From contig MTMA02000006.1 in NCBI GenBank assembly GCA_002011075.2, forward strand, positions 1 to 64,000: DNA of 64,000 nt. The letters run 5' to 3'. The DNA comes from Candidatus Scotarchaeum otlingeri. Lineage in GTDB: Archaea; Thermoproteota; Nitrososphaeria; Geothermarchaeales; JDFR-13. The notes beneath the pieces were generated by a model. It had not been told where the DNA came from, did not search any database, and was given only the letters and a program-made list of their open reading frames with translations. This document shows positions 1-64,000 of this stretch, piece by piece. Numbering within the stretch: position 1 is the first letter of the stretch; each line of letters starts with the position of its first letter. The position numbers and the translations under genes are program-made.

Positions 1-889
<889 letters not shown>

Positions 890-952
890 TTAGGAGTACG
901 ACCTGGCGGGGTGGAAACACCTCTATGTTGATTTGGGTGCCGCTTAAACTCA

Positions 953-985
953 AACCCAACCATTCATTAATTGCTCGGTTGGGTT
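953..985 (-). other. rRNA leader hairpin (proximal)
   Basis: A perfect 9-bp inverted repeat, AACCCAACC (953-961) and GGTTGGGTT (977-985), with a 15-nt loop. It lies 64 nt upstream of the mature 16S end, between promoter and gene, so it is probably part of the 16S leader. Its processing partner, if any, would be beyond the 3' end of 16S and cannot be seen here. Confidence 0.6.
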
Positions 986-995
986 CTCACCATGT

Positions 996-1064
996 TTCCG
1001 CACGTGGAGATCCTGTTTTCATCGTCGGCCGACGGCCGTCTCCACAGGATACCGCCGTGCGGAA
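996..1064 (-). other. rRNA leader hairpin (distal), with competing inner pairings
   Basis: An outer stem, TTCCGCACG (996-1004) with CGTGCGGAA (1056-1064), encloses two mutually exclusive inner helices: TGGAG/CTCCA (1005-1009 with 1040-1044) and ATCCTG/CAGGAT (1010-1015 with 1045-1050). A GC-rich self-complementary block lies at 1023-1034. The position upstream of 16S suggests a folded pre-rRNA leader; a role in processing is inference. Confidence 0.55.
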
Positions 1065-1100
1065 GCTATTACTATAGCCATATAATGTTATAGCTATTTG

Positions 1101-1124
1101 CTTTATAAACTTTATCTTATAAAG
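1101..1124 (-). promoter_or_regulatory. Promoter of the rRNA operon
   Basis: On the minus strand, two TATA-like elements with purine-rich flanks (around 1102-1109 and 1115-1122) lie in an AT-rich block just upstream of the GC-rich leader. The more 3' one would place transcription start near 1075-1080, immediately before the distal leader hairpin. No other candidate is closer. Confidence 0.55.
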
Positions 1125-1260
1125 TTCATTATATTTGTTGTAATTTGCGTTTTAGATTGATTTTTACATTTATATTTAAAGAATAGCTGTGTTGTAAAGT
1201 ATATTGATATATAAATTTTATGCCTTATTTATGTTTTATCGAGGTTCTTGCTTCTTTTTC

Positions 1261-2811
1261 CTAATGTGTTTTAATTACTCCTTTTATGGTTAGAAAGGCC
1301 TTAAGGTCCCTCTTGATATTGATATATTCATATATTATATATGTCAATATAAGGGAAACCGTTATAACTAAAACGTTCAAAGACGTTATAGCGCTAACTA
1401 GATATGCTATTACTATCAGAAAACCTATTGAGATATATAGAATTATCGTTGCAATATAACTTGGAATCATATCGAATGGACTATCATAATAATTGAACAG
1501 GTATTTTATGGAGTAAATTGTGAGGGGCAATGTAAAGAGGCTTAATAAGCCATAAATCGGGATGAAGCCAATTACACTGACAATTATAGTATATATGTAG
1601 ACAGTTGCCATTAAAGATAAATAGAGCCACCTAGCCTTTTCTCTTCCGAGACGTACTACTATTGTTTTTTTATCAGTTTCTTTATCTGCATAGACATCTG
1701 GAAATTCATTAATTATCAATATTAGGGATACTAGAATCGCTAGTGGTATAGACGGAAACAATGGATCCAGTGTTAATGTTTTCGTTTGTACTACAAAGGA
1801 ACCTAAGGCGACTAACACGCCAAAATTAAGTCCTACGACAAATTCACCTATGCCTTTACCTGAAAGTCTTAAGGGGGGAGCATTATAAAAGAGGATTGAA
1901 AACAAGCCGATGACCGCTATTAAAAGAACTAAATAGGAACTAACTATTGATAAATATAATCCTATTCCGACAGCGATTATTAATGACAATAATCCTCCTA
2001 ATAGTACTTCCAACGGCGTTAACAAGCCCATCTGTATAACTCGACTGCCGCCGCTGAAGGGTCTTATGAATTGAGTATTAACTACATCCGTCCTGTATTT
2101 ATGGTCGAAATAGTCGTTTAACAAATTTACTGAAATATGCGACAATAATACCCCGAATAAAGTTAGTAATAATAACCAAATATCAATAGTGCCGATTACA
2201 TTAAGCGCTACTAAGGCGCCTAAAACTACTGGTGGAACACCCGCCACTAAAAAAGGTGCTCTTATAGCAACATACCAATTCCTCAGCTTCTGCTTAAGTA
2301 AACCAAATTCTTCAAAGGAAGATGGTCTATCTTTAAACTCTACGACTAAAGGCGGTTTCCCCTGTAAAATATCTGCCACAACTTTGTACCTTATTACATG
2401 GGGCTCTACTCTAATAACATCCAACACGTGATCCTGCCCAGTATCCTTTAACAATTTGACTATAGGTGATCGTTCAGATAATAAGGATAAAGCCTTTTCC
2501 CGCTCATTTTTATCTCTGACTATACGTGCCTTTCCCTGTACTTCTATTTCCCTCCAATTGGAAAACTCCGATATATCCATGTATTTATTGGGGTCACCCA
2601 CCTTCCTCAATATCATCAAGCTGATAGACGGATTATAAGTTATATGTATAACTTTAGGATCACGTTTTAGTGTCGCCAAATAAAAGATCAGATCATCGGT
2701 CACAGCATAATGCATCATTCTACTTCTAATATATTCACCTGCAATAGTAGAAACCGATGCTTCCGTGGCAGACCTTAAATCTCTTAATAAATCATCTCTC
2801 GACCGCCTCAT
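1261..2811 (-). CDS. FMN-binding split-barrel domain fused to UbiA-family prenyltransferase
   Basis: A 516-residue fusion. Residues 1 to about 165 resemble the pyridoxamine-phosphate-oxidase-like flavin split barrel (RMMHYAV, IHITYNPSISLMILRK, WREIEVQGKARIV). Residues about 180-510 are a polytopic UbiA prenyltransferase of the MenA type, with the first Asp-rich motif NDYFDHKYRTD and the second DVYADKETDKKT; these bind Mg-prenyl diphosphate. The likely role is prenylation of a quinone or similar aromatic precursor in the membrane, with the N-terminal domain possibly binding flavin or F420; substrate unknown. It starts with ATG shortly downstream of a TATA-like ATATTTATATTA (about 2836-2847), so the mRNA is probably nearly leaderless. 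It is the only gene between the rRNA promoter and tRNA-Leu. UbiA assignment is firm, fold of the N-terminus likely. Confidence 0.85.
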   Translation of the reverse strand: MRRSRDDLLRDLRSATEASVSTIAGEYIRSRMMHYAVTDDLIFYLATLKRDPKVIHITYNPSISLMILRKVGDPNKYMDISEFSNWREIEVQGKARIVRDKNEREKALSLLSERSPIVKLLKDTGQDHVLDVIRVEPHVIRYKVVADILQGKPPLVVEFKDRPSSFEEFGLLKQKLRNWYVAIRAPFLVAGVPPVVLGALVALNVIGTIDIWLLLLTLFGVLLSHISVNLLNDYFDHKYRTDVVNTQFIRPFSGGSRVIQMGLLTPLEVLLGGLLSLIIAVGIGLYLSIVSSYLVLLIAVIGLFSILFYNAPPLRLSGKGIGEFVVGLNFGVLVALGSFVVQTKTLTLDPLFPSIPLAILVSLILIINEFPDVYADKETDKKTIVVRLGREKARWLYLSLMATVYIYTIIVSVIGFIPIYGLLSLFTLPLTIYSIKYLFNYYDSPFDMIPSYIATIILYISIGFLIVIAYLVSAITSLNVLVITVSLILTYIIYEYINIKRDLKAFLTIKGVIKTH

Positions 2812-2933
2812 ACCAGAAAAACGATATTACAGCGTAATATAAATATCATTCTAAATCCTTCTACTCGAAAATAATTTTTGGGTTATGGTGCGGGGGGTGG
2901 GATTCGAACCCACGAAGGCCTACGCCAGCGGAT

Positions 2934-2953
2934 GCCCCATCCCATGCCTGGAT
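2934..2953 (-). other. Canonical-site (37/38) intron of tRNA-Leu(UAA)
   Basis: A 20-nt intron directly after G37. The intron's first four bases (ATCC) repeat at the start of the 3' exon, so the border could slide, but the 37/38 position fits the usual archaeal rule. Confidence 0.82.
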
Positions 2954-2959
2954 CTTAAG

Positions 2960-2992
2960 TGTGGGCCGTTCCCGGTTGCCCGGGTCTTGCCG
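2960..2992 (-). other. Non-canonical intron of tRNA-Leu(UAA)
   Basis: A 33-nt insertion on the 5' side of the anticodon arm. It contains a strong internal hairpin, CCCGG-GCAA-CCGGG. The boundary is ambiguous over two bases (repeated AC). It is inferred by comparison with tRNA-Leu(CAG) in the same window. The splicing endonuclease would have to accept a site outside 37/38. Confidence 0.8.
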
Positions 2993-3079
2993 TCCGCCCC
3001 CGTTGGCCAGGCTAGGGGAACCCCCGCATCCAATTTAATTTATATTTTTAGTGTTAATAAATTCTATTAATCATTCTAC

Positions 3080-3168
3080 TGGCGGGCCCGGAGGGATTTG
3101 AACCCCCGATACCCGGCTATCACCATATTTAGGAGGCCGGCGCCCTATCCCGGCTAGGCTACGGGCCC
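3080..3168 (-). tRNA. tRNA-Arg(CCU) with an 11-nt intron, CCA encoded
   Basis: Acceptor stem GGGCCCG/CGGGCCC, discriminator G, encoded CCA (3080-3082). The anticodon stem is CCGGC/GCCGG with U33, anticodon CCU (3131-3133) and A37. Between 37 and 38 an 11-nt stretch (3119-3129) must be removed to give a seven-base loop, so this is an unusually short intron at the canonical site. The T-arm GGGGG-TTCAAAT-CCCTC contains one G-U pair. A TATA-like TTTATAAATC on the minus strand near 3213-3222 is its likely promoter. Confidence 0.95.
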
Positions 3169-3280
3169 TATTCTAATTTTATATTTTGGTACAATATTAT
3201 GATTGTAAGGTCTATAGATTTATAAATTTTGGTAGAGGATGTATTGATACTTACTCAATTAAACTATAATCTATAATATT

Positions 3281-3562
3281 TTAGTCTCTTATTGTTTCCA
3301 ATATACTAACAGCGTTCCATATTTTTACTCGCGCAAAAGAGGGCATGTTAGGGTCATACAAAACATTCTCAATCGTTCCTATAGCGTTTGCCGCGCGCAC
3401 GGCAGGGGAATATTTCTCGTCGTATAGGGCATTAATAGCGTCCTCAGCAGTTCTCCTTATATTCCGGGGAATTAACCGTGAACTTGCTATTTCTCGCAGT
3501 ATTGAAGCTGCGTTATCAATCCTTTTTTGGATCTCCTCCTTTGATAATTTTCTCCTAGGCAT
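3281..3562 (-). CDS. UPF0147 family protein
   Basis: A 93-residue, mainly helical acidic protein matching the archaeal UPF0147 family in length and pattern (N-terminal PRRKLSKEEIQKRIDNAAS, then IPRNIRRTAEDAINAL). The function of the family is unknown. The ATG is preceded by GGAGGTG at a spacing of 11 nt; another ATG between them leads to an immediate stop. It is a single-gene unit between tRNA-Arg and a divergent zinc-ribbon gene. Confidence 0.85.
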   Translation of the reverse strand: MPRRKLSKEEIQKRIDNAASILREIASSRLIPRNIRRTAEDAINALYDEKYSPAVRAANAIGTIENVLYDPNMPSFARVKIWNAVSILETIRD

Positions 3563-3732
3563 TTTTCATTATTCACCTCCACGAAATGAGAGTTCTACAA
3601 TTTTTGCTTCAGAGGATTTTTCATCTATTTCATATAGATTTACAGGTAATTAACCTTTTCCTAGTATTATCTTAGCTAAGCCTATTATTAAATCCATTTA
3701 TATAATTTTCGAGTTCTATCTGTATATTTGAG

Positions 3733-4068
3733 ATGTCCGAAGCTTCCAAAAAAATATCAGAATATATTAGGAAAGGCTGGAAAATATCATCATATCATTG
3801 TCCATTGTGCAGTAATCCTCTTGTAAGTCGTGATAACACGCATTATTGTGCGGTTTGTGAGAAAGAGGTGAAGGTGGTTAGAGACGAAGAGGAGTATCGG
3901 TCCGCTGTAATATCTAATGTACTAGAAAACCTCAAGATAGAGATAGTCAATTCTATCTCGCAGATCATGGCTGTTGAAGACTGGTCATATGATGAAAAGT
4001 ATTTAGAATTGATAGATAAGTATCTCGAGATATTGAGTAAAATTAATCGTATTTATAGTTCTGAGTAG
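3733..4068 (+). CDS. Zinc-ribbon protein of the Sjogren/scleroderma autoantigen 1 (UPF0148) type
   Basis: A 111-residue protein. After a short helix, residues about 23-43 form a four-cysteine zinc ribbon (CPLCSNPL ... HYCAVCEKEV), followed by a helical, probably coiled-coil tail. This architecture matches archaeal UPF0148 proteins related to eukaryotic SSSCA1/ZNRD2; the role is unknown. Its last 26 bases overlap the 3' end of the convergent Hef gene, a tail-to-tail overlap. Confidence 0.75.
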   Translation: MSEASKKISEYIRKGWKISSYHCPLCSNPLVSRDNTHYCAVCEKEVKVVRDEEEYRSAVISNVLENLKIEIVNSISQIMAVEDWSYDEKYLELIDKYLEILSKINRIYSSE

Positions 4069-6274
4069 AAAGATAATCTGAAGTCAATATCTTCCTAATT
4101 TTTCTTGCTATTTTAGACCCAATTCCTTTTACCTGCATCAATTCCTCTTCTGATGCCCTGAAAACATTTTCAACTGTGCGAAAATGTCTCAGTAATCTGT
4201 CAGCCAACACCGTATCTACATCAGGGAGACCGGCGACCACAAACTTCTGAATATCCTTTAAAGAGAGGGGGCGCCTCTCGAGTCTAGTAGGTGGCGGTTG
4301 TTTTCCTTCAACAAATCGTTTTATTATTGCATAAAGTAATTTGGCGGTTTCCAACTCATCTCTGGAATAATATATCGGAATCTTAAAATCCATCAATATC
4401 GTTAATATTATTCCATTCAGGGCAGGTTCTCCGAGTCTTTTCATGAAAGCTGACTTCTCACCTTCAAGTATAATGAGGGAAGAATATTTTGGTGCTGATA
4501 ATTCTTTTAGTTGTTTAAATATACGGCCATCAATAATTGATGCCGCGAGGTCATCGTATTTTTTCCGTTCGATAAGTATATTGCCGATTAGATAATCGCC
4601 TATTGGGAGCTCTGTAAGGTCGATTTTAATATTCTTTTCTCTTAAGTAATTGAAAATAATATCTGCGTGTTCTCTGTGATCTACTTTTATAGTCGTTATA
4701 TACCGAGCGGGTTTCTCTCTTCTTTTCTCGTTTAGATACGTATCTAGTTTAATATGATGTGGCTCGTCCGATAATAGTTTTAATTCACTAAGTAATTGTT
4801 TTTCCTTCTTTACTCCCGCCCAGTATCGGGATTCATCTCGAGTACCTGGGTTTATAATAAAGTATATTTTTCCCGGCAGTGTTCTTCCTGTTCTACCTGC
4901 ACGTTGGATACGTCTGATAGCGCTGATAGGGTTATCATAAAAAACTACTGCTTTGCATTCGCTTATATCTAGTCCTTCTTCGCCTATATGTGTGGCTATA
5001 AGTATATTTATTTCTTGTTTCCTAAATCGTTCTAAAACCATTATCTGCTCCTTTTGTCGCATTCCCCTCTTCTTTGATGATTGTCCTATAAGATAATCCG
5101 ATGTATAACCTAATTTTTCTATCAATTCTTTTAGGTATATAGCCATCGATTTTAAACCTACAAATATTAATATTCCATCGTTATCAGTAGCTAATATTCT
5201 CTTTAAGGATTCAATCTTCGGATATGAATAATTATTTTCTAGTATTTTCTTTATTAATACATAGGCTTCATTTACATTTTTGTCATTTATAATATTCTTC
5301 TCGGTAAGGCGCCTCTTATAGGCTGCTCTATTTAAGATATCCTGGTAGTACTCCAAAAAAGGTCGGTATCCATAGGATTCAAAATATGTTAATAAACGAT
5401 CAATAATTATTAATTCATTAATAATGTTTTTACATTGTTTTTTATCATTGTGAGAGATCTTACCTTCTATATACAGGTTATCTATATGTTCACGTAGCTC
5501 ATTTAGTTTAGAAAATGAAATAATTCTATAATTAAGATTTAATGACAAATCATTTTTTAACGTTTGATTTAATATAGAAAGCCGTTTCTCTATTGAGTTG
5601 ATAAGCAGTTTGTATATATGATAGAAAAATTTATCAGGAGAAGACCGCACAAGTAACAATTTAATAGGGGGAAGATACGCCCGCAATTCATAGTCTTTTT
5701 TAGTTAGTACGTATATATCTGAAAGATGTAGATTGTTCATTATAGCCATCGTTTTAGATGTGCTTCCCGGTGACGCTGTAAGACCTATTACATGAGGAAT
5801 ATACGAAGCCGATATATAACGCATTATCTTCACATAGGGATGTGAACCAATGGCATGATGGGCTTCATCAAAAACAATTACCCGTATGCTGTCTATAGGT
5901 ATCCATCCTTTAATTAGGTCATTATATAACACTTGAGGGGTTGAAAACACTATTTTTTTGGTCCATAGGTTCTTTCGGCTTCTTGGAGATGATTCACCGG
6001 TTATAATCGCCATATCATCATTTATTTTAAGGTTTTCTCTAAAGTATTCATAGTGTTGTTTTACAAGAGGACGGGTTGGAGCTACGAATAATATTAAGCC
6101 TGTGTTACTTTCTAATAATAAATCCGCTATATAAAGAAGGGTAATTGTAGTTTTACCGGTCCCAGTAGGTAAAACTGTCAATAAATTGGTTTTTTTCATT
6201 AAATCCGCTATCTTTAACTGATAATCCCTCTTTATAATCGCGGATTCCTTAATAAGTGGGTGGTCCACATACAT
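4043..6274 (-). CDS. hef: Hef: SF2 helicase fused to XPF-type structure-specific nuclease
   Basis: 743 residues. The N-terminal helicase has motif I TGTGKTT (about 37-43), motif II DEAH (about 136-139), motif III TASPG and a C-terminal RecA fold with motif VI RIQRAGRTGR. The second half is an XPF/Mus81 nuclease with GDYLIGN...LIERKKYDDL, that is the GDY and ERKxxxD active site, followed by tandem helix-hairpin-helix elements (DVDTVLADRLLRHF; VKGIGSKIARKI). Archaeal Hef unwinds and cuts stalled forks and resembles FANCM. Both catalytic halves look intact. In typical crenarchaea the helicase half is missing, so the full form is informative about lineage. It is 4 nt downstream of thymidylate kinase and probably co-transcribed with it. 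Confidence 0.95.
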   Translation of the reverse strand: MYVDHPLIKESAIIKRDYQLKIADLMKKTNLLTVLPTGTGKTTITLLYIADLLLESNTGLILFVAPTRPLVKQHYEYFRENLKINDDMAIITGESSPRSRKNLWTKKIVFSTPQVLYNDLIKGWIPIDSIRVIVFDEAHHAIGSHPYVKIMRYISASYIPHVIGLTASPGSTSKTMAIMNNLHLSDIYVLTKKDYELRAYLPPIKLLLVRSSPDKFFYHIYKLLINSIEKRLSILNQTLKNDLSLNLNYRIISFSKLNELREHIDNLYIEGKISHNDKKQCKNIINELIIIDRLLTYFESYGYRPFLEYYQDILNRAAYKRRLTEKNIINDKNVNEAYVLIKKILENNYSYPKIESLKRILATDNDGILIFVGLKSMAIYLKELIEKLGYTSDYLIGQSSKKRGMRQKEQIMVLERFRKQEINILIATHIGEEGLDISECKAVVFYDNPISAIRRIQRAGRTGRTLPGKIYFIINPGTRDESRYWAGVKKEKQLLSELKLLSDEPHHIKLDTYLNEKRREKPARYITTIKVDHREHADIIFNYLREKNIKIDLTELPIGDYLIGNILIERKKYDDLAASIIDGRIFKQLKELSAPKYSSLIILEGEKSAFMKRLGEPALNGIILTILMDFKIPIYYSRDELETAKLLYAIIKRFVEGKQPPPTRLERRPLSLKDIQKFVVAGLPDVDTVLADRLLRHFRTVENVFRASEEELMQVKGIGSKIARKIRKILTSDYLSTQNYKYD

Positions 6275-6278
6275 TCCT

Positions 6279-6863
6279 TTACTTACCCATTATAATATGG
6301 AGTATTTCATCAACTAAATTTTTTGGGTCACGGGTACCGTCCAACACCACAAATCCATATTTATTCACCATCTCAGAATATTTTTTATTTACGATATACA
6401 AGGTTTCTTTTTTCTCTGTAACACGTAACGCACGCCCAGATTCTATTAGTCTAGATAACCCCATCTCTGGAGATATTTGGATCAAAAATGTATAATCAGG
6501 TTTTATGATATATTTATTTATCTCCTCTAACCATTCAATCGAAATATCTTGGCCAGATTGATATGCATAAGAAGAATAAACATATCTATCAGAGATAACA
6601 AAATCAACCTTTTTGAGAAAGGGTTCTATAATTGCCTTATTATGCCAGCGTCTATCTGCTGCGAAAAGAAGCGCTTCATAAATAAGATCTCTTTCTTTTG
6701 CACTAGACAAATATTTTTTTATTATCTTTCCGATCGGACCATCTGTAGGTTCAGCAGTTGATTTGACTGAAAAACCCTGGTTCCTTAATTGTATAGCTAA
6801 TAACTCAGCGATGGTAGTTTTTCCACTGCCATCTATACCTTCGAAGACTATAAACTTTCCCAT
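6279..6863 (-). CDS. tmk: Thymidylate kinase
   Basis: Phosphorylates dTMP to dTDP with ATP. Walker A GIDGSGKTT (about residues 8-16), the nucleotide-binding DRYVYSSYAYQ segment in the middle, and a length near 195 residues are typical of the family. The frame opens with GTG ATG AAT ATG; I chose the third in-frame start (MGKFIVFEGIDG) because it matches family N-termini and has GTGATGA upstream; the gene may instead begin at 6869 or 6872. It lies immediately upstream of hef, linking dTTP supply with fork repair in one unit. Confidence 0.95.
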   Translation of the reverse strand: MGKFIVFEGIDGSGKTTIAELLAIQLRNQGFSVKSTAEPTDGPIGKIIKKYLSSAKERDLIYEALLFAADRRWHNKAIIEPFLKKVDFVISDRYVYSSYAYQSGQDISIEWLEEINKYIIKPDYTFLIQISPEMGLSRLIESGRALRVTEKKETLYIVNKKYSEMVNKYGFVVLDGTRDPKNLVDEILHIIMGK

Positions 6864-6989
6864 ATTCATCACTTACTACAAAAATAATTCTGCAACCTAT
6901 ATATTCTACTATCTTAATAAAGGTTGTCATAAAAAATGAGTTTATGCATAATTAGAGAACTCTTTTAGTATCAGCACTTGTAGGAGTCT

Positions 6990-7000
6990 TTATATAAAAC
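6990..7000 (+). promoter_or_regulatory. TATA box of the XPD-like helicase gene
   Basis: TTATATAAAAC preceded by purine-poor TAGGAGTC. It predicts transcription start near 7018-7026, which is why GTG at 7026 is a serious alternative start of the downstream gene as a leaderless message. Confidence 0.5.
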
Positions 7001-7007
7001 GATCAGA

Positions 7008-8771
7008 TTGTATTATGGGAAAACGGTGGATAACCTAAATTTTTTCCCTTTTACAATAAAAAAGTATCAAGTTAGATTATACAAAGAGATTTATAGCCGT
7101 ATAGGAGAGGGAAAAGCTATAGTCTTCGAAGCGCCTATGGGCATAGGTAAGACAGTGTTAGCATTGTCATCAGCGTTAGCCTATTCACAGGATAATCAGT
7201 TGAAGCTGCTATATATTTCACGTACACACCTTCTCTCAGAAAAAGTTATGCACATTATCAAGAAAATCAAATCTAAGGCTAATATAGATATAAACATCGT
7301 TAATATACGTGGTAAAAGGAATTTATGTCCTATATTTCCAGGGTCGGATGTCGCCGCTTTATTATGTTCGGCACTGAGGTTCTTTAGAACCTGTAATTAT
7401 TACCATAAAGCCATTTTTGATTATAATGACGGTCTCAAAATAATTAAGAGGGTCACCGGAAATATACATTATAATGAAATAATAGAAAGATTGATTAACG
7501 CAGGGATTTGTCCATACTATTTACTTAGGCATGTTGTGAGCGATGCCGATGTAATGATAGGAACATATTTTTATGTATTTGGCGGAAGTCCCATGATAGA
7601 TCCTTTAAGTATGCTCAATATTAATCCAAAGAATTACATTCTTATAGCGGATGAAGCACATAATATACCTGAGTATGTATTTGATAGTTACACAAATTCG
7701 GTTGACATCTCTAAATTAAGTGATATAACACATATACCTAGTTTATCAGATGAAACATATAATCTAATAAATAGAATACTTATAAAGCTAAAGGAATTCT
7801 CTGATGGAAAAAGGAGAATATTAAGTCTAGATAAGATCTATGATGTTTTAGATATTAATGAATGCTTATTATTATATAAACTGTTACGTGGATGGATTCC
7901 TAAAAGAATAATGTACGAGTATCAGAAAAAGCTCGGAGAAAAGGAAATTCAGCATATAGTATCATTATATAATTTTCTGGGGCTAATCCTGTCAAATAGT
8001 GAAAACTATAAAATAGCTGTTAATGATGGAAAGCTGGTGTTATACCCGTTTGGACTCTATAAATTTATAGCTACACAGTTAAAACAATTTTATTCCTATA
8101 TTCTTATATCAGCAACATTTCCGTCGGCAAGTTTCCTCGATAAAATTTTTGGATTAAAAATCTCACGTGATTACGAAAGAATTGAATTTCTCTCTATTCC
8201 TCATATTAAGAAAATAAAAGTACTTGTGGTCCCCGGCATAACAACGCTATATAAATATAGATCTGTTACTCTATACGAGGAATATGTTAGATTGCTTAAA
8301 GAAATACATAAGAAGCACAGAAAAAAAGTAATAGCATTCGCTGCATCGAGAGAAGTTGTGGAAGGTATAAAATCAGTTAGTAAGGAAGACATTTGCATTG
8401 GAGAAGAATTTACAGATTTCAGAGATAACGATGCAAATATTTTATTGTTCTCTCAGCGTGGGAGATGGAGGGAGGGTATCGACATAAAAGGGAATATACT
8501 AGTAATAATAGGCGTTTCTATTCCTACGCCCGATTTGCTTAATCAACTCAAAATTCACACGATATATCATAATACTGGAAGTACAAGAGATAGCTATATA
8601 ATTTCGGGTATCATAGCTGCAATTCAATCTATAGGACGTATACTTAGAGAGGAAAAGGACGAGGTCTATATTTATCTTCTGGAGAACAGATTCCTGAATA
8701 AGAAATATATAGATTATTTTCCGAATTGGCTTAAGAAACATGTCAGTATAGTAAAGCCTAACGAAATATGA
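7008..8771 (+). CDS. xpd: XPD/DinG-family DNA helicase
   Basis: SF2 5'-3' helicase of the iron-sulfur XPD/Rad3 family, 587 residues. Walker A is APMGIGKT (about 41-48), DEAH is at about 219-222, and the C-terminal motifs are GRWREGIDI and IQSIGRILRE. Four cysteines between motifs Ia and II (KRNLC, ALLC, RTC, GIC) are placed as expected for the FeS cluster. In archaea XPD acts in DNA repair. The frame opens with TTG at 7008; GTG at 7026 is about 30 nt from a TATA box and may be the true leaderless start. The next gene follows after 82 nt on the same strand. Confidence 0.92.
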   Translation: MYYGKTVDNLNFFPFTIKKYQVRLYKEIYSRIGEGKAIVFEAPMGIGKTVLALSSALAYSQDNQLKLLYISRTHLLSEKVMHIIKKIKSKANIDINIVNIRGKRNLCPIFPGSDVAALLCSALRFFRTCNYYHKAIFDYNDGLKIIKRVTGNIHYNEIIERLINAGICPYYLLRHVVSDADVMIGTYFYVFGGSPMIDPLSMLNINPKNYILIADEAHNIPEYVFDSYTNSVDISKLSDITHIPSLSDETYNLINRILIKLKEFSDGKRRILSLDKIYDVLDINECLLLYKLLRGWIPKRIMYEYQKKLGEKEIQHIVSLYNFLGLILSNSENYKIAVNDGKLVLYPFGLYKFIATQLKQFYSYILISATFPSASFLDKIFGLKISRDYERIEFLSIPHIKKIKVLVVPGITTLYKYRSVTLYEEYVRLLKEIHKKHRKKVIAFAASREVVEGIKSVSKEDICIGEEFTDFRDNDANILLFSQRGRWREGIDIKGNILVIIGVSIPTPDLLNQLKIHTIYHNTGSTRDSYIISGIIAAIQSIGRILREEKDEVYIYLLENRFLNKKYIDYFPNWLKKHVSIVKPNEI

Positions 8772-8853
8772 AAAACACAAAACTTTAATATATTAAGTAA
8801 TATTGAAAACATAATATTTTTAGCTAAATAGTTAATAAGGGGAGAGGAAAATA

Positions 8854-9420
8854 TTGAAAAACATTTCTGAATTGACAAATGACCAACTAATTATGTTTTA
8901 CGGCAGGCCTTCCGAGTGGCGGAAAAAAACTATTTTAAAGCTTCTACATAATAAAATCGGCTTAGTCGATAAAGTATTCTTTATAGATTTAACCTATTCT
9001 TTATCTCCAGATGACTTTTTAGGATGGAAACTAGAGGAATTAAGAAAAATTTTTATTGTTAGTTTGTCGGATAAAGAACTATTGTTATTCATTGACTATC
9101 TAGCTAACATTAAGAATATTACTGAAAAAATAATTGTAGTTTTGCATCCCTTTTATACACAAGGTGGATTAAAAATCAACGGCAAGGAAATCGATCCATT
9201 ATATGTTTTCTTTGGTCTTAAGTCCACATGCTTAAATAATCAAAATGTGGTGGTATGGCTAATAATCGATACTAATGTCATCGATACAGAAAAATTACCG
9301 ATGTTTTCAATAATAAAAGACGAGGTAAAAACAATAATTGGAATTATTAAGATTGATAATCAAATAAGCTTGAAAGCATCTATTAATAATAAGTTATATA
9401 GCTACGTTTTTTCATTGTAA
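8854..9420 (+). CDS. Uncharacterised protein resembling a degenerate RecA-fold ATPase
   Basis: 188 residues, starting with TTG 8 nt after the strong ribosome-binding site GGGGAGAGG. I do not recognise the family. The order of its predicted strands resembles a RadB/KaiC-like core: IMFYGRPSEWRKKTILKLL where a Walker A would be (no GKT), KVFFIDLTYSLSPDDF resembling the strand after it, LLLFIDYLANI with KIIVVLHP where Walker B would be, and NVVVWLIIDTNVID near the fourth strand. If this is right it cannot bind ATP normally. Its position just after the XPD-like helicase suggests a partner role. The resemblance is inference. Confidence 0.5.
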   Translation: MKNISELTNDQLIMFYGRPSEWRKKTILKLLHNKIGLVDKVFFIDLTYSLSPDDFLGWKLEELRKIFIVSLSDKELLLFIDYLANIKNITEKIIVVLHPFYTQGGLKINGKEIDPLYVFFGLKSTCLNNQNVVVWLIIDTNVIDTEKLPMFSIIKDEVKTIIGIIKIDNQISLKASINNKLYSYVFSL

Positions 9421-9424
9421 TTAG

Positions 9425-9829
9425 TTATCTCAGCATGCCCAGCTTAGCCATTAACAGGAACATATCTATAACTATAATTATAATAAAAAGTATTATTCCT
9501 CCTAATACAAGACCGGTATCAAAAACGCTTTTGCTTGCTCCGGAGTATATCATATATAAACTAACGAAGAACATTAGATTGACAAAAAAGAAAATTGTAA
9601 ATTCCAGCGGTGTTTCACCTCCTACAATAGAAGGCACAAGCACAGCTTGAAGATTAGGATTCACTAATAAAGCAATTCCACCACTAAGTAAGAATACTGT
9701 AATTATTATTACAATTAGTTGAGAAAGCGTATTTGCTCGTAATAACTTACTTTTACTTAATCCTCTATATACTCTCTTGTTTAACCAATATGCAACTCTA
9801 CTGATAAATTTATCGACCTTTTTGTACAT
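9425..9829 (-). CDS. Small multi-spanning membrane protein
   Basis: About 134 residues with a basic N-terminus (YKKVDKFISRVAYWLNKRVYRGLSKSKLLR) followed by three or four hydrophobic segments (QLIVIIITVFLLSGGIALLV; FTIFFFVNLMFFVSLYMIYS; GLVLGGIILFIIIIVIDMFLLMA). Family not recognised. The frame can start at 9844, but ATG at 9829 (MYKK) gives less overlap with the upstream gene. It forms a minus-strand group with the small zinc-type protein and the topoisomerase, and it ends 4 nt from the convergent gene. Confidence 0.7.
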   Translation of the reverse strand: MYKKVDKFISRVAYWLNKRVYRGLSKSKLLRANTLSQLIVIIITVFLLSGGIALLVNPNLQAVLVPSIVGGETPLEFTIFFFVNLMFFVSLYMIYSGASKSVFDTGLVLGGIILFIIIIVIDMFLLMAKLGMLR

Positions 9830-10058
9830 GCAAACGCCCTCCATTTTTTATCAAATATAATGCGACTTCTTTTGCCCACTCGCCTGTATATGGATTAGTG
9901 TAGATACGATTTAAATAATTTTTTTCATCAAGTTGTCCATATGCTTTAATCCACTTTTCATATGACATTATGATATTATTGTATGCTCTTAAATGATTTC
10001 GGCAAAAATATGGATGCATATCCTTTTTATTATTGCATATTACACATTTAGTTGTCAT
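9810..10058 (-). CDS. Small protein with CxxC...C pattern, function unknown
   Basis: 82 residues beginning MTTKCVICNNKKDMHPYFCRNHLRAY. Cysteines C5, C8 and C19 with H14/H22 could form a zinc knuckle. The rest is helical and contains NPYTGEWAKEVALYLIKNGG. It starts 2 nt after the topoisomerase stop and overlaps the membrane-protein gene by 20 nt, which supports translation coupling. I do not recognise the family. Confidence 0.65.
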   Translation of the reverse strand: MTTKCVICNNKKDMHPYFCRNHLRAYNNIIMSYEKWIKAYGQLDEKNYLNRIYTNPYTGEWAKEVALYLIKNGGRLHVQKGR

Positions 10059-10060
10059 AT

Positions 10061-12145
10061 TTATGCGCCTGCTTTTCTAGTTGAACATTTAATATTCACA
10101 CATGATGTAAATGCACGTCTATTTATAATTACTTTTATCTTAGGCCAGCCACAGACATCACATGTACCTATTTTACGAATAGAGCCCCGCTGAGGCAGAG
10201 GCATTGATGCTTTGCATTTAGGATAATTTGTACATCCCAGAAACCGTTTTCCCGAACGTTTTGACCTGATTATAATTAATGAACCATCTATACATTTGGG
10301 ACAACTACCCATCATTTTTTTGGCTAATCTGGTCGCATGAGACATATTATCAAGATCAATTCCGATGGTTTTGCTTTTACCAAATAGTAGCCTAATTATA
10401 TCTGTTACTTCATCTACGACTCTTATCAACACTGCTTCAGAGATAGTTGGATCATACAAAATCTTGTCTAGTTGTAGCTCCATGTCACGCGTCATATCTA
10501 CTGATATGATCTTGGGCGCTTCTCTTTCCATTATTTCTATTAGTCGCATACCTAACTCGGTTGGCACAACACTTTCTCCGGTCACATAATGCCTATCGTA
10601 TAGCGTGTCAATTATTAAGCTTCTAGTTGCTTTAGTCCCTATATTTTCTTTTTCCATTTGAAGAAGTAAACTCCTCTGAGTATATCTCCGAGGCGGTTTA
10701 GTATATTTTTCCATTATTAATATATCATCTACTATAACCTCATCTCCAATATTCAAATTAGGAATCTGATTCTCACTGATTTGAGAGTATTTGCCGTATA
10801 CTACCAACCAGCCCCTATCTTCAATTGTCCGCCCTCTCAATATAAAAATAAATCCATTTACATCAATATTTGCAGATACAGATTTCAATTCAACAGGATG
10901 ATAAAATGAGGCGATATATCTTCTAACAATCAGATCATATAATTTTTGTTCATCATCCCTCAGTTGTCTCGATGGCGTCTCTCCAGTAGGAAATATTGCT
11001 GGATGCGCGGGATCAGTTTTCTTCCCTTCCCTTGGAGACAATACTTTCTTTTTTAGAATAGAATTTATAATCTTGTTATAGTCCGGGATATTCATTAACT
11101 TCGAAAGTATTGCTGTGTGATCTATATCTTTAGGATATTTTTGTGAAGATGTTCTGGGATAGGTGATTAACGCGTCTAAATAGAGTTGTTCGGCGATTGA
11201 TAGTGTACGAGAAGGCTTAAAACCAAAATTTATATAGGCTTCGCTTTGCAGATCCGTTAAATTAAATGGTGCTGGCGGAAGATATTTACGTTTCCTGAAT
11301 TTTATATCTTTAACGACGCCTGTACTTCCTTTATGAACCATGCTGTCAATTATATTTACTTCCTGCTGCGTATCTATTGGATTTTTAGCATATGCTGCTT
11401 TAAACTTGTCACCCGTATCCGACAAGAAGTAGACCTCAACTTCCCAATATGGCGCTGGCACATATGTCTGAATCTCTCTTTCTTTATCTACAATGAACTT
11501 CAAGGTTGGGCCTTGTACACGTCCTATGCTGATTGTAGAATGGAACCCCGAGTGTTTCCGTGCTAAAACTGATAATGCGCGGGTTAGATTTACACCCCAT
11601 ATAAAATCAATTATGTGCCGTGTTATTCCAGCGGCATAATAGTTTCCATCTAGATTCTCTTTTCTGTTTTGAAAAGATTCTATTAACTCATTTTGAGTCA
11701 AGCTAGAGAATTTCATTCTAGTTATTTTCTTATTTCCATCAGAATTGCAAAGATAATTTATAATATTGTATCCTAGAGTGCTGCCTTCTATATCGTAATC
11801 ACAGGCATTGATTACCTCGGTAATGTTGCTGGATAATTTCTTAAATAATTTTGACATGTTGTTTACTGTTCTTCTCTTTTTAGGGTTATTCAAGTCCAAC
11901 TTCCAAATTATACTGAACGTAGGAAATTTGTCGAATGATGATGGAGGTGGTTCGTCTAATGTGTATAAATGCCCTAAAGAAGGAAGTATATATATTAATG
12001 ATGAATCTACATGAAGTTTGTAATACTCGATGTTCCGATATTTATATTTATTATAACGTTTTCCTATAGACTTTAGCGCTTGGGCAATTTTTTCTGCCGC
12101 TTTTGGTTTTTCCGATACTATCAGTATCTTGTTCTTTACTCTAAT
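10061..12145 (-). CDS. topA: Type IA DNA topoisomerase (topoisomerase III/TopA type), non-ATG start
   Basis: About 694 residues. The TOPRIM N-terminus KILIVSEKPKAAEKIA (catalytic Glu about residue 12) lies upstream of the first ATG, so the gene must begin before 11899. The frame is open back to a stop at about 12182 but holds no ATG, GTG or TTG there. ATT at 12143-12145 lies 8 nt after GGAGGG and is my chosen start; CTG at 12122-12124 is too far from the ribosome-binding site. Further motifs are ACDYDIEG (TOPRIM acidic pair), active-site Tyr in ALITYPRTSS (about residue 329), and two C-terminal four-Cys zinc motifs (CPKC...CTNYPKC; CDVC...CVNIKC). It relaxes or decatenates DNA through a covalent 5'-phosphotyrosine. 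Confidence 0.92.
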   Translation of the reverse strand: MRVKNKILIVSEKPKAAEKIAQALKSIGKRYNKYKYRNIEYYKLHVDSSLIYILPSLGHLYTLDEPPPSSFDKFPTFSIIWKLDLNNPKKRRTVNNMSKLFKKLSSNITEVINACDYDIEGSTLGYNIINYLCNSDGNKKITRMKFSSLTQNELIESFQNRKENLDGNYYAAGITRHIIDFIWGVNLTRALSVLARKHSGFHSTISIGRVQGPTLKFIVDKEREIQTYVPAPYWEVEVYFLSDTGDKFKAAYAKNPIDTQQEVNIIDSMVHKGSTGVVKDIKFRKRKYLPPAPFNLTDLQSEAYINFGFKPSRTLSIAEQLYLDALITYPRTSSQKYPKDIDHTAILSKLMNIPDYNKIINSILKKKVLSPREGKKTDPAHPAIFPTGETPSRQLRDDEQKLYDLIVRRYIASFYHPVELKSVSANIDVNGFIFILRGRTIEDRGWLVVYGKYSQISENQIPNLNIGDEVIVDDILIMEKYTKPPRRYTQRSLLLQMEKENIGTKATRSLIIDTLYDRHYVTGESVVPTELGMRLIEIMEREAPKIISVDMTRDMELQLDKILYDPTISEAVLIRVVDEVTDIIRLLFGKSKTIGIDLDNMSHATRLAKKMMGSCPKCIDGSLIIIRSKRSGKRFLGCTNYPKCKASMPLPQRGSIRKIGTCDVCGWPKIKVIINRRAFTSCVNIKCSTRKAGA

Positions 12146-12153
12146 TTCCCGGT

Positions 12154-12160
12154 CCCTCCT
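12154..12160 (-). promoter_or_regulatory. Shine-Dalgarno site that selects the topoisomerase start
   Basis: AGGAGGG on the minus strand, ending 8 nt before ATT at 12145. It is the only strong ribosome-binding site upstream of the conserved N-terminal motif and is the main argument for AUU initiation. Confidence 0.6.
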
Positions 12161-12294
12161 TCTCTTTAATCTAATAATCAGTTACGTTCTAAATTAAAGT
12201 TTACACAAACCAGCTATATTGAATTTAAATTATTTATGTATTATTTAGTAACGATATATGTTTCTACAATTTATTTTTTCGAAGAGCAATATAT

Positions 12295-12477
12295 ATGAGT
12301 GAAATGGGGTTAATAATTAAATGCTCAAATTGTGGATATACTTTTTATTATTCACATTCAATTAAGGCTATCGATACTTTGTTAAATCCGTTACCCGCAC
12401 GATGCCCGAGATGCAAAAAAGAATTAGTTAAAGAGATGGATAAAATCGTTATTAAAATAGTCCCAAAAGTCAGGTGA
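12295..12477 (+). CDS. Small zinc-ribbon protein
   Basis: 60 residues with two CxxC knuckles, CSNCGYTF (about 10-17) and CPRCKKEL (about 38-45), and a basic, hydrophobic tail (KIVIKIVPKVR). This is a rubredoxin-like or ribbon fold of unknown role. It ends 4 nt before gcvT and so is probably its operon partner. No family name can be assigned with confidence. Confidence 0.7.
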   Translation: MSEMGLIIKCSNCGYTFYYSHSIKAIDTLLNPLPARCPRCKKELVKEMDKIVIKIVPKVR

Positions 12478-12481
12478 TAGA

Positions 12482-13585
12482 ATGAAAGAGCTTGTATTAC
12501 ATAAATATCACGCTAGCCACAGCAAAATGATCGAGTTTGCAGGGTTTAAAATGCCCTTATATTATGATTCGATAATAAAAGAACACTTATCTGTCAGAAA
12601 CAACGTGGGACTATTTGACATTACTCATATGGGCAGAGCAGTAATAAGAGGGAAAGATGCTGTAGACTTTGTCAATTATATTACAGTAAATGATGTAAAT
12701 AGATTATCAGTCGGTAGAGCACATTATTCATTATTTTGTAATGAAGAAGGCGGAATAATAGATGACTTGATGGTCTATAGAGTAGGAGAAGAAGAAGTTT
12801 TATTGGTTTATAATGCAGCTAACAGAGAGAAAGATATAAGGTGGATTAATAAACATAGAAGAAGGTTTAATGTGAATGTTGAGGATATATCTGATACTAG
12901 TATTATGTTTGCACTCCAAGGGCCATCGTATATGGACGTATTATCTGATATTTTTAGCATCGAAGATGTGAGGTTTAGAGTATGGAATATTAATTATAAT
13001 AGTCATGATGGATGGATATCAACAACGGGTTATACTGGAGAAAGAGGCGTCGAAATAATATTAAGGTGTCGAAAAGAGGACGTGGCTCTAAATTTATGGC
13101 TAGAATTGCTTGATACTGTTAAGAAGCTAGGAGGATTACCATGCGGATTAGGAGCTAGAGATTCTCTAAGACTCGAAGCAGGATATTGTTTGTATGGCAA
13201 TGATATTAATGAAAGCATTAATCCTTATGAGGCCAATCTTGCATGGGTGGTAAAAATGGATCAGGAAGAGTTCATTGGCAAGAAGAAACTAATGAAAAAA
13301 AAGGAAGAGATTCGTAAGATTAGAGTAGGTTTTATTATACAGAGAGGTATGATAAAAAAAGGTGATTTGGTTTATCTCGATGATGTAAAAATAGGTTATG
13401 TCACTAGTGCGGCGTATTCGCCTATTTTGAGGAAAGGAATAGGCATGGGTTATATTAATATTGAAAATAAGAAAGAAAATTTGAGAGTTGATATTATTTC
13501 ATTTGATGAGAAAGTACGTAAAGGTGTAGTGAAGTCTTTTCCATTGTATGATTCTACTAAATATGGATGGAGCAGAAGCGTTTGA
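12482..13585 (+). CDS. gcvT: Glycine cleavage system T protein (aminomethyltransferase)
   Basis: 367 residues. The T protein transfers the methylene carbon from aminomethyl-lipoyl-H protein to tetrahydrofolate (or an archaeal equivalent), releasing ammonia. Family features are visible along the whole length: N-terminal GFKMPLYYDSI, SVRNNVGLFDITHMG, the folate-site region GLFDITHMG...YSLFCNEEGGIIDDLMVYR, GYTGERGVEI and GLGARDSLRLEAGYCLYGNDI. It sits in a cluster with gcvH and glyA. The P and L proteins are not in the window. Confidence 0.97.
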   Translation: MKELVLHKYHASHSKMIEFAGFKMPLYYDSIIKEHLSVRNNVGLFDITHMGRAVIRGKDAVDFVNYITVNDVNRLSVGRAHYSLFCNEEGGIIDDLMVYRVGEEEVLLVYNAANREKDIRWINKHRRRFNVNVEDISDTSIMFALQGPSYMDVLSDIFSIEDVRFRVWNINYNSHDGWISTTGYTGERGVEIILRCRKEDVALNLWLELLDTVKKLGGLPCGLGARDSLRLEAGYCLYGNDINESINPYEANLAWVVKMDQEEFIGKKKLMKKKEEIRKIRVGFIIQRGMIKKGDLVYLDDVKIGYVTSAAYSPILRKGIGMGYINIENKKENLRVDIISFDEKVRKGVVKSFPLYDSTKYGWSRSV

Positions 13586-13709
13586 TTCCTTGTTTTATAT
13601 TATTTTAGTAAAATATACATAGCACTTATCTTTAATACACGGTTATCTTTTGATAAGAAATAGATTAAAATTATTACAGTGCAGATAAAATTATTATCTG
13701 GTGAACACA

Positions 13710-14114
13710 ATGAGCGAGAAATACAAGATACCTATTAATCTTCTATATACTGATACTCATGAATGGGTATCGGTAGAGGGGGATATAGCCACGATAGGAA
13801 TAACTGATTATGCTCAGGATCTCCTACATGAAATAGTCTTCGTAGAATTGCCAGAGAGAGGTAGCGAAGTAAAACGTGGGGAAAGCATTGCTGAAATTGA
13901 GTCTGTGAAGTCTGTTGCTAAGGTATATTCACCGTTAAGCGGTTCTATTATTGAGGTAAATGAGGTTTTGGAGGAAAAGCCTGAACTGATCAATGATGAT
14001 CCATATGGAGAAGGTTGGATTGCAAAGATAAAAATGAATAATTTTGAAAATGAACGCAAATTACTATTATCATATGAGGAATATATGGAGTTAATAGAAG
14101 CAGAGATTGAATAG
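13710..14114 (+). CDS. gcvH: Glycine cleavage system H protein
   Basis: About 134 residues. The H protein carries the lipoyl arm that shuttles the aminomethyl group between P, T and L proteins. The lipoylation site is the Lys in AEIESVKSVAKV, in the usual context. THEWV near the N-terminus and NDDPYGEGWIAKI near the end also match. A GTG at 13701 is in frame, but GGTGA there acts better as ribosome-binding site for ATG 13710. It has its own upstream gap of about 115 nt after gcvT and is followed after 12 nt by glyA. Confidence 0.96.
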   Translation: MSEKYKIPINLLYTDTHEWVSVEGDIATIGITDYAQDLLHEIVFVELPERGSEVKRGESIAEIESVKSVAKVYSPLSGSIIEVNEVLEEKPELINDDPYGEGWIAKIKMNNFENERKLLLSYEEYMELIEAEIE

Positions 14115-14126
14115 GGGGATAATAAT

Positions 14127-15446
14127 ATGGAGAATATAGAAAGGTTATATAATAATATATTTCAATTATTAAGGAGGCATCATGAGTTATTTTCAACCGC
14201 GCTTCCTCTAATTGCTAGTGAAAATATAGTTAGTCCTGCTGTAAAAGAGGCTTTAGTATCAGATTTCGGTCATAGATACGCTGAGGGATGGCCTGGTGAA
14301 AGAGTTTACGCGGGATGTAAATATATAGATCAAGTGGAGCTTATTACGATTGATATAATGAAAAGGATTTTTGACGCTGAATTTGTTGATGTAAGGCCGA
14401 TAAGTGGTACCACCGCAAATTTGGCTTTGTACTCAGCTTTCACCGAGCCAAATGATATAATGGTAGCCTTAAGTATTGCTAAGGGAGGGCATATTTCGAT
14501 GGGAAAGAAGAGATTCTGGGGATCAGCAGGTTTGGTACATGGATTAGAAGTAGAGTATTTTGAATTTGATGAAGAGAATTTTAATATTGATGTAGACCGT
14601 TCAATGAAAAAAATCATTTCTATAGAAAAGGAGAAAGGAAAAGTAAGATTGGTGATGTTTGGAGGTAGTGTTTTTCTTTTCCCACATCCCGTTAAAGAAT
14701 TGTCAGATTTTCTAAAAGCCAGGGATATTATCATAGGATATGATGCTGCTCATGTGGCTGGACTTATAGCTGGAAAAAAGTTCCAAGACCCTCTTAGAGA
14801 AGGAGCTGATGTAATGAGTATGTCGACACACAAAACTTTTTTCGGTCCCCAAAGAGGCGCAATAGTGTCATTTGAAAAATATGCTGAAAAAATTAAGAAA
14901 GCGGTTTTTCCTGGTGTAACGAGTAATCATCATTTAAATACGTTAGCGGGGCTCTCTATTGCTGCTCTCGAAATATTAAAATTTGGCAAAAAATATGCTG
15001 ATGATGTTATCAAAACAGCTAAAAAGTTGGCCGAGGCTCTTTATGAAAGAGGGTTCGATGTTGTCGGCGAGAAAAAAGGATTTACCGAGTCGCATCAAAT
15101 TTTGGTTGATGTTACCAAGTATGGATTGGGTGGAGATATAGAGAGAAAACTTGAAAATGCGGGTATTATAGTGAATAGGAATCTCATGCCATGGGATCCA
15201 CAGAGGGGATTACATTATGAAAACCCTGGGGGAATAAGACTTGGGGTACAAGAGTTGGTTCGAATAGGGATGGGTCCTAGTGAAATGATAGATGTAGCAA
15301 GGTTTTTTGAAAGGGCGATTATAAAAGAAGAAAATCCTGAGACGATTCGGAGAGAAATAGCGGACTTTAGGAAAGATTATCAAGATGTGCATTATTGCTT
15401 TAGATCATTGAAAAAAGCGTATGAATACTTACCAATTAACCAATAA
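14127..15446 (+). CDS. glyA: Serine hydroxymethyltransferase
   Basis: 439 residues, PLP enzyme interconverting serine and glycine with a one-carbon carrier. Motifs: LIASENIVSPAV near the N-terminus, RYAEGWPGERVYAGCKYID, YDAAHVAGLIAG, and the PLP lysine in MSTHKTFFGPQRG. The length and ending match the archaeal form, which often uses tetrahydromethanopterin. With gcvT and gcvH it forms a glycine/serine one-carbon module. The ATG is preceded by GGGGGAT. Confidence 0.97.
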   Translation: MENIERLYNNIFQLLRRHHELFSTALPLIASENIVSPAVKEALVSDFGHRYAEGWPGERVYAGCKYIDQVELITIDIMKRIFDAEFVDVRPISGTTANLALYSAFTEPNDIMVALSIAKGGHISMGKKRFWGSAGLVHGLEVEYFEFDEENFNIDVDRSMKKIISIEKEKGKVRLVMFGGSVFLFPHPVKELSDFLKARDIIIGYDAAHVAGLIAGKKFQDPLREGADVMSMSTHKTFFGPQRGAIVSFEKYAEKIKKAVFPGVTSNHHLNTLAGLSIAALEILKFGKKYADDVIKTAKKLAEALYERGFDVVGEKKGFTESHQILVDVTKYGLGGDIERKLENAGIIVNRNLMPWDPQRGLHYENPGGIRLGVQELVRIGMGPSEMIDVARFFERAIIKEENPETIRREIADFRKDYQDVHYCFRSLKKAYEYLPINQ

Positions 15447-15447
15447 A

Positions 15448-15717
15448 TTAAATAAATTCATCAATCTTTTTCTGACCTTTACCAGTGAGAATCCATCTAA
15501 TAGGATGCTTACCAAACCCCTGAACTATATTTGACTCTTTTAATAGCCTTAAGTGATAAACCACTTTGCTTTTTGACATAGCTAGAGCCTTTGATAGTTC
15601 GTCTATGGTATAGTATCTGTTTTCCTTTGACATGTAATCTAAGATTTTGCTCCTCGAAATGACACCTTTAATTGTGTTTTTTCTATTCAATATTATCGCA
15701 TTGGGATTATACATCAA
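15448..15717 (-). CDS. Winged-helix transcriptional regulator
   Basis: 89 residues with an ArsR/MarR-like winged helix: ISRSKILDYMSKENRYYTIDELSKALAMSKSKVVYHLRLLKESNIVQG, then a wing (KHPIRWILTGKGQKKI). The recognition helix is SKSKVVYHLRLLKE. It runs convergently to glyA, with stops 2 nt apart. The target is unknown; regulation of neighbouring genes is possible but nothing in the sequence shows it. Confidence 0.85.
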   Translation of the reverse strand: MMYNPNAIILNRKNTIKGVISRSKILDYMSKENRYYTIDELSKALAMSKSKVVYHLRLLKESNIVQGFGKHPIRWILTGKGQKKIDEFI

Positions 15718-15761
15718 AAAAATAAAATATCTCTGTATTTAATATGTATTTTGAAATACAT

Positions 15762-15768
15762 AAAAAAA
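15762..15768 (-). terminator. T-run downstream of tRNA-Gly
   Basis: Seven consecutive T residues on the minus strand about 30 nt past the tRNA 3' end, with no stem required, as in archaeal intrinsic termination. Confidence 0.45.
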
Positions 15769-15796
15769 CTTTTCTGCTCTCAATATGAAAGGGTTT

Positions 15797-15872
15797 TGGT
15801 GCGGCCGCCGGGATTCGAACCCGGGACCACTGGCTTGGGGGGCCAGTATCCTTCCAGCTAGACCACGGCCGC
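15797..15872 (-). tRNA. tRNA-Gly(CCC), CCA encoded, position 33 is C
   Basis: Acceptor GCGGCCG/CGGCCGC, D-arm GTCTAGCTGGAAGGATAC, anticodon stem CTGGC/GCCAG, loop CCCCCAA, T-arm CCGGG-TTCGAAT-CCCGG. No intron. The terminal CCA is encoded at 15797-15799. With a standard seven-base loop the anticodon is CCC (Gly), and the nearly universal U33 is replaced by C33. Confidence 0.93.
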
Positions 15873-16010
15873 CATGTCATGGCTCTTAAATAGTATAATT
15901 TGCGGTCTGATATTCAAAAATTTATTTGGTGGCTAAGTTATAATTAGGTGGTGTATATAGTGGATAAGATTAATATATTTGTTAAAAGAATATATGGAGA
16001 GTGATGTCTT

Positions 16011-16196
16011 GTGCCTAGATGTCCAGAGTGTGGAGGAGAAATGAAATACAATCGCGAATTGAGGTTATATGTTTGTGTAAGTTGCGGCGTTATGATGACG
16101 CTGGATGAAATATTTGAAGAATGGGATAGAAAAAGAGAAGAGGAAAAAGATATTAAGGAAGAATATTTAGATTGGTGGCTAAGTCGTAAAAAATAG
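16011..16196 (+). CDS. Small zinc-ribbon protein
   Basis: 61 residues starting at GTG. A four-cysteine ribbon (CPECGGEM at about 4-11, CVSCGVMM at about 23-30) is followed by a highly charged helix rich in Glu, Lys, Trp and Arg. Such proteins accompany GPN GTPase genes in several archaea. It ends 8 nt before the GPN gene, so the two are likely co-transcribed. Function unknown. Confidence 0.75.
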   Translation: MPRCPECGGEMKYNRELRLYVCVSCGVMMTLDEIFEEWDRKREEEKDIKEEYLDWWLSRKK

Positions 16197-16204
16197 GTTG
16201 TCTT

Positions 16205-16969
16205 ATGGTCGCCACTATATTTATCGTTGGATTGGCGGGATCAGGTAAATCCTTATTATCATATTCTTTATGGGAATGGTTTTCCAAACAAAAACAAGAT
16301 GTTGCTGTGCTTAATTTAGATCCAGGAGTTATTAATACTCCATATAATCCTGACTTTGATATTAGGGAATATATCGATATATGGGATCTTATGTCAAAGC
16401 ATAATATAGGCCCCAATACTGCACTTATAGTTTCGATGGATCTTGCTCTTGCATATATAGAAAAATTGAATGTGGAAATAGGTAAGGCAAACCCGGATAT
16501 CCTTATCGTCGATACTCCTGGGCAAATGGAAATTTTTGCCTATCGGGTTGTAGGTGATTATATTGTTCGCAATCTACTTGGAGACAAGAAAATGTTAATA
16601 TTTATAATGGATGCGGTATTTTGTAAAGACCCTAAAAATTTTATTTCTAACTTGCTGGTGGCGGCATCTACAAGATACAGATTTGAGATTCCAGCGATCA
16701 ATGTTTTAAATAAAATTGACTTATTAGACAAAGAAGAAGTTCTTAAGTTATATTCATGGTATAGAGAGACCGAGGTTTTAACAAGAGAAATGGAGAAACA
16801 TTATGATACTTATGAAGCTGAAATGATGATAAAAATGTTCAAATTGCTTAAGAAATATTCTGTAGGTAACCTATTTTTTCCGGTATCCGCCGAGACTTTA
16901 GATAATCTGGATGTTTTAATTCAAGCAGTAACTCGTATATTATTTGGAGGAGAAGAAATATTAGAATAG
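16205..16969 (+). CDS. GPN-loop GTPase
   Basis: 254 residues. P-loop GLAGSGKS (about 8-15), the diagnostic GPN tripeptide in HNIGPNTAL (about 73-75), G3 DTPGQ, and G4 NKID. Eukaryotic homologues assist assembly of RNA polymerase II; the archaeal one dimerises and its client is not known. The small zinc-ribbon gene precedes it directly. Confidence 0.93.
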   Translation: MVATIFIVGLAGSGKSLLSYSLWEWFSKQKQDVAVLNLDPGVINTPYNPDFDIREYIDIWDLMSKHNIGPNTALIVSMDLALAYIEKLNVEIGKANPDILIVDTPGQMEIFAYRVVGDYIVRNLLGDKKMLIFIMDAVFCKDPKNFISNLLVAASTRYRFEIPAINVLNKIDLLDKEEVLKLYSWYRETEVLTREMEKHYDTYEAEMMIKMFKLLKKYSVGNLFFPVSAETLDNLDVLIQAVTRILFGGEEILE

Positions 16970-17077
16970 GAGGCACCATCGTTATATAAAATACGTAGTG
17001 AGTACCCGATAATTAAACTATATAATATTAATCATAGAGATTATTTAGAGTTATGGACTGGGGAGGTTAGTAATACT

Positions 17078-17722
17078 ATGGTAAATTTGATGGATATAAA
17101 AGAGGCTTTTGAATTGCTGAAAAAATATAAGATCCCTGTTCCAAGATACGTAATAATAGATAATCCTCAGGATCTGGAGGGGATAAATAGTCTTAAGTTC
17201 CCTGTCGCATTAAAGTTGATCTCAAAAAAAATAATTCATAAAACTGATGAAGGTGCTGTAATGTTAAATATAGCCAGTCCTAAAGAGCTTGAAATTAATC
17301 TAAAAGAAATGGAGAGAAAATTCTATGCTATTGAAGATAGGAAATATCTAATTCAAGAGATGGTTAAAAAGGGAGTAGAAGTTGTAGTAGGGGGCATTAA
17401 TGATAAAATATTTGGACCGGTAATAATGTTTGGTTTAGGAGGCATAATGGTAGAAATATATAGAGATGTCTCTTTTAGGCTGGCACCTATTACTAAGAAC
17501 GATGCTGCTGAAATGCTTTCTGAAATTAAAGGAAAAAAAATTTTAGATGGATATCGGACATTGCCTCCTGTTGATAAAGAACGTTTAATTAGGATATTGG
17601 TATCTGCATCAATGCTGATATATGAGAATTCAAATATTATAGAGATGGATATAAATCCACTAATATGCAGAAATGACGATGTCAAAGCAGTAGATATAAG
17701 AATAGTGTTAGGTGACGAATAG
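17078..17722 (+). CDS. ATP-grasp protein, beta subunit-like part of ADP-forming acyl-CoA synthetase
   Basis: 214 residues covering the ATP-grasp subdomains of the beta subunit of NDP-forming acetyl-CoA synthetase (PVALKLISKKIIHKTDEGAVMLNI; LIQEMVKKGVEVVVGGINDKIFGPVIMFGLGGIMVE; EMDINPLICR). In archaea it catalyses acyl-CoA + ADP + Pi to acid + CoA + ATP together with an alpha subunit carrying the phospho-His. No alpha gene is in the window. It overlaps the downstream coiled-coil gene if that begins at 17712. The ribosome-binding site is GGGGAGG. Confidence 0.88.
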   Translation: MVNLMDIKEAFELLKKYKIPVPRYVIIDNPQDLEGINSLKFPVALKLISKKIIHKTDEGAVMLNIASPKELEINLKEMERKFYAIEDRKYLIQEMVKKGVEVVVGGINDKIFGPVIMFGLGGIMVEIYRDVSFRLAPITKNDAAEMLSEIKGKKILDGYRTLPPVDKERLIRILVSASMLIYENSNIIEMDINPLICRNDDVKAVDIRIVLGDE

Positions 17723-18590
17723 GGTGGAGGCAAGGATTATAGATACGGATAAACTAAGAGAGATAATTGAGCAGATAGAGCAGAAGACAGTAATCTATAA
17801 TAAATTAAAATCTGAATTTAAGCGTATAAGAGACCAGAGGAAAAGCCTTCTAACTAGCGTTGAAGAAGAGATAAATATGATGGTTGAATTAGAAAGAAGA
17901 ATAAAAGAATTACGTCGGGAGCTTAGAGAAAAGAAGAATTCTTTGATGAGGATTATAGAGAAGAAAAAGAAATTACGTGAACGTGTGAGAGAACTTAATG
18001 ATATTATTAAAGGTAGACCAAACTTACCTAAGCCGCCACATGAATTATATAATGAATTAAGGAGATTGGAAACCGTATATGAAACATCAAATTTGAATAG
18101 AAGACAGGAAAAACGTATTGTAGAGAAGATAAACAGTTTAACAATTATGCTGAAAAGGTATGAAGAAAGCGAAAAAGCTAAAAAAGAAAAAAATAAAATA
18201 TTAGATGAACTTGATGAGCTTGACCCTGAACCATTTATGAAACGATTAGATGAAATTAAAGGCGAGATAACTACGCTCAAAAGAGAACTCGATGAAAAGC
18301 GTGAAAAAGCAGCAAAGCTAAATAAAGAGAAAATGAAAATAGAAAGAGAATTCCAATCCGTTCTTTTACAATTAAAACCATTAGAAGAAGAATTAAGGAA
18401 TCTTAGAAAAGAAAGAGATCGTTTGCTTGAGCCACATGGTATAAAGGCAGGCAATATGTCTTTTGATGAAATAATGAAAATACTAAATAATCAAGATTTG
18501 ACACTAAAGAAGGCACTACAAAAGCTTTCGAAGGGAGAATCTCTAACGTTTGACGAATTTTCTGTGCTGGTTAAACATGGTTTAATATAA
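17712..18590 (+). CDS. Archaeal coiled-coil protein (COG1340-like)
   Basis: 292 residues, almost entirely charged coiled coil (long runs of Glu, Lys and Arg heptads from about 10 to 235) with a globular C-terminus (FDEIMKILNNQDLTLKKALQKLSKGESLTFDEFSVLVKHGLI). It resembles COG1340-type archaeal coiled-coil proteins of unknown role, often mislabelled phosphoserine phosphatase. The start is GTG at 17712, or GTG at 17724 just past the upstream stop. Confidence 0.7.
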   Translation: MTNRVEARIIDTDKLREIIEQIEQKTVIYNKLKSEFKRIRDQRKSLLTSVEEEINMMVELERRIKELRRELREKKNSLMRIIEKKKKLRERVRELNDIIKGRPNLPKPPHELYNELRRLETVYETSNLNRRQEKRIVEKINSLTIMLKRYEESEKAKKEKNKILDELDELDPEPFMKRLDEIKGEITTLKRELDEKREKAAKLNKEKMKIEREFQSVLLQLKPLEEELRNLRKERDRLLEPHGIKAGNMSFDEIMKILNNQDLTLKKALQKLSKGESLTFDEFSVLVKHGLI

Positions 18591-18691
18591 CAATAACCAC
18601 TTTAGAGGTTTTGATTCTTGTTTACTTGTGGTAATATAATACGAACATAAAGTCCTTATTATTTTAAGGTTATATTTATTATTGAATCAAA

Positions 18692-19825
18692 ATGGGCAGA
18701 GAAGCTAGCAATAGAAGAACATTAATTTTAAATGTGGATCGGGATAATGATATAGGATTAAAAACAAAATACTCTACGCCTCTTATTGGAAGAGATATAA
18801 TAATAGAGGCTGCAAAGGAGCTTTTGCTAACAGATCCAGAAGATGCAGATGGAAATGCTTTATTCGCAACAGTGAAAATATATAATGAATATGAATTAGG
18901 AGAAAAAGAAGAAAAAGAAGTTGCTGCTATAACTGGTAGTGAAAAAGGAGGGATAGAAGCGGATAAAAAAATGGTAGAGGAATTAGAGAAAGTATTGGAT
19001 ATGTTTCCTGCTGATAATATAATATTAGTAACTGATGGCTACGAAGATGAAGAAATACTTCCCATACTCTTATCTAGAATACCCATTTCTTCGGTGCATC
19101 ATATTGTTATAAAACATAGTAAAAGCGTCGAAGAAACATACGCAGTTATTGGAAGATATTTAAAAATGTTATGGAAAGAAAAACCCTATCGTCTATATTT
19201 TATTGGTATCCCTGGACTAATCACATTAATAGGCGGGATACTCTTTTTAATGAATCTTTTTAGAGAAGCGATATCCATGGGAATGATAATTTTAGGCGGG
19301 GCATTTGCAGTAAAAGGTTTCGGGATTGATGATTACATATCATCGATAATCAAAGGACCTACAGAAGAGATAATTAGGCTTTTCGCATATGTGGCTGCAA
19401 TAACATCCTTCCTTACAGGAGTATATATAGCTTATCTTTCAATAAGCGAATTACCTGAATTTCTCGCCGTTATAGCCGATCCCAACAAACTTTGGGTATA
19501 TGGTGCTTATCTATTAGGTAATTTTCTCCAGCCGTTTTTGATAACGATAGTTATAACGGCATTTATTTATTCAGCGGGAATGCTGCTATATGGTTTCTTT
19601 TCAGAGGCTGAGCGACATGTTGTTAGATATATATTTACTATTCTAGGGTCGATAATTATATATCTAATAGGACAAGAGGTATCATTAATATTAATAAATC
19701 CAGGTCATGGTATAACTGGATTACTTTTTTATATTGGCATAGGACTAGGCATTTTGTTCACTGCTATTGCTATAACGTATGTGGTTCTTAGGGTAAAGGG
19801 AGGTAAGGAGGTTGAATCTCTATAA
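18692..19825 (+). CDS. DUF373 membrane protein
   Basis: 377 residues. Residues 1 to about 160 are a soluble domain with VDRDNDIG near the N-terminus and ILVTDGYEDEEILPIL, hallmarks of DUF373; about six transmembrane segments follow from residue 165 (YFIGIPGLITLIGGILFLM to GIGLGILFTAIAITYVVL). Function unknown; the N-terminal Asp-rich motifs could bind metal. Its end overlaps the start of the cis-prenyltransferase gene by 14 nt, which suggests coupled translation and a link to lipid carriers. Confidence 0.85.
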   Translation: MGREASNRRTLILNVDRDNDIGLKTKYSTPLIGRDIIIEAAKELLLTDPEDADGNALFATVKIYNEYELGEKEEKEVAAITGSEKGGIEADKKMVEELEKVLDMFPADNIILVTDGYEDEEILPILLSRIPISSVHHIVIKHSKSVEETYAVIGRYLKMLWKEKPYRLYFIGIPGLITLIGGILFLMNLFREAISMGMIILGGAFAVKGFGIDDYISSIIKGPTEEIIRLFAYVAAITSFLTGVYIAYLSISELPEFLAVIADPNKLWVYGAYLLGNFLQPFLITIVITAFIYSAGMLLYGFFSEAERHVVRYIFTILGSIIIYLIGQEVSLILINPGHGITGLLFYIGIGLGILFTAIAITYVVLRVKGGKEVESL

Positions 19826-20597
19826 AATTCTGCGATGGCTGGGGATCTATAGAATATATGAAACATGGTTAAAAAGGCAGATCGATAATAAGGAGAAGCC
19901 GAAGCATATCGGAATAATATTAGATGGAAATCGAAGGTGGGCTAGAAGAAAGGGCCTTAATGCATGGGATGGACATAAAATTGGAGCATCCAAAGTAAAG
20001 GATTTACTGAGATGGTGTTACGAAATAGGAATAAAAACTATTACACTTTATACTTTCTCAACCGAAAACTTCTCTAGATCTAAGGAGGAACGGGAAAAAC
20101 TGATGAGTATCCTTAAAGAAAAAGTTATGGAGGCAATAAATGACGAGGAACTTATGAGGAGAGGAATAAAAGTAAAATTTATTGGTGACCTTCAATTATT
20201 ATCAAAAGACCTAGTTGAAAAAATGAAAGTGCTTGAAAATAAGACAAGCCAAAATACAAAGATGGTAGTTAATATAGCGGTAGCATATGGCGGAAAACAT
20301 GAAATATTAATGGCGACAAAAAGAATAGCCGAGAAAGTATATGCGGGGGAAATAAAGCCTAACGACATTACATACGACTTATTTCAAAATCACCTCTACA
20401 CTTCTCATTTGGATCATCAAGATGTCGATATGGTACTTAGAACAGGTGGAGAAATGAGATTAAGTAATTTTTTATTATGGCAGTCTGCATATAGCGAATT
20501 AATATTTCTCGATGTGTACTGGCCAGATTTTAGAAAAATAGATCTTATGAGAGCAGTCAGAACATATCAAAATAGACAAAGAAGATATGGAAAATAG
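19812..20597 (+). CDS. uppS: Cis-prenyltransferase (undecaprenyl/polyprenyl diphosphate synthase)
   Basis: 261 residues, beginning at TTG after GGTAAGGAGG. The enzyme condenses isopentenyl diphosphate into long cis-polyprenyl diphosphate, which in archaea becomes the dolichol-type carrier for N-glycosylation (AglB is encoded at 44185). Motifs: HIGIILDGNRRWARRKG with the catalytic Asp, TLYTFSTENFSR, and DVDMVLRTGGEMRLSNFLLW with C-terminal ELIFLDVYWPDF. It overlaps the DUF373 gene by 14 nt. Confidence 0.95.
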   Translation: MNLYKILRWLGIYRIYETWLKRQIDNKEKPKHIGIILDGNRRWARRKGLNAWDGHKIGASKVKDLLRWCYEIGIKTITLYTFSTENFSRSKEEREKLMSILKEKVMEAINDEELMRRGIKVKFIGDLQLLSKDLVEKMKVLENKTSQNTKMVVNIAVAYGGKHEILMATKRIAEKVYAGEIKPNDITYDLFQNHLYTSHLDHQDVDMVLRTGGEMRLSNFLLWQSAYSELIFLDVYWPDFRKIDLMRAVRTYQNRQRRYGK

Positions 20598-20602
20598 AAA
20601 AG

Positions 20603-21601
20603 TCAGATAATACGCCATATTTCGTCTCTTTCCGGATATGGAAGAGGCATTCTTTTGTTTTCTAATAAAGCTATTTTTCCGTATTTCCTATCTTTTACTA
20701 TGCCTATAATATCGGCCCAAATACCAGCATGATGTAAATCGGTCAGTATTTTATTAGCAACGTCCGGTTTAACAACAACTAATAATGATCCTGAGCCTAA
20801 AAGAGATAGAGGGTCTACGCCTAAGCAGCTTGTGACTATTTTAGTCTCCTCTTTAATATATATGCGGGAAATATCTATTTCCATGCCTACATTAGATGAA
20901 TCGGCTATCTCATGAAGTGCTGATAATATGCCTCCTTCAGTGGGGTCATGCATCGCATCGACCCAATTACCATATTTTTTAATTATCAGAGAGGCTTCCT
21001 TGATTACGCTTGTATCTTTAATTAGTGATTTGGCATGTCGGATTATTTTATTTGAAACCCCCGCTTTAATCAGTTTATCTTCAAATTCCATTGATAGTAC
21101 AGCAGTACCTTCTATGGCTGCGCCTTTTGTCATTATTATATAATCTCCTTCTCTGGCCCCGCTACTTGAATAATATCTATCTGCCATTCCCATCGCGGTT
21201 CCTACTATAATATTATTCGGTAAATATGATGTTATTTCAGTATGTCCACCAACTATTGCCACACCAATTTGGCGGGCGGCTTTATCAACTTGCTGAGTTA
21301 TATTATCAATTTCTGATTCTGAAATGTCTCTCCTAAAAAGAAAAGTCATGGTGACCCACTGAGGAATACCGCCCATAACTATGACATCGTTAGTGATGAT
21401 ATTCACAGATAACCAACCTATATACTTAGATGCTGCAGTAATAGGATCTGAATTAATAATCATGTATTTATTTCCTATACGAATTACCGCTGCATCGACG
21501 CCCCACACAGGGCCGATTACCACGTTACTATTCTCTATTCCACATCGAGGGTAAATGTATTTAATCAACATATCTTTAGAAAGCTTGCCTGGTTTTATCA
21601 T
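20603..21601 (-). CDS. AIR synthase-related protein (PurM/HypE superfamily)
   Basis: 332 residues with the two-domain PurM fold: GVDAAVIRIG (ATP-binding), VNIITNDVIVMGGIPQWVTMTFLF, VAIVGGHTEI, and C-terminal AMHDPTEGGILSALHEIA and GSGSLLVVVKP. These match archaeal AIR synthase-related proteins close to HypE and ThiL. The HypE C-terminal PxIC tail is missing (it ends RDEIWRII), so it is not a hydrogenase carbamoyl dehydratase. The substrate is unknown. It converges with uppS, stops 5 nt apart, and is divergent from purA. Confidence 0.85.
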   Translation of the reverse strand: MIKPGKLSKDMLIKYIYPRCGIENSNVVIGPVWGVDAAVIRIGNKYMIINSDPITAASKYIGWLSVNIITNDVIVMGGIPQWVTMTFLFRRDISESEIDNITQQVDKAARQIGVAIVGGHTEITSYLPNNIIVGTAMGMADRYYSSSGAREGDYIIMTKGAAIEGTAVLSMEFEDKLIKAGVSNKIIRHAKSLIKDTSVIKEASLIIKKYGNWVDAMHDPTEGGILSALHEIADSSNVGMEIDISRIYIKEETKIVTSCLGVDPLSLLGSGSLLVVVKPDVANKILTDLHHAGIWADIIGIVKDRKYGKIALLENKRMPLPYPERDEIWRII

Positions 21602-21773
21602 TATAGTAACACCGAGTCACGACATACTATATAAGCGTATCGGTTATTATCAACTATAAATTAGAAGACATTAAATATAATATTCTTACATATCCGGTTT
21701 TCCAGAAAAGGCTTAATGAGAAATAATAATATTTTATAATAAGACATGCTAATAATGATAGGGGAACGGGGCA

Positions 21774-22790
21774 ATGCTATACCTAGTTGTAGATGGTTTT
21801 TTTGGAGATACGGGAAAAGGTAAGGTGATATCTTATCTGGCTATTGCCGACAAGCCATACATTGTTGTACGAGGAGGCGTAGGTCCTAATGCAGGGCACA
21901 CCGTCGTAATAGATGGAAATGAATACAAACTAAGGCAGATTCCAAGTGGTTTTGTATATGAGAGATCTAGGCTTCTTATAGGCCCGGGAGTTCTTGTTAA
22001 TCCGAAGGTATTTCTATCAGAAGTAGAACTGACCAATACCTACGATAGAGTGTTTTTGGATTATAATTGCGGTATTATTGAGGACATTCATATAGAAAGA
22101 GAGAGAGGAGATCGGTATTTAAAGAAGAAGATCGGATCAACAGCCAGTGGGTGCGGTGCAGCACAAAGTGACAGGGCTTTACGTAAATTGAAACTAGCTA
22201 AGGAAATTGAGGAGTTGGAGAAGTATCTAACAGATGTGCCGCTGGAAGTAAATTCTGCATTAGATAACGATGAGTATGTTTTGGTGGAAGGAACGCAAGG
22301 TACATTCTTGTCTCTATACCATGGTACTTATCCATATGTCACTTCTAAGGATATTATTGCGTCCGCGATATTGTCAGATGTTGGTGTAGGTCCAAAGAAA
22401 GTCGATGAGATAGTATTGGTTTTTAAATCATATGTTACACGTGTTGGCGGCGGACCTTTGGAAAATGAAATGTCAGAGGAAGAGGCGGCAGAAAAAAATA
22501 TGGTTGAAATAGCTACTGTTACAGGTAGAAAAAGAAGAGTGGCACCATTTAACTTCCGATATGCCAAAAGGGCAGTTATGTTAAATACACCTACTCAAAT
22601 AGCTATTACGAAACTTGATGTTATCTATAGAGATACCTATAATGTCAAGGAATTTTCTAAATTACCTATGGAAGCCAAGAGGTTTATTGAAAATATAGAA
22701 GAGACACTTAAAATTCCAGTAACAATTATTAGCACTGGACCCGACGCAAAAAGCACTATTGATAGGAGAAAAGAACTGGGGTTTGATTAA
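21774..22790 (+). CDS. purA: Adenylosuccinate synthetase, archaeal short form
   Basis: 338 residues. Joins IMP and aspartate with GTP on the way to AMP. The P-loop-like GFFGDTGKGKV (about 8-18), GVGPNAGHTVVI, GSTASGCGAA and VEGTQGTFLSLYHGTYPYVTSKD are clear. The archaeal enzyme is about 90 residues shorter than the bacterial one, as here. A 172-nt divergent region upstream contains TATA-like sequences for both directions. Confidence 0.96.
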   Translation: MLYLVVDGFFGDTGKGKVISYLAIADKPYIVVRGGVGPNAGHTVVIDGNEYKLRQIPSGFVYERSRLLIGPGVLVNPKVFLSEVELTNTYDRVFLDYNCGIIEDIHIERERGDRYLKKKIGSTASGCGAAQSDRALRKLKLAKEIEELEKYLTDVPLEVNSALDNDEYVLVEGTQGTFLSLYHGTYPYVTSKDIIASAILSDVGVGPKKVDEIVLVFKSYVTRVGGGPLENEMSEEEAAEKNMVEIATVTGRKRRVAPFNFRYAKRAVMLNTPTQIAITKLDVIYRDTYNVKEFSKLPMEAKRFIENIEETLKIPVTIISTGPDAKSTIDRRKELGFD

Positions 22791-22791
22791 T

Positions 22792-23163
22792 TTATAAATA
22801 TTCTTTATATAAATGAAAGGTTAATTCCCTAATTTTTAGTAGATAATATAGCGCTTCTTGGCAGTCTGATACGCCATTATTAAAGCTGTTTATCGCGTAA
22901 TTTATAGACTTATCTAGCTCGGCGATTAGATCGATTTTTTCTCCTTTTTTTATGTTAGGAGAATAATTTATTGCCCCAAGTCTGCTTATTCCACAAATTA
23001 AAATCATATAAAATACCGCTCTCTCGATCTCAATAGATAAGTCAAAAACAATATTCTTTTTACTTGCGTTATCATTCGATTTGAAAGTATCTAATAAATT
23101 TCTCGCATTTATCAGAGATGAAAAGATTCGAGATTTGAGAGAGGCTTCTATTTCTCTTTGCAT
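22792..23163 (-). CDS. Uncharacterised helical protein
   Basis: 123 residues from MQREIEASLKSR; a longer form from 23190 would overlap the upstream gene. It is predicted all-helical (ARNLLDTFK, NIVFDLSIEIERAVFYMILICGISRLG, LIAELDKSINYAINSFN, EALYYLLKIRELTFHLYKEYL). The size and helix pattern resemble HEPN-type four-helix bundles, but I see no RxxxxH motif. It lies just downstream of the CBS gene and convergent with purA. Not recognised. Confidence 0.65.
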   Translation of the reverse strand: MQREIEASLKSRIFSSLINARNLLDTFKSNDNASKKNIVFDLSIEIERAVFYMILICGISRLGAINYSPNIKKGEKIDLIAELDKSINYAINSFNNGVSDCQEALYYLLKIRELTFHLYKEYL

Positions 23164-23176
23164 GAATATGCACCAT

Positions 23177-23755
23177 CTATTCTTTTCCAAAGAGGTCTAC
23201 TATACAATCTGGACAATAATATTTACCGTCGATTTCGCTTAATGAATCGCTCCAATTTCCACAATAATCACAATATCCTATTATTGGTCCTCCAGTTTTA
23301 GGTAATGGTATTATACCTGATTTTATCATAGCTTTTTCTGACAATAGATCTAAAAGCTCAGGTATAACTCTTATAACATCGCTAACTGATATTATACCAA
23401 CAATTTTTCCTTTATAAGTAACACCTAATTTACTCACTTTATGTGATGAAAAAATTTTGATTGCTTTTTGTATGGTCTCATTTGCATCGATATATTTGAT
23501 CGGATAACTCATAATATCTTTCGCTAACACGCTTTCTGGGTTCTTATCTAAGGCCAAAACCTTATTAATTATATCACTCATTGTAACTATACCTATCGGT
23601 TGCTCTTTATCATCAACCACTATTACACTGCTGATGTTATGATTTCTTAATGTTTTCGATATTTTTATAATGTTATCATTAGTATTAGCTGTAATTACCG
23701 GGCTATTCATAATTTCTCTTACAGATATCTCTGTTCTAAATGCGTCGCTAGACAT
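23177..23755 (-). CDS. CBS-domain pair with C-terminal zinc ribbon
   Basis: 192 residues. Two CBS repeats (VREIMNSPVITANTNDNI...VTMSDIINKVL; AKDIMSYPIKYIDANETI...ISVSDVIRVIPELL) form a nucleotide-sensing Bateman module, followed at about 155-188 by a four-cysteine ribbon (CDYCGNW ... YYCPDCIVDLF). This combination is seen in archaeal predicted regulators; the ligand (AMP, SAM or similar) is unknown. GGTGGAGA precedes the ATG. The unknown helical gene follows. Confidence 0.85.
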   Translation of the reverse strand: MSSDAFRTEISVREIMNSPVITANTNDNIIKISKTLRNHNISSVIVVDDKEQPIGIVTMSDIINKVLALDKNPESVLAKDIMSYPIKYIDANETIQKAIKIFSSHKVSKLGVTYKGKIVGIISVSDVIRVIPELLDLLSEKAMIKSGIIPLPKTGGPIIGYCDYCGNWSDSLSEIDGKYYCPDCIVDLFGKE

Positions 23756-23869
23756 CGTTCTCCACCTAAATATTATTATGCTACCTATATTTTAACCCCA
23801 ACCATATTTTAGGTATTTTATAGGTTATCCCCTGAAGATTTCGTATTATGCATGAAATTCATTTATGAC

Positions 23870-25750
23870 CTATTTTAGTATTTTATACTCAAGCTTTCCA
23901 GGAGGCAATTTACTATTTATTTCATTAAGAATGTATTGTTTATCTATTCTAGAGAGGGGACGTTTCAGATACTTTATAACATGTTCGTAAATATCCTTGA
24001 CACACTTGGATTTATCTAAATTGCCTGGGTTAATCTTTATTAATAGGTTATCTTCACAGTATTTGATTACCGATGTCTCGGGAGCTATATAAATAATAGG
24101 GTACTCATCCATGTAGTATAGCCCAATGAATAATTCTAGCTTAATATTACGTAGAAAATTCTTTTTCCCATATATCATAAATGCCCCTGTCTTCAAATAT
24201 TCGCCTGATGGTGCAGTCTTAGATAGTTGATGGTATCTAATCCAATATACGTCAATCGAGGAAAAACCTTCCCGCCAGGCCCTGCTATAACTTGCTGTAA
24301 AGACGGCGGTTTCTTGCAGGCTTATTTTTGATGCCGCGCTTCCTTCTTTTAAAATAACGAATGGACTGCCATATACATCACTATGAAATATTATATCATT
24401 TTTATCAAGATGTTTTTTAATGATAGCCTCGTTGGTTCTAGCATCTTTTCCTCCGATTACTAGAAGATTCTCTGACGTTATAAACCATCTATAGCGTTCG
24501 AACCACTTTTTCTTCCTCGTAGAAATCCACACTTCCTCAATGTAAGGAAGTTTTGATTCCCTTTGTTTTTCCTTCTCTATCATTACTTGATTTTCCAAAT
24601 CAATTATCTTTTTTTCAAGTTGTTGTTTGCCTCTTTTTAAGCGTTTTAATCGTTCATATAATTCATTTATAGCTGCATTGAGACTGATAGAATATTTTAG
24701 TGAAAATGTTTTATCGTCTATCTTAAGGGTAACTCTCTTACTTTTCTTATCAATGCTTAGTATTTTTTCCTCATCCACTCTACCTTTATTTATTTTATCA
24801 AATAGGAGGTATATCTCTCCATAATGAGAATATATTGTTGGTATCAGGTTTTCTAAGTCGTTTATTTGAGCCACTATTTTATTGTATTCATCTTTTAGAA
24901 TACTCAGTTTTTTTTCGATAAATAGGGTTTTATCTTTGTTTTTTTCAAGAAAACTTGGTGCTAAATGAAGATAGTAGTACCTACTGGCTATTTTTATTAG
25001 ATCATTACTACAGTCAATCTGTTTTAGTAGGGCGGGTTCAAAGGGCATTAATACTACATCATCGTCTGCTTTTGCAATGCAATAGATTTCACCTTTCGCT
25101 GCTTCCTCTATTATTTTATTCAAAGTCTCCGAAAGTCTCCTAAATTTTATTGTATGTTCATCTTGCGAGTAACCACTTTGAAACAGTATTTCGCGTATAG
25201 TGTATTTATCGAATGGAAGTAACTTAAATACTTCTTTGTAATTAAATGATTTCTCCAAAAACTTCTCTAAAGATTCTATCGAGACTCCTTTGGGAGGAGG
25301 GGGTTTATAATTTCTGCCAACTGATAGTGTCCTGTCCTTTACATCCAATGCTCTATCTATAAAGATAATTTTTTCATCCTTATCTGTAAGGATCATGTTT
25401 CCTCCGCCGAACAGCTCAGCGATAAACTTATATTCTTTTCCCTTATTTTTGATCGAAAAAATGATTATTCTTTCCATCTCAGGTTGTTCGATGCTTGTAA
25501 CAAGCGAATTGTCCAGTATATTTTTGATAAAATGATATTTAGAGCTTATTCTACGGCTGGATGGTAGATATTGAAGAGGAAGAAATATACCTCGATATGG
25601 ATCGAGGATAATATTAATAACTTTTTCTTGACACCTTATAACTAAAGAGAAATTATCATGTGTATTTAACCTAAACTTTTTTATGTTTATCGGATTCAAA
25701 CGCTGTATATACTTCACTATCGAATGTAGTAAAATAGATGTTATCATCAT
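23870..25750 (-). CDS. Rqc2/NEMF-type ribosome quality-control protein (NFACT family)
   Basis: About 626 residues. The NFACT N-domain is at about 1-200 with a central helix-hairpin-helix region, a long coiled coil is at about 330-400, and the NFACT-R (DUF814) domain includes LLVIGGKDARTNEAIIKKHL and FHSDVYGSPFVILK. The Asp-Arg pair of the DxR motif needed for tRNA handling is present. Family members bind 60S/50S subunits carrying stalled peptidyl-tRNA. The frame runs upstream to 25870, but that leader is hydrophobic and covers the divergent gene; MMITSILLHSIVKYIQ at 25750 (or 25747) fits the family start. Confidence 0.92.
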   Translation of the reverse strand: MMITSILLHSIVKYIQRLNPINIKKFRLNTHDNFSLVIRCQEKVINIILDPYRGIFLPLQYLPSSRRISSKYHFIKNILDNSLVTSIEQPEMERIIIFSIKNKGKEYKFIAELFGGGNMILTDKDEKIIFIDRALDVKDRTLSVGRNYKPPPPKGVSIESLEKFLEKSFNYKEVFKLLPFDKYTIREILFQSGYSQDEHTIKFRRLSETLNKIIEEAAKGEIYCIAKADDDVVLMPFEPALLKQIDCSNDLIKIASRYYYLHLAPSFLEKNKDKTLFIEKKLSILKDEYNKIVAQINDLENLIPTIYSHYGEIYLLFDKINKGRVDEEKILSIDKKSKRVTLKIDDKTFSLKYSISLNAAINELYERLKRLKRGKQQLEKKIIDLENQVMIEKEKQRESKLPYIEEVWISTRKKKWFERYRWFITSENLLVIGGKDARTNEAIIKKHLDKNDIIFHSDVYGSPFVILKEGSAASKISLQETAVFTASYSRAWREGFSSIDVYWIRYHQLSKTAPSGEYLKTGAFMIYGKKNFLRNIKLELFIGLYYMDEYPIIYIAPETSVIKYCEDNLLIKINPGNLDKSKCVKDIYEHVIKYLKRPLSRIDKQYILNEINSKLPPGKLEYKILK

Positions 25751-25817
25751 AGAAGATATGTAAAGTAATGAAGATAAAAATATAAAGATAGTTATTATGA
25801 ATGTTGAAGGTGGAAAT

Positions 25818-26099
25818 ATGGATAAAAAAGCCATAATACACTGGACACGAGTATTACTAGGACTTATCACAGGATTAATATGTGGCTTCTTTAAATTTCA
25901 GCTTGAGAGCGCAGGAAAAGGAATTTTGTTAGGAAGCATGACTTACGTCATTTCTTATTATTTAATCGTTTATGTATTTAAAATAAAACCGGGGCAACCT
26001 AATGTAACTATGAGAAATATTTTCATCGATGGAGCAGGTTCTTTTGTGGCGGTATGGTTATATGTTTGGATATTTATATTAAATATTCTTCTTCTATAA
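25818..26099 (+). CDS. Small membrane protein, EMC6/Rab5-interacting-like
   Basis: 93 residues with three hydrophobic segments (WTRVLLGLITGLICGFF; GILLGSMTYVISYYLIVYVF; GAGSFVAVWLYVWIFILNIL) and a conserved KKAIIHWTRVLLG-type entry. The pattern resembles archaeal EMC6-like proteins, related to a subunit of the eukaryotic membrane-insertion complex; the match is by pattern only. ATG at 25818 follows GAAGGTGG; the frame extends to 25797. It is divergent from the NEMF-like gene, with less than 70 nt between starts. Confidence 0.6.
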   Translation: MDKKAIIHWTRVLLGLITGLICGFFKFQLESAGKGILLGSMTYVISYYLIVYVFKIKPGQPNVTMRNIFIDGAGSFVAVWLYVWIFILNILLL

Positions 26100-26104
26100 A
26101 TAAG

Positions 26105-26443
26105 TTATTTATTTTTTTTACTACTATTTCCGGTTATAAACCTTAAATAATCTATCCACGCATAAAAATATCCTTTGTCGAATTCATTTGTAAATTTAGA
26201 TGCGGTTATAGCCTCTAGTTTTTTTATCAGCTGAATTATTTCATACCTTTTTAGTCCATCTGGTTTAAACGAATACATGGTATCTTTCTGCTTAATAAGT
26301 AACCCTTTTACCCCAAAATAATATCCTTTCATAATTTTTTTATTAGATATTTTGAGGAGGTTTTCAAGGGCCTCTTTTTTTGTCAACTTTCCATCCAAAG
26401 TTTTATAGAATATTTTTTTAGCATCTTTCATTGAACCATTCAT
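26105..26443 (-). CDS. Uncharacterised protein in operon with RadA/RadB paralogue
   Basis: 112 residues, basic and helical (DAKKIFYKTLDGKLTKKEALENLLKIS, IQLIKKLEAITASKF, YFYAWIDYLRFITG). No family recognised. Its ATG overlaps the stop of the RadA/RadB-like gene (ATGA), so translation is coupled. Several archaea encode a small helical protein at this place, but I cannot name it. ATG at 26431 is an alternative start. Confidence 0.7.
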   Translation of the reverse strand: MNGSMKDAKKIFYKTLDGKLTKKEALENLLKISNKKIMKGYYFGVKGLLIKQKDTMYSFKPDGLKRYEIIQLIKKLEAITASKFTNEFDKGYFYAWIDYLRFITGNSSKKNK

Positions 26444-27207
26444 ATGTCTACTATCCCCCTATCACTTATTTTGAATAAAGCAATAGCTTTTATATCTGAA
26501 ATATCTATTGCTTTAATAATATTATTTTCTTTTATCAATAAAATTTCTTTATCAATAAATCCTTCCAGTGTTACGCCACCATAAGGTTGATATGCATTTT
26601 TTGTGAGAGGAGATAAAGATGAATAAACTCTATTAGTGATCACCGCTGACAGTGACAAGTCATTTATCAATTCAGATAATGTGCGCATTACACTTCTAAT
26701 ATAATAGCTTATTATGCTAGGGTCTTTGTTATATAGGTTTTGTAATGGTACAGCTATATTATCTATAATTAGTAATCTAATATTATTACTTATTTTTCTC
26801 ACATTGTTTAACCGCTTGATCAGATCTTCTGGATCATTTAAAAAAGAGTAGTATATGTGCTTAAGTGCAGAAGAGGGATTTTCAATGTACCTAGAAGCAA
26901 TTTTAGCTATTTTTTGTATATTGAAGCCTCTTTCTGTATCGATATAAATGGAATTATATTTAATTTTTTCATCCTCGATTAGAGATGTCACAGCGAGCTG
27001 CATCGCTAGATGAGTTTTCCCAGTACCAGCCGCACCAAAAAATTCATATACTTTGTATGGATAGATACCGCCATCTAACAATTTATCTAATTCTGTTGAG
27101 CCGGTTGTGATGCGCCAAGATATAGAGTAATATTTTTCTTTAAATAGATCTCCACGAGTTAACCGTGCCCCTAATTTTTCTAGAATTTTAGTTATATCTC
27201 TATTCAT
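26440..27207 (-). CDS. radB: RecA/RadA-family ATPase, RadB-like
   Basis: About 255 residues. Walker A FFGAAGTGKTHLA (about 45-57), a strand with YIDTERGF, Walker B-like IRLLIIDNIAVPL, and LSAVITNRVYS with PYGGVTLEGFIDKEILL. It lacks the N-terminal DNA-binding HhH domain of RadA, as RadB does. RadB-type paralogues assist recombination. ATG at 27207 follows AGGAG closely; a TTG at 27234 is the alternative. The name radB is tentative because TACK archaea have other RadA paralogues. Confidence 0.85.
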   Translation of the reverse strand: MNRDITKILEKLGARLTRGDLFKEKYYSISWRITTGSTELDKLLDGGIYPYKVYEFFGAAGTGKTHLAMQLAVTSLIEDEKIKYNSIYIDTERGFNIQKIAKIASRYIENPSSALKHIYYSFLNDPEDLIKRLNNVRKISNNIRLLIIDNIAVPLQNLYNKDPSIISYYIRSVMRTLSELINDLSLSAVITNRVYSSLSPLTKNAYQPYGGVTLEGFIDKEILLIKENNIIKAIDISDIKAIALFKISDRGIVDI

Positions 27208-27273
27208 AACTCCTAAGAATAAAAATGTATTCAACAGGCTTATTTATGAGATGTTATCTAAGATTAAAATGGC

Positions 27274-28164
27274 ATGGTTACATTTAGAGAGACAGCTAAG
27301 AAAATATTGAAAATAAGCGATATGGCGTGGAAAATACTGTATCTAATAGAAAAGGATATCCTTAGATATGAAAAGTATCCTCTAAAGCTTCTTTGTAAAA
27401 AAGTGAAGGCAAATCAAGAAAAGATACTATATTATATTAATGAATTACTAAATCTGGGTTTTATTGAATACTACAAATATCCGTATGAAAGCGTTCGATT
27501 ATTAACTGCCGGAGTAGATGCATTAGCATTAAGAATTCTGGCAAATAAAGGACTCATAACTAGTATTGGAAAACAGATCGGGGTAGGTAAGGAATCTGAC
27601 GTATATGAAGCTTTAGATGAAAACAATAAAAAATATTCAATAAAAGTTTATAGACTAGGAAGAACAAGTTTTAAGGATACAACACGAAAAAGAAGTTATT
27701 ATAATGTATACTTTTCAAAGGGAATTAACTGGATTATTAGAAATTATAAAGCTGCTGCTAGAGAATATAGGGTGCTTAAATATCTTTATTCCAGAAATGT
27801 GAAGGTTCCAGAGCCAATAGCAAATGTAAAACACATGATTGTCATGGAAGAATTAGAGGGCGATCTGTTGATTAATATTCGTGACATAGAGAATCCTGGC
27901 CAATTATTAAATAAAATTATTAATGAGATAGCGAAGGCACTGGATGCTGGAATAATTAATGCTGATCTAAGTCCATTTAACGTGTTTATAACAAAATCAT
28001 ATCAGCCGGTCTTAATTGACTGGCCTCAATTTATCAGTATAAATGATGATAGATGGATGGAACTGTTAAAAAGAGATATAAAAAATATAGTAGTTTTTTT
28101 TAATAAGCGATTTGGTCTTAAGACAGATATAAAAAGAATTTTTATAAAGATGAATTTAGAATAA
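27274..28164 (+). CDS. rio2: RIO2-type atypical protein kinase
   Basis: 296 residues. The N-terminal winged helix (about 1-85) is specific to RIO2. The kinase domain starts at SIGKQIGVGKESDVYEAL (P-loop), with catalytic Lys in YSIKVYRLG, hinge VMEELEG, catalytic loop IINADLSPFNVFI and metal-binding LIDWPQF. RIO2 acts in late small-subunit maturation. It converges with the MAT gene and overlaps it by 9 nt. Confidence 0.95.
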   Translation: MVTFRETAKKILKISDMAWKILYLIEKDILRYEKYPLKLLCKKVKANQEKILYYINELLNLGFIEYYKYPYESVRLLTAGVDALALRILANKGLITSIGKQIGVGKESDVYEALDENNKKYSIKVYRLGRTSFKDTTRKRSYYNVYFSKGINWIIRNYKAAAREYRVLKYLYSRNVKVPEPIANVKHMIVMEELEGDLLINIRDIENPGQLLNKIINEIAKALDAGIINADLSPFNVFITKSYQPVLIDWPQFISINDDRWMELLKRDIKNIVVFFNKRFGLKTDIKRIFIKMNLE

Positions 28165-29382
28165 GATATACTTACCTTCTAGAATTTCACTTGTTAGGGC
28201 TAATAATCTATCTTTGCTCATTTCTTCTTGTATTATATCGTTAATTTTTTGTTTATCTCCTTCATTTATATCTCTATTACATATTAGTTGTACATTTAAT
28301 ATTTGCGGAGTGTTTATCGGCTCGCCGATACGACTTAGAATTCGTGTATATACCTCTTCAATCCTTTCTAATTCGTCATAAATTCTCTTACTTATTCTAT
28401 GTGCAAGTACATTATATACCTTGCCAACATGACTAACAGGATTTTTGCCAGCAACTGCTTCTAATGACATTTGTCTATTAGGAGTGATTAGTCCATATAC
28501 CCTGTTGCTTCTACCTGTATTTCCATCATCTCCTGATTCGGCTGAAGTACCTGTAACGGTTAAATATATTTTATTGTTATCAGGATCGTCGGCGGCGTTC
28601 AGTTTGACATTAAGCTCTTTATTAATTTCTATTTTTGCTAAGTAGTCTAATATATCGTTATATACTTCCTCTTTAGCAGATAAATATTCAGATAAAGAGG
28701 AAAAGAACCTGTCTATAAATGCTGCTGCTACTGTTATATCGAAATGATCATCAACTCTTAAAACCATAACTTTAATATCTTCACCAACATAAGGACGCTT
28801 ACCCTTATATTCTTTGCTATTCATGTAAAGTTCTAAGCCCAAGGCTATATTCTCAGCCTCCGTAAAAGGAGCGAATGCTACCCCAAAAGAGGTATCATTT
28901 GCTAATGGCACATCATAAATACCCTTTTCAAAAGTACTGATAAGTTCCTGAGAGCCAGGACGGATCTTTGTAGAAATGCTAATATGATTTTTTACATCAA
29001 TAAACCTCAATAATTTTTTAATTTCAGATTCTATAGCGTTATATGCTATTTCGTTTACTGGTACTGTTACTTTTTCATTATCTACTTTCACTTTGTCTAC
29101 AGCTCTACCAGCGATAATTATTTCAATAGGCTCTAATACCCTGCCGCCCCCATACTCCCATTCAGCTTTGCCTCCTACTAATAATCCCTTATCAACATTA
29201 TGATGTAGTATCTTACCGAATTCCTCTAAATAGTATTTTGCCAGGGCTCTAGAGACCGCTTCAGAAGAAGAGTCGACAATATGATCAGGATGCCCTAACC
29301 CTTTCCGTTCTACAATCTCTACTTTGTGTTTATGTACAGGAGCTGCTCTAAGTCTTTCTAGTATGATTTTTGGGGTCTTCAT
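28156..29382 (-). CDS. mat: S-adenosylmethionine synthetase, archaeal type
   Basis: 408 residues of the archaeal MAT family, distinct from bacterial MetK. Conserved blocks: [22 protein letters not shown] near the N-terminus, [17 protein letters not shown], and [22 protein letters not shown] with [20 protein letters not shown]. It makes SAM from methionine and ATP. ATG follows GGGGAT. It lies downstream of the LSm gene on the same strand. Confidence 0.97.
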
Positions 29383-29400
29383 TTATATCCCCTTTCTATA

Positions 29401-29643
29401 TTATACGGTCTTTATCAAGAGAATATTGTTGCCTCTAATAAGAATTCTGCCATATCTCGTTGTCCGATTACTCGTTTCTTCAACCGCATCCTCTATTAAT
29501 AAATTCATGTAGTTATCTACTTTGGCCAAATAGCCGGTATATTTCTCGCCGCTTTTAAGATATACTGTAATTGTTTCCCCAATCTGTCTATATACAAGGG
29601 TTAGGGGTTTTATTATTTGTTCATCGTTATTCGCTACCTTCAT
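29401..29643 (-). CDS. LSm/Sm-like RNA-binding protein
   Basis: 80 residues with both Sm motifs: Sm1 ITVYLKSGEKYTGYLAKVDNYMNLLIEDA and Sm2 YGRILIRGNNILLIKTV. Archaeal SmAP proteins form heptameric rings on U-rich RNA. It ends 18 nt before the MAT gene. Confidence 0.95.
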   Translation of the reverse strand: MKVANNDEQIIKPLTLVYRQIGETITVYLKSGEKYTGYLAKVDNYMNLLIEDAVEETSNRTTRYGRILIRGNNILLIKTV

Positions 29644-29734
29644 GTTCGATCCCTAAAACCAACGTTAAAATCTATAATATAATCTCTTAAATATAATAAT
29701 ATAACTATATAAATAATATTCTCTCTTGACCCAT

Positions 29735-30484
29735 TCAGTAATCCAGCAATGTTTTTTTATTTCTCCTTGATAATTTACTCAGCTTAGCAAGATCTATGTG
29801 TTTAAACTTGAGTTTTAGATCTGAAAGTAATCGTTGGGCGGAAGGATCTATTGATGGCGCTACTATAATGCCTCTTACATCTGGATTGGTAACTCTGTAT
29901 TCAGAGACATAACGATATAATTGTAAAATTTCTTTTTCACCCACCTTATTTCTCTTCACTTCTACCATGACTGGATTTTCATTTTTATCTATACAAAAAA
30001 TGTCTACTTTACCGCTTTTCAACTCTTTTTCTCGAATAACACTTCTGAGTCCCTCTTCTATTAGCCCAGGATTGCTGTATAGTATTCTCTGCATCTCGTC
30101 CTCTGTTAAGTACATTATAAATTCCCCGGTATCTTTCAATTTATCGGCAATTATAGTTTTAATATTATTCAGATAGATAGTTAAAGTCTCATGAGGCCTA
30201 CTTCTTATCGATTTGATTATTAAATAATCATCTTCAACCCTGAAAGAAATTTTGGTTTTTGATGGTTGCCAGTTAACAGGTTTGTAGCCACTACTCCTAT
30301 GAACCAATACAGACCTATCGCTTTTTATGACAATAAGTCTTTCTCCCTCATCTAAATATGAACCTGCCCTTCCTTTATAATCAACAGCACAATTTCCGAT
30401 CATCACTATCAGCAACTTATTTTTATACGCTTCTTCTAAAAAATTCTTTGCTTCGATCGGTGAAGGATTATTTAATAAGTTCAT
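29735..30484 (-). CDS. nucS: Endonuclease NucS/EndoMS
   Basis: About 249 residues. The N-terminal beta-rich ssDNA-binding domain is followed by a RecB-like nuclease domain with GKVDIFCIDKNENPVMVEVKR, providing the D...ExK active site, and QLYRYVSEYR. NucS/EndoMS cuts mismatched DNA and works with PCNA (encoded at 50351). ATG at 30484 is chosen over TTG at 30490; AT-rich TATA-like DNA is directly upstream, so the message is likely leaderless. It lies close to polymerase D and Orc1 genes. Confidence 0.93.
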   Translation of the reverse strand: MNLLNNPSPIEAKNFLEEAYKNKLLIVMIGNCAVDYKGRAGSYLDEGERLIVIKSDRSVLVHRSSGYKPVNWQPSKTKISFRVEDDYLIIKSIRSRPHETLTIYLNNIKTIIADKLKDTGEFIMYLTEDEMQRILYSNPGLIEEGLRSVIREKELKSGKVDIFCIDKNENPVMVEVKRNKVGEKEILQLYRYVSEYRVTNPDVRGIIVAPSIDPSAQRLLSDLKLKFKHIDLAKLSKLSRRNKKTLLDY

Positions 30485-30615
30485 TACCAAATAAAAATAA
30501 ATTGTATAAATAAAAATTTGTGCTGCTAGAAAGATAATTTAATTCTATATTAAAGGGATTTTTGATAGAAGCAAGGGCCGGTTAAATGATTTGATAAAAA
30601 ATCTTAAAGACATAG

Positions 30616-30701
30616 TGCGGGGGGTGGGATTCGAACCCACGAAGGCCTACGCCAGCAGGTTCTGAGCCTGCCCCCGTTGACCAGGCTAGGGGAACCCCCG
30701 C
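30616..30701 (-). tRNA. tRNA-Leu(CAG)
   Basis: Acceptor GCGGGGG/CCCCCGC, discriminator A, anticodon stem GCAGG/CCTGC, loop CTCAGAA (anticodon CAG), long variable arm TGGCGTAGGCCTTC region and T-arm GTGGGTTCGAATCCCAC. No intron, and CCA is not encoded. It is the template that reveals the two introns of the tRNA-Leu(UAA) gene at 2886-3027. Confidence 0.97.
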
Positions 30702-30706
30702 AAAAA

Positions 30707-30816
30707 TGGCGCCGGGAGTGGGACTCGAACCCACATGGAGCCGAAGCCCCATCGGCTATCTGGCCACATTTTATTGATCTCGAGGCCGACCCCTTTAGCC
30801 ATTCGGGCATCCCGGC
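30707..30816 (-). tRNA. tRNA-Ser(CGA) with a 21-nt intron, CCA encoded
   Basis: Acceptor GCCGGGA, discriminator G, encoded CCA (30707-30709). Anticodon stem TCGGC/GCCGA, loop CTCGAGA with anticodon CGA at 30780-30782, long variable arm GGGGCTTCGGCTCC. A 21-nt intron (30758-30778) lies between positions 37 and 38. It is 5 nt from tRNA-Leu(CAG), and both may be one transcript. Confidence 0.96.
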
Positions 30817-30909
30817 TTAATAGTGATATATTATTCACAGAATAAACAATAATCTGCTATTTTTAAATATTGGTTGTTAAGTTTTAATAGGTATACGTAA
30901 TAGTTTTTA

Positions 30910-32352
30910 GTGATCAGTGTGAGCGATGAAAAAATACCTAAAGTCATAATAGAAAAAATTATTAATACTGGCAAGAGACTGACACCTGAGGCTGAAAAAT
31001 ACTTATTTAACAATATTCCGAAAGATCTTGACTTTTTCCTTTATTATATATCGAAAATTAGTGATCTCTTTATTACCAAAGAACATTTAATAAAAATCTT
31101 TGAAAAACTTCAAGAGAAAGAGAAAATTTCCTTAGAACCTGATATAAAAATAATATTTCAGCCTAATATACAGCAAATGAATGATAATATGAAAAGTCTG
31201 ATATCCTATTTTAGAAATAGATATGAGGTTATAGGTATAGATATTCTCAAGGACTATGGTATTAGAGATATAACTAATTTATCTAAATTATCTCCGGGAG
31301 AACACTATATAGTCGGTCTCATCAGTCATAAACATATAACTAGAGACCAAGTCTTTATAGAAATAGAAGATACTACTGCCAAACGAAAGATCTACGCTAG
31401 TTCACGGGATACCCATTTAATCCGGTTATTAACAAGCATACCTTTAGATTCTGTTATATGCGCATATATAAGAATGAGGCCAAACAGGGCCCCGGTATTA
31501 GTTGACATTTTCTTACCCAAAATAAAGCCTTCACCAGAGCATCCAGAGGATGATATATATGTTATGGTATTATCTGATTTACATATAGGCAGTAATGAAT
31601 TCTTATATGATGAATTTTATAGGCTTGTAGATATTCTTAATGGTAAGGTTGATGACTATAATTTACAATCTATAATTAGACGAACTATCTATATTGTAAT
31701 TGCTGGAGATATAGTAGATGGTGTTGGTGTATATCCGGGCCAAGATAAAGATCTCCTAATTACTGATCCCCGTGAGCAATATAGAGAGGCATATAAAATC
31801 TTGTCAAAAATAGATCATAAAAAAAGAATACTAATAACACCTGGAAATCATGACATTACTAGAAAAGCATTACCTAGACCTCCAATAAATAATAATTATG
31901 CAAAGGAATTTTATGATGATGATCGATTCATAATGTTGAGTGACCCGGCGTATATTAGCCTCAATGGTGTAAAACTATATATTTTTCATGGGGATTTTCT
32001 GAACGATATATATGCTACTATACCTGGAGTTACACAGCAAAATGTTACGAATGCCATGGAAATTCTACTTAGAGTTAGACATATAGCACCTACATATGGG
32101 ATGCAGACAAAGATTATACTTTCCGAGAAAGATCAGTTAATAATCCCTAAAGATCTAAATATCTTTCTTGCAGGTCATGTTCATATATTTGATGCAAAAC
32201 ATGTGAACGATAATATGTTGATAGTAAATAGCGGGACATGGCAAAAACAAACAGAATATCAAAAAGAAATGGGTCTTAACCCAACACCGGGTATTGCAGC
32301 ATTAATTAATCTTAAGAATTTAAAAACATCATTAATCAAACTTATTGATTAA
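30910..32352 (+). CDS. polB: DNA polymerase D small subunit (DP1), 3'-5' exonuclease
   Basis: 480 residues. The C-terminal calcineurin-like phosphoesterase has VLSDLHIGS, IAGDIVDG, TPGNHDITR, YIFHGD and LAGHVHIFDA, all metal ligands expected for the active proofreading nuclease. An OB fold precedes it (YIVGLISHKHI...). GTG start at 30910, or GTG at 30919. The 3' end overlaps the convergent orc1/cdc6 gene by 21 nt, so both lie beside the putative origin. Confidence 0.96.
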   Translation: MISVSDEKIPKVIIEKIINTGKRLTPEAEKYLFNNIPKDLDFFLYYISKISDLFITKEHLIKIFEKLQEKEKISLEPDIKIIFQPNIQQMNDNMKSLISYFRNRYEVIGIDILKDYGIRDITNLSKLSPGEHYIVGLISHKHITRDQVFIEIEDTTAKRKIYASSRDTHLIRLLTSIPLDSVICAYIRMRPNRAPVLVDIFLPKIKPSPEHPEDDIYVMVLSDLHIGSNEFLYDEFYRLVDILNGKVDDYNLQSIIRRTIYIVIAGDIVDGVGVYPGQDKDLLITDPREQYREAYKILSKIDHKKRILITPGNHDITRKALPRPPINNNYAKEFYDDDRFIMLSDPAYISLNGVKLYIFHGDFLNDIYATIPGVTQQNVTNAMEILLRVRHIAPTYGMQTKIILSEKDQLIIPKDLNIFLAGHVHIFDAKHVNDNMLIVNSGTWQKQTEYQKEMGLNPTPGIAALINLKNLKTSLIKLID

Positions 32353-33573
32353 TAAATCTCCTATTATAGGATCCTCAACCAGACTCTTTTTTATTAGTGT
32401 CAAAGGCACGTCAAATTTTACTGTTGTTACTCTACCTCCCCGTCTACCATAATTATCTATTCTTCTATTTACTATTCCTAATAAACTTAGCTCTGTTAAT
32501 AAACTATAAAATCGTCGGCTAGAAAGTGGACTTTCACCTATTTCTCCTGTAAGTAATGAGTACTTTTGATATAGAACACTGCTTTTAATTCTATTATTTT
32601 GACCTCCAATTGTCATAAGGTATAATGCTCCTATAATCAATTTAGAATGAAGCGGCAAAGTTCTTATTACCTCTAATGTTCTTTCTCTATCTATGCTATT
32701 ATAGGCCATCTTAATGTGGTCCGTTGTAATTTTGTTGCCACCCTGTGCTTCTACTATTTCTCCTGCTACCCGAATAAGATCTAAAGCTTTTCTAGCATCT
32801 CCATTTTCTGACCCTGAGATAGCGGCAGCTAATTTCACTGCACCTTGGTCTACAGTGTTATCAAAAAAAGCAAGTTGAATCCGGTCCCATAATATCTGTT
32901 CAAGTTCGGTGGCTGTATATGGCTTAAATATAATTTCTTCTTCACTAAGGCTACTTAAAACTCTAGGATCTAACATCTCTTTGAATCTTAGATCATTTGA
33001 TATACCTATTATCATAGCTATTATATCAGATTCATCATAATTTAGTCTAGTTAGACTATATAGGAGGTTATCTCCATATCTTATAATTAGGGCATCAACT
33101 TCATCTAGAACGACTAAAAAAGGTTTTTTCAAATTCACTAAATGATTTTTTAATCTATTAAATGCTTCTTCTGTCGATAAACCTGTAAATGGCAATTTAA
33201 GACCTATTGAATCTGCCATATATTTAATTACTCTATATTCAGTTCCAGCTAATCTACAATTTACATAAGAAAAAATAAATTTAAAATCGGTTCCCTTGAT
33301 CTTTTCTAGCAACCTGTTTATTACATATCGAGTTACAGCAGTCTTTCCGGTCCCGGGTTTTCCATATATAAATAAATTTGAGGTACGCTGATGTTTTATC
33401 AATGTAGTTAAATGTCTTGCCAATTTTGAAATTTGTTCCTCTCTAAATAATAGTCTTTTGGGAATATAATCGTGAAATAATACTAATTTATTTTTAAAGA
33501 TCTTGGGTCCATAGATTGCTCTATCAAATATTTCGTCAATTATGTCGCTATAGTTATTATCATCACTATTCAA
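32332..33573 (-). CDS. cdc6: Orc1/Cdc6 replication initiator
   Basis: 413 residues. AAA+ core with Walker A IYGKPGTGKTAV (about 65-76), Walker B FLVVLDEVDALI, sensor 1 IIGISND, then a C-terminal winged helix (about 300-413, SPLSSRRFYSLLTELSLLGIVNRR). It binds origin recognition boxes and loads MCM. TTG is the start. The gene is transcribed away from the adjacent 427-bp AT-rich region, the classic archaeal arrangement of initiator next to its origin. Confidence 0.97.
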   Translation of the reverse strand: MNSDDNNYSDIIDEIFDRAIYGPKIFKNKLVLFHDYIPKRLLFREEQISKLARHLTTLIKHQRTSNLFIYGKPGTGKTAVTRYVINRLLEKIKGTDFKFIFSYVNCRLAGTEYRVIKYMADSIGLKLPFTGLSTEEAFNRLKNHLVNLKKPFLVVLDEVDALIIRYGDNLLYSLTRLNYDESDIIAMIIGISNDLRFKEMLDPRVLSSLSEEEIIFKPYTATELEQILWDRIQLAFFDNTVDQGAVKLAAAISGSENGDARKALDLIRVAGEIVEAQGGNKITTDHIKMAYNSIDRERTLEVIRTLPLHSKLIIGALYLMTIGGQNNRIKSSVLYQKYSLLTGEIGESPLSSRRFYSLLTELSLLGIVNRRIDNYGRRGGRVTTVKFDVPLTLIKKSLVEDPIIGDLLINKFD

Positions 33574-34000
33574 AACACAGGCACCCCATATCTACCTCTG
33601 TTTCAAAAGAATAAAAATAGCTTGTGACTCTTTAGAAATAATTAAAATTAATTAATAAAAGTGAACTACTCTCCATTCGATATATTCAAAAATATAATAT
33701 ATAAGAGATTATTTTCCTAGAAATATATAATATCATTATGATAGTTTCACAATCTCTATGATCTCAATAACTGATTTTCAATAGAATCATAAGAATAATA
33801 GGGGTGGAGGTGTAAAGTTATTCTCATAAGTTATGGTTGTGAATTCACAGTGAATATTTTTATTCACTAGATATAAAGAAACCCCTTTGTTTCAAGTGAA
33901 TCCAGTGAATGAATTACCTTTTTAGAAACTCTTTTTTTCTTATTGATGACCTGAGATACATTTTTGTTATATTCACTTGTGAAATGTGAATAATTAATGG
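33574..34000. other. Putative replication origin (oriC)
   Basis: The longest protein-free stretch away from the rRNA leader. It is strongly AT-rich at 33601-33790 (candidate unwinding element), followed by AGGGGTGGAGGTG (33800-33812), a cluster of GTGAAT/ATTCAC hexamers between 33839 and 33991 that includes the palindrome GTGAATTCAC (33839-33848) and the inverted repeat AGTGAATA-TTTT-TATTCACT (33849-33868), and an ORB-like box ATTCACTTGAAAC followed by AAAGGGG (minus strand, 33882-33901). The G-string after TTGAAAC matches known archaeal ORB layout. cdc6 and polD genes adjoin. Confidence 0.75.
33881..33904 (-). promoter_or_regulatory. Origin recognition box-like element
   Basis: Read on the minus strand it begins TTCACTTGAAAC and ends in a G-string (AAAGGGGT), close to the mini-ORB core TTACACTTGAAA plus G-string described for archaeal Orc1/Cdc6 sites. 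A weaker relative, ATTCACTTGTGAAA, lies at 33971-33984. Confidence 0.65.
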
Positions 34001-34432
34001 GTGAAGGATAAACTGAGGCCTCGAAAAATAAAAGTTGAGACTATATTAGATGATGGCTCTAAGATAACTATTACTATTAACGGAAGTCTTGACAAAGAAA
34101 AATTAAATAGATTTTTAGAATTAATAGATATGGCCGGCTCAGGCTTTAAGTTATCTCCTAAAGTATCTAATGCTAATACATTATTCGATCGTATTAGATC
34201 TCTAATAGAAGAGAATTTTAGTGAACGCTTTTTTACATTAAACGAATTATACAGTTTATATAATGAATATTTTCCTGATAAGATCAAGAAGAGTACATTA
34301 TCAACATATTTGTCAAGATTAATCGAAGAAGGAATTCTATTAAGAGAGGGATATAGAGGAAAATATAGATATAGATATTTAGGTGGTATCGTTAAACTAG
34401 CGTATCCTATACAAAAATATGATATAGACTAA
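34001..34432 (+). CDS. Origin-adjacent winged-helix protein
   Basis: 143 residues starting at GTG; the nearby ATG at 33997 runs into a stop. The N-terminal beta segment (IKVETILDDGSKITITING) is followed by a linker helix and a winged helix at about 62-125 (FFTLNELYSLYNEYFPDKIKKSTLSTYLSRLIEEGILLREG, wing YRGKYRYRYLG). The protein is highly basic. The inverted pair ATTCAC/GTGAAT at 33971-33991 lies immediately before the start, so autoregulation or origin binding is plausible. I cannot assign a named family; a role as a second initiator-like factor is inference. Its 3' end overlaps the convergent gene by 4 nt. Confidence 0.75.
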   Translation: MKDKLRPRKIKVETILDDGSKITITINGSLDKEKLNRFLELIDMAGSGFKLSPKVSNANTLFDRIRSLIEENFSERFFTLNELYSLYNEYFPDKIKKSTLSTYLSRLIEEGILLREGYRGKYRYRYLGGIVKLAYPIQKYDID

Positions 34433-34986
34433 ATCTCCTTTAATTTATATATAAATGGTTTTTTCGATTCATCTCTCTCAAGGATACCTAATTCATAAAG
34501 TTTTTTCAATTCTCTTGAGATATGTTCTCTAGTTAAATTGGTTTCGGCTTGTATCTCCTTATAAGTTCTCGGTCCCTTTTTTAACTCTTCTATAATGATT
34601 TTTTGCGTCGTTGTTAGTTCATGTGATGTGATATCATATTTATCTGGAGCACTTATTATCTCGACTTTTTTATTACTTAATTTATATCCAGAGCCGTGTT
34701 CTGTAGATAGCGTCTTTCCACCCTCGATCTTTAATATTTTTTCTGATATAGATGATATCTCGGAATCAAGATCTGAGATTTTCGCATTAATGTATGATAT
34801 TTGATTGGTTATATTACTGACTATGCTTCTGATCTCATTTTTTGTTTTTGCGTAATCTTTATTGATGCTATTTACATATCTGATTAATACGCTAGTGAGA
34901 TAATATAAAATTAGGACAATCAATATTAGATAAGCGGATGTGATTATATTGGTATATTCGTATATGATGTAATAATTTAAGTTCAT
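34429..34986 (-). CDS. Membrane-anchored winged-helix regulator
   Basis: 185 residues. One N-terminal transmembrane segment (about 17-37, AYLILIVLILYYLTSVLI), a coiled coil (about 45-90, IRSIVSNITNQISYINAKISDLDSEISSISEKIL), a short linker, then a MarR/IclR-like winged helix (about 122-185, TTTQKIIIEELKKGPRTYKEIQAETNLTREHISRELKKLYELGIL). The topology places the DNA-binding domain in the cytoplasm. ATG is preceded by GATGTGA repeats. Its place beside the candidate origin makes a role in tethering DNA to the membrane or in sensing possible; this is inference. Confidence 0.8.
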   Translation of the reverse strand: MNLNYYIIYEYTNIITSAYLILIVLILYYLTSVLIRYVNSINKDYAKTKNEIRSIVSNITNQISYINAKISDLDSEISSISEKILKIEGGKTLSTEHGSGYKLSNKKVEIISAPDKYDITSHELTTTQKIIIEELKKGPRTYKEIQAETNLTREHISRELKKLYELGILERDESKKPFIYKLKEI

Positions 34987-35045
34987 GACAAATCACATCA
35001 TCACAAAATATAACGTCACATCAAAATAAAAGTTTTTTAGTGATA
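34987..35045. repeat. Intergenic TGTGAT/ATCACA repeats
   Basis: Upstream of the membrane-anchored regulator, ATCACATCATCACA and GTCACATC occur in tandem (34991-35021), followed by GTGATATCAT (35040-35049). The 13-mer AAATCACATCATC at 34990-35002 recurs exactly at 35093-35105 inside the next gene. They may be operator sites for the adjacent winged-helix protein; not proven. Confidence 0.45.
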
Positions 35046-35426
35046 TCATATTTTTAATGATGATATTAGCTGTGTGATAGCGGCCTCGTCATAAATCACA
35101 TCATCGACTTTCATTCTATTTATTAGCTCAAATAATTTTTGAAGATCATTAATATTAATGAGGTCAATCGAAAGAAGTAAAATAAGAGTCACTATAGCTT
35201 TTTTTATATTTTTTCGTGCTTGGGATAGAATACGATAAAACGTTCCCTGACTTATGCTTTTATTTTTATTAACATATATTTTATATCCCTTTTTTATATC
35301 ATACTCCTTCATTTTTATCCAAATTAACAATATTTTTAATTGTTTGTATGTGAGTCCAGAATTTTTTATCAAAATTTTCACTCCAGGTACCGACATTATA
35401 TCCTCTATTTCACTCATATAGGACAT
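35046..35426 (-). CDS. Small HTH-like protein, function unknown
   Basis: About 126 residues. GVKILIKNSGLTYKQLKILLIWIKMKEYDIKKGYKI is followed by a likely helix-turn-helix, KSISQGTFYRILSQARKNIKKAI, in which SQGTFYRILSQAR would be the recognition helix, and then by a helical C-terminus. ATG at 35426 is chosen; GTG at 35433-35435 lies inside the 26-bp palindrome. Codons are AT-rich like the neighbours. It is divergent from elf1. No family recognised. Confidence 0.65.
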   Translation of the reverse strand: MSYMSEIEDIMSVPGVKILIKNSGLTYKQLKILLIWIKMKEYDIKKGYKIYVNKNKSISQGTFYRILSQARKNIKKAIVTLILLLSIDLININDLQKLFELINRMKVDDVIYDEAAITQLISSLKI

Positions 35427-35431
35427 TTTAA

Positions 35432-35457
35432 CCACTAATACAAATATGTATTAGTGG
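35432..35457. promoter_or_regulatory. Perfect 26-bp palindrome between the HTH-like gene and elf1
   Basis: Arms CCACTAATACA (35432-35442) and TGTATTAGTGG (35447-35457) match perfectly across 11 bp with a 4-nt centre. It covers the region just upstream of the HTH-like protein's ATG and lies about 55 bp from the elf1 start. It could be the operator of that protein. Confidence 0.65.
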
Positions 35458-35512
35458 AATTTAAAGAATATTATTAGATCTATGATAACTAGTATTTATA
35501 GGTGTTCATAGA

Positions 35513-35755
35513 ATGGGACGAAGAAGGAGAAGAAAAGAGTTTAGACCTCCTCCACGTAAATTACCAAAAATTTATACATGCCCTAGTTGTGGGGCACAGA
35601 CACTTGTAGTTAAAATTGATAAAAAAAATATGTATGCCATATTAAAATGTGGTACATGTGGCATATCATGGAATACGGATATGAAGCCTTATGAAGAAAA
35701 AATAGATGTTTATAACCGATTTGTTGATGTTTTTATGTCGGGTGAACTAACATGA
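35513..35755 (+). CDS. elf1: Elf1-type transcription elongation factor
   Basis: 80 residues. A basic N-terminus (MGRRRRRKEFRPPPRKLPKIY) is followed by a four-cysteine zinc ribbon (CPSCGAQ ... CGTCGISW) and the helical tail EEKIDVYNRFVDVF, as in eukaryotic Elf1/ELOF1. It binds elongating RNA polymerase. Archaeal Elf1 is known mainly from TACK and related lineages. Its stop overlaps the ATG of the GGGP synthase (ATGA), making it the first gene of an elf1-GGGPS-polD operon. Confidence 0.93.
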   Translation: MGRRRRRKEFRPPPRKLPKIYTCPSCGAQTLVVKIDKKNMYAILKCGTCGISWNTDMKPYEEKIDVYNRFVDVFMSGELT

Positions 35756-36519
35756 GATCTTTACATAATTACATCAAGAATAAGTTACAAAAGTTTGGTG
35801 CCCTTCATCTTTCATTATTAGACCCGGTCTCAACAAGTTTTAAGGATCTTCCTCGGTATATTGATATCATATCAAAGTCAGGGTCTGATATCATAATGGT
35901 AGGAGGCTCCACCGTGATTGATCAAGAGCACATCACAAATTTTGTGATATCAATCAAAGAATTATGTGATTTACCTGTGATATTATTTCCAAATAATATA
36001 TCATCAATTACTAATAAAGCTGATGCAATATGGTTTATGTCATTATTAAATTCTCTAAACCCATATTATATAACAGGTGCGCAAATGCTAGCAGCACCTT
36101 ACGTTAAAAAATACGGACCAGAACCACTTTCAATGGCCTACCTCATTATAGGTGAAGGACAAACTGCAGGATTTGTAGGAGAAGCAAAAGGAATACCTCT
36201 AGATAAACCTGAATTGGCAGCAGCTTATGCCGCGGCTGCCGAGATAATGGGCTTTAAGTATGTATATTTAGAGGCAGGCTCTGGCGCAAAACAAAGTATA
36301 ACTCCAAAGTTCGTTAAAATAGTTAGATCCATGATTGATGATATTATATTAGTAGTGGGAGGAGGAATCCGCTCCGGTGACATCGCGTATAAGTTAGTAA
36401 AAGCAGGTGCAGATCTTATAGTCACAGGGACCATATTAGAAGAAGGAGGAAAGTTAGAAGAGATAGTTGAGATGGTGAAAAAGGGAGGAGAAGAAAGGTT
36501 AAATGACCCAAGTGCTTGA
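35752..36519 (+). CDS. Geranylgeranylglyceryl phosphate synthase
   Basis: 255 residues, TIM barrel. It makes the first ether bond of archaeal membrane lipids from glycerol-1-phosphate and geranylgeranyl diphosphate. Visible family segments: HLSLLDPVS, DIIMVGGST, VILFPNN, WFMSLLNSLNPYYITGAQ, YLEAGSGAK, VVGGGIRSG and DLIVTGTILEE. It overlaps elf1 by 4 nt and polD large subunit by 17 nt. Confidence 0.96.
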   Translation: MRSLHNYIKNKLQKFGALHLSLLDPVSTSFKDLPRYIDIISKSGSDIIMVGGSTVIDQEHITNFVISIKELCDLPVILFPNNISSITNKADAIWFMSLLNSLNPYYITGAQMLAAPYVKKYGPEPLSMAYLIIGEGQTAGFVGEAKGIPLDKPELAAAYAAAAEIMGFKYVYLEAGSGAKQSITPKFVKIVRSMIDDIILVVGGGIRSGDIAYKLVKAGADLIVTGTILEEGGKLEEIVEMVKKGGEERLNDPSA

Positions 36520-39500
36520 AAGAATAAAAGCCAATATAACAAATATAGATGTACCAGATCTCAAGAAATATTATGAAAACATTCTAAATTACATAACTGA
36601 TGCCTATGAGACAGCTATAAAAGCCAGAGAGGTATTAAAAGACCCTGAAAGTTATCCAGAATCTATTTTTGTATGGGATATGGCAGATAGAATTGAGAAG
36701 CTTGTAGGCCCTCCAGGCATTTCAAAATTTATACGAGAATTTATGCATTTATCCAGAGAAGAGTTAGCTCTTAAAGCTATCGACAAAGTTATAGATGATT
36801 ATACCGGCACATATACAGTAAAAGAGCTTGCCGAAAAGAGTCTTAGACTAGCATTAGCAATTTTAACTGAAGGTATGACAGTTGCACCTATTGAAGGAAT
36901 ACAAAAGGTCGAGGTTAAAAGAGGCGCCCAAGGCCCTTATTTATCAATATATTTTGCCGGGCCAATTAGAGCAGCAGGTGGTACCGAGGCAGGTTTATGT
37001 CTTGTATATGCGGATTATATAAGACGCAGATTAGGGTTATCGAGATATGTACCCCGGCGTAGACCTAATGAAGATGAAGTCCAAAGGTTCATCGAAGAGC
37101 TTAGATTACATGAGAGAGAAGTTGGACGGTTCCAAATGAGATGTTCAAATCATCAAATTGAATTTACATTGCTAAACCTACCTGTTGAAGTAACTGGCCC
37201 TCCTACTGTAGACACAGAAGTATTGATAAACAGAGATTTAAGTAGAATTGAGACCAATAGGCTAAGAGGCGGGGCTCTACGGGTTATAAATGATGGTTTA
37301 GTAGGACGAGCAAGAAAGATTTCCTTAATTATCGAAAAACTAGGTATTTCTGGATGGGGATGGTTAAACGATATTCCGTTTCTAAAAGAAGAGACAGGTG
37401 AAGAGAGCACGATATCACGTGATGTCATATTAGAAGAGGTGATAATGGGCCGTCCAGTGATATCACTAGAGTATCACGAATCATCATTTAGGATAAGGTA
37501 CGGTAGAGGGTCGAATATGGGAATATCTGCTGTCGGTATTCATCCAACTGTATTCGGATTATTAAAGTATTTTGTGGTCATAGGTTCTCAAATAAAAATA
37601 AATTATCCGGGTAAAGGTGCTATACTAGTTCCCTCCTCTATAGCAGAAGCACCAATTGTCAAATTATCGGATGGTTCCGTAATTCAATTAAGCGATCCTA
37701 CTTGCTTAAAAGATGTTAAAGACAAAATAGTCAAAATATTATGGCTAGGTGATATTATCATATCCTTTGGTGATGTGCTTGAAAATAATAGGGAACTAAA
37801 ACCTTCAGCGTATGTACCAGAATGGTGGCTTTTAGAACTTAAAGAGCGGACATCTGAAAATATCTCTAGAGAGATTCTTGAGCTGGCAAGAAAGGCTTTA
37901 GATGGCAATAAACCCACCTTTAAAGAAGCAATTTTATTATCTAAAAATTTGGATATTCCTCTTTATCCTTCATACGTATTTAGATGGAATAGGCTGAATA
38001 TTACAGAGCTTATAGAATTCTTGGAATTACTTTCAGATGAAAGTACGTATATAGATAATAAGCTGGAAATTAATAATAAAGCGAGTTACTATTTAGAAAA
38101 AATTCTAATCCCCTTTACTGTAAATGAAAACAAAATTGTTATTGATTATCCATATTCACAAGTTCTTTATTATTTAGTGACAAATTATAAGAATCTTAGG
38201 CCTATAACGTCTATCGATATAGACCTTCCTCTTAAATTTATATCTAATATAATGGGTGTTCAATTAAAAGATGTTGAGGGTTCCAAAATAAGTGCCCGAC
38301 TTGGTAGACCTGAAAAAGCCATGCCAAGAAAATTAAAACCGCCTGTCCATGTATTATTCCCTATAAAAGACTATGGAGGACCTTCCAGAGATATTATGAA
38401 AGCAATGGAGAGATATGACAAACTACGTGTAGATCTCTGTATTCGAATTTGCCCTAAATGTAATCTACAAACACCATATATGTTCTGCCAAAAGTGTAAG
38501 ATAAAAACTAAACAACTACGATATTGCAGTAATTGTAGATTAATTAACGAAGGCTATATCTGTGTTTCATGTGGACGCAAAACCTTTCCCTACAGAGAAT
38601 ACACCCTTGAGATTAGGAAGTTCATGGAACCATATATCAATGAGGTAGGTAGACAGCCGAAAAAGCTAAAGGGCGTAAAGGGATTAATGAATAAATATAA
38701 AATACCTGAGTATCTAGGAAAGGGTATAATAAGATATCTTCATGGTGTTTATATATTTAAGGACGGGACTTGTAGAGTTGATATCACTAACGCGCCGTTA
38801 CTAAAATTTAGGCCTAAAGATATAGGAGTATCAGTTAAAAAGTTAAATGAATTGGGATATGAGTGTAAAAGCTTGGATGAATGGTTAGATATAAAACCAC
38901 AGGATATAATAATCCCATATGATGCAGCCAAGTATCTAGTTAGGATCTCTAGTTTTATAGATGATATGTTAAAGAGAATCTACGGTTTTAAAAAAGGATA
39001 TTATAATATTGCTAAACCGTCGGAACTTATAGGTCATTTAGTAATTGGCTTATCACCTCATACTTCCGCTGGGATAATTGGCAGAATAATCGGATTTACA
39101 AATGCACAAGTACTATATGCGCATCCATTATGGCATGCAGCTAAAAGGAGAGATTGTGATGGAGACCAAGATGCAATAATGCTATTGCTTGATGTACTGA
39201 TCAATTTCTCTAAACATTATTTGCCCTCAGGATCAGGAGGACAGATGGATGCCCCACTTTTTATAAATGTAGTTTTGTTGCCAGAAGAAGTCGATACCCA
39301 ACCACATAATATGGATGTAGTTCCTTATTATCCCAAAATTTTATATGAAGCCTCTTTAGATTATACAGCTTCGAAGAATATAAAAAATACTATTAAAACA
39401 ATAGGAGATCATTTACGAACACCCCTAAAATACGGTCCCTTTGATTCCACTGAAGATCCACCATATTTAGAATTAGATGTTAATAAATCAAGCTATTCAA

Positions 39501-39937
39501 GAATAAAATCTATGAACAAAAAAGTTGATGAACAGCTTAGAATATTAGATCTCCTTTATGACGATCCCGTTAAAATAAAAATTGTTGAGGCCATATTGAA
39601 TAAACATATTTTGCCAGATATAATTGGGAACTTAAGGGCATTTTCAACGCAGTCATTTAGATGCAAAAAATGTAATAAATCCTATAGACGCCCTCCATTA
39701 AGAGGAGTATGTGAGATATGTGGAGGGGATCTATTACAATCGGTAAGACCAAAAAGTATTATAAAATACCTAGATATCGCTAAACAACTTGTAAATGAAG
39801 TTAATGTAAATGACTATTTAAAACATAGGATTCGGCTCTTAGAAGAGGAGATAATGAGTACGGTAACATTAAAGGGTATTATAAAAGAGAAATTGACATC
39901 ATATATTCATGAAAAAGTAAAAGGTAAAGAGAGCTGA
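36503..39937 (+). CDS. polC: DNA polymerase D large subunit (DP2)
   Basis: 1144 residues, catalytic subunit of the archaeal replicative PolD. Family-typical blocks: IYFAGPIRAAGGTEAGLCLVYADYIRR, a four-cysteine zinc region (CPKCNLQTPYMFCQKCK, then CSNC...CVSCGRK), the active-site HAAKRRDCDGDQDAIMLLLD with the DGD pair, GSGGQMDAPLFIN, and C-terminal zinc finger CKKC...CEICGG. No intein is present, although many DP2 genes carry one. Starts inside the GGGPS gene. The partner DP1 lies 4 kb upstream across the candidate origin. Confidence 0.98.
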   Translation: MTQVLERIKANITNIDVPDLKKYYENILNYITDAYETAIKAREVLKDPESYPESIFVWDMADRIEKLVGPPGISKFIREFMHLSREELALKAIDKVIDDYTGTYTVKELAEKSLRLALAILTEGMTVAPIEGIQKVEVKRGAQGPYLSIYFAGPIRAAGGTEAGLCLVYADYIRRRLGLSRYVPRRRPNEDEVQRFIEELRLHEREVGRFQMRCSNHQIEFTLLNLPVEVTGPPTVDTEVLINRDLSRIETNRLRGGALRVINDGLVGRARKISLIIEKLGISGWGWLNDIPFLKEETGEESTISRDVILEEVIMGRPVISLEYHESSFRIRYGRGSNMGISAVGIHPTVFGLLKYFVVIGSQIKINYPGKGAILVPSSIAEAPIVKLSDGSVIQLSDPTCLKDVKDKIVKILWLGDIIISFGDVLENNRELKPSAYVPEWWLLELKERTSENISREILELARKALDGNKPTFKEAILLSKNLDIPLYPSYVFRWNRLNITELIEFLELLSDESTYIDNKLEINNKASYYLEKILIPFTVNENKIVIDYPYSQVLYYLVTNYKNLRPITSIDIDLPLKFISNIMGVQLKDVEGSKISARLGRPEKAMPRKLKPPVHVLFPIKDYGGPSRDIMKAMERYDKLRVDLCIRICPKCNLQTPYMFCQKCKIKTKQLRYCSNCRLINEGYICVSCGRKTFPYREYTLEIRKFMEPYINEVGRQPKKLKGVKGLMNKYKIPEYLGKGIIRYLHGVYIFKDGTCRVDITNAPLLKFRPKDIGVSVKKLNELGYECKSLDEWLDIKPQDIIIPYDAAKYLVRISSFIDDMLKRIYGFKKGYYNIAKPSELIGHLVIGLSPHTSAGIIGRIIGFTNAQVLYAHPLWHAAKRRDCDGDQDAIMLLLDVLINFSKHYLPSGSGGQMDAPLFINVVLLPEEVDTQPHNMDVVPYYPKILYEASLDYTASKNIKNTIKTIGDHLRTPLKYGPFDSTEDPPYLELDVNKSSYSRIKSMNKKVDEQLRILDLLYDDPVKIKIVEAILNKHILPDIIGNLRAFSTQSFRCKKCNKSYRRPPLRGVCEICGGDLLQSVRPKSIIKYLDIAKQLVNEVNVNDYLKHRIRLLEEEIMSTVTLKGIIKEKLTSYIHEKVKGKES

Positions 39938-40270
39938 TCAATAGTCCTTTAATTCCTTAAATTTAATAGAACTATCCTTAAAGATCAACTCATACACTCT
40001 GTTAACATTAATCTCTATTCCAAATAGCTCCTCTTCTTCCTGAGTTAAAAAAAGAACCATTTTTGGAGTTTTAATTTCTGATGAGACGGGGATAGGTAAT
40101 CCCATTAGACTCATCTGATCTAATACTTGCTTGATTATCCGAGTTTCTTCTCCTCCTCCTATAGTAACGGAGGGCGTCGATCTAATTTCAGAGAATTCTA
40201 TTTGTTTACCTAATTTACCTGTCGCCTTATCCTTATAACTCTGGATTCTAGTAACTCTAACTATTACCAT
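39938..40270 (-). CDS. Arcadin-1-like protein
   Basis: 110 residues: VRVTRIQSYKDKATGKLGKQIEFSEIR, a variable middle, PKMVLFLTQEEEELFGIEINVNRVYEL, ending in IKFKELKDY. The order matches my recollection of the arcadin-1 pattern (start KYKDP-type, later FLTxEEYExLG), a protein encoded with crenactin in Thermoproteales. No actin gene is nearby, so here it is an orphan. It converges with DP2 with stops 1 nt apart. The family assignment is moderate. Confidence 0.55.
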   Translation of the reverse strand: MVIVRVTRIQSYKDKATGKLGKQIEFSEIRSTPSVTIGGGEETRIIKQVLDQMSLMGLPIPVSSEIKTPKMVLFLTQEEEELFGIEINVNRVYELIFKDSSIKFKELKDY

Positions 40271-40296
40271 TTCTATTTCAACCTTATTATATTAAA

Positions 40297-40680
40297 TTAC
40301 TCCTCGTCCTTTTTAATTTGGATATTTTTCAGTCCACTTTCTAATAAGTTAACCAGTGCATTTCCACTTGCTTCTCCCGATAATTTACCTAAATCGCGAT
40401 ATATTTGTCTCCACACTAATTTTGTATTTCCGCTTTTAGATGTATATGTTATTCCTAATACATTTTTTACTCTTACAAACATCAAGTTTCTAATTTTCTC
40501 TAATTCGTCTTTTTCTTCAGCCTCTATATGGATATGCCCCTCGGAAACATCCCTCTCGAATAATACGGAAATATCATCCCTATATTTCTTGGGAATAAAT
40601 GTTTTACATGTGCTTTCTACCAGAAATTTCTTCACTTCTTCTAAGGTACAATAAACTTCTATCTTCATTTTTTCTCCCAT
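40297..40680 (-). CDS. Uncharacterised protein
   Basis: 127 residues starting at 40680 (or MKIEVYC at 40668): KMKIEVYCTLEEVKKFLVESTCKTFIPKKYRDDISVLFERDVSEGHIHIEAEEKDELEKIRNLMFVRVKN..., then a helical C-terminus ending in a charged tail. The alpha/beta pattern of the first half could suggest a small RNA-binding fold related to Pcc1, but the match is weak. It lies 27 nt upstream of the arcadin-1-like gene on the same strand. Not recognised. Confidence 0.6.
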   Translation of the reverse strand: MGEKMKIEVYCTLEEVKKFLVESTCKTFIPKKYRDDISVLFERDVSEGHIHIEAEEKDELEKIRNLMFVRVKNVLGITYTSKSGNTKLVWRQIYRDLGKLSGEASGNALVNLLESGLKNIQIKKDEE

Positions 40681-40757
40681 ATAGCAAGTCTTAGCATATA
40701 TAACGTTGTTCTCCCTAAAACTTCATTAATAAAGAGGGTAATTAATATATCATTTCT

Positions 40758-40822
40758 GGGGCGATGACCGGTCTGGCCACTGTGATAATTGTTGATGATA
40801 GAGATCTTGAGTGGTGAGCCCC
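40758..40822 (+). ncRNA. Candidate C/D box guide sRNA
   Basis: A terminal stem GGGGC (40758-40762)/GCCCC (40818-40822) encloses C box GCGATGA, a 13-nt segment, D'-like GTGA, C' box TTGATGA (40792-40798), a 14-nt segment and D-like GTGA (40814-40817). Both D elements read GTGA instead of CTGA, keeping the GA needed for the K-turn. A TATA-like TTAATAAA at about 40728-40735 is about 25 nt upstream. Targets unknown. It ends at the ileS stop. Confidence 0.45.
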
Positions 40823-43800
40823 TCATCTTTTAATTATCCCTATTGTAACATCATGCTTATCTATTTTCCATTGTTTTACATAGGATTTCTCAACAGGTTT
40901 ACCTATGCTGATGTCTAACCCCCTTGTTTCATACAGAATATACTCTTTTTCTTTATTAATTGCATTTGTGATTTCTTCTGCGTCTGTCTCAATATAAATT
41001 AAGATATTGTCTAAGATATCCAGATTCATTTCCTTTCTCATAAACTGAATTCTTCTAACAATCTCCTTGGCTAATCCCTCATATAAAAGATCTCTAGTTA
41101 TCTCGACGTCCAGAGCTATCAAATTTCCATCTAGATCGATGATTCCATAGTTTTCTTTGCCAGTTATCGTTATCTCAAAATATTCTGGTTCTAATACGAT
41201 GGAATCACCCTCTATCTTTATACTAATGCTCTTGTTGCTGTATAATTCTTCAATTTCTTCTTCTCTTAGACGTTCAACGGCTTCCAACACCTTTTCCATA
41301 TCTTTTCTAAAAACTTTGCCAATTATATCTAATCTAGGTTTTAGCATATATTTTATGAATATCTGTTTCTCGCTATCTTTATATGAAACAATTTTATGTA
41401 CATTAGCTTGTTCACTCATTAGCTTTAGAATCCGACTTGTTAGTTGTTTATATAACTTCTTTGGTATGTAGAGAGTGCCTAGAGGCTGCCTTATTTTTAT
41501 TTTCCGCGTTTGTCTGATAGAGTTTGCAGCAGCTATTAGACTCCACATTAACCTATATTTTTGAATCAACGCTTCATTAATAAACTTATGTGCCGCATAC
41601 GGCCACCTAATTAGATGTACACTCTCATATTTCTTATCCTCAAACATACTAAGTTTATGAAGATAAAGATACTCTGATAAATGTGGCATAAATGGAGCCA
41701 TAAGCACAGCGATCCTTGATAATACATAGTGTAGTGTATCATACACACTTATTTTCTCATCATTATCTTCTTCTATCCAGACTCTTCTTCTTACAAGTTT
41801 AATATATTTCCTGCTTATTTCCTCAACTAAAAACTTAATTATAGACCTCAATGCACTATGGACCTGATATTTATCCATCATATTCCCAACATCATCGATA
41901 AGCCTCTCTAAGGCAGAGATTATCCACAGATCTTCTTCCATTAATACGCTACTATCCAACTTTCCCCTCCATCTATAATTATCAATAGAAGCATAAGTGT
42001 TATAGAAATCATATACATTCAATATGATATTAAGATTTCTAACAACATCCTTTGTCTTTTCTACATTTACAATCATATCTTCCCAGACAGTATGACTTAA
42101 TACAAAAACTCTGAATGCGTCAACACCATAAATATCAGTTATTTCTTCGGGATAGATAACATTTCCTAGAGATTTGCTCATCCCTATTCCTCTTTCATCT
42201 AATGTAAAACCATGAACTAAAACGGAACTGTAGGGCGTCTTATCAAAACCAATTATTCCTAGACACAACAACGAATAGAACCATCCACGAGTTTGATCAT
42301 GACCCTCCGTAATAAAATCTATCGGCCATAACTTCTTGAACATATCTATATTTTCTGGATAACCAATTGATGCCCATGAAGCAGCACCCGAATCTATCCA
42401 TACATCAAGGACATCGGGAATACGTTCTACAACTCCATTACATTTTTTACATTTCCATTTAATATTATCTATATATGGCTTATGTAGATCATCAAGCTTA
42501 AACCCACGATCTTCTATTTCTTTATAACTTCCTATTACCGTGATGTCTCCGCAGTCTTTACATTTCCATATAGGTGCGGGGGTCCCCCAATATCGTTGTC
42601 GTGTTATGACCCAGTCCCTAGCAGTTTCCAGCCAACTTCGAAACCTTTGGGAACCAGCCCAATCAGGTATCCATTTTATAGTTTCATTTTCTGATAATAA
42701 TTTTTCTTTTAGCGTACTAAGCTTTAATATCCATTGTTTTGTTGTTTTCATTATCAACGGGGTTCTGCATCTCCAACAATGAGGATATCTATGAACAACC
42801 GTCTCTTTATGATATAAAACACCCATATTTTGAAGATCATTTATAATCTCATCATCTGCATCAAATACATATTTTCCATAATACTTCCCGGCGGACTCAA
42901 TATACTTTCCTTCATTATCAACTAATGTAATTATCGGCAGCCTATATTCTTTACTTATCTCGAAATCTTCTTTTCCGTGTTCTGGCGCGATATGAACCAA
43001 GCCTGTACCTTCATCGGGCGATACATATTCTGTTGACAGAACGACAAAATGAGCGTCTATTTCTCTTTGAGCATTCACATACTTATCCAAAGGGTTGATA
43101 TATCTCTTGCCCTCCAACTCACTTCCTTCAAATTTGGAAATTATATCATATTCATCTTTTATTACTTCATCTAATCTATTTTCCACTAAAATAAGTTCAT
43201 CTCCGCTTTCCTTTAATCTAATCTTTACATAGTAAAGATCTGGATGTACGGCGACAGCTACATTAGAAGGCAAGGTCCATGGTGTAGTTGTCCATATCAA
43301 CAAATAACCCGAGTCATCTTTCATAGGAAATTTTACATATATAGAGGGGCCCTCTACGTCTTTATACCCCATTGACACCTCGTGTTCCGACAACACAGTT
43401 TCGCATCGGGGGCACCAATGAAACACTCTTAGATCTTCTTCCAGTAAGCCCTGCTCATGACCTTTCTTAATTATCCACCACACATTAGAAATATAATCTT
43501 TGGTAAAAGTAGCATAGGGGTTTTGCCAATCCATCCATACACCTAGGTTTCTAAATTGCTCAGTTAAAATATCCATATTTCGTTTAGCAAGTTTAAAACA
43601 TTCTTCATTGAACTTAGCCACACCAATTTTCAGTATTTCTTTTTTGTCACGAATATTGAGTTTTCTCTCAACCATTACTTCTATGGGAAGACCATGTGTA
43701 TCATAGCCCGGTATAGACCACACCCAATATCCTTTCATCCGCTTATATCTAAGAATTGTATCCTTAAGTACCTTATTCCATGCAGTACCTACATGGCTTC

Positions 43801-43951
43801 TCTCAGTAACATAAGGTGGACCGTCCAAGAAATAAAATTTCTTTTCTCCACGTAAACGTAATACTTTTTGAGGTATTTGATGTTTATCCCAATATCTCTT
43901 TATCTGCTTTTCCATCTCTATTAACTTCTCTGAGGCCTTATATACACGCAA
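40823..43951 (-). CDS. ileS: Isoleucyl-tRNA synthetase
   Basis: 1042 residues, class I enzyme charging tRNA-Ile. HIGH-like SHVGTAWN (about 58-65), KMSKS-like GMSKSLGNVI (about 605-614), a CP1 editing domain between them (WTTTPWTLPSNVAVAVHP), two CxxC pairs (CWRCRTP, CKDC...CKKC) and DVLDVWIDSG. The start is TTG after GGGGGAG; an extended family-like N-terminus (RVYKASEKLIEMEKQIKRYW) supports it. A 233-nt non-coding gap to aglB holds promoters only. Confidence 0.97.
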   Translation of the reverse strand: MRVYKASEKLIEMEKQIKRYWDKHQIPQKVLRLRGEKKFYFLDGPPYVTERSHVGTAWNKVLKDTILRYKRMKGYWVWSIPGYDTHGLPIEVMVERKLNIRDKKEILKIGVAKFNEECFKLAKRNMDILTEQFRNLGVWMDWQNPYATFTKDYISNVWWIIKKGHEQGLLEEDLRVFHWCPRCETVLSEHEVSMGYKDVEGPSIYVKFPMKDDSGYLLIWTTTPWTLPSNVAVAVHPDLYYVKIRLKESGDELILVENRLDEVIKDEYDIISKFEGSELEGKRYINPLDKYVNAQREIDAHFVVLSTEYVSPDEGTGLVHIAPEHGKEDFEISKEYRLPIITLVDNEGKYIESAGKYYGKYVFDADDEIINDLQNMGVLYHKETVVHRYPHCWRCRTPLIMKTTKQWILKLSTLKEKLLSENETIKWIPDWAGSQRFRSWLETARDWVITRQRYWGTPAPIWKCKDCGDITVIGSYKEIEDRGFKLDDLHKPYIDNIKWKCKKCNGVVERIPDVLDVWIDSGAASWASIGYPENIDMFKKLWPIDFITEGHDQTRGWFYSLLCLGIIGFDKTPYSSVLVHGFTLDERGIGMSKSLGNVIYPEEITDIYGVDAFRVFVLSHTVWEDMIVNVEKTKDVVRNLNIILNVYDFYNTYASIDNYRWRGKLDSSVLMEEDLWIISALERLIDDVGNMMDKYQVHSALRSIIKFLVEEISRKYIKLVRRRVWIEEDNDEKISVYDTLHYVLSRIAVLMAPFMPHLSEYLYLHKLSMFEDKKYESVHLIRWPYAAHKFINEALIQKYRLMWSLIAAANSIRQTRKIKIRQPLGTLYIPKKLYKQLTSRILKLMSEQANVHKIVSYKDSEKQIFIKYMLKPRLDIIGKVFRKDMEKVLEAVERLREEEIEELYSNKSISIKIEGDSIVLEPEYFEITITGKENYGIIDLDGNLIALDVEITRDLLYEGLAKEIVRRIQFMRKEMNLDILDNILIYIETDAEEITNAINKEKEYILYETRGLDISIGKPVEKSYVKQWKIDKHDVTIGIIKR

Positions 43952-44184
43952 TGATATTCTCCCCCTACCTACCTATTTCACTTTCCAATTACACCATATA
44001 TTATTATGTAGTACCCAATACGTCATTATATTTCTTATTTTTTAATAAAAAAGGAGTGTTTTACATAGACTACCGAACTAAGTTATATAGAGAAATGTTA
44101 TTTTATATTATAAAAGTTAATATAGCGAAACCTAATTATCTCTTAAATGACTAGGACACTTAATGTATGAGGCGGGTATAAAGA

Positions 44185-46341
44185 ATGAGTATTATCAGCA
44201 ATTTGAGAGAATACTTATCCTCTTCAAGAATATATTTCCTAACAATTTCAGTTGAAAGAGCCATAATGTATTTTTCATTGGCATTGATAGTATTACTCAC
44301 TGTTTTCCTAAGATTATTACCTGGAAGATTTGGCTTTTATATTTCCGAGTTTGATCCCTATCTCCAATTTTACGCTACTAAAGTTATAGTTAATGGAGTT
44401 AAAGAACACGGGTTATCTGGTTTATTCGATTTCTTTACACATCACATAGATATAACGTGGCAACCAGAAGGTGTCGATCTAGGCGTTAGATATTATCCCG
44501 GTGTCCCCTATGTGGGTGCAATTGTATATTTAATACTTAATGGACTGGGAATACACGTCTCAGTGGAAGATGTAGCCATATTTTTACCAGTACTCTTGGC
44601 TGTAGTGTCTGTACTTGGTGTATATTTTATTGGAAAAGAACTTAAAGGAGAGATTGTCGGTCTATTATCTGCGTTATTACTGACGATATCCCCGGCATTT
44701 ATACCCAGAAGTAATATGGGCTGGTATGACACCGAATCTCTTGGAATGCCGATGTTTATACTGAGCATATTATTCTATTTAAAGGCAACTCGTGGTGAAG
44801 ATATAAAGAAAAAGGTTATCTATGCCTTTATTTCAGGTCTTACTGCAGGTATAATGGGAGGAACCTGGGGAGCCTTTTCGTATTTAGTTGTCTTATATGG
44901 CGCTCTACCTCTTATTGCGGTTCTAGTTTCCAATTTGCCAGATGACTATGAAATTGTGCATATCGTTACAACAATTACATTTTTAATGATAATCAATGTA
45001 GTTCCTCGAAATGGACTTACCTATTTATCGGGGGCACTAGCAATACTTATATATATCTCGATCGCGATTGTACTAATAAACAAAATAATTAATATCCGAG
45101 AACTATTATCTGCATACCGTATAATAACCGGTGGATTACTACTAGTTTTACTTGTAGTTTTAATTGTTAATCTGCTTCCATTAGGAGTTTCCAATAGGTA
45201 TCTTTCTGTAATAAATCCGTTTTATAAATCTGAAGCAGTGTTTGTTACTACTGTTCAGGAACAAGCCGGGGTAAATGTAGGCGCTTTTTTGCAGAATTTT
45301 AACATATTAATTCCGTTTATAATATTTGGTATTTATCTTTTAGCTTTAAAAGGTAATGACATCTCCAATCTATTGATAATTACATTAGCTTTATCGACCA
45401 TTTATGCATCATCTAATTTCGCCAGGCTATTTATTCTCGCTGCACCCATAATGACTATCGTATCTTCATATGCAATTGACAGCATTGTAGAAAAATTGTT
45501 TGAACATGGTTCATCCCAAGGTAAATATAAGAAATTTGGTAAATCTAAGGGTACAAGGGTATATGCATTTACCACTATTATAATACTAACGTTATTAATC
45601 TCTTTCTTTAGCTATACGTTTGGAATGAGTGCCGCTTCTATACCTCCTACAGTAGCCGCGGGAGGTACACCATATCGTTTTCAAGTAAATGATTGGTTCG
45701 AAGCACTAGCTTGGATTAAAGATAATGTTCCTAATGACTCTGTAATAGCCGCCTGGTGGGACTATGGCTACTGGATCAGCTTTATTGCAGGTAAAAAATC
45801 CTTGGCTGATAATGGAACATTAAACCAGTCTAGAATTAGACTTTTGGCCGAAATGTTTTTGTCTAACGAGTCCCGAGCACTCGAAATTCTTGATCAACTA
45901 GGAGCCGACTATATACTTATATTTTTAGGTGTGATGAAAATAGAACAAGGAGATATAGTTAATTATCAGTTTACTGGTGTTGGAGAAGACACTAAATTTA
46001 TACAAATGGTTAGAATTGCAGGACTACCCACCGACATGTTTGTAAATGACATGGAGACAAGAATCAATCAATCAGCACCTTATTATAAGGATGCTTTCTG
46101 GAATACTTTTCTAGGAAAACTTATTCCATATGAATATTTAACCACTCAAGTAACACCAGCAGGTCAGCCAATAGACCTATATCGCTTCTCGCCAAAATAT
46201 CCGATGGAGCCGGACGGAACCTCTAGACTCGTCTTGGTGTTTAGAAGTGGTGATGAATTTTGGCGTTCACAACGTGATATAATATACTATAAACCTGGAG
46301 AAGTGCTAATTTATAAAATAGTTAGAGACTCTTCTTCTTAA
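44185..46341 (+). CDS. aglB: Oligosaccharyltransferase AglB/STT3
   Basis: 718 residues. About 11-13 transmembrane segments from residue 26 to about 480, then a periplasmic-side domain. Motifs: EFDPYLQF (first Asp-rich motif), NMGWYDTES (second, DxE type), WWDYGYWI (WWDYG acceptor-binding), and a DK/MI-type region after residue 600. It transfers a dolichol-linked glycan to Asn in N-glycosylation. The carrier enzyme UppS is also in this window. Its end overlaps the convergent nop10 by 20 nt. Confidence 0.95.
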   Translation: MSIISNLREYLSSSRIYFLTISVERAIMYFSLALIVLLTVFLRLLPGRFGFYISEFDPYLQFYATKVIVNGVKEHGLSGLFDFFTHHIDITWQPEGVDLGVRYYPGVPYVGAIVYLILNGLGIHVSVEDVAIFLPVLLAVVSVLGVYFIGKELKGEIVGLLSALLLTISPAFIPRSNMGWYDTESLGMPMFILSILFYLKATRGEDIKKKVIYAFISGLTAGIMGGTWGAFSYLVVLYGALPLIAVLVSNLPDDYEIVHIVTTITFLMIINVVPRNGLTYLSGALAILIYISIAIVLINKIINIRELLSAYRIITGGLLLVLLVVLIVNLLPLGVSNRYLSVINPFYKSEAVFVTTVQEQAGVNVGAFLQNFNILIPFIIFGIYLLALKGNDISNLLIITLALSTIYASSNFARLFILAAPIMTIVSSYAIDSIVEKLFEHGSSQGKYKKFGKSKGTRVYAFTTIIILTLLISFFSYTFGMSAASIPPTVAAGGTPYRFQVNDWFEALAWIKDNVPNDSVIAAWWDYGYWISFIAGKKSLADNGTLNQSRIRLLAEMFLSNESRALEILDQLGADYILIFLGVMKIEQGDIVNYQFTGVGEDTKFIQMVRIAGLPTDMFVNDMETRINQSAPYYKDAFWNTFLGKLIPYEYLTTQVTPAGQPIDLYRFSPKYPMEPDGTSRLVLVFRSGDEFWRSQRDIIYYKPGEVLIYKIVRDSSS

Positions 46342-46486
46342 TACCCTGGGCTTTTAACAAAATGTACTTATCATCAGGAGAAAACTTGGCTGGATGTGCC
46401 ATAACAGTATTTTTTCCACAAACCGGACAATTTTCTTGTAAAGTATATCTATTGCACGCGGTGCATTTACGTATTTTAAACTTCAA
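46322..46486 (-). CDS. nop10: H/ACA ribonucleoprotein Nop10
   Basis: 54 residues, beginning at TTG and overlapping the end of eIF2-alpha by 11 nt. Two cysteine pairs (KCTACNRYTL; CPVCGKNT) form the N-terminal zinc ribbon, followed by MAHPAKFSPDDKYILLKAQ, the highly conserved HPxRFSPxD element that binds Cbf5. Needed for RNA-guided pseudouridylation. It is too short to be found by length-filtered ORF calls. The eIF2-alpha-Nop10 pairing is common in archaea. Confidence 0.93.
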   Translation of the reverse strand: MKFKIRKCTACNRYTLQENCPVCGKNTVMAHPAKFSPDDKYILLKAQGIKKKSL

Positions 46487-47270
46487 CTCTACTTTTTTCC
46501 TCCATAATTTTGATATCGATCTTTTTATCTAATTTACTGATTACCTCATCAATAATCTGCTTAGCTTTTTTTATCACATCAGAACGGTGTGACTCTAGCT
46601 TTAGACTATATCTCGGTGCCGCTATATGTGCGATCTTAATTTTTAGACCATCAATTTTCTTGGTATGGTCATCAATAGCTTCGAAGGCTTCTCTAATACG
46701 ACTCACTCCCCCTTTGCCTATATAAGAGGCGGAAATAATCATTTCATAAATATATTTTTTTGGATGTATTCTTCTGCTTAGAAACTGAAGTACTTTTCCT
46801 CGTTCCTCTTCTGTAAACATCGTATCTTCTAAGATTTCTGGACTAGTTACAATGTCTATAATCAAGTCATAAATTGTAGGTGCCTCTTCGATCAACTCTC
46901 CAAATTTATTTATGACCTCATCATATGTAATACCTAAATGCTTAGATAATTCTTCTAATAAACGTTTGCCTCTTCTATTTCTCTTCCAATTCCTTAGGAT
47001 TCTATCTCTTTCGCCGGCAGCCACCTCTTTCAGTGAAAGATCTACAGTACTAGTATACCTATCGATTCGTATCACTTTAGCAACGACTTTCTGACCCACC
47101 TTAATTATATCATCTAACTTACGGATCCAACGTGATGAGGCTTCGGAAATAGGAAGAAAACCGTCTATTCCATAGTCATCTAATGCTAAATATGCTCCAT
47201 AATTAACAATTTCTTTAACTGTTGCTACAACTAATTCTCCTCTTCTAGGAAGTCTCTTATCCATACTCAT
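46476..47270 (-). CDS. eif2a: Translation initiation factor aIF2 alpha subunit
   Basis: 264 residues. N-terminal S1 OB domain (about 12-88, GELVVATVKEIVNYGAYLALDDYGIDGFLPISE), helical middle domain, C-terminal alpha/beta domain (KIDGLKIKIAHIAAPRYSLKLESHRSD). It forms aIF2 with beta and gamma to deliver initiator tRNA. It overlaps rps27e (14 nt) and nop10 (11 nt). Start 47270 or 47264. Confidence 0.97.
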   Translation of the reverse strand: MSMDKRLPRRGELVVATVKEIVNYGAYLALDDYGIDGFLPISEASSRWIRKLDDIIKVGQKVVAKVIRIDRYTSTVDLSLKEVAAGERDRILRNWKRNRRGKRLLEELSKHLGITYDEVINKFGELIEEAPTIYDLIIDIVTSPEILEDTMFTEEERGKVLQFLSRRIHPKKYIYEMIISASYIGKGGVSRIREAFEAIDDHTKKIDGLKIKIAHIAAPRYSLKLESHRSDVIKKAKQIIDEVISKLDKKIDIKIMEEKSRVEV

Positions 47271-47466
47271 TTTTTACTTCTCCTTTAATTATCGCCTTAC
47301 CCCCTGATGGTTTTGCTAAGATTTCTCCGCATATATGACATTTTACTATGCGTGAAGAATGTGAAAACACTACTTGGGTATTATTACAGTTAGGACATTC
47401 CACTTCCAAAAATTTGCTTTTTGGACGAGGAATAAGTTTATCCCATTCACTACTCAATTGCCTCAC
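47257..47466 (-). CDS. rps27e: 30S ribosomal protein S27e
   Basis: 69 residues with the zinc ribbon CPNCNNTQVVFSHSSRIVKCHICGEIL and the GGKAIIKGEV ending of the family. It overlaps L44e (4 nt) and eIF2-alpha (14 nt), a conserved archaeal gene order. Confidence 0.97.
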   Translation of the reverse strand: MRQLSSEWDKLIPRPKSKFLEVECPNCNNTQVVFSHSSRIVKCHICGEILAKPSGGKAIIKGEVKNEYG

Positions 47467-47741
47467 CTCGCAATTTCCAGTTTCCTAATCCTTATCCCCT
47501 CTTTATGAATTGTATAACTGCACTCTTTACAGGTCAGCTTTACAACCGCCTTTTTAGTTGTTTTTGCCTTCTTTTTTTGTTGTGGCCATTTCTGTCCTCC
47601 GTATCCTTTCTTTTCCCATTCGTGTTTCCTCGCTCCCCATCTTAATGCACTTTCACTGCCCTTCTTATACAAGGAGACCTTATGTAAGGTATGTTTTCTA
47701 CACTTAGGGCAATATGTCCTTATTTCTTTAGGTATAATCAT
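47463..47741 (-). CDS. rpl44e: 50S ribosomal protein L44e
   Basis: 92 residues, MIIPKEIRTYCPKCRKHTLHKVSLYKKG with a second cysteine pair in CKECSYT; rich in Lys and aromatic residues (GGQKWPQQKKKAKTTKK). It starts in an ATGA overlap with the GINS gene. Confidence 0.97.
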   Translation of the reverse strand: MIIPKEIRTYCPKCRKHTLHKVSLYKKGSESALRWGARKHEWEKKGYGGQKWPQQKKKAKTTKKAVVKLTCKECSYTIHKEGIRIRKLEIAR

Positions 47742-48205
47742 TTTTCAATATACACCTCTTTGATAAATCCCTTCTCTTTTAATAGTATGTAGTCACTCTT
47801 ATTTATTAAGATAATGTCTCCTCTCTTATAAGGACCATAATTAATTCCATCTATCCCTCTAAATTTCGGTATATCTTTCTCCACTAAACCGACTTCTATC
47901 TCCTTCAGCGAGGTTTCCACATGAATATCCCCAATTAATTCACTTAACATATCTTTCGTAAACCCTTCTTGAATTCCTTTTAGTATTTTTACTTCAATAT
48001 TATAAGTCTTAATCAATCCATATAGTTCCTTTAATATACGCAATTCTTCCTTTATTAAACTGACAGCTAATTCTTCTTTTACAGTTTTTTCCATCTCTCT
48101 TAATAGAGAAATTGTGTTATCTATTGTAGCAGCTCTGATTTCACTATTTAGCTGAATCCCTCTTTTTATATCGTCTAATGTTTTCTTAAACTCTTCGTGT
48201 ATCAT
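47738..48205 (-). CDS. gins51: GINS complex subunit (Gins51-like)
   Basis: 155 residues. N-terminal helical A domain (about 1-105) followed by the small beta B domain, IPKFRGIDGINYGPYKRGDIILINKSDYILLKEKGFI. The A-B order is that of Gins51 (Psf1/Sld5-like), not Gins23. GINS stimulates MCM in the replisome. It overlaps priS by 20 nt, within a primase-PCNA cluster. Confidence 0.9.
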   Translation of the reverse strand: MIHEEFKKTLDDIKRGIQLNSEIRAATIDNTISLLREMEKTVKEELAVSLIKEELRILKELYGLIKTYNIEVKILKGIQEGFTKDMLSELIGDIHVETSLKEIEVGLVEKDIPKFRGIDGINYGPYKRGDIILINKSDYILLKEKGFIKEVYIEK

Positions 48206-49310
48206 ATGCTAATCCCCTATTTACTAAAAAGATCGCTAAACTTAAAGGCAATTTCATTTCAACATCATATGCTTCCTCATATTCTTTTTCTCCCCATATA
48301 ATATTAGGTAAATAAAGTACTTTCACAAGCACCTCTTCATTATAAAGAGCAGCATCTCTATATGGCATAAACCCATCGAGTGAATCATACTCGACGCTCT
48401 TTTTTATAAGTCCCGTTTTACCATGTATTGAATAAGGCGCCCTTATTAACCTACTTATATCGGTCGTTACAACACCATCAATGTGAATTCCATATATCTC
48501 TCTTACATAATTATTAATTTTGTTTCTTAACCTTCTATTTCTTTGAAGCTTTTCTCTAAACATTTTTATTTTATTCATGCTCCTATACAGTGACAGAACT
48601 AAGTTAATATCACTATTATTGAAATATTGGTATATCTCTTTTCTTTGCTTTTGGATATCACCTATTATACGTTCAATGTATGTTCTGTTCAAATAATGCA
48701 TATTTGCTATGTCAAATCCATCTAATGTGATAAAATCTTTAATTTCTATTCTAGTCCTTGTATCAATAGTCGTCAATACATCCGAGTATATATGTACATG
48801 ATATCCCCGAGCTCCCGAAAAATAAATCTGTGTCTCATCAACGGGTAATGCCATTATTTTATAGATGGCATCTAATAACCTAAATGTCTCTTTTTTAGCG
48901 ATTTCCAAATCATTCATCCTAGGAACGTGTATTTTACGTGTTTTAGAATTACATTGTTCACATATTGATGCTTCTTTCTTAAATACAGCATTACATTTAT
49001 TACAAAGCCATATAAAATTCGGTGTATATGTAGGTATATGATCTAAATCTATGTCGAATATTAGGTCTCCACCCCTCCAAACTTTATCTTCAATAGGTCT
49101 ATCTGGAAACAAATAGTATGAAGAGGAGTGATATAGGTCTCGTGGTAGCTGTGAAATAAGCCATTCTCCAAAATCGCCTTTAGATAAAGCTATATGTCTA
49201 TACATTATGCCATCGAAATCTATATATGCTATTTCTCTACTCTCGATCTTTCTTATAGACCCTACAATTTTTTCTATGTTATTAATATAATATTTTTTAT
49301 AATACTCCAT
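48186..49310 (-). CDS. priS: DNA primase small (catalytic) subunit PriS
   Basis: About 374 residues. Catalytic Asp pair in LIFDIDLDH (about residues 86-90 from the chosen start), SGARGYHVHI (about 165-174, active-site Ser/Arg/His) and a zinc motif CNKCN...CEQCN. With PriL it makes replication primers. The frame opens TTG ATA ATG ATG; start MEYYKKYY at 49310 is chosen because it fits the family. Overlaps GINS downstream; PriL ends about 10 nt upstream. Confidence 0.96.
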   Translation of the reverse strand: MEYYKKYYINNIEKIVGSIRKIESREIAYIDFDGIMYRHIALSKGDFGEWLISQLPRDLYHSSSYYLFPDRPIEDKVWRGGDLIFDIDLDHIPTYTPNFIWLCNKCNAVFKKEASICEQCNSKTRKIHVPRMNDLEIAKKETFRLLDAIYKIMALPVDETQIYFSGARGYHVHIYSDVLTTIDTRTRIEIKDFITLDGFDIANMHYLNRTYIERIIGDIQKQRKEIYQYFNNSDINLVLSLYRSMNKIKMFREKLQRNRRLRNKINNYVREIYGIHIDGVVTTDISRLIRAPYSIHGKTGLIKKSVEYDSLDGFMPYRDAALYNEEVLVKVLYLPNIIWGEKEYEEAYDVEMKLPLSLAIFLVNRGLAYDTRRV

Positions 49311-49320
49311 CATTATCAAT

Positions 49321-50340
49321 TTATCTCTTAGCCTTATATTCCTTCACCTTCTTTGCCCTAGATATGTATTGAACCGGGTGTTTAATGCCCTTACATATGT
49401 CGTCAGGAAAACATAGGTTGTATGATCGCAGTGTCTTACAAGACGGAACAGAATATTTTTTTCTTCCCCCTCTCATACCTAATATATGTTCAACCTGATA
49501 CCTAGTTCTTTCTACATTGAAATCAGGCACTCTACTAAAAAGATTAATAATCTCCTCAGTATTATATCCCATTTTTCCCAAGAAGGTCACAAGAGTAAAT
49601 CTAGCCGCGTGAGGCAACCCAACCCCAATATTTTGCATCATCCAATTTATACAAGGTGGATACATCTCCCGATTCTTTGTTGTTAATACTTCTCTAATCT
49701 CTTGAGATTCTCTAATCTTTTCTAGGATATCTCTAACATCATGCAATAAGCGATCCGAATAGACTCTAATCTTATTTGGAATTCCAGTTATCCTCTCTAT
49801 ATCATCTATAACTATATCTTTAACTAGTTCACTAATTATTCTCGCTAACCGTCGTTTATCAATAACCACATAGCCATTATTCACTCTATAATAATATGCT
49901 TTCCATCTGGGGCTTGAAAATCTTGATGTAATCTTTACATATTCTAAAAATGGAATACCAAATTCTCTGCCGTAGCTCTCTATATCTATACCGAGACGGT
50001 TAACTAAATCTATAATGGCAAAATTATCTTCAAACAATAACAATTTGTATGCTCTTTTACTTTCGCTATCAGCAAACATCCAATATAAATATCTGTTATC
50101 TGTGCCTCTCACAATCAACACAGCGAGAAAATATGAAATTGCTTCTATTTCGTCATTTTTCCATACAGGAGCTTTACGGGTCTTCATAAGTAAGGCGCGA
50201 TCATATGCATATTCCATTATATGGATTAGATCTTCGCTAAAATATTCGTCCACATCTAGGGCAATTGATTTTAAATATTCCTTTGATAAAGGATCAAAAG
50301 GATACTTAGCTGTCCACCTTGCTGTATTTTTTTTTGTCAC
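49321..50340 (-). CDS. priL: DNA primase large subunit PriL
   Basis: 339 residues, helical N-domain and an Fe-S C-domain. Cysteines in YPPCINWM, PSCKTLRSYNLC and DDICKGIKHPVQY provide the four cluster ligands; HAARFTLVTFLG and the VPD-type segment match the family. It lies between PriS and PCNA. Confidence 0.95.
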   Translation of the reverse strand: MTKKNTARWTAKYPFDPLSKEYLKSIALDVDEYFSEDLIHIMEYAYDRALLMKTRKAPVWKNDEIEAISYFLAVLIVRGTDNRYLYWMFADSESKRAYKLLLFEDNFAIIDLVNRLGIDIESYGREFGIPFLEYVKITSRFSSPRWKAYYYRVNNGYVVIDKRRLARIISELVKDIVIDDIERITGIPNKIRVYSDRLLHDVRDILEKIRESQEIREVLTTKNREMYPPCINWMMQNIGVGLPHAARFTLVTFLGKMGYNTEEIINLFSRVPDFNVERTRYQVEHILGMRGGRKKYSVPSCKTLRSYNLCFPDDICKGIKHPVQYISRAKKVKEYKAKR

Positions 50341-50350
50341 ATTTATTTCA

Positions 50351-51121
50351 CTACTCAGCTCTTGGGGCTAAATAGTATATGAATTTCTCATTTTCAATTA
50401 ATTCGAAATCTATTTTTAAAGGTAAGTTTGTTCCAAGTTGTATAGTAGCAACTCCAGAATTACCGCTTAATTCCTTTACAATATTAAGGATAGATTTAAG
50501 ATTATAACTAGCAGTACTAGGCTCCTCAACAGCTATCGCCATTAGCTCAATATGTTCTGGATATCTTAGCAGTACAGAAGACTCAAATCCCTCTTCACTT
50601 TTACTGGAAAAAGTAACCGCATTGTTCTCAACTTTTATTATTATTCTATCTTCTATCAATTTTAATTGATTCAATATCTCTTTAAACGATGATGTGGTGA
50701 TTTTGAAGGTCGCTTTAAAAGGTACATTAGGCACTCCTGTTTCTTTTTTATCTTCATTTATCATCATGGGCAAAGAAAATGTCCTTTGATATGGTTCAAC
50801 GCTCTTTATTTTGAACGAATTATCTCCTTCCTCAAAATAAAACTCTATCTCCTTCGCGTTTCTACATAATTTTATATAATCTGCGAGTTTATCTATAGGA
50901 ATACGTATAGGAATTTTTTCTTCTTTAGCAAAATTATACTCCAAAAAATATTCGTTTGTTAACTCAAAATCTATCATACTTATCCGTGCGGCATCTAAAT
51001 CTCTGAATGAAAATGAAGACTCTGAAATCCAAAAGCAAGCCTCATCTGTTATACGTTCAATGGCATTAAAGAACCTTATCACTCTCTTAATTTTATCCTC
51101 TCCTATCAACGCCTTAAACAT
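50351..51121 (-). CDS. pcn: Sliding clamp PCNA
   Basis: 256 residues, two clamp domains: RDLDAARISMIDFELTNEYFLEY in domain I and the C-terminal LPLKIDFELIENEKFIYYLAPRAE with the typical PLKI...Y(L/I)APR ending. It holds PolD, NucS, Hef and others on DNA. Single copy in the window, 10 nt upstream of PriL. The 125 nt upstream of it hold only a promoter-like AT-rich sequence. Confidence 0.97.
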   Translation of the reverse strand: MFKALIGEDKIKRVIRFFNAIERITDEACFWISESSFSFRDLDAARISMIDFELTNEYFLEYNFAKEEKIPIRIPIDKLADYIKLCRNAKEIEFYFEEGDNSFKIKSVEPYQRTFSLPMMINEDKKETGVPNVPFKATFKITTSSFKEILNQLKLIEDRIIIKVENNAVTFSSKSEEGFESSVLLRYPEHIELMAIAVEEPSTASYNLKSILNIVKELSGNSGVATIQLGTNLPLKIDFELIENEKFIYYLAPRAE

Positions 51122-51246
51122 CTAACGTCCCCCTCTCAGAATGTTCTTCACTATAATGATAATAATTACAATTCAAGCATAAAAATAAAGACAAGTTTGA
51201 TTCTATAAAAATATCGTAAATACTTAATTTATTAGTTATAGTCATA

Positions 51247-51585
51247 TCAAGTATATAATCGCCAAGTATAACTGCACTTTACACATCTAAAAAATTGCGT
51301 AGTTCCTTCATCTCCAGATCTAGTTTGAACTTCCCAATAATACGCCTTCTCAAAACCGCAACTCGGGCATACTATTTTGGTTGTTGGAAGAAGCTGCTTC
51401 TTCTTATCTTTTTCACTTAGTACTATTATCTTATTCTTACTTTCTATTTTTTCCGACAAGACCTTATTTTCTAATACCTGAGTATATCCACATCTACCAC
51501 ATACTAAAACAGGATCTTCATCTTTGAGCTCAATCTTCATTATTCCTCCGCAATTAGGGCAGAATTTAACAGCCAGATTAATCAC
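51247..51585 (-). CDS. tfs: Transcription factor S (TFIIS-like cleavage factor)
   Basis: 112 residues. N-terminal zinc ribbon CPNCGGIMKIELKDEDPVLVCGRCGY and C-terminal ribbon CPSCGFEKAYYWEVQTRSGDEGTTQFFRCVKCSYTW with the catalytic acidic hairpin (RSGDEGTT). It stimulates RNA cleavage in backtracked RNA polymerase. Overlaps rpoL by 8 nt. Confidence 0.97.
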   Translation of the reverse strand: MINLAVKFCPNCGGIMKIELKDEDPVLVCGRCGYTQVLENKVLSEKIESKNKIIVLSEKDKKKQLLPTTKIVCPSCGFEKAYYWEVQTRSGDEGTTQFFRCVKCSYTWRLYT

Positions 51586-51862
51586 CTATCTCTTTAATTA
51601 TCTCTTCTTTTATATTGACAATCTTATCTATAAATTTTTCAATATCATCTACAATGATTTTAAGGGGTTTTCTAAGGTTTTTCTTCAGACGTATCTCAAA
51701 AACCATCTCTTTAATTAGAGGATGTGTTATATGAAACCCTGCACCCTCAATATTTTCATTTTGCATTAAAGCATGTTGAATCAAATTACCTAAAGTATAA
51801 TCTTCCCCTTTAATTATTAACTTCAATCGATATTTACCGGCTTTTTCCACTTTAATATCCAT
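51578..51862 (-). CDS. rpoL: RNA polymerase subunit RpoL (Rpb11-like)
   Basis: 94 residues from MDIKVEKAGKYRLKLIIKGEDYTLGNLIQHAL, the conserved entry of RpoL. The frame extends upstream to 51904 with ATG at 51877 as an alternative, but family proteins begin close to the chosen Met. It forms the assembly dimer with RpoD. Confidence 0.95.
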   Translation of the reverse strand: MDIKVEKAGKYRLKLIIKGEDYTLGNLIQHALMQNENIEGAGFHITHPLIKEMVFEIRLKKNLRKPLKIIVDDIEKFIDKIVNIKEEIIKEIGD

Positions 51863-51962
51863 AGTATTATGCACCATCCTATATATCGAAATAATTATCC
51901 CCATATAATTTTAGTGAACATATTAATAAATCATGTTATCTTTATCGCATCCTTAGAGTTTA

Positions 51963-52514
51963 TTATAGTAGCTTTCCATATTTAGTAGACAGTTTTCTAT
52001 CCTCATATCTATTACAAACTTTACATTTTACTTTTTTAGATTTTTTATCTCGAACTAGTGCTCTACCACATAACGAACAAAAAGCCAAAATTACGCCAAA
52101 CTCTTTCTTTTCGATAGAAAGATGTATAGTTCGATTGGCTTTACTTATAACTTCAGCATAAATATAGTCTCCAAATTTATACATACGTGATATATCTCTG
52201 TTGTTTCTGTATCGCGGAGGATGAAGTGTACCGGTAAATTTTCTATCCATTACGTTATTATTTACTACAAATATATCGACATATGCATATATACCTGAAA
52301 AATTCGATATTCTTCCTATAGTAGTATCCCCTATATCAATCAATTTTAGCTTCTTAAGCGGTCTAACCGCCAAATTTTTTTCTATAGGATCTATTAATAT
52401 ACTTCCTAAATATAGAGATCTAATAAATCCCTGTTTATCTTCGTATGCTCCCTCCTTAATTATATATTCTTCGATAGTCGCTAATTTATCGCCAGGAATA
52501 ACGATTTTTTTCAT
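51963..52514 (-). CDS. csl4: Exosome subunit Csl4
   Basis: About 183 residues: N-terminal domain, S1 domain (about 55-140, DTTIGRISNFSGIYAYVDIFVV...FKFGDYIYAEVISKANRTIHLSI) and C-terminal zinc ribbon CSLCGRAL...CKVCNRY. It caps the archaeal exosome. ATG at 52514 (MKKIVIPGDKL) is preferred; the frame reaches 52535 inside dph2. Confidence 0.95.
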   Translation of the reverse strand: MKKIVIPGDKLATIEEYIIKEGAYEDKQGFIRSLYLGSILIDPIEKNLAVRPLKKLKLIDIGDTTIGRISNFSGIYAYVDIFVVNNNVMDRKFTGTLHPPRYRNNRDISRMYKFGDYIYAEVISKANRTIHLSIEKKEFGVILAFCSLCGRALVRDKKSKKVKCKVCNRYEDRKLSTKYGKLL

Positions 52515-52515
52515 A

Positions 52516-53520
52516 TTATGGGTACACCTCCTCAAACTTTTTCTTTCCTATTAATATTAAAAATTGCTCCATATTCAACACAGGCTTTTCAAATGCAAAT
52601 ATGTCATCTATTGAAAGTCTAGGGCACGCCGTTTGAATGAACGCTTCTATATTTAAAAAATAACTTAGCTGTTCCTGTGTAATGTTTTCCATCGATATTA
52701 AATAAACTTTTTTGCGAAGCTTTTTCAACTCATCGTATGCAAATCTTGCAGACATGTAATTAAACTGTCCACTCTTTGGTGATATAATCACACCTATCTT
52801 TAGACATTCTCTAGTCTTTTCAATATTATATGCTATTTTAGATAAATATTTTCTTCTTAATTTCTCAAGATCGATGATCCGTTCGTTATGAATGTCTACT
52901 ACAAATGTTGGTTTATTTATCCATAAAGCGACTCCAAGAGCATGAAATACACCACTACTAACAACGAAAAATACATCTATCTTATCCTTTATTTTATGAG
53001 CAGCGCTAATATCACAACCCAGAATTTGTCCTTTAAACATGTAATTATAAACAGGTTTTTCTATGAACACCTGAAAACCATCTCCCTGTAATTGATTTAC
53101 GAGTTCTAGGCTCTGTTTATAATATTGTAAAGAGTTAACCACGCCTATATTGTTATATTGCTTAGCGAGCTTGTATATTTCTAAATACAGTTTTTTAGTT
53201 ATCTTTTTATTTTCAAATAAAGGATAATAAATTACGTTTTCGGGTTTAATAATATTATGCTGAAAAGGGGTGTGTCCAACATGTATAACAATATCTAAAT
53301 CTAGAAGACTGAAAACATTACCTTGTATATCACATCCTCCATAGTTCAAATTTCCATCAATAATTATTTCAATTTCCTTGATCTCCCTCTCGATTTTATC
53401 GGCTAGATATATTAATTTACTTCTAAACCCATTAGGAGACTGAATAAATATTCTTTGTGCACCCTGTTTTTTTATATACTCAATTAATTTCTTTGCATCC
53501 GTGATTATCAATTTATTCAC
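52516..53520 (-). CDS. dph2: Diphthamide biosynthesis radical SAM-like enzyme Dph2
   Basis: 334 residues, GTG start. Three cysteines for the [4Fe-4S] cluster, one per domain: NYGGCDIQ, LGCDISAAH and QTACPRLSIDD. It makes the first 3-amino-3-carboxypropyl modification on EF-2 histidine. It lies between L10e and Csl4. Confidence 0.95.
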   Translation of the reverse strand: MNKLIITDAKKLIEYIKKQGAQRIFIQSPNGFRSKLIYLADKIEREIKEIEIIIDGNLNYGGCDIQGNVFSLLDLDIVIHVGHTPFQHNIIKPENVIYYPLFENKKITKKLYLEIYKLAKQYNNIGVVNSLQYYKQSLELVNQLQGDGFQVFIEKPVYNYMFKGQILGCDISAAHKIKDKIDVFFVVSSGVFHALGVALWINKPTFVVDIHNERIIDLEKLRRKYLSKIAYNIEKTRECLKIGVIISPKSGQFNYMSARFAYDELKKLRKKVYLISMENITQEQLSYFLNIEAFIQTACPRLSIDDIFAFEKPVLNMEQFLILIGKKKFEEVYP

Positions 53521-53560
53521 TCTACTAATTTCTTAAATTATATCCTTAAGACCAAAAGTT

Positions 53561-54058
53561 TTATTTGAGGTCTACTATCTCAACCCTTCCTCCCTTTGGC
53601 AGTTTACTTGCTCCAATCTTTAATATCTTCATTACAATAGGAACAAATTGCTTATATGTCCGTACAAATGCTATTGTTTGGCCTTCTTTGACCGCCGCCG
53701 CCCTTCCAACTGGTTTTCCAAATGCTCTTCTCATTCCTTCCTGAAGCCTATCAGCACCGGCACCCGTCATCATCTTATTTTCTCTAAGCACATGATGAGG
53801 ATGAATCTTTATTTTAAAATGAAAATTATCATGTCCTAGCTTCTTAACCAATAACCTATTAACATTTATTCTTAACGCCTCTAATGCCCTATCACGCACA
53901 AGAACTGTTTCTTTAGCATTAAGTCTAACCTCAACATCATAATCATTTTCGGGGGTTCCCATATCAAACTTAGTTATTCTTGGCTGGGGCGCTCCGTGAA
54001 TATACTCCTCACGTGTATATAATTGTCCCCTAATACTCCTGTAATTTTTCGCTTTCAT
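53561..54058 (-). CDS. rpl10e: 50S ribosomal protein L10e
   Basis: 165 residues. NYRSIRGQLYTREEYIHGAPQPRITKFDMG and MMTGAGADRLQEGMRRAFGKPVGRAA are signature segments. ATG at 54058 lies 6 nt after GAGGTG; the in-frame ATG at 54079 lacks one. It heads the dph2-csl4-rpoL-tfs series of genes. Confidence 0.95.
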   Translation of the reverse strand: MKAKNYRSIRGQLYTREEYIHGAPQPRITKFDMGTPENDYDVEVRLNAKETVLVRDRALEALRINVNRLLVKKLGHDNFHFKIKIHPHHVLRENKMMTGAGADRLQEGMRRAFGKPVGRAAAVKEGQTIAFVRTYKQFVPIVMKILKIGASKLPKGGRVEIVDLK

Positions 54059-54084
54059 CTTCAACACCTCTATATTCATCAGAT

Positions 54085-54846
54085 TTATGGATTGGCACCT
54101 ATATAATCTTTGTCATGCTTATATTTCTGAATATAGTAATAAACTTTTCTAAATACATTGAGCAGCATACCTGCTTCCCTATAATCTGGCACACTACGTC
54201 CAATTATATTTTTAAAAGCTCTTTTCACATGTTTTATATACCTATCGTCATCAATCACGATAGAGACTATCTTTATAAAGTAATCAAGCAATTGGTCTAA
54301 AACTATACGTTCCGCAGGTTTACGGCGAATACTCCCTGAGGGATACAATACAGTAAACAAATTATATAATATAATCGCTGCAGCATTAGAAATATTTAAT
54401 GCTGGATAGTCACTACTGGTCTCTAAACTGAGTAAAACATCGCACTCTTCTATCTCCCGTCTTCTCAATCCCGTGGTCTCTCTACCCAACACCACAGCTA
54501 TATGCCTCAATCTTCTCTCTCTAATGATTGATTTAACTTCCTCGATAGTGACAGGTCTTCTTAGAACATTGCCCCCTCTAACTCTATAAATAGCGGAGGT
54601 CGCTATAGATAGTTCAACATCAGATATCGCTTCTCTAATATTATATACTACTCTCGCGCTTTCCAGAACACTTTGTGCTCGTGAGGAAAATTTATATGCT
54701 ATATCTAATTCTTCTTCATCTAATTGTGGATTTACCAAAACCAACTCTGAGACCGAAAAATTCAACACTAATCTCGCTATCAACCCCAAATTTATACCTC
54801 TAAGTGGCTCCACCAAAACAAGCCTTATATGCGGCTTCTTACTCAT
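54085..54846 (-). CDS. trmJ: SPOUT RNA methyltransferase, TrmJ-like
   Basis: About 253 residues from MSKKPHIRLVLVEPLRGINLGLIARL. The SPOUT knot is visible in VVLGRETTGLRRREIEECDVLLSLETSSDYPALNISNAAAIILYNLF, as in TrmJ, which methylates the 2'-O of tRNA position 32. ATG at 54876 is an alternative start. It precedes L10e. Confidence 0.9.
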   Translation of the reverse strand: MSKKPHIRLVLVEPLRGINLGLIARLVLNFSVSELVLVNPQLDEEELDIAYKFSSRAQSVLESARVVYNIREAISDVELSIATSAIYRVRGGNVLRRPVTIEEVKSIIRERRLRHIAVVLGRETTGLRRREIEECDVLLSLETSSDYPALNISNAAAIILYNLFTVLYPSGSIRRKPAERIVLDQLLDYFIKIVSIVIDDDRYIKHVKRAFKNIIGRSVPDYREAGMLLNVFRKVYYYIQKYKHDKDYIGANP

Positions 54847-54973
54847 AACAATCGCCCTTTCAAAAGGACAATCCATGTAATATGATATAAAAATATGCTA
54901 TTAGACCACTGGATAACTCCTGATTATCAGTTAGAAATTTATTTTTAATTATGAAATCAGAATTTATTACTGT

Positions 54974-56062
54974 ATGCCTACTAACTTACCCGAAAAAGTA
55001 AAGGCGCAATGGAGAAAAGTTGCCAGCACTAAAGACCCGGAATTAAAATTAAATGAGTTAATTAAGTTTTACTCAATGATTCCTAAACATAAAGGAACTA
55101 AAAACTTGGTAAAACAGGTAAAACGTCAAATTGCGAAGTTACGACGTGAACTTGAATCAAAAAGAAAAGTTAAATACAAACAATTCATAGATTCATGGAA
55201 TCAAGAAAAACATGGTGTAGCGAGAATAGCTATTGTTGGATACGACTACCAACAAATAGTTAACCTATTCTGTTTATTAACAGGCAAAGCAATTAATAAC
55301 GAAATATGGAAGTTTGAACCCATATATGGCGTTTTGGATCATGAAGGCCTGCAGTTTCAAACAGTTCTTCTACCTCCTATGGGAATAAGTGAAAACCTCA
55401 ATTATAAAATAATAAATTACTGTAAGAAAAGCGATGTGATTTATATAATATCAGACAATGAAGATATCAGTGAAATAACTAAACAGGCTAAATATTACGG
55501 GCTTTCATTGATAAAACCAAGAGCCTATATAGAAATTAGTAAACAGTCATCGGGAGGAATTAGAGTCATTGGCGCCTACAGCAAGAAAATTAAAGATATA
55601 TTAAATATTTTAAGAGAGTACAATATCAATAATGCGATAGTCCGAATCGAAGGAGAGCCTTCCACAGAAGATATAGAGGCCTCCATTTTAGGTATTAATT
55701 TGTATAGACCCACATTTATCGTAATTCCCAAAGGGAATAAATCGATCATTATATACAGGCTGGGTGATAAAGAAAATCAACAATTATATTCAATTCCTCG
55801 GGACAAAGATAAACTCATAAAGACATTATTAAATGAACTTAACTTGATACGTGTCTATACACGCACAAGGTCTAAGGAATTAGCTAAGAAGCCCATAATT
55901 ATTAAAAAAGGAAGTAATGTATTAGAATTAGCCGGAATAATACACTCAGATTTAAAGAGGAACTTTAAATATGCTGTTCTAAAAAGAGGGTTTAGTAAAG
56001 AGATAAAGGTCTCAGGTAAATATATCTTAGAAGATGGTGATATAATAGAAATACGAACCTAA
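54974..56062 (+). CDS. DRG-like protein with degenerate GTPase domain and intact TGS domain
   Basis: 362 residues, the length of archaeal DRG GTPases. The N-terminal basic helices (KQVKRQIAKLRRELESKRK) precede the G-domain position, where GYDYQQIVN (about 89-97) replaces the DRG P-loop GFPSVGKST. YGVLDHEGLQFQTVLLPPMGI aligns with DRG segment PGxxEYxGAxIQLLDLPGI, but the DxPG motif is lost; the NKxD position is IPKGNK. About 297-361 form a TGS domain (VYTRTRSKELAKKPIIIKKGSN...EDGDIIEI). Eukaryotic DRGs act on ribosomes. It is a single transcription unit; function unknown. Confidence 0.8.
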   Translation: MPTNLPEKVKAQWRKVASTKDPELKLNELIKFYSMIPKHKGTKNLVKQVKRQIAKLRRELESKRKVKYKQFIDSWNQEKHGVARIAIVGYDYQQIVNLFCLLTGKAINNEIWKFEPIYGVLDHEGLQFQTVLLPPMGISENLNYKIINYCKKSDVIYIISDNEDISEITKQAKYYGLSLIKPRAYIEISKQSSGGIRVIGAYSKKIKDILNILREYNINNAIVRIEGEPSTEDIEASILGINLYRPTFIVIPKGNKSIIIYRLGDKENQQLYSIPRDKDKLIKTLLNELNLIRVYTRTRSKELAKKPIIIKKGSNVLELAGIIHSDLKRNFKYAVLKRGFSKEIKVSGKYILEDGDIIEIRT

Positions 56063-56063
56063 T

Positions 56064-56684
56064 TCATCTTTTCTTATGTACAAATAAATAATATTTTTCT
56101 CCATCAATTAATTCTTCAATAATTCTTCCAGTTAGCGCTTTGACAGGATCTACTCCTGTACGTTCAAAGAAATCCCTAAAGCTTACAAATTCTTTGTTAT
56201 TTCTTTCGTTGATAATATGCCACATCTTTTTTTTCCCAATATTGGGAAGTAACTCGAGTGCATGCAGCTTATGAGTAATAGGTCCACTTTTATTCATGAA
56301 CTCAAGCCATCTGCCTTCATTAGTCATAATTATCTTCGCTATGGCATTTTCTAGCTCTCCCTTGGCAATACTCGTTAACATATCGTATCCTATTCTTTGT
56401 ATTACACTACTAACCCGTGCTTTTGGCCCGGGACCAATGTATATGCGGTCTAACAAGTTAACCTGTGCCTCCGGCTTAAATAAAACTTCAAATAACATAA
56501 AATATTGTTCACCTATGACCTGTCCTATTCTTCCTCTTATATGGACTTTCCTCTCTATTCTTCTTCCTCCTTTAAATTCAAAGGTTCTTATCGTACGCTC
56601 ATCTTCAAAAACATCTAATACATACCCATAATACTCTATCTTCTTAGCTTTAAATTTATCTACTTGTCTAGAGAAATCAGGCAT
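56064..56684 (-). CDS. DUF655 protein
   Basis: 206 residues. N-terminal OB-like segment (KAKKIEYYGYVLDVFEDERTIRTFEFKGGRRIERKVHIRGRIGQVIGEQYFMLFEVL) and C-terminal helix-hairpin-helix elements (HALELLPNIGKKKMWHIINER; DFFERTGVDPVKAL). This is the pattern of archaeal DUF655, predicted RNA/DNA-binding. It lies in a conserved context beside RpoF and L21e. Confidence 0.9.
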   Translation of the reverse strand: MPDFSRQVDKFKAKKIEYYGYVLDVFEDERTIRTFEFKGGRRIERKVHIRGRIGQVIGEQYFMLFEVLFKPEAQVNLLDRIYIGPGPKARVSSVIQRIGYDMLTSIAKGELENAIAKIIMTNEGRWLEFMNKSGPITHKLHALELLPNIGKKKMWHIINERNNKEFVSFRDFFERTGVDPVKALTGRIIEELIDGEKYYLFVHKKR

Positions 56685-56717
56685 ATTCTCCCTTTTTAAA
56701 TAATTATTTTTTAAATA

Positions 56718-57047
56718 TTATTGGCTCATCACTTCATTAATAACTTCTAATATCTTATCCACAAACTCCCGGGGTAATATTGTTTTTCTATGATGAAATA
56801 TATCTCTTATCTCTTCAGAAGCTCTTGGCATAAGATTTACAATCATCACAGCTTCTTCCTCGGTTATGTCTCCAATTTCTAACAGTTTTTTCTTAAGTAT
56901 TAAGGCTTTTTCACCATCAACTTTAGAAAATTTATTTACATATTCAAATGTTCTTCTTTGAAGTGAACCCATATCCTCCTCTATTGATAAAGCATTCTTC
57001 ATTTCCGGATTACTTATAGCCTCTTTACCAAGTATCCGTTTAGCCAT
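56718..57047 (-). CDS. rpoF: RNA polymerase subunit RpoF (Rpb4-like)
   Basis: 109 residues, helical: RTFEYVNKFSKVDGEKALILKKKLLEIGDITEEEAVMIVNLMPRASEEI. This matches archaeal Rpb4/RpoF. With RpoE it forms the stalk of RNA polymerase. It lies between L21e and DUF655, as in many archaea. Confidence 0.93.
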   Translation of the reverse strand: MAKRILGKEAISNPEMKNALSIEEDMGSLQRRTFEYVNKFSKVDGEKALILKKKLLEIGDITEEEAVMIVNLMPRASEEIRDIFHHRKTILPREFVDKILEVINEVMSQ

Positions 57048-57095
57048 TATATTTTCACCATCTACACATTATATTTTTCTATGGATAAATTAAAT

Positions 57096-57386
57096 CTACG
57101 AGGGTAGGGGCCTCAAGTGTTCAGGCGGGATAATAAGCAATACTTTTTTATTGCCTTTTTTAGTTTCTACTTCTAAAGATCTACCCCTAAATTTTTTTAT
57201 AATACCGACTTTTCCGTGATATCTCCTATGAGGCATCCCCTTATGATATGAGGGATCTATATATATAACTACTCTATCTCCCCTTTTCAAATTATTTATT
57301 TTTAACAGTTTATCACTAAATCCTTGATTAATTTTTTTCGAAAGTATTTTTCTCGATTTATATCTATACCCTTTAGATGAAGGCAT
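57096..57386 (-). CDS. rpl21e: 50S ribosomal protein L21e
   Basis: 96 residues, basic. GYRYKSRKILSKK, RGDRVVIYIDPSYHKGMPHRRYHGKVGII and RGRSLEVETKKGNKKVLLIIPPEHLRPL are the family blocks. It is followed by rpoF and DUF655. Confidence 0.97.
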   Translation of the reverse strand: MPSSKGYRYKSRKILSKKINQGFSDKLLKINNLKRGDRVVIYIDPSYHKGMPHRRYHGKVGIIKKFRGRSLEVETKKGNKKVLLIIPPEHLRPLPS

Positions 57387-57469
57387 AACGCATCCCCTAT
57401 ACCGCTAATACTCATATACCATATAAAGATGACCTTTTAAATATTAAATATTACATAATATCAATTAAA

Positions 57470-58402
57470 TTAAATCCATATAGATAGGTCGCTTATACCC
57501 ATTCTACTTAATTCCTTGTTTTCGTTTATTTTATAAAGAACCTGTGTTTCGTTGATTTTTATTTTAGGACTAATTATTGATATTCTAAAATTTAATTTGT
57601 CATCTTTATATTCCACGCCAAATTTCCATTTTTTTCCTTGGCTCAATGCCAATAAAAATTCGCCTAATATATATTCAATGGAATTATCGGGTGTTTTACC
57701 AGTGTAATTACATTGTGCGCATCCGACGCCTTTACAGTTACTGCATGTTTTAGCAAATATCGGTATATCATCTATCCGCACGATATTTCCGGTTATTACG
57801 ATCTTTTTAGTGCGTATTTTAATCTTTTCATTAACAATATTTACTATAATCTGGATATCGGGGTTTGTATCGCTATAATTTAATTTAGTTAATTTCATTA
57901 TCCGTTTACCAATCTCTCTTGAAATTTCATTACGTATATTCTCACCATACTTTATATTATACCTTACTCTGAATTCATCTTCCTTCTTTTCTATATCTGA
58001 TATTCTCTCCACTCCAACTGCAAATGTCTCGAATCTATAATCTTTCATCTCCCTGGAGATCCTGATAGCCATATCATCAATTTTATCCATTAATCCCCCA
58101 CATATCTCACAGGTACTATTTTCGCTATGTTGTTTTTCGACAAGCATCTCCTTTCTATATACTAATTCCAATAGATTCTTCTTTTTATACCGATATAATA
58201 ATGAAGCCAATAATTTTTTATCAACCCGTTTTCCTTCATATAATTCATGACTTAACTCCATCACCAATACTTCCAATATTATTTCTCCCCGCTCTTTATT
58301 CGACAAACCAGTCGACAGCCCGGCAAACATCCTCCCTAAACAGTTAATGCACAAATAATGATTCTTAACTATTCTACGTGCAAGCTTCAAAAAGTCATCC
58401 AT
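57470..58402 (-). CDS. Pus10-like protein lacking the pseudouridine synthase catalytic domain
   Basis: 310 residues. Residues 1-105 carry the Pus10 N-terminal zinc knuckles (LCINCLGRMFAGLSTGLSNKERGE; CEICGG). THUMP-like alpha/beta sequence follows to about 215, then the Pus10 entry to the synthase domain, CSNCKGVGCAQC...SIEYILGEFLLALSQGKKWKF (258-261). In family members this is followed by the catalytic GREDxDxRMLG and about 150 residues more; here it continues GVEYKDDKLNFRISIISPK and stops after 50 residues. The 83-nt gap downstream cannot encode the missing part. It probably lacks activity. Operon with SRP54. Confidence 0.8.
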   Translation of the reverse strand: MDDFLKLARRIVKNHYLCINCLGRMFAGLSTGLSNKERGEIILEVLVMELSHELYEGKRVDKKLLASLLYRYKKKNLLELVYRKEMLVEKQHSENSTCEICGGLMDKIDDMAIRISREMKDYRFETFAVGVERISDIEKKEDEFRVRYNIKYGENIRNEISREIGKRIMKLTKLNYSDTNPDIQIIVNIVNEKIKIRTKKIVITGNIVRIDDIPIFAKTCSNCKGVGCAQCNYTGKTPDNSIEYILGEFLLALSQGKKWKFGVEYKDDKLNFRISIISPKIKINETQVLYKINENKELSRMGISDLSIWI

Positions 58403-58408
58403 ATATAT

Positions 58409-59740
58409 TTATCCCCTCTTAGCCATCATCTTATCGAACATCTTAAGAAACTTCTTGCTTTTTCTAGATCTTAACAGCTTTTTACTCATATGATACTGCT
58501 TTATCATTTCTTTTATTGTTTTTTCATCTACCCCGGACCCTCGGCTGATTCTTTTGATACGTGAACCCTTTATAAGGGTCGGATCTATTTTTTCTTCATC
58601 CGTCATAGAATCTAATGCATGTCTCCATTTAGCAACTTTTTCCTCGGCCTCTTCTAACATCTCTTTAGGTATTTTTAGGTTAAACCCTGGAATAAGGTCA
58701 AGCAATTTGGAAAAACTTCCTACTTTCCGAATTTCCTCCATTTGCTCTACTAGATCAACCAACGTAAATTTGCCTTTTGCAATTTGAAGAAGCCGTTCTC
58801 GTTTTTCTTTATCAATCTCTATAGCCTTAAATTTTTGTAGTAATGTTTCTAAATCACCCAATCCAAGTAATCTGCCCACAAATCGTGGAGGATTATACTC
58901 TTCAAAATCTTCTATTTTTTCTCCAGTTCCAATAAAGTAAATTTTTGCGCCTGTAGCTGCCGCTGCAGATAATGCCCCACCTCCTTTAGCAGTGCCATCT
59001 AACTTAGTTATTATAATGCCCCCAATTTGTGTAGCTTCATTAAATGCCTTGGCTTGACTATATGCTTGTTGACCTATACTGGCGTCTATAACCAAAAATA
59101 TTATATCGGGTTTAATTATCATAGACAATTGCTTCATTTCTTTCATTAAACTTTCTTCATCCTTATGTCTACCGGCTGTATCAATGATAACAATATCTAT
59201 ATCTCGTTTAGAGAAATACTCTATTCCTTTAGTAGCTAATTCTACACTATTCTCTGTTTTAATATCGAAAAATTCAATATTAAGACCGCTAATAAGCTGT
59301 TTAAGCTGTAATCTTGCTGCCGGTCTATATGTATCGGTACTAAAAACTCCTACTTTATAATTACTATCCCTAAAATATTTGGCTAACTTTGCCGCCGTAG
59401 TAGTTTTTCCAGATCCCTGAATACCCACCAACAAAATTTTGTTTAATCCTTTCTTAATTTTTAACTCAGGCGTACTTCCTCCTAACAATTGAGTAAACTC
59501 ATCATAAATTATCTTTATTATATGTTCTCTTATAGTGATTCCTCGAGGAGGTTCTGTTGATAAGGCTTTTTCTTCGATTCTTTTAGTCATCTCAAATACA
59601 ATCTTAACGTTTACATCAGAAAGTAAAAGTCCTTTCTGAATTTCTTTTAGTACTTCTCTTACAACTTTTTGATCTATTACGGCTTTACCTTTAAGTTTAT
59701 CAATAGCTTTTCTCAATTTGCCTTTTAATTCATCTAACAT
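58409..59740 (-). CDS. srp54: Signal recognition particle GTPase SRP54
   Basis: 443 residues. N domain, G domain with GIQGSGKTTTAAKLAKYFR, DTAGRHKDEE and TKLDGTAKGGGAL, then the M domain with Met-rich helices (MTDEEKIDPTLI..., MIKQYHMSKKLL). It binds 7S RNA and signal peptides. It lies 6 nt upstream of the Pus10-like gene. Confidence 0.98.
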   Translation of the reverse strand: MLDELKGKLRKAIDKLKGKAVIDQKVVREVLKEIQKGLLLSDVNVKIVFEMTKRIEEKALSTEPPRGITIREHIIKIIYDEFTQLLGGSTPELKIKKGLNKILLVGIQGSGKTTTAAKLAKYFRDSNYKVGVFSTDTYRPAARLQLKQLISGLNIEFFDIKTENSVELATKGIEYFSKRDIDIVIIDTAGRHKDEESLMKEMKQLSMIIKPDIIFLVIDASIGQQAYSQAKAFNEATQIGGIIITKLDGTAKGGGALSAAAATGAKIYFIGTGEKIEDFEEYNPPRFVGRLLGLGDLETLLQKFKAIEIDKEKRERLLQIAKGKFTLVDLVEQMEEIRKVGSFSKLLDLIPGFNLKIPKEMLEEAEEKVAKWRHALDSMTDEEKIDPTLIKGSRIKRISRGSGVDEKTIKEMIKQYHMSKKLLRSRKSKKFLKMFDKMMAKRG

Positions 59741-59895
59741 ATTAACAACCTAATATAACATACTTACTTATTACTTAAAATTTAACTTAAATTTCCGGAA
59801 TTAATGCCTTCGCATTATCTTCGTTATATGCATCACATATTTTAAAATGTATTTTTCAAATAATTCTGAAATTAATTATATGGTGATGATAATAT

Positions 59896-60672
59896 ATGCA
59901 TGAAATAATATGGATCGATAGAAAAAATTTGATGAGAAGTAAATTAGCTGATAAACCCCTATATGTAGCTCTTCCGGATACCGGCCTTGTTTCATTGATT
60001 ACAGCAACGCATATAATACAAAGCCAAGGAGCCACGCTACTCGGCTTCTTAGACGCAGACTGGATTCCACCCATAACTCTAGTAACAAAAGGCGATCCCT
60101 CGCCACCCATTAAAATATACTCTACAGATACACTAAATATCTTTCTTTCAGAAACGCCTCTTCCCCCCTCCTTGTGGCGGCTATATGCACAAGTAACATA
60201 TCAAACATTAACTCATCTATCGTCTACTCTAATAATAAGTGGAACGGGCATTCCCAATCCAAAGAGACTAGATATACAGTCTATAGATGAATTGAGAGTG
60301 TTCTACTTAGGAAAATATCTAGAGACTGAAGGAATTAATCAGGAAATTAGAGATAAATATAATACATCTGAAAAATTTACTGGAAGTTTAGCCGGTCCTT
60401 ATTCATCAATAATAAACTATTTAATTAGAGAAAACACCCCATTTATCACAATATTGGTTGATAGCTATCTTGATTATCCAGATCCTGAATCTGCTGCAAA
60501 ATTAATATTAGAATTAAATTCTTTACTAAACATAAATATAGATATAAATAAATTGCTTGAGAAAGGATCAGAAATAAGATTAATGGCAAGACAATTAGCG
60601 ATCCAAACACGAAGACAAAACATATTATCAGGTCAAAAAACAGGTAGCCCCCCTGTAGGTATATACATCTAG
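59896..60672 (+). CDS. PAC2 family protein, probable proteasome-assembly chaperone
   Basis: 258 residues of the PAC2 fold: PLYVALPDTGLVSLITATHIIQSQGATLLGFLDADWIPPI, LIISGTGIPNP, GSLAGPYSSIINYLI and DSYLDYPDPESAAKLILELN. Archaeal PAC2 proteins (PbaB-like) promote proteasome assembly or unfolding. The ribosome-binding site is GGTGATGAT. It is co-oriented with Hsp20 and NMN adenylyltransferase genes. Confidence 0.88.
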   Translation: MHEIIWIDRKNLMRSKLADKPLYVALPDTGLVSLITATHIIQSQGATLLGFLDADWIPPITLVTKGDPSPPIKIYSTDTLNIFLSETPLPPSLWRLYAQVTYQTLTHLSSTLIISGTGIPNPKRLDIQSIDELRVFYLGKYLETEGINQEIRDKYNTSEKFTGSLAGPYSSIINYLIRENTPFITILVDSYLDYPDPESAAKLILELNSLLNINIDINKLLEKGSEIRLMARQLAIQTRRQNILSGQKTGSPPVGIYI

Positions 60673-60683
60673 AGGTGGGAGAT

Positions 60684-61094
60684 ATGTCTTGGGATTTTTA
60701 TGAAGAGTTCATTAAAGAAATAAGGCGTAAATTGAAAGAGCTAGAGGATGAAGTGAGCAATACATTAGGGATTTTTCCTAAAGACGATTTGGATGAAGCA
60801 GTAATAGAACCGCTAACCTCTATTAGAGAGACACCTGACTGTATAATAGTATCCGTAGATATGCCTTTCGTAGACCCAAACACTGTGGAGGTGAAGCTTA
60901 TTGACTCTTCATCTTTACAGATAATTGCACATATAAAAGAGGATATAAGTTCATCCATAATAGACTCAACATATCCCAAGATGACATTCAAAAAATATAA
61001 GAAGAATATCAAATTACCTGTAAAGGTAAAGAAAATCATAAGGATATCCATGAGAGGAGAAATACTGGCCGTATATTTATCTAAATACTCTTAA
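60684..61094 (+). CDS. Hsp20-type small heat-shock protein
   Basis: 136 residues. N-terminal helix, then an alpha-crystallin domain (ETPDCIIVSVDMPFVDPNTVEVKLIDSSSLQIIAHI...YKKNIKLPVKVKKIIRISMRGEILAVYL). The ATG at 60684 is preceded by AGGTGGGAGAT. The fragment before it could begin at GTG 60675. It overlaps nothing and follows the PAC2 gene by 11 nt. Confidence 0.88.
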   Translation: MSWDFYEEFIKEIRRKLKELEDEVSNTLGIFPKDDLDEAVIEPLTSIRETPDCIIVSVDMPFVDPNTVEVKLIDSSSLQIIAHIKEDISSSIIDSTYPKMTFKKYKKNIKLPVKVKKIIRISMRGEILAVYLSKYS

Positions 61095-61137
61095 TTATAA
61101 AGTAATATCAATATCCTTAGTGTTGAGGCGTAAATAT

Positions 61138-61674
61138 ATGACGACAGGACTTGTCATAGGACGATTCCAGCCATTTCATAAAGGCCATATACATGCAATA
61201 GAATATGTCCGTAAAAACGTTGATAAAATAATAATAGGTGTGGGAAGTGCGTTGGATTCTCATACCCTTAATAATCCATTTACAGCCGCCGAAAGAATAG
61301 AAATGATACTTATAGCAATTAAAGAGATGGGTTGGACATTATCTGATTTTTTGATAATTCCGATTCCCGACGCTCCATATCATAAAGAATGGGTATCGAT
61401 TGTAGAAAGTATAGTTCCTCATTTTGACGTTGTATATTCAAATGATCCTTTAACGAAGATATTGTTCATGGAAGAGGGATATACTGTTAAAGATATACCT
61501 TTATTAGAAAGAGAACACTATTCAGGAGAAGAATTCAGGAAAAGGGTCATCGAAGGCGAAAATTGGCGTGAGATCGTTACAGAGAAAGTTGCAAAATATC
61601 TCGAAGAGCATGGACTTATAAAAAGACTCATCGAACTTACAAAGACAGATAAACCTTTCCAAAAAGAAATCTAA
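61138..61674 (+). CDS. nadM: Nicotinamide-nucleotide adenylyltransferase
   Basis: 178 residues. The HxGH-type nucleotidyltransferase motif is in IGRFQPFHKGHIHAI, and the second signature is in YSGEEFRKRVIEGENW. The length matches archaeal NadM. Makes NAD from NMN and ATP. ATG at 61138 (MTTGLVIGRF) is preferred over TTG at 61120. Confidence 0.95.
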   Translation: MTTGLVIGRFQPFHKGHIHAIEYVRKNVDKIIIGVGSALDSHTLNNPFTAAERIEMILIAIKEMGWTLSDFLIIPIPDAPYHKEWVSIVESIVPHFDVVYSNDPLTKILFMEEGYTVKDIPLLEREHYSGEEFRKRVIEGENWREIVTEKVAKYLEEHGLIKRLIELTKTDKPFQKEI

Positions 61675-61686
61675 AGGTGAGACCAA

Positions 61687-62838
61687 TTGTTAGATTACGA
61701 TATTTTACTTATGTTGCCTGGGCCTACGAATGTATCATCTGATGTACTATTATCTATGTCTAAACCGATAATAAATCACAGAAGCATTGATTTCCAAGAA
61801 TTATATTTAGGTATTATAAATAAATTACAAAAAATATTATCTACTAAAAATGCTGTCATACCACTGACAGCTTCAGGTACCGGGGGTATAGAAGCAGCGC
61901 TATCTTCTTTCTTCGAAGCTGGTGAAAAAATAGCGATTATTCGGAATGGTGTATTTAGTGAGCGCGCAGGCAAAATAGCTGAACGAAAAAAATTAAATGT
62001 AGCATATTTAGATGTAAAATTAGGGCGTGGTCCTAAAATTAATGACGTTAAAGCCTTTCTAGAAAGTCACACTGACTTATCAGCGATCTATGTCGTATAC
62101 AACGAGACTTCAACCGGTGTTACAACAAGAAACTTACCCAAGATTTTAGAACTGGCCAAAAAGAAGGGATTAATTACCGTTGTAGATGCAATATCTATCG
62201 TAGGCGGAGACTATCTATATGTAGATAAATGGAAAATAGATATTTGTATAGGTGGGTCGCAAAAAGCATTAGCCGCTCCGCCAGTATTATCCTTTGTTAG
62301 TATTAGTGAGGAAGCCATAGAAAAGGCCAAACAAGTGAAGCCTAATACTCTGTATCTCGATTTAACTGACTATTTAAAGTGGTATAAAGAACGTTGTGAA
62401 ACACCTGCCACCCCGGCTATACCTCTATTTTATGCCCTAAATGCCGCATTAGAAAAAGTTTTAAAAGAGGGTTTAGAGCCAAGGATAAAGCGACATGAAT
62501 TAGCCGCTAAAGCCTTTTATAATAGCATCGAAAAAGCAGGATTAGACATTTTTCCAGAAGAAGAATTTAGGTCAAATACAGTTATTGCAGTAAAAGCCCC
62601 GGATACTATTAATAACCAAGAAATCATCAAAGAACTATATACCAATTATCGTGTGGCTATAGCTGGCGGGATGGGTCAATTAAAACACAAACTATTTCGT
62701 ATTGGCTCCATGGGAGACATTAGAAAAGATTTTATAATACGTACATTGACAGGATTCTTCGATATCCTTAATAAGAAAGGATTTAATATTGATATAAAGG
62801 CAGCTATACAAATGGTGGATGATGTGTTTATAGTATAG
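61687..62838 (+). CDS. Class V aminotransferase (serine/alanine-glyoxylate type)
   Basis: 383 residues, TTG start after AAAGGTGA. LLMLPGPTNVSSDVLLSMSKPIINHRS is the family entry; the PLP lysine is in CIGGSQKALAAPP. It probably uses serine or alanine and glyoxylate or pyruvate; the exact substrate cannot be read from sequence. It is followed after 9 nt by the FKBP gene. Confidence 0.92.
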   Translation: MLDYDILLMLPGPTNVSSDVLLSMSKPIINHRSIDFQELYLGIINKLQKILSTKNAVIPLTASGTGGIEAALSSFFEAGEKIAIIRNGVFSERAGKIAERKKLNVAYLDVKLGRGPKINDVKAFLESHTDLSAIYVVYNETSTGVTTRNLPKILELAKKKGLITVVDAISIVGGDYLYVDKWKIDICIGGSQKALAAPPVLSFVSISEEAIEKAKQVKPNTLYLDLTDYLKWYKERCETPATPAIPLFYALNAALEKVLKEGLEPRIKRHELAAKAFYNSIEKAGLDIFPEEEFRSNTVIAVKAPDTINNQEIIKELYTNYRVAIAGGMGQLKHKLFRIGSMGDIRKDFIIRTLTGFFDILNKKGFNIDIKAAIQMVDDVFIV

Positions 62839-62847
62839 GTGATAAAG

Positions 62848-63594
62848 ATGGCTGAAGTATCGAAAGGCGACATTATATATATGGATTATGTCGGGTACAT
62901 ATCTGAATCGAATGAAGTATTCGATACTACAATAGAAGAAGTGGCGAAGGAGTCAGGGATATATAATGCTAATGCTAGGTACCAGCCAATAGTAGTGGCT
63001 GTAGGCGCGAAATGGGTTATAGAAGGTGTAGATGAATCGCTAATAGGAAAGAAAGAAGGTGAAGAGTACGAGGTTGATGTGCCTCCTGAGAAGGGCTACG
63101 GAAATAGAGACCCAAATAAAATTAAAATTATGACGGAGAAGCGTCTGCGCGATGCAGGTGTCAAAGGCGATATAACTCCCGGCGCAATAATAGAAGTAAA
63201 TGGTGCCCCCGCAGTAGTCAGAGTAGTAAGCGGTGGCAGGGTCCTTGTAGACTTTAATCCACCTCTTGCTGGTAAACACCTTAAGTATAAAATTATAATC
63301 AAAAAGATATGTAAAACTGTCAAAGAAAAAATCGAAGCGATAATAACTAGACACAACGGAGAATTACTTAAAAACGTACGTATAAAGATTAGTGAAAAAA
63401 CCGGAGTAGTAGAGATTAAGCTAGATGGATATTCGATTGAAAATCCTTCAATACACTTTATTAAGAAGGAGATTGCAGATGATATTCTTCTTCTAATAAA
63501 TAAAATTAAAACTGTAAGATATGTAGAGCAGATATCTAGAGAAGAGGAAGAACAAGAGACGCAGAAAGCTGAAAGCGAAGCGGACACGGGATAG
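62848..63594 (+). CDS. FKBP-type peptidyl-prolyl isomerase (SlyD-like)
   Basis: 249 residues. KGDIIYMDYVGYISESNEVFDTT and GKKEGEEYEVDVPPEKGYGNRDP (FKBP with IF insert) and AGKHLKYKIIIKKI give the SlyD-like fold of archaea; about 85 extra residues follow. ATG at 62848 lies after GGTGAT. Its 3' end overlaps UPF0179 by 59 nt, tail to tail. Confidence 0.92.
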   Translation: MAEVSKGDIIYMDYVGYISESNEVFDTTIEEVAKESGIYNANARYQPIVVAVGAKWVIEGVDESLIGKKEGEEYEVDVPPEKGYGNRDPNKIKIMTEKRLRDAGVKGDITPGAIIEVNGAPAVVRVVSGGRVLVDFNPPLAGKHLKYKIIIKKICKTVKEKIEAIITRHNGELLKNVRIKISEKTGVVEIKLDGYSIENPSIHFIKKEIADDILLLINKIKTVRYVEQISREEEEQETQKAESEADTG

Positions 63595-64000
63595 TTCCAT
63601 AAACTTTAATTACCATAATTTTATCTTTATCTCTTAAACCAATAGGGAAACACTCATTTCTAAACTTACAATTATAATTATTACAATCTATATTTTCATA
63701 TCTTGTATTAACCCCCTCCTTGGCTCTTCTCGTTAATAAATTGACCTTAATATATGCCATTTTAATTTGAACTGGAACAACAGTTTCATTAACAAGAATA
63801 CAATATAGTTGGTCATGGGCATCACGTTTTATTTTTTTAACAACTTCATATATTCTATTTTCAACTAGCTTATCTTGACATATCTTTTTAAGTTTGCATG
63901 GTTCACAAAATTTATTCTTAATAATATAATACCTGTACCCCACCTTAGCGACTCTTTCAGGTAAGAGAGTAATTATTCTTTGATCCTTCATTTCCCTCAT
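63536..64000 (-). CDS. UPF0179 family protein
   Basis: 154 residues at the window edge. Cys-rich clusters CEPCKLKKIC and CNNYNCKFRNEC with a final IPCP resemble UPF0179, an archaeal family with possible metal or Fe-S cluster binding and unknown role. ATG at the edge (64000) may not be the true start; MKDQRIITLLPERV at 63991 fits the family. The convergent overlap with the FKBP gene is long (59 nt). Confidence 0.8.
   Translation of the reverse strand: MREMKDQRIITLLPERVAKVGYRYYIIKNKFCEPCKLKKICQDKLVENRIYEVVKKIKRDAHDQLYCILVNETVVPVQIKMAYIKVNLLTRRAKEGVNTRYENIDCNNYNCKFRNECFPIGLRDKDKIMVIKVYGTIPCPLRFQLSASLVLPLL

Follow-up and report, generated by a model that had tools for sequence, protein, structure and literature searches.

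The window, by which we mean the whole 64,000-nucleotide stretch of Candidatus Scotarchaeum otlingeri DNA that was analyzed (contig MTMA02000006.1), encodes a protein that clearly descends from the DRG family, with its TGS domain kept, its G domain eroded and its GTPase motifs gone. The motif-less protein is a real, well-supported pseudo-GTPase derivative of DRG and is not to be filed as a DRG GTPase. A first-pass annotation, made from the letters alone, had described it in much these terms, and the description was borne out by sequence search, AlphaFold and Foldseek, synteny, and selection in relatives. The classification as a pseudo-GTPase draws on the predicted G fold, which is kept, on the loss of the catalytic motifs, and on selection measured on related pairs, not on the window gene. 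Coordinates of the protein, its parts and its neighbors are given in Table 1.

Table 1. Position, strand and basis of assignment of the DRG-derived protein, its parts and the flanking genes in the window.
Feature	Coordinates	Strand	Basis
Pseudo-GTPase derivative of the archaeal DRG family, 362 aa	54974..56062	+	Sequence searches, fold prediction, Foldseek
N-terminal extension and helix-turn-helix (HTH), residues 1-66, basic	54974..55171	+	Model helices 7-18, 22-35, 40-67
Eroded G domain, first part, residues 79-184	55208..55525	+	No Pfam MMR_HSR1 match; low identity
P-loop (G1) position, residues 89-97, reads GYDYQQIVN	55238..55264	+	Alignment, model
G3 (DxxG) position, residues 132-138, reads LLPPMGI	55367..55387	+	Alignment
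S5D2L domain, residues 185-244 (Pfam MMR_HSR1_Xtn)	55526..55705	+	Pfam; all 70 family members match
Eroded G domain, second part, residues 245-290, fastest-changing part	55706..55843	+	dN/dS, identity
G4 (NKxD) position, residues 251-256, reads IPKGNK	55724..55741	+	Alignment
TGS domain, residues 291-362	55844..56059	+	Pfam E 7e-8; pLDDT ~97
SpoU-type RNA methyltransferase, conserved flank	54085..54876	-	Neighbor comparison
Ribosomal protein uL16 (L10e)	53561..54079	-	Neighbor comparison
DUF655 protein, conserved flank on the other side	56064..56684	-	Neighbor comparison
RNA polymerase Rpb4/RpoF and ribosomal protein L21e	56718..57386	-	Neighbor comparison

The frame is clean from ATG to TAA over its 362 residues, as annotated, and the chance of a 361-codon open frame at the local base composition was ~2e-14. 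Pfam placed the TGS domain at residues 292-362 (above the curated cut-off) and MMR_HSR1_Xtn, the S5D2L-type DRG extension, at residues 194-256 (E 9e-8, slightly below cut-off), and no match to the GTPase domain MMR_HSR1 was obtained in the 362-aa protein. Residues 36-360 aligned to both yeast Rbg1 and Rbg2 (phmmer, E 4e-13 to 1e-12), and these two were the sole good matches when the sequences of solved structures were searched. Homology to Rbg1/Rbg2 was full-length (phmmer; Foldseek match to 4a9a, E 1.3e-21), and the DRG domain order was recovered from Pfam and the predicted helices and strands, with the HTH followed by an S5D2L inside the G domain and a C-terminal TGS. All three DRG GTPase motifs, G1, G3 and G4, were missing. 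Membership in YchF/YGR210 was rejected (26.6 bits vs. a family cut-off of 387).

The three motif readings of the first-pass annotation were correct and lie at homologous positions in the alignment, with some uncertainty in the placement of the lost motifs wherever identity is low. Neither a corrected alignment nor another reading frame recovered an intact P-loop; GxxxxGK[ST] was absent from all six frames of 54601-56400, which means that no P-loop is concealed by a frameshift. The near-invariant residues of the N-terminal region are N4, L5, K25, P37-K38-H39-K40, T42, L45, L56 and E59.

The structure was predicted with AlphaFold2 using an alignment of 70 family members (pLDDT 91.8, pTM 0.76), and a DRG-like fold with a TGS domain was returned, as the annotation would have it. 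The best PDB matches for the model in Foldseek were Rbg1 (E 1.3e-21) and Rbg2 (1.4e-14), with a TM of only ~0.5 to Rbg1, and the predicted domain arrangement may therefore differ. A Thermococcus member with an intact P-loop, used as a control, matched Rbg1 at E 2.2e-31 with a TM of 0.62-0.69, and reached 1250 PDB matches at E < 0.001 vs. 28 for the window protein. These fewer and weaker matches indicate a G fold that is recognizable yet eroded. In the control model, the P-loop lysine (94) is the first residue of the helix that follows the loop; in the window-protein model this helix begins at 92, three residues before 95, the equivalent of the control's lysine; judging from this earlier start, the P-loop residues seem to have been taken into the helix in the window protein.

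Whole-genome and alignment-based searches showed the protein to be part of a DRG-like family that is broad among archaea and recognizable by its start, M[VP]TNLPxEAKAxW, and by a near-invariant PKHKGT. The family spans Thermococci, Baldrarchaeota, Bathyarchaeota, Methanodesulfokora, Sulfolobales, Desulfurococcales, Thermoproteales and part of Nitrososphaeria. Motifs were compared in an alignment of 78 rows (69 family members and 9 canonical Nitrososphaeria DRGs), and the P-loop was scored at the P-loop columns only, since the S5D2L holds false GKS/GRS strings. The canonical Nitrososphaeria DRGs carried GxxxxGKS, DLPG and NKxD in 9/9 rows. Among the 69 family rows, the P-loop read GxxxxGK[ST] in 40 and GR[ST] in 9, and was lacking in 20; it is one residue shorter in many members. 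It is kept in Thermococcus, Baldrarchaeota and most Thermoproteia. All motifs are lost in two lineages, the Nitrososphaeria clade that includes the window genome and the Sulfolobaceae, in which the P-loop was absent from 30/30 homologues examined; records labelled Sulfolobales from outside the Sulfolobaceae (L106, L113, L116) retain it. The first-pass annotation had taken the archaeal relatives to be strict GTPases, which is wrong, as motif loss or decay is widespread in the family; orthologues, for which it had proposed to search, do exist, and it missed the scale of a loss that spans a large Nitrososphaeria clade together with the Sulfolobaceae, with partial decay extending over the whole family. 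Over 70 members, Pfam matched TGS in 70/70, Xtn in 70/70 and MMR_HSR1 in 61/70, and the 9 members missed by MMR_HSR1 equal the number of motif-less members in that set.

A P-loop with lysine changed to arginine (GxTNVGRSS) was seen in many Bathyarchaeota (L054, L058, L065, L069, L084, L090 and others) and in Methanodesulfokora (L059, L071). The arginine-type Bathyarchaeota members usually still have NKxD, and the arginine P-loop is possibly an intermediate state that binds nucleotide and is inactive. A full DxxG was found in 0/69 family rows, P-loop members included; the G3 position reads VEVPG in Thermococcus and EAPA or DTPP in most other family rows. Given this, the entire archaeal family may hydrolyze GTP unusually or slowly. 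In one family of the class (f7; L023-L028), the proteins are ~321-326 aa long and the second half of the G domain is almost gone.

The tree grouped the 17 motif-less Nitrososphaeria rows (the window protein and 16 others) in a single supported clade and put the three Sulfolobaceae rows in a separate one, and about the same picture was obtained when the G-domain columns were omitted. Two separate complete losses would be the simplest count on these sequences; the AU test did not reject a single joint loss, either on all columns (p 0.32) or with the G-domain columns removed (p 0.07). The ancestor was probably a DRG-like GTPase of archaea that belonged to the TNLP...PKHKGT type and had a P-loop.

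Selection was estimated in eight pairs of close motif-less relatives using a simple Nei-Gojobori method, with some dS values saturated, and dN/dS over the whole gene was 0.04-0.12. The second half of the G domain was the least constrained part in most pairs (dN/dS up to 0.32). Mean identity of the N-terminal hairpin was 0.60 in the pseudo clade and equally among P-loop members, and that of the first half of the G domain was 0.26 in the pseudo clade vs. 0.43 in P-loop members. G89, P134 and D154 are near-invariant in the G domain family-wide. The best relative of the window gene has 44-46% identity; as this is no close relative, selection on the window gene was judged from its kin. The motif-less members are under purifying selection, and the window gene presumably is too.

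On the opposite strand, the gene is surrounded by a conserved information-processing run (51247-59740) of TFS, RpoL, Csl4, Dph2, uL16, SpoU methyltransferase, DUF655, RpoF, L21e, Pus10 and SRP54. The same flanks (SpoU methyltransferase, uL16, DUF655, RpoF and L21e) were found in other members of the window's family and class. The P-loop form of Baldrarchaeota also has the flanking genes of the pseudo form, and this common neighborhood supports orthology of the two.

The separate canonical DRG for which the annotation had proposed to look was found neither in the window genome nor in the other family-carrying genomes searched. With the window protein as the query, no second DRG was detected in the window genome even at E 1; this metagenome-assembled genome (MAG) is 88% complete, which falls short of proving that this particular organism has no canonical DRG. 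A canonical DRG used as the query retrieved the family member and no second full-length DRG in 41 other family-carrying genomes, and each of 31 Sulfolobaceae genomes had one copy only. In a class-wide search of 250 genomes, the family was present in ~40 and a canonical DRG in ~195, and among the matches listed no genome had both. A review describes the DRG gene as fairly widespread in archaea and perhaps present only once in each species (PMC8629797). The canonical DRGs that lack the N-terminal extension (L143-L151) come from genomes with no window-type protein, and most of them are encoded outside the ribosomal gene cluster; their location away from the cluster suggests that one form was replaced by the other. 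Neither the pseudo-DRG nor DUF655 was found in a genus of the same family as the window genome (g2; G001, G005 and G008, drafts, 72-74% complete). As the neighbor DUF655 is missing there too, this is not readable as true loss, and the bins may lack this region. No DFRP_C match was obtained in the window genome, and archaeal DRGs may have no DFRP partner (PMC8629797).

We consider it likely that the window protein is the sole DRG orthologue of its genome, turned pseudo-GTPase, and that it docks at the factor/A site of the ribosome with no switch driven by GTP; both ribosome binding and the absence of GTP binding are what we infer from its sequence. In yeast Rbg2, the TGS contacts the small subunit, the G domain and HTH contact the stalk base and the sarcin-ricin loop, and the S5D2L contacts the A-site tRNA (PMC8040806), and in yeast Rbg1 the TGS is needed for polysome association (PMC3510508). 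With the HTH, S5D2L and TGS kept and the G domain left as a scaffold only, a nucleotide-independent binder of the factor/A site is proposed. It would dock in the factor-binding/A site as Rbg2 does: the TGS would touch the small subunit, the S5D2L would meet the A-site tRNA, and the stalk base and sarcin-ricin loop would be contacted by the HTH and what remains of the G scaffold. So placed, it might steady tRNA on slow or stalled ribosomes, and it could be released through binding competition (e.g., with elongation factor 2) in place of GTP hydrolysis. Counting against the proposal, GTPase activity was reported to be absolutely required in yeast Rbg1 (PMC3510508), and a form that lacks it may therefore have taken on a changed job. 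The TM of only ~0.5 to Rbg1, the uncertain placement of the lost motifs, the lack of a DFRP_C match and the 88% completeness of the genome also weigh against it. For the wider claim, that the only DRG of a large Nitrososphaeria clade and of the Sulfolobaceae works without nucleotide, that the core archaeal DRG function is GTP-free, and that at least two losses of the GTPase followed that of G3, we regard the chances as evenly balanced.

Alternatively, the protein might have left the ribosome altogether, binding RNA or tRNA and having no factor-site role, for example in tRNA or rRNA handling together with the neighboring SpoU methyltransferase. That conserved neighbor is indeed an RNA methyltransferase, and the most drifted part of the protein is the G-domain face, which helps Rbg2 to contact the large subunit. 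We nevertheless find this unlikely, as the HTH, S5D2L and TGS, the parts through which Rbg2 contacts the ribosome and the A-site tRNA (PMC8040806), are kept in order and spacing, and the neighbors are general translation genes, with gene order alone a weak guide in archaea.

The near-invariance of G89, P134 and D154 could instead mark a non-standard pocket which still binds nucleotide, so that the protein would switch without the usual motifs, and pseudo-GTPases that bind GTP do exist (the N-terminal domain of p190RhoGAP, PMC10211241). This appears improbable: G1, G3 and G4 were lost together, the P-loop is a residue short in many members, family f7 has lost nearly all of the second G half, and the model, unlike the control, places the P-loop residues in a helix. 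A decaying gene or a sequencing artefact, with the true DRG elsewhere in the genome, might be suspected of a draft assembly that is 88% complete. It is very improbable here, since the frame is clean, related pairs are under purifying selection, no frame holds a P-loop and no second DRG was found, and since the same state recurs across numerous independent genomes, some of them assembled as a single contig (G003, G017; Sulfolobaceae).

Few GTPases linked to translation in archaea and eukaryotes are as highly conserved as the DRG proteins, whose GTPase is reported to be indispensable in yeast. An orthologue set in which the GTPase is intact, weakened (Lys to Arg) or gone bears on which part of DRG function needs GTP, and as the motif-less form is the only copy in the Sulfolobaceae, the question is testable in genetically tractable laboratory archaea. 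No earlier description of a motif-less DRG form was found in the literature searched, of which coverage was partial.

The window protein resembles the DRG GTPases (yeast Rbg1/Rbg2, human DRG1/DRG2 and canonical archaeal DRG) in the order of HTH, G domain interrupted by S5D2L, and TGS, in full-length sequence and fold, and in having one copy per archaeal genome. It differs from them in lacking G1/G3/G4, in its longer N-terminal extension (TNLPxEAKAxW), and in that no DFRP partner was found; canonical Nitrososphaeria DRGs start with MGIPEKI and, unlike the window gene, are mostly encoded away from the ribosomal gene cluster. The P-loop members of its own family (Thermococcus, Baldrarchaeota, Desulfurococcales, Thermoproteales) have the same N-terminal extension, S5D2L and TGS, and differ in keeping GxxxxGK[ST] and usually NKxD, although the full DxxG is missing there too. 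YchF/YGR210-like Obg GTPases share a G domain and a C-terminal TGS, but the match is weak and confined to the TGS part, and they do not have the DRG-type arrangement of HTH and S5D2L. Eukaryotic pseudo-GTPases (CENP-M, p190RhoGAP domains, Rnd; PMC10211241) have likewise kept the G fold and lost the motifs, with a presumed binding role; they belong to other GTPase families and tasks, whereas the window protein is a single-copy archaeal protein of a translation family.
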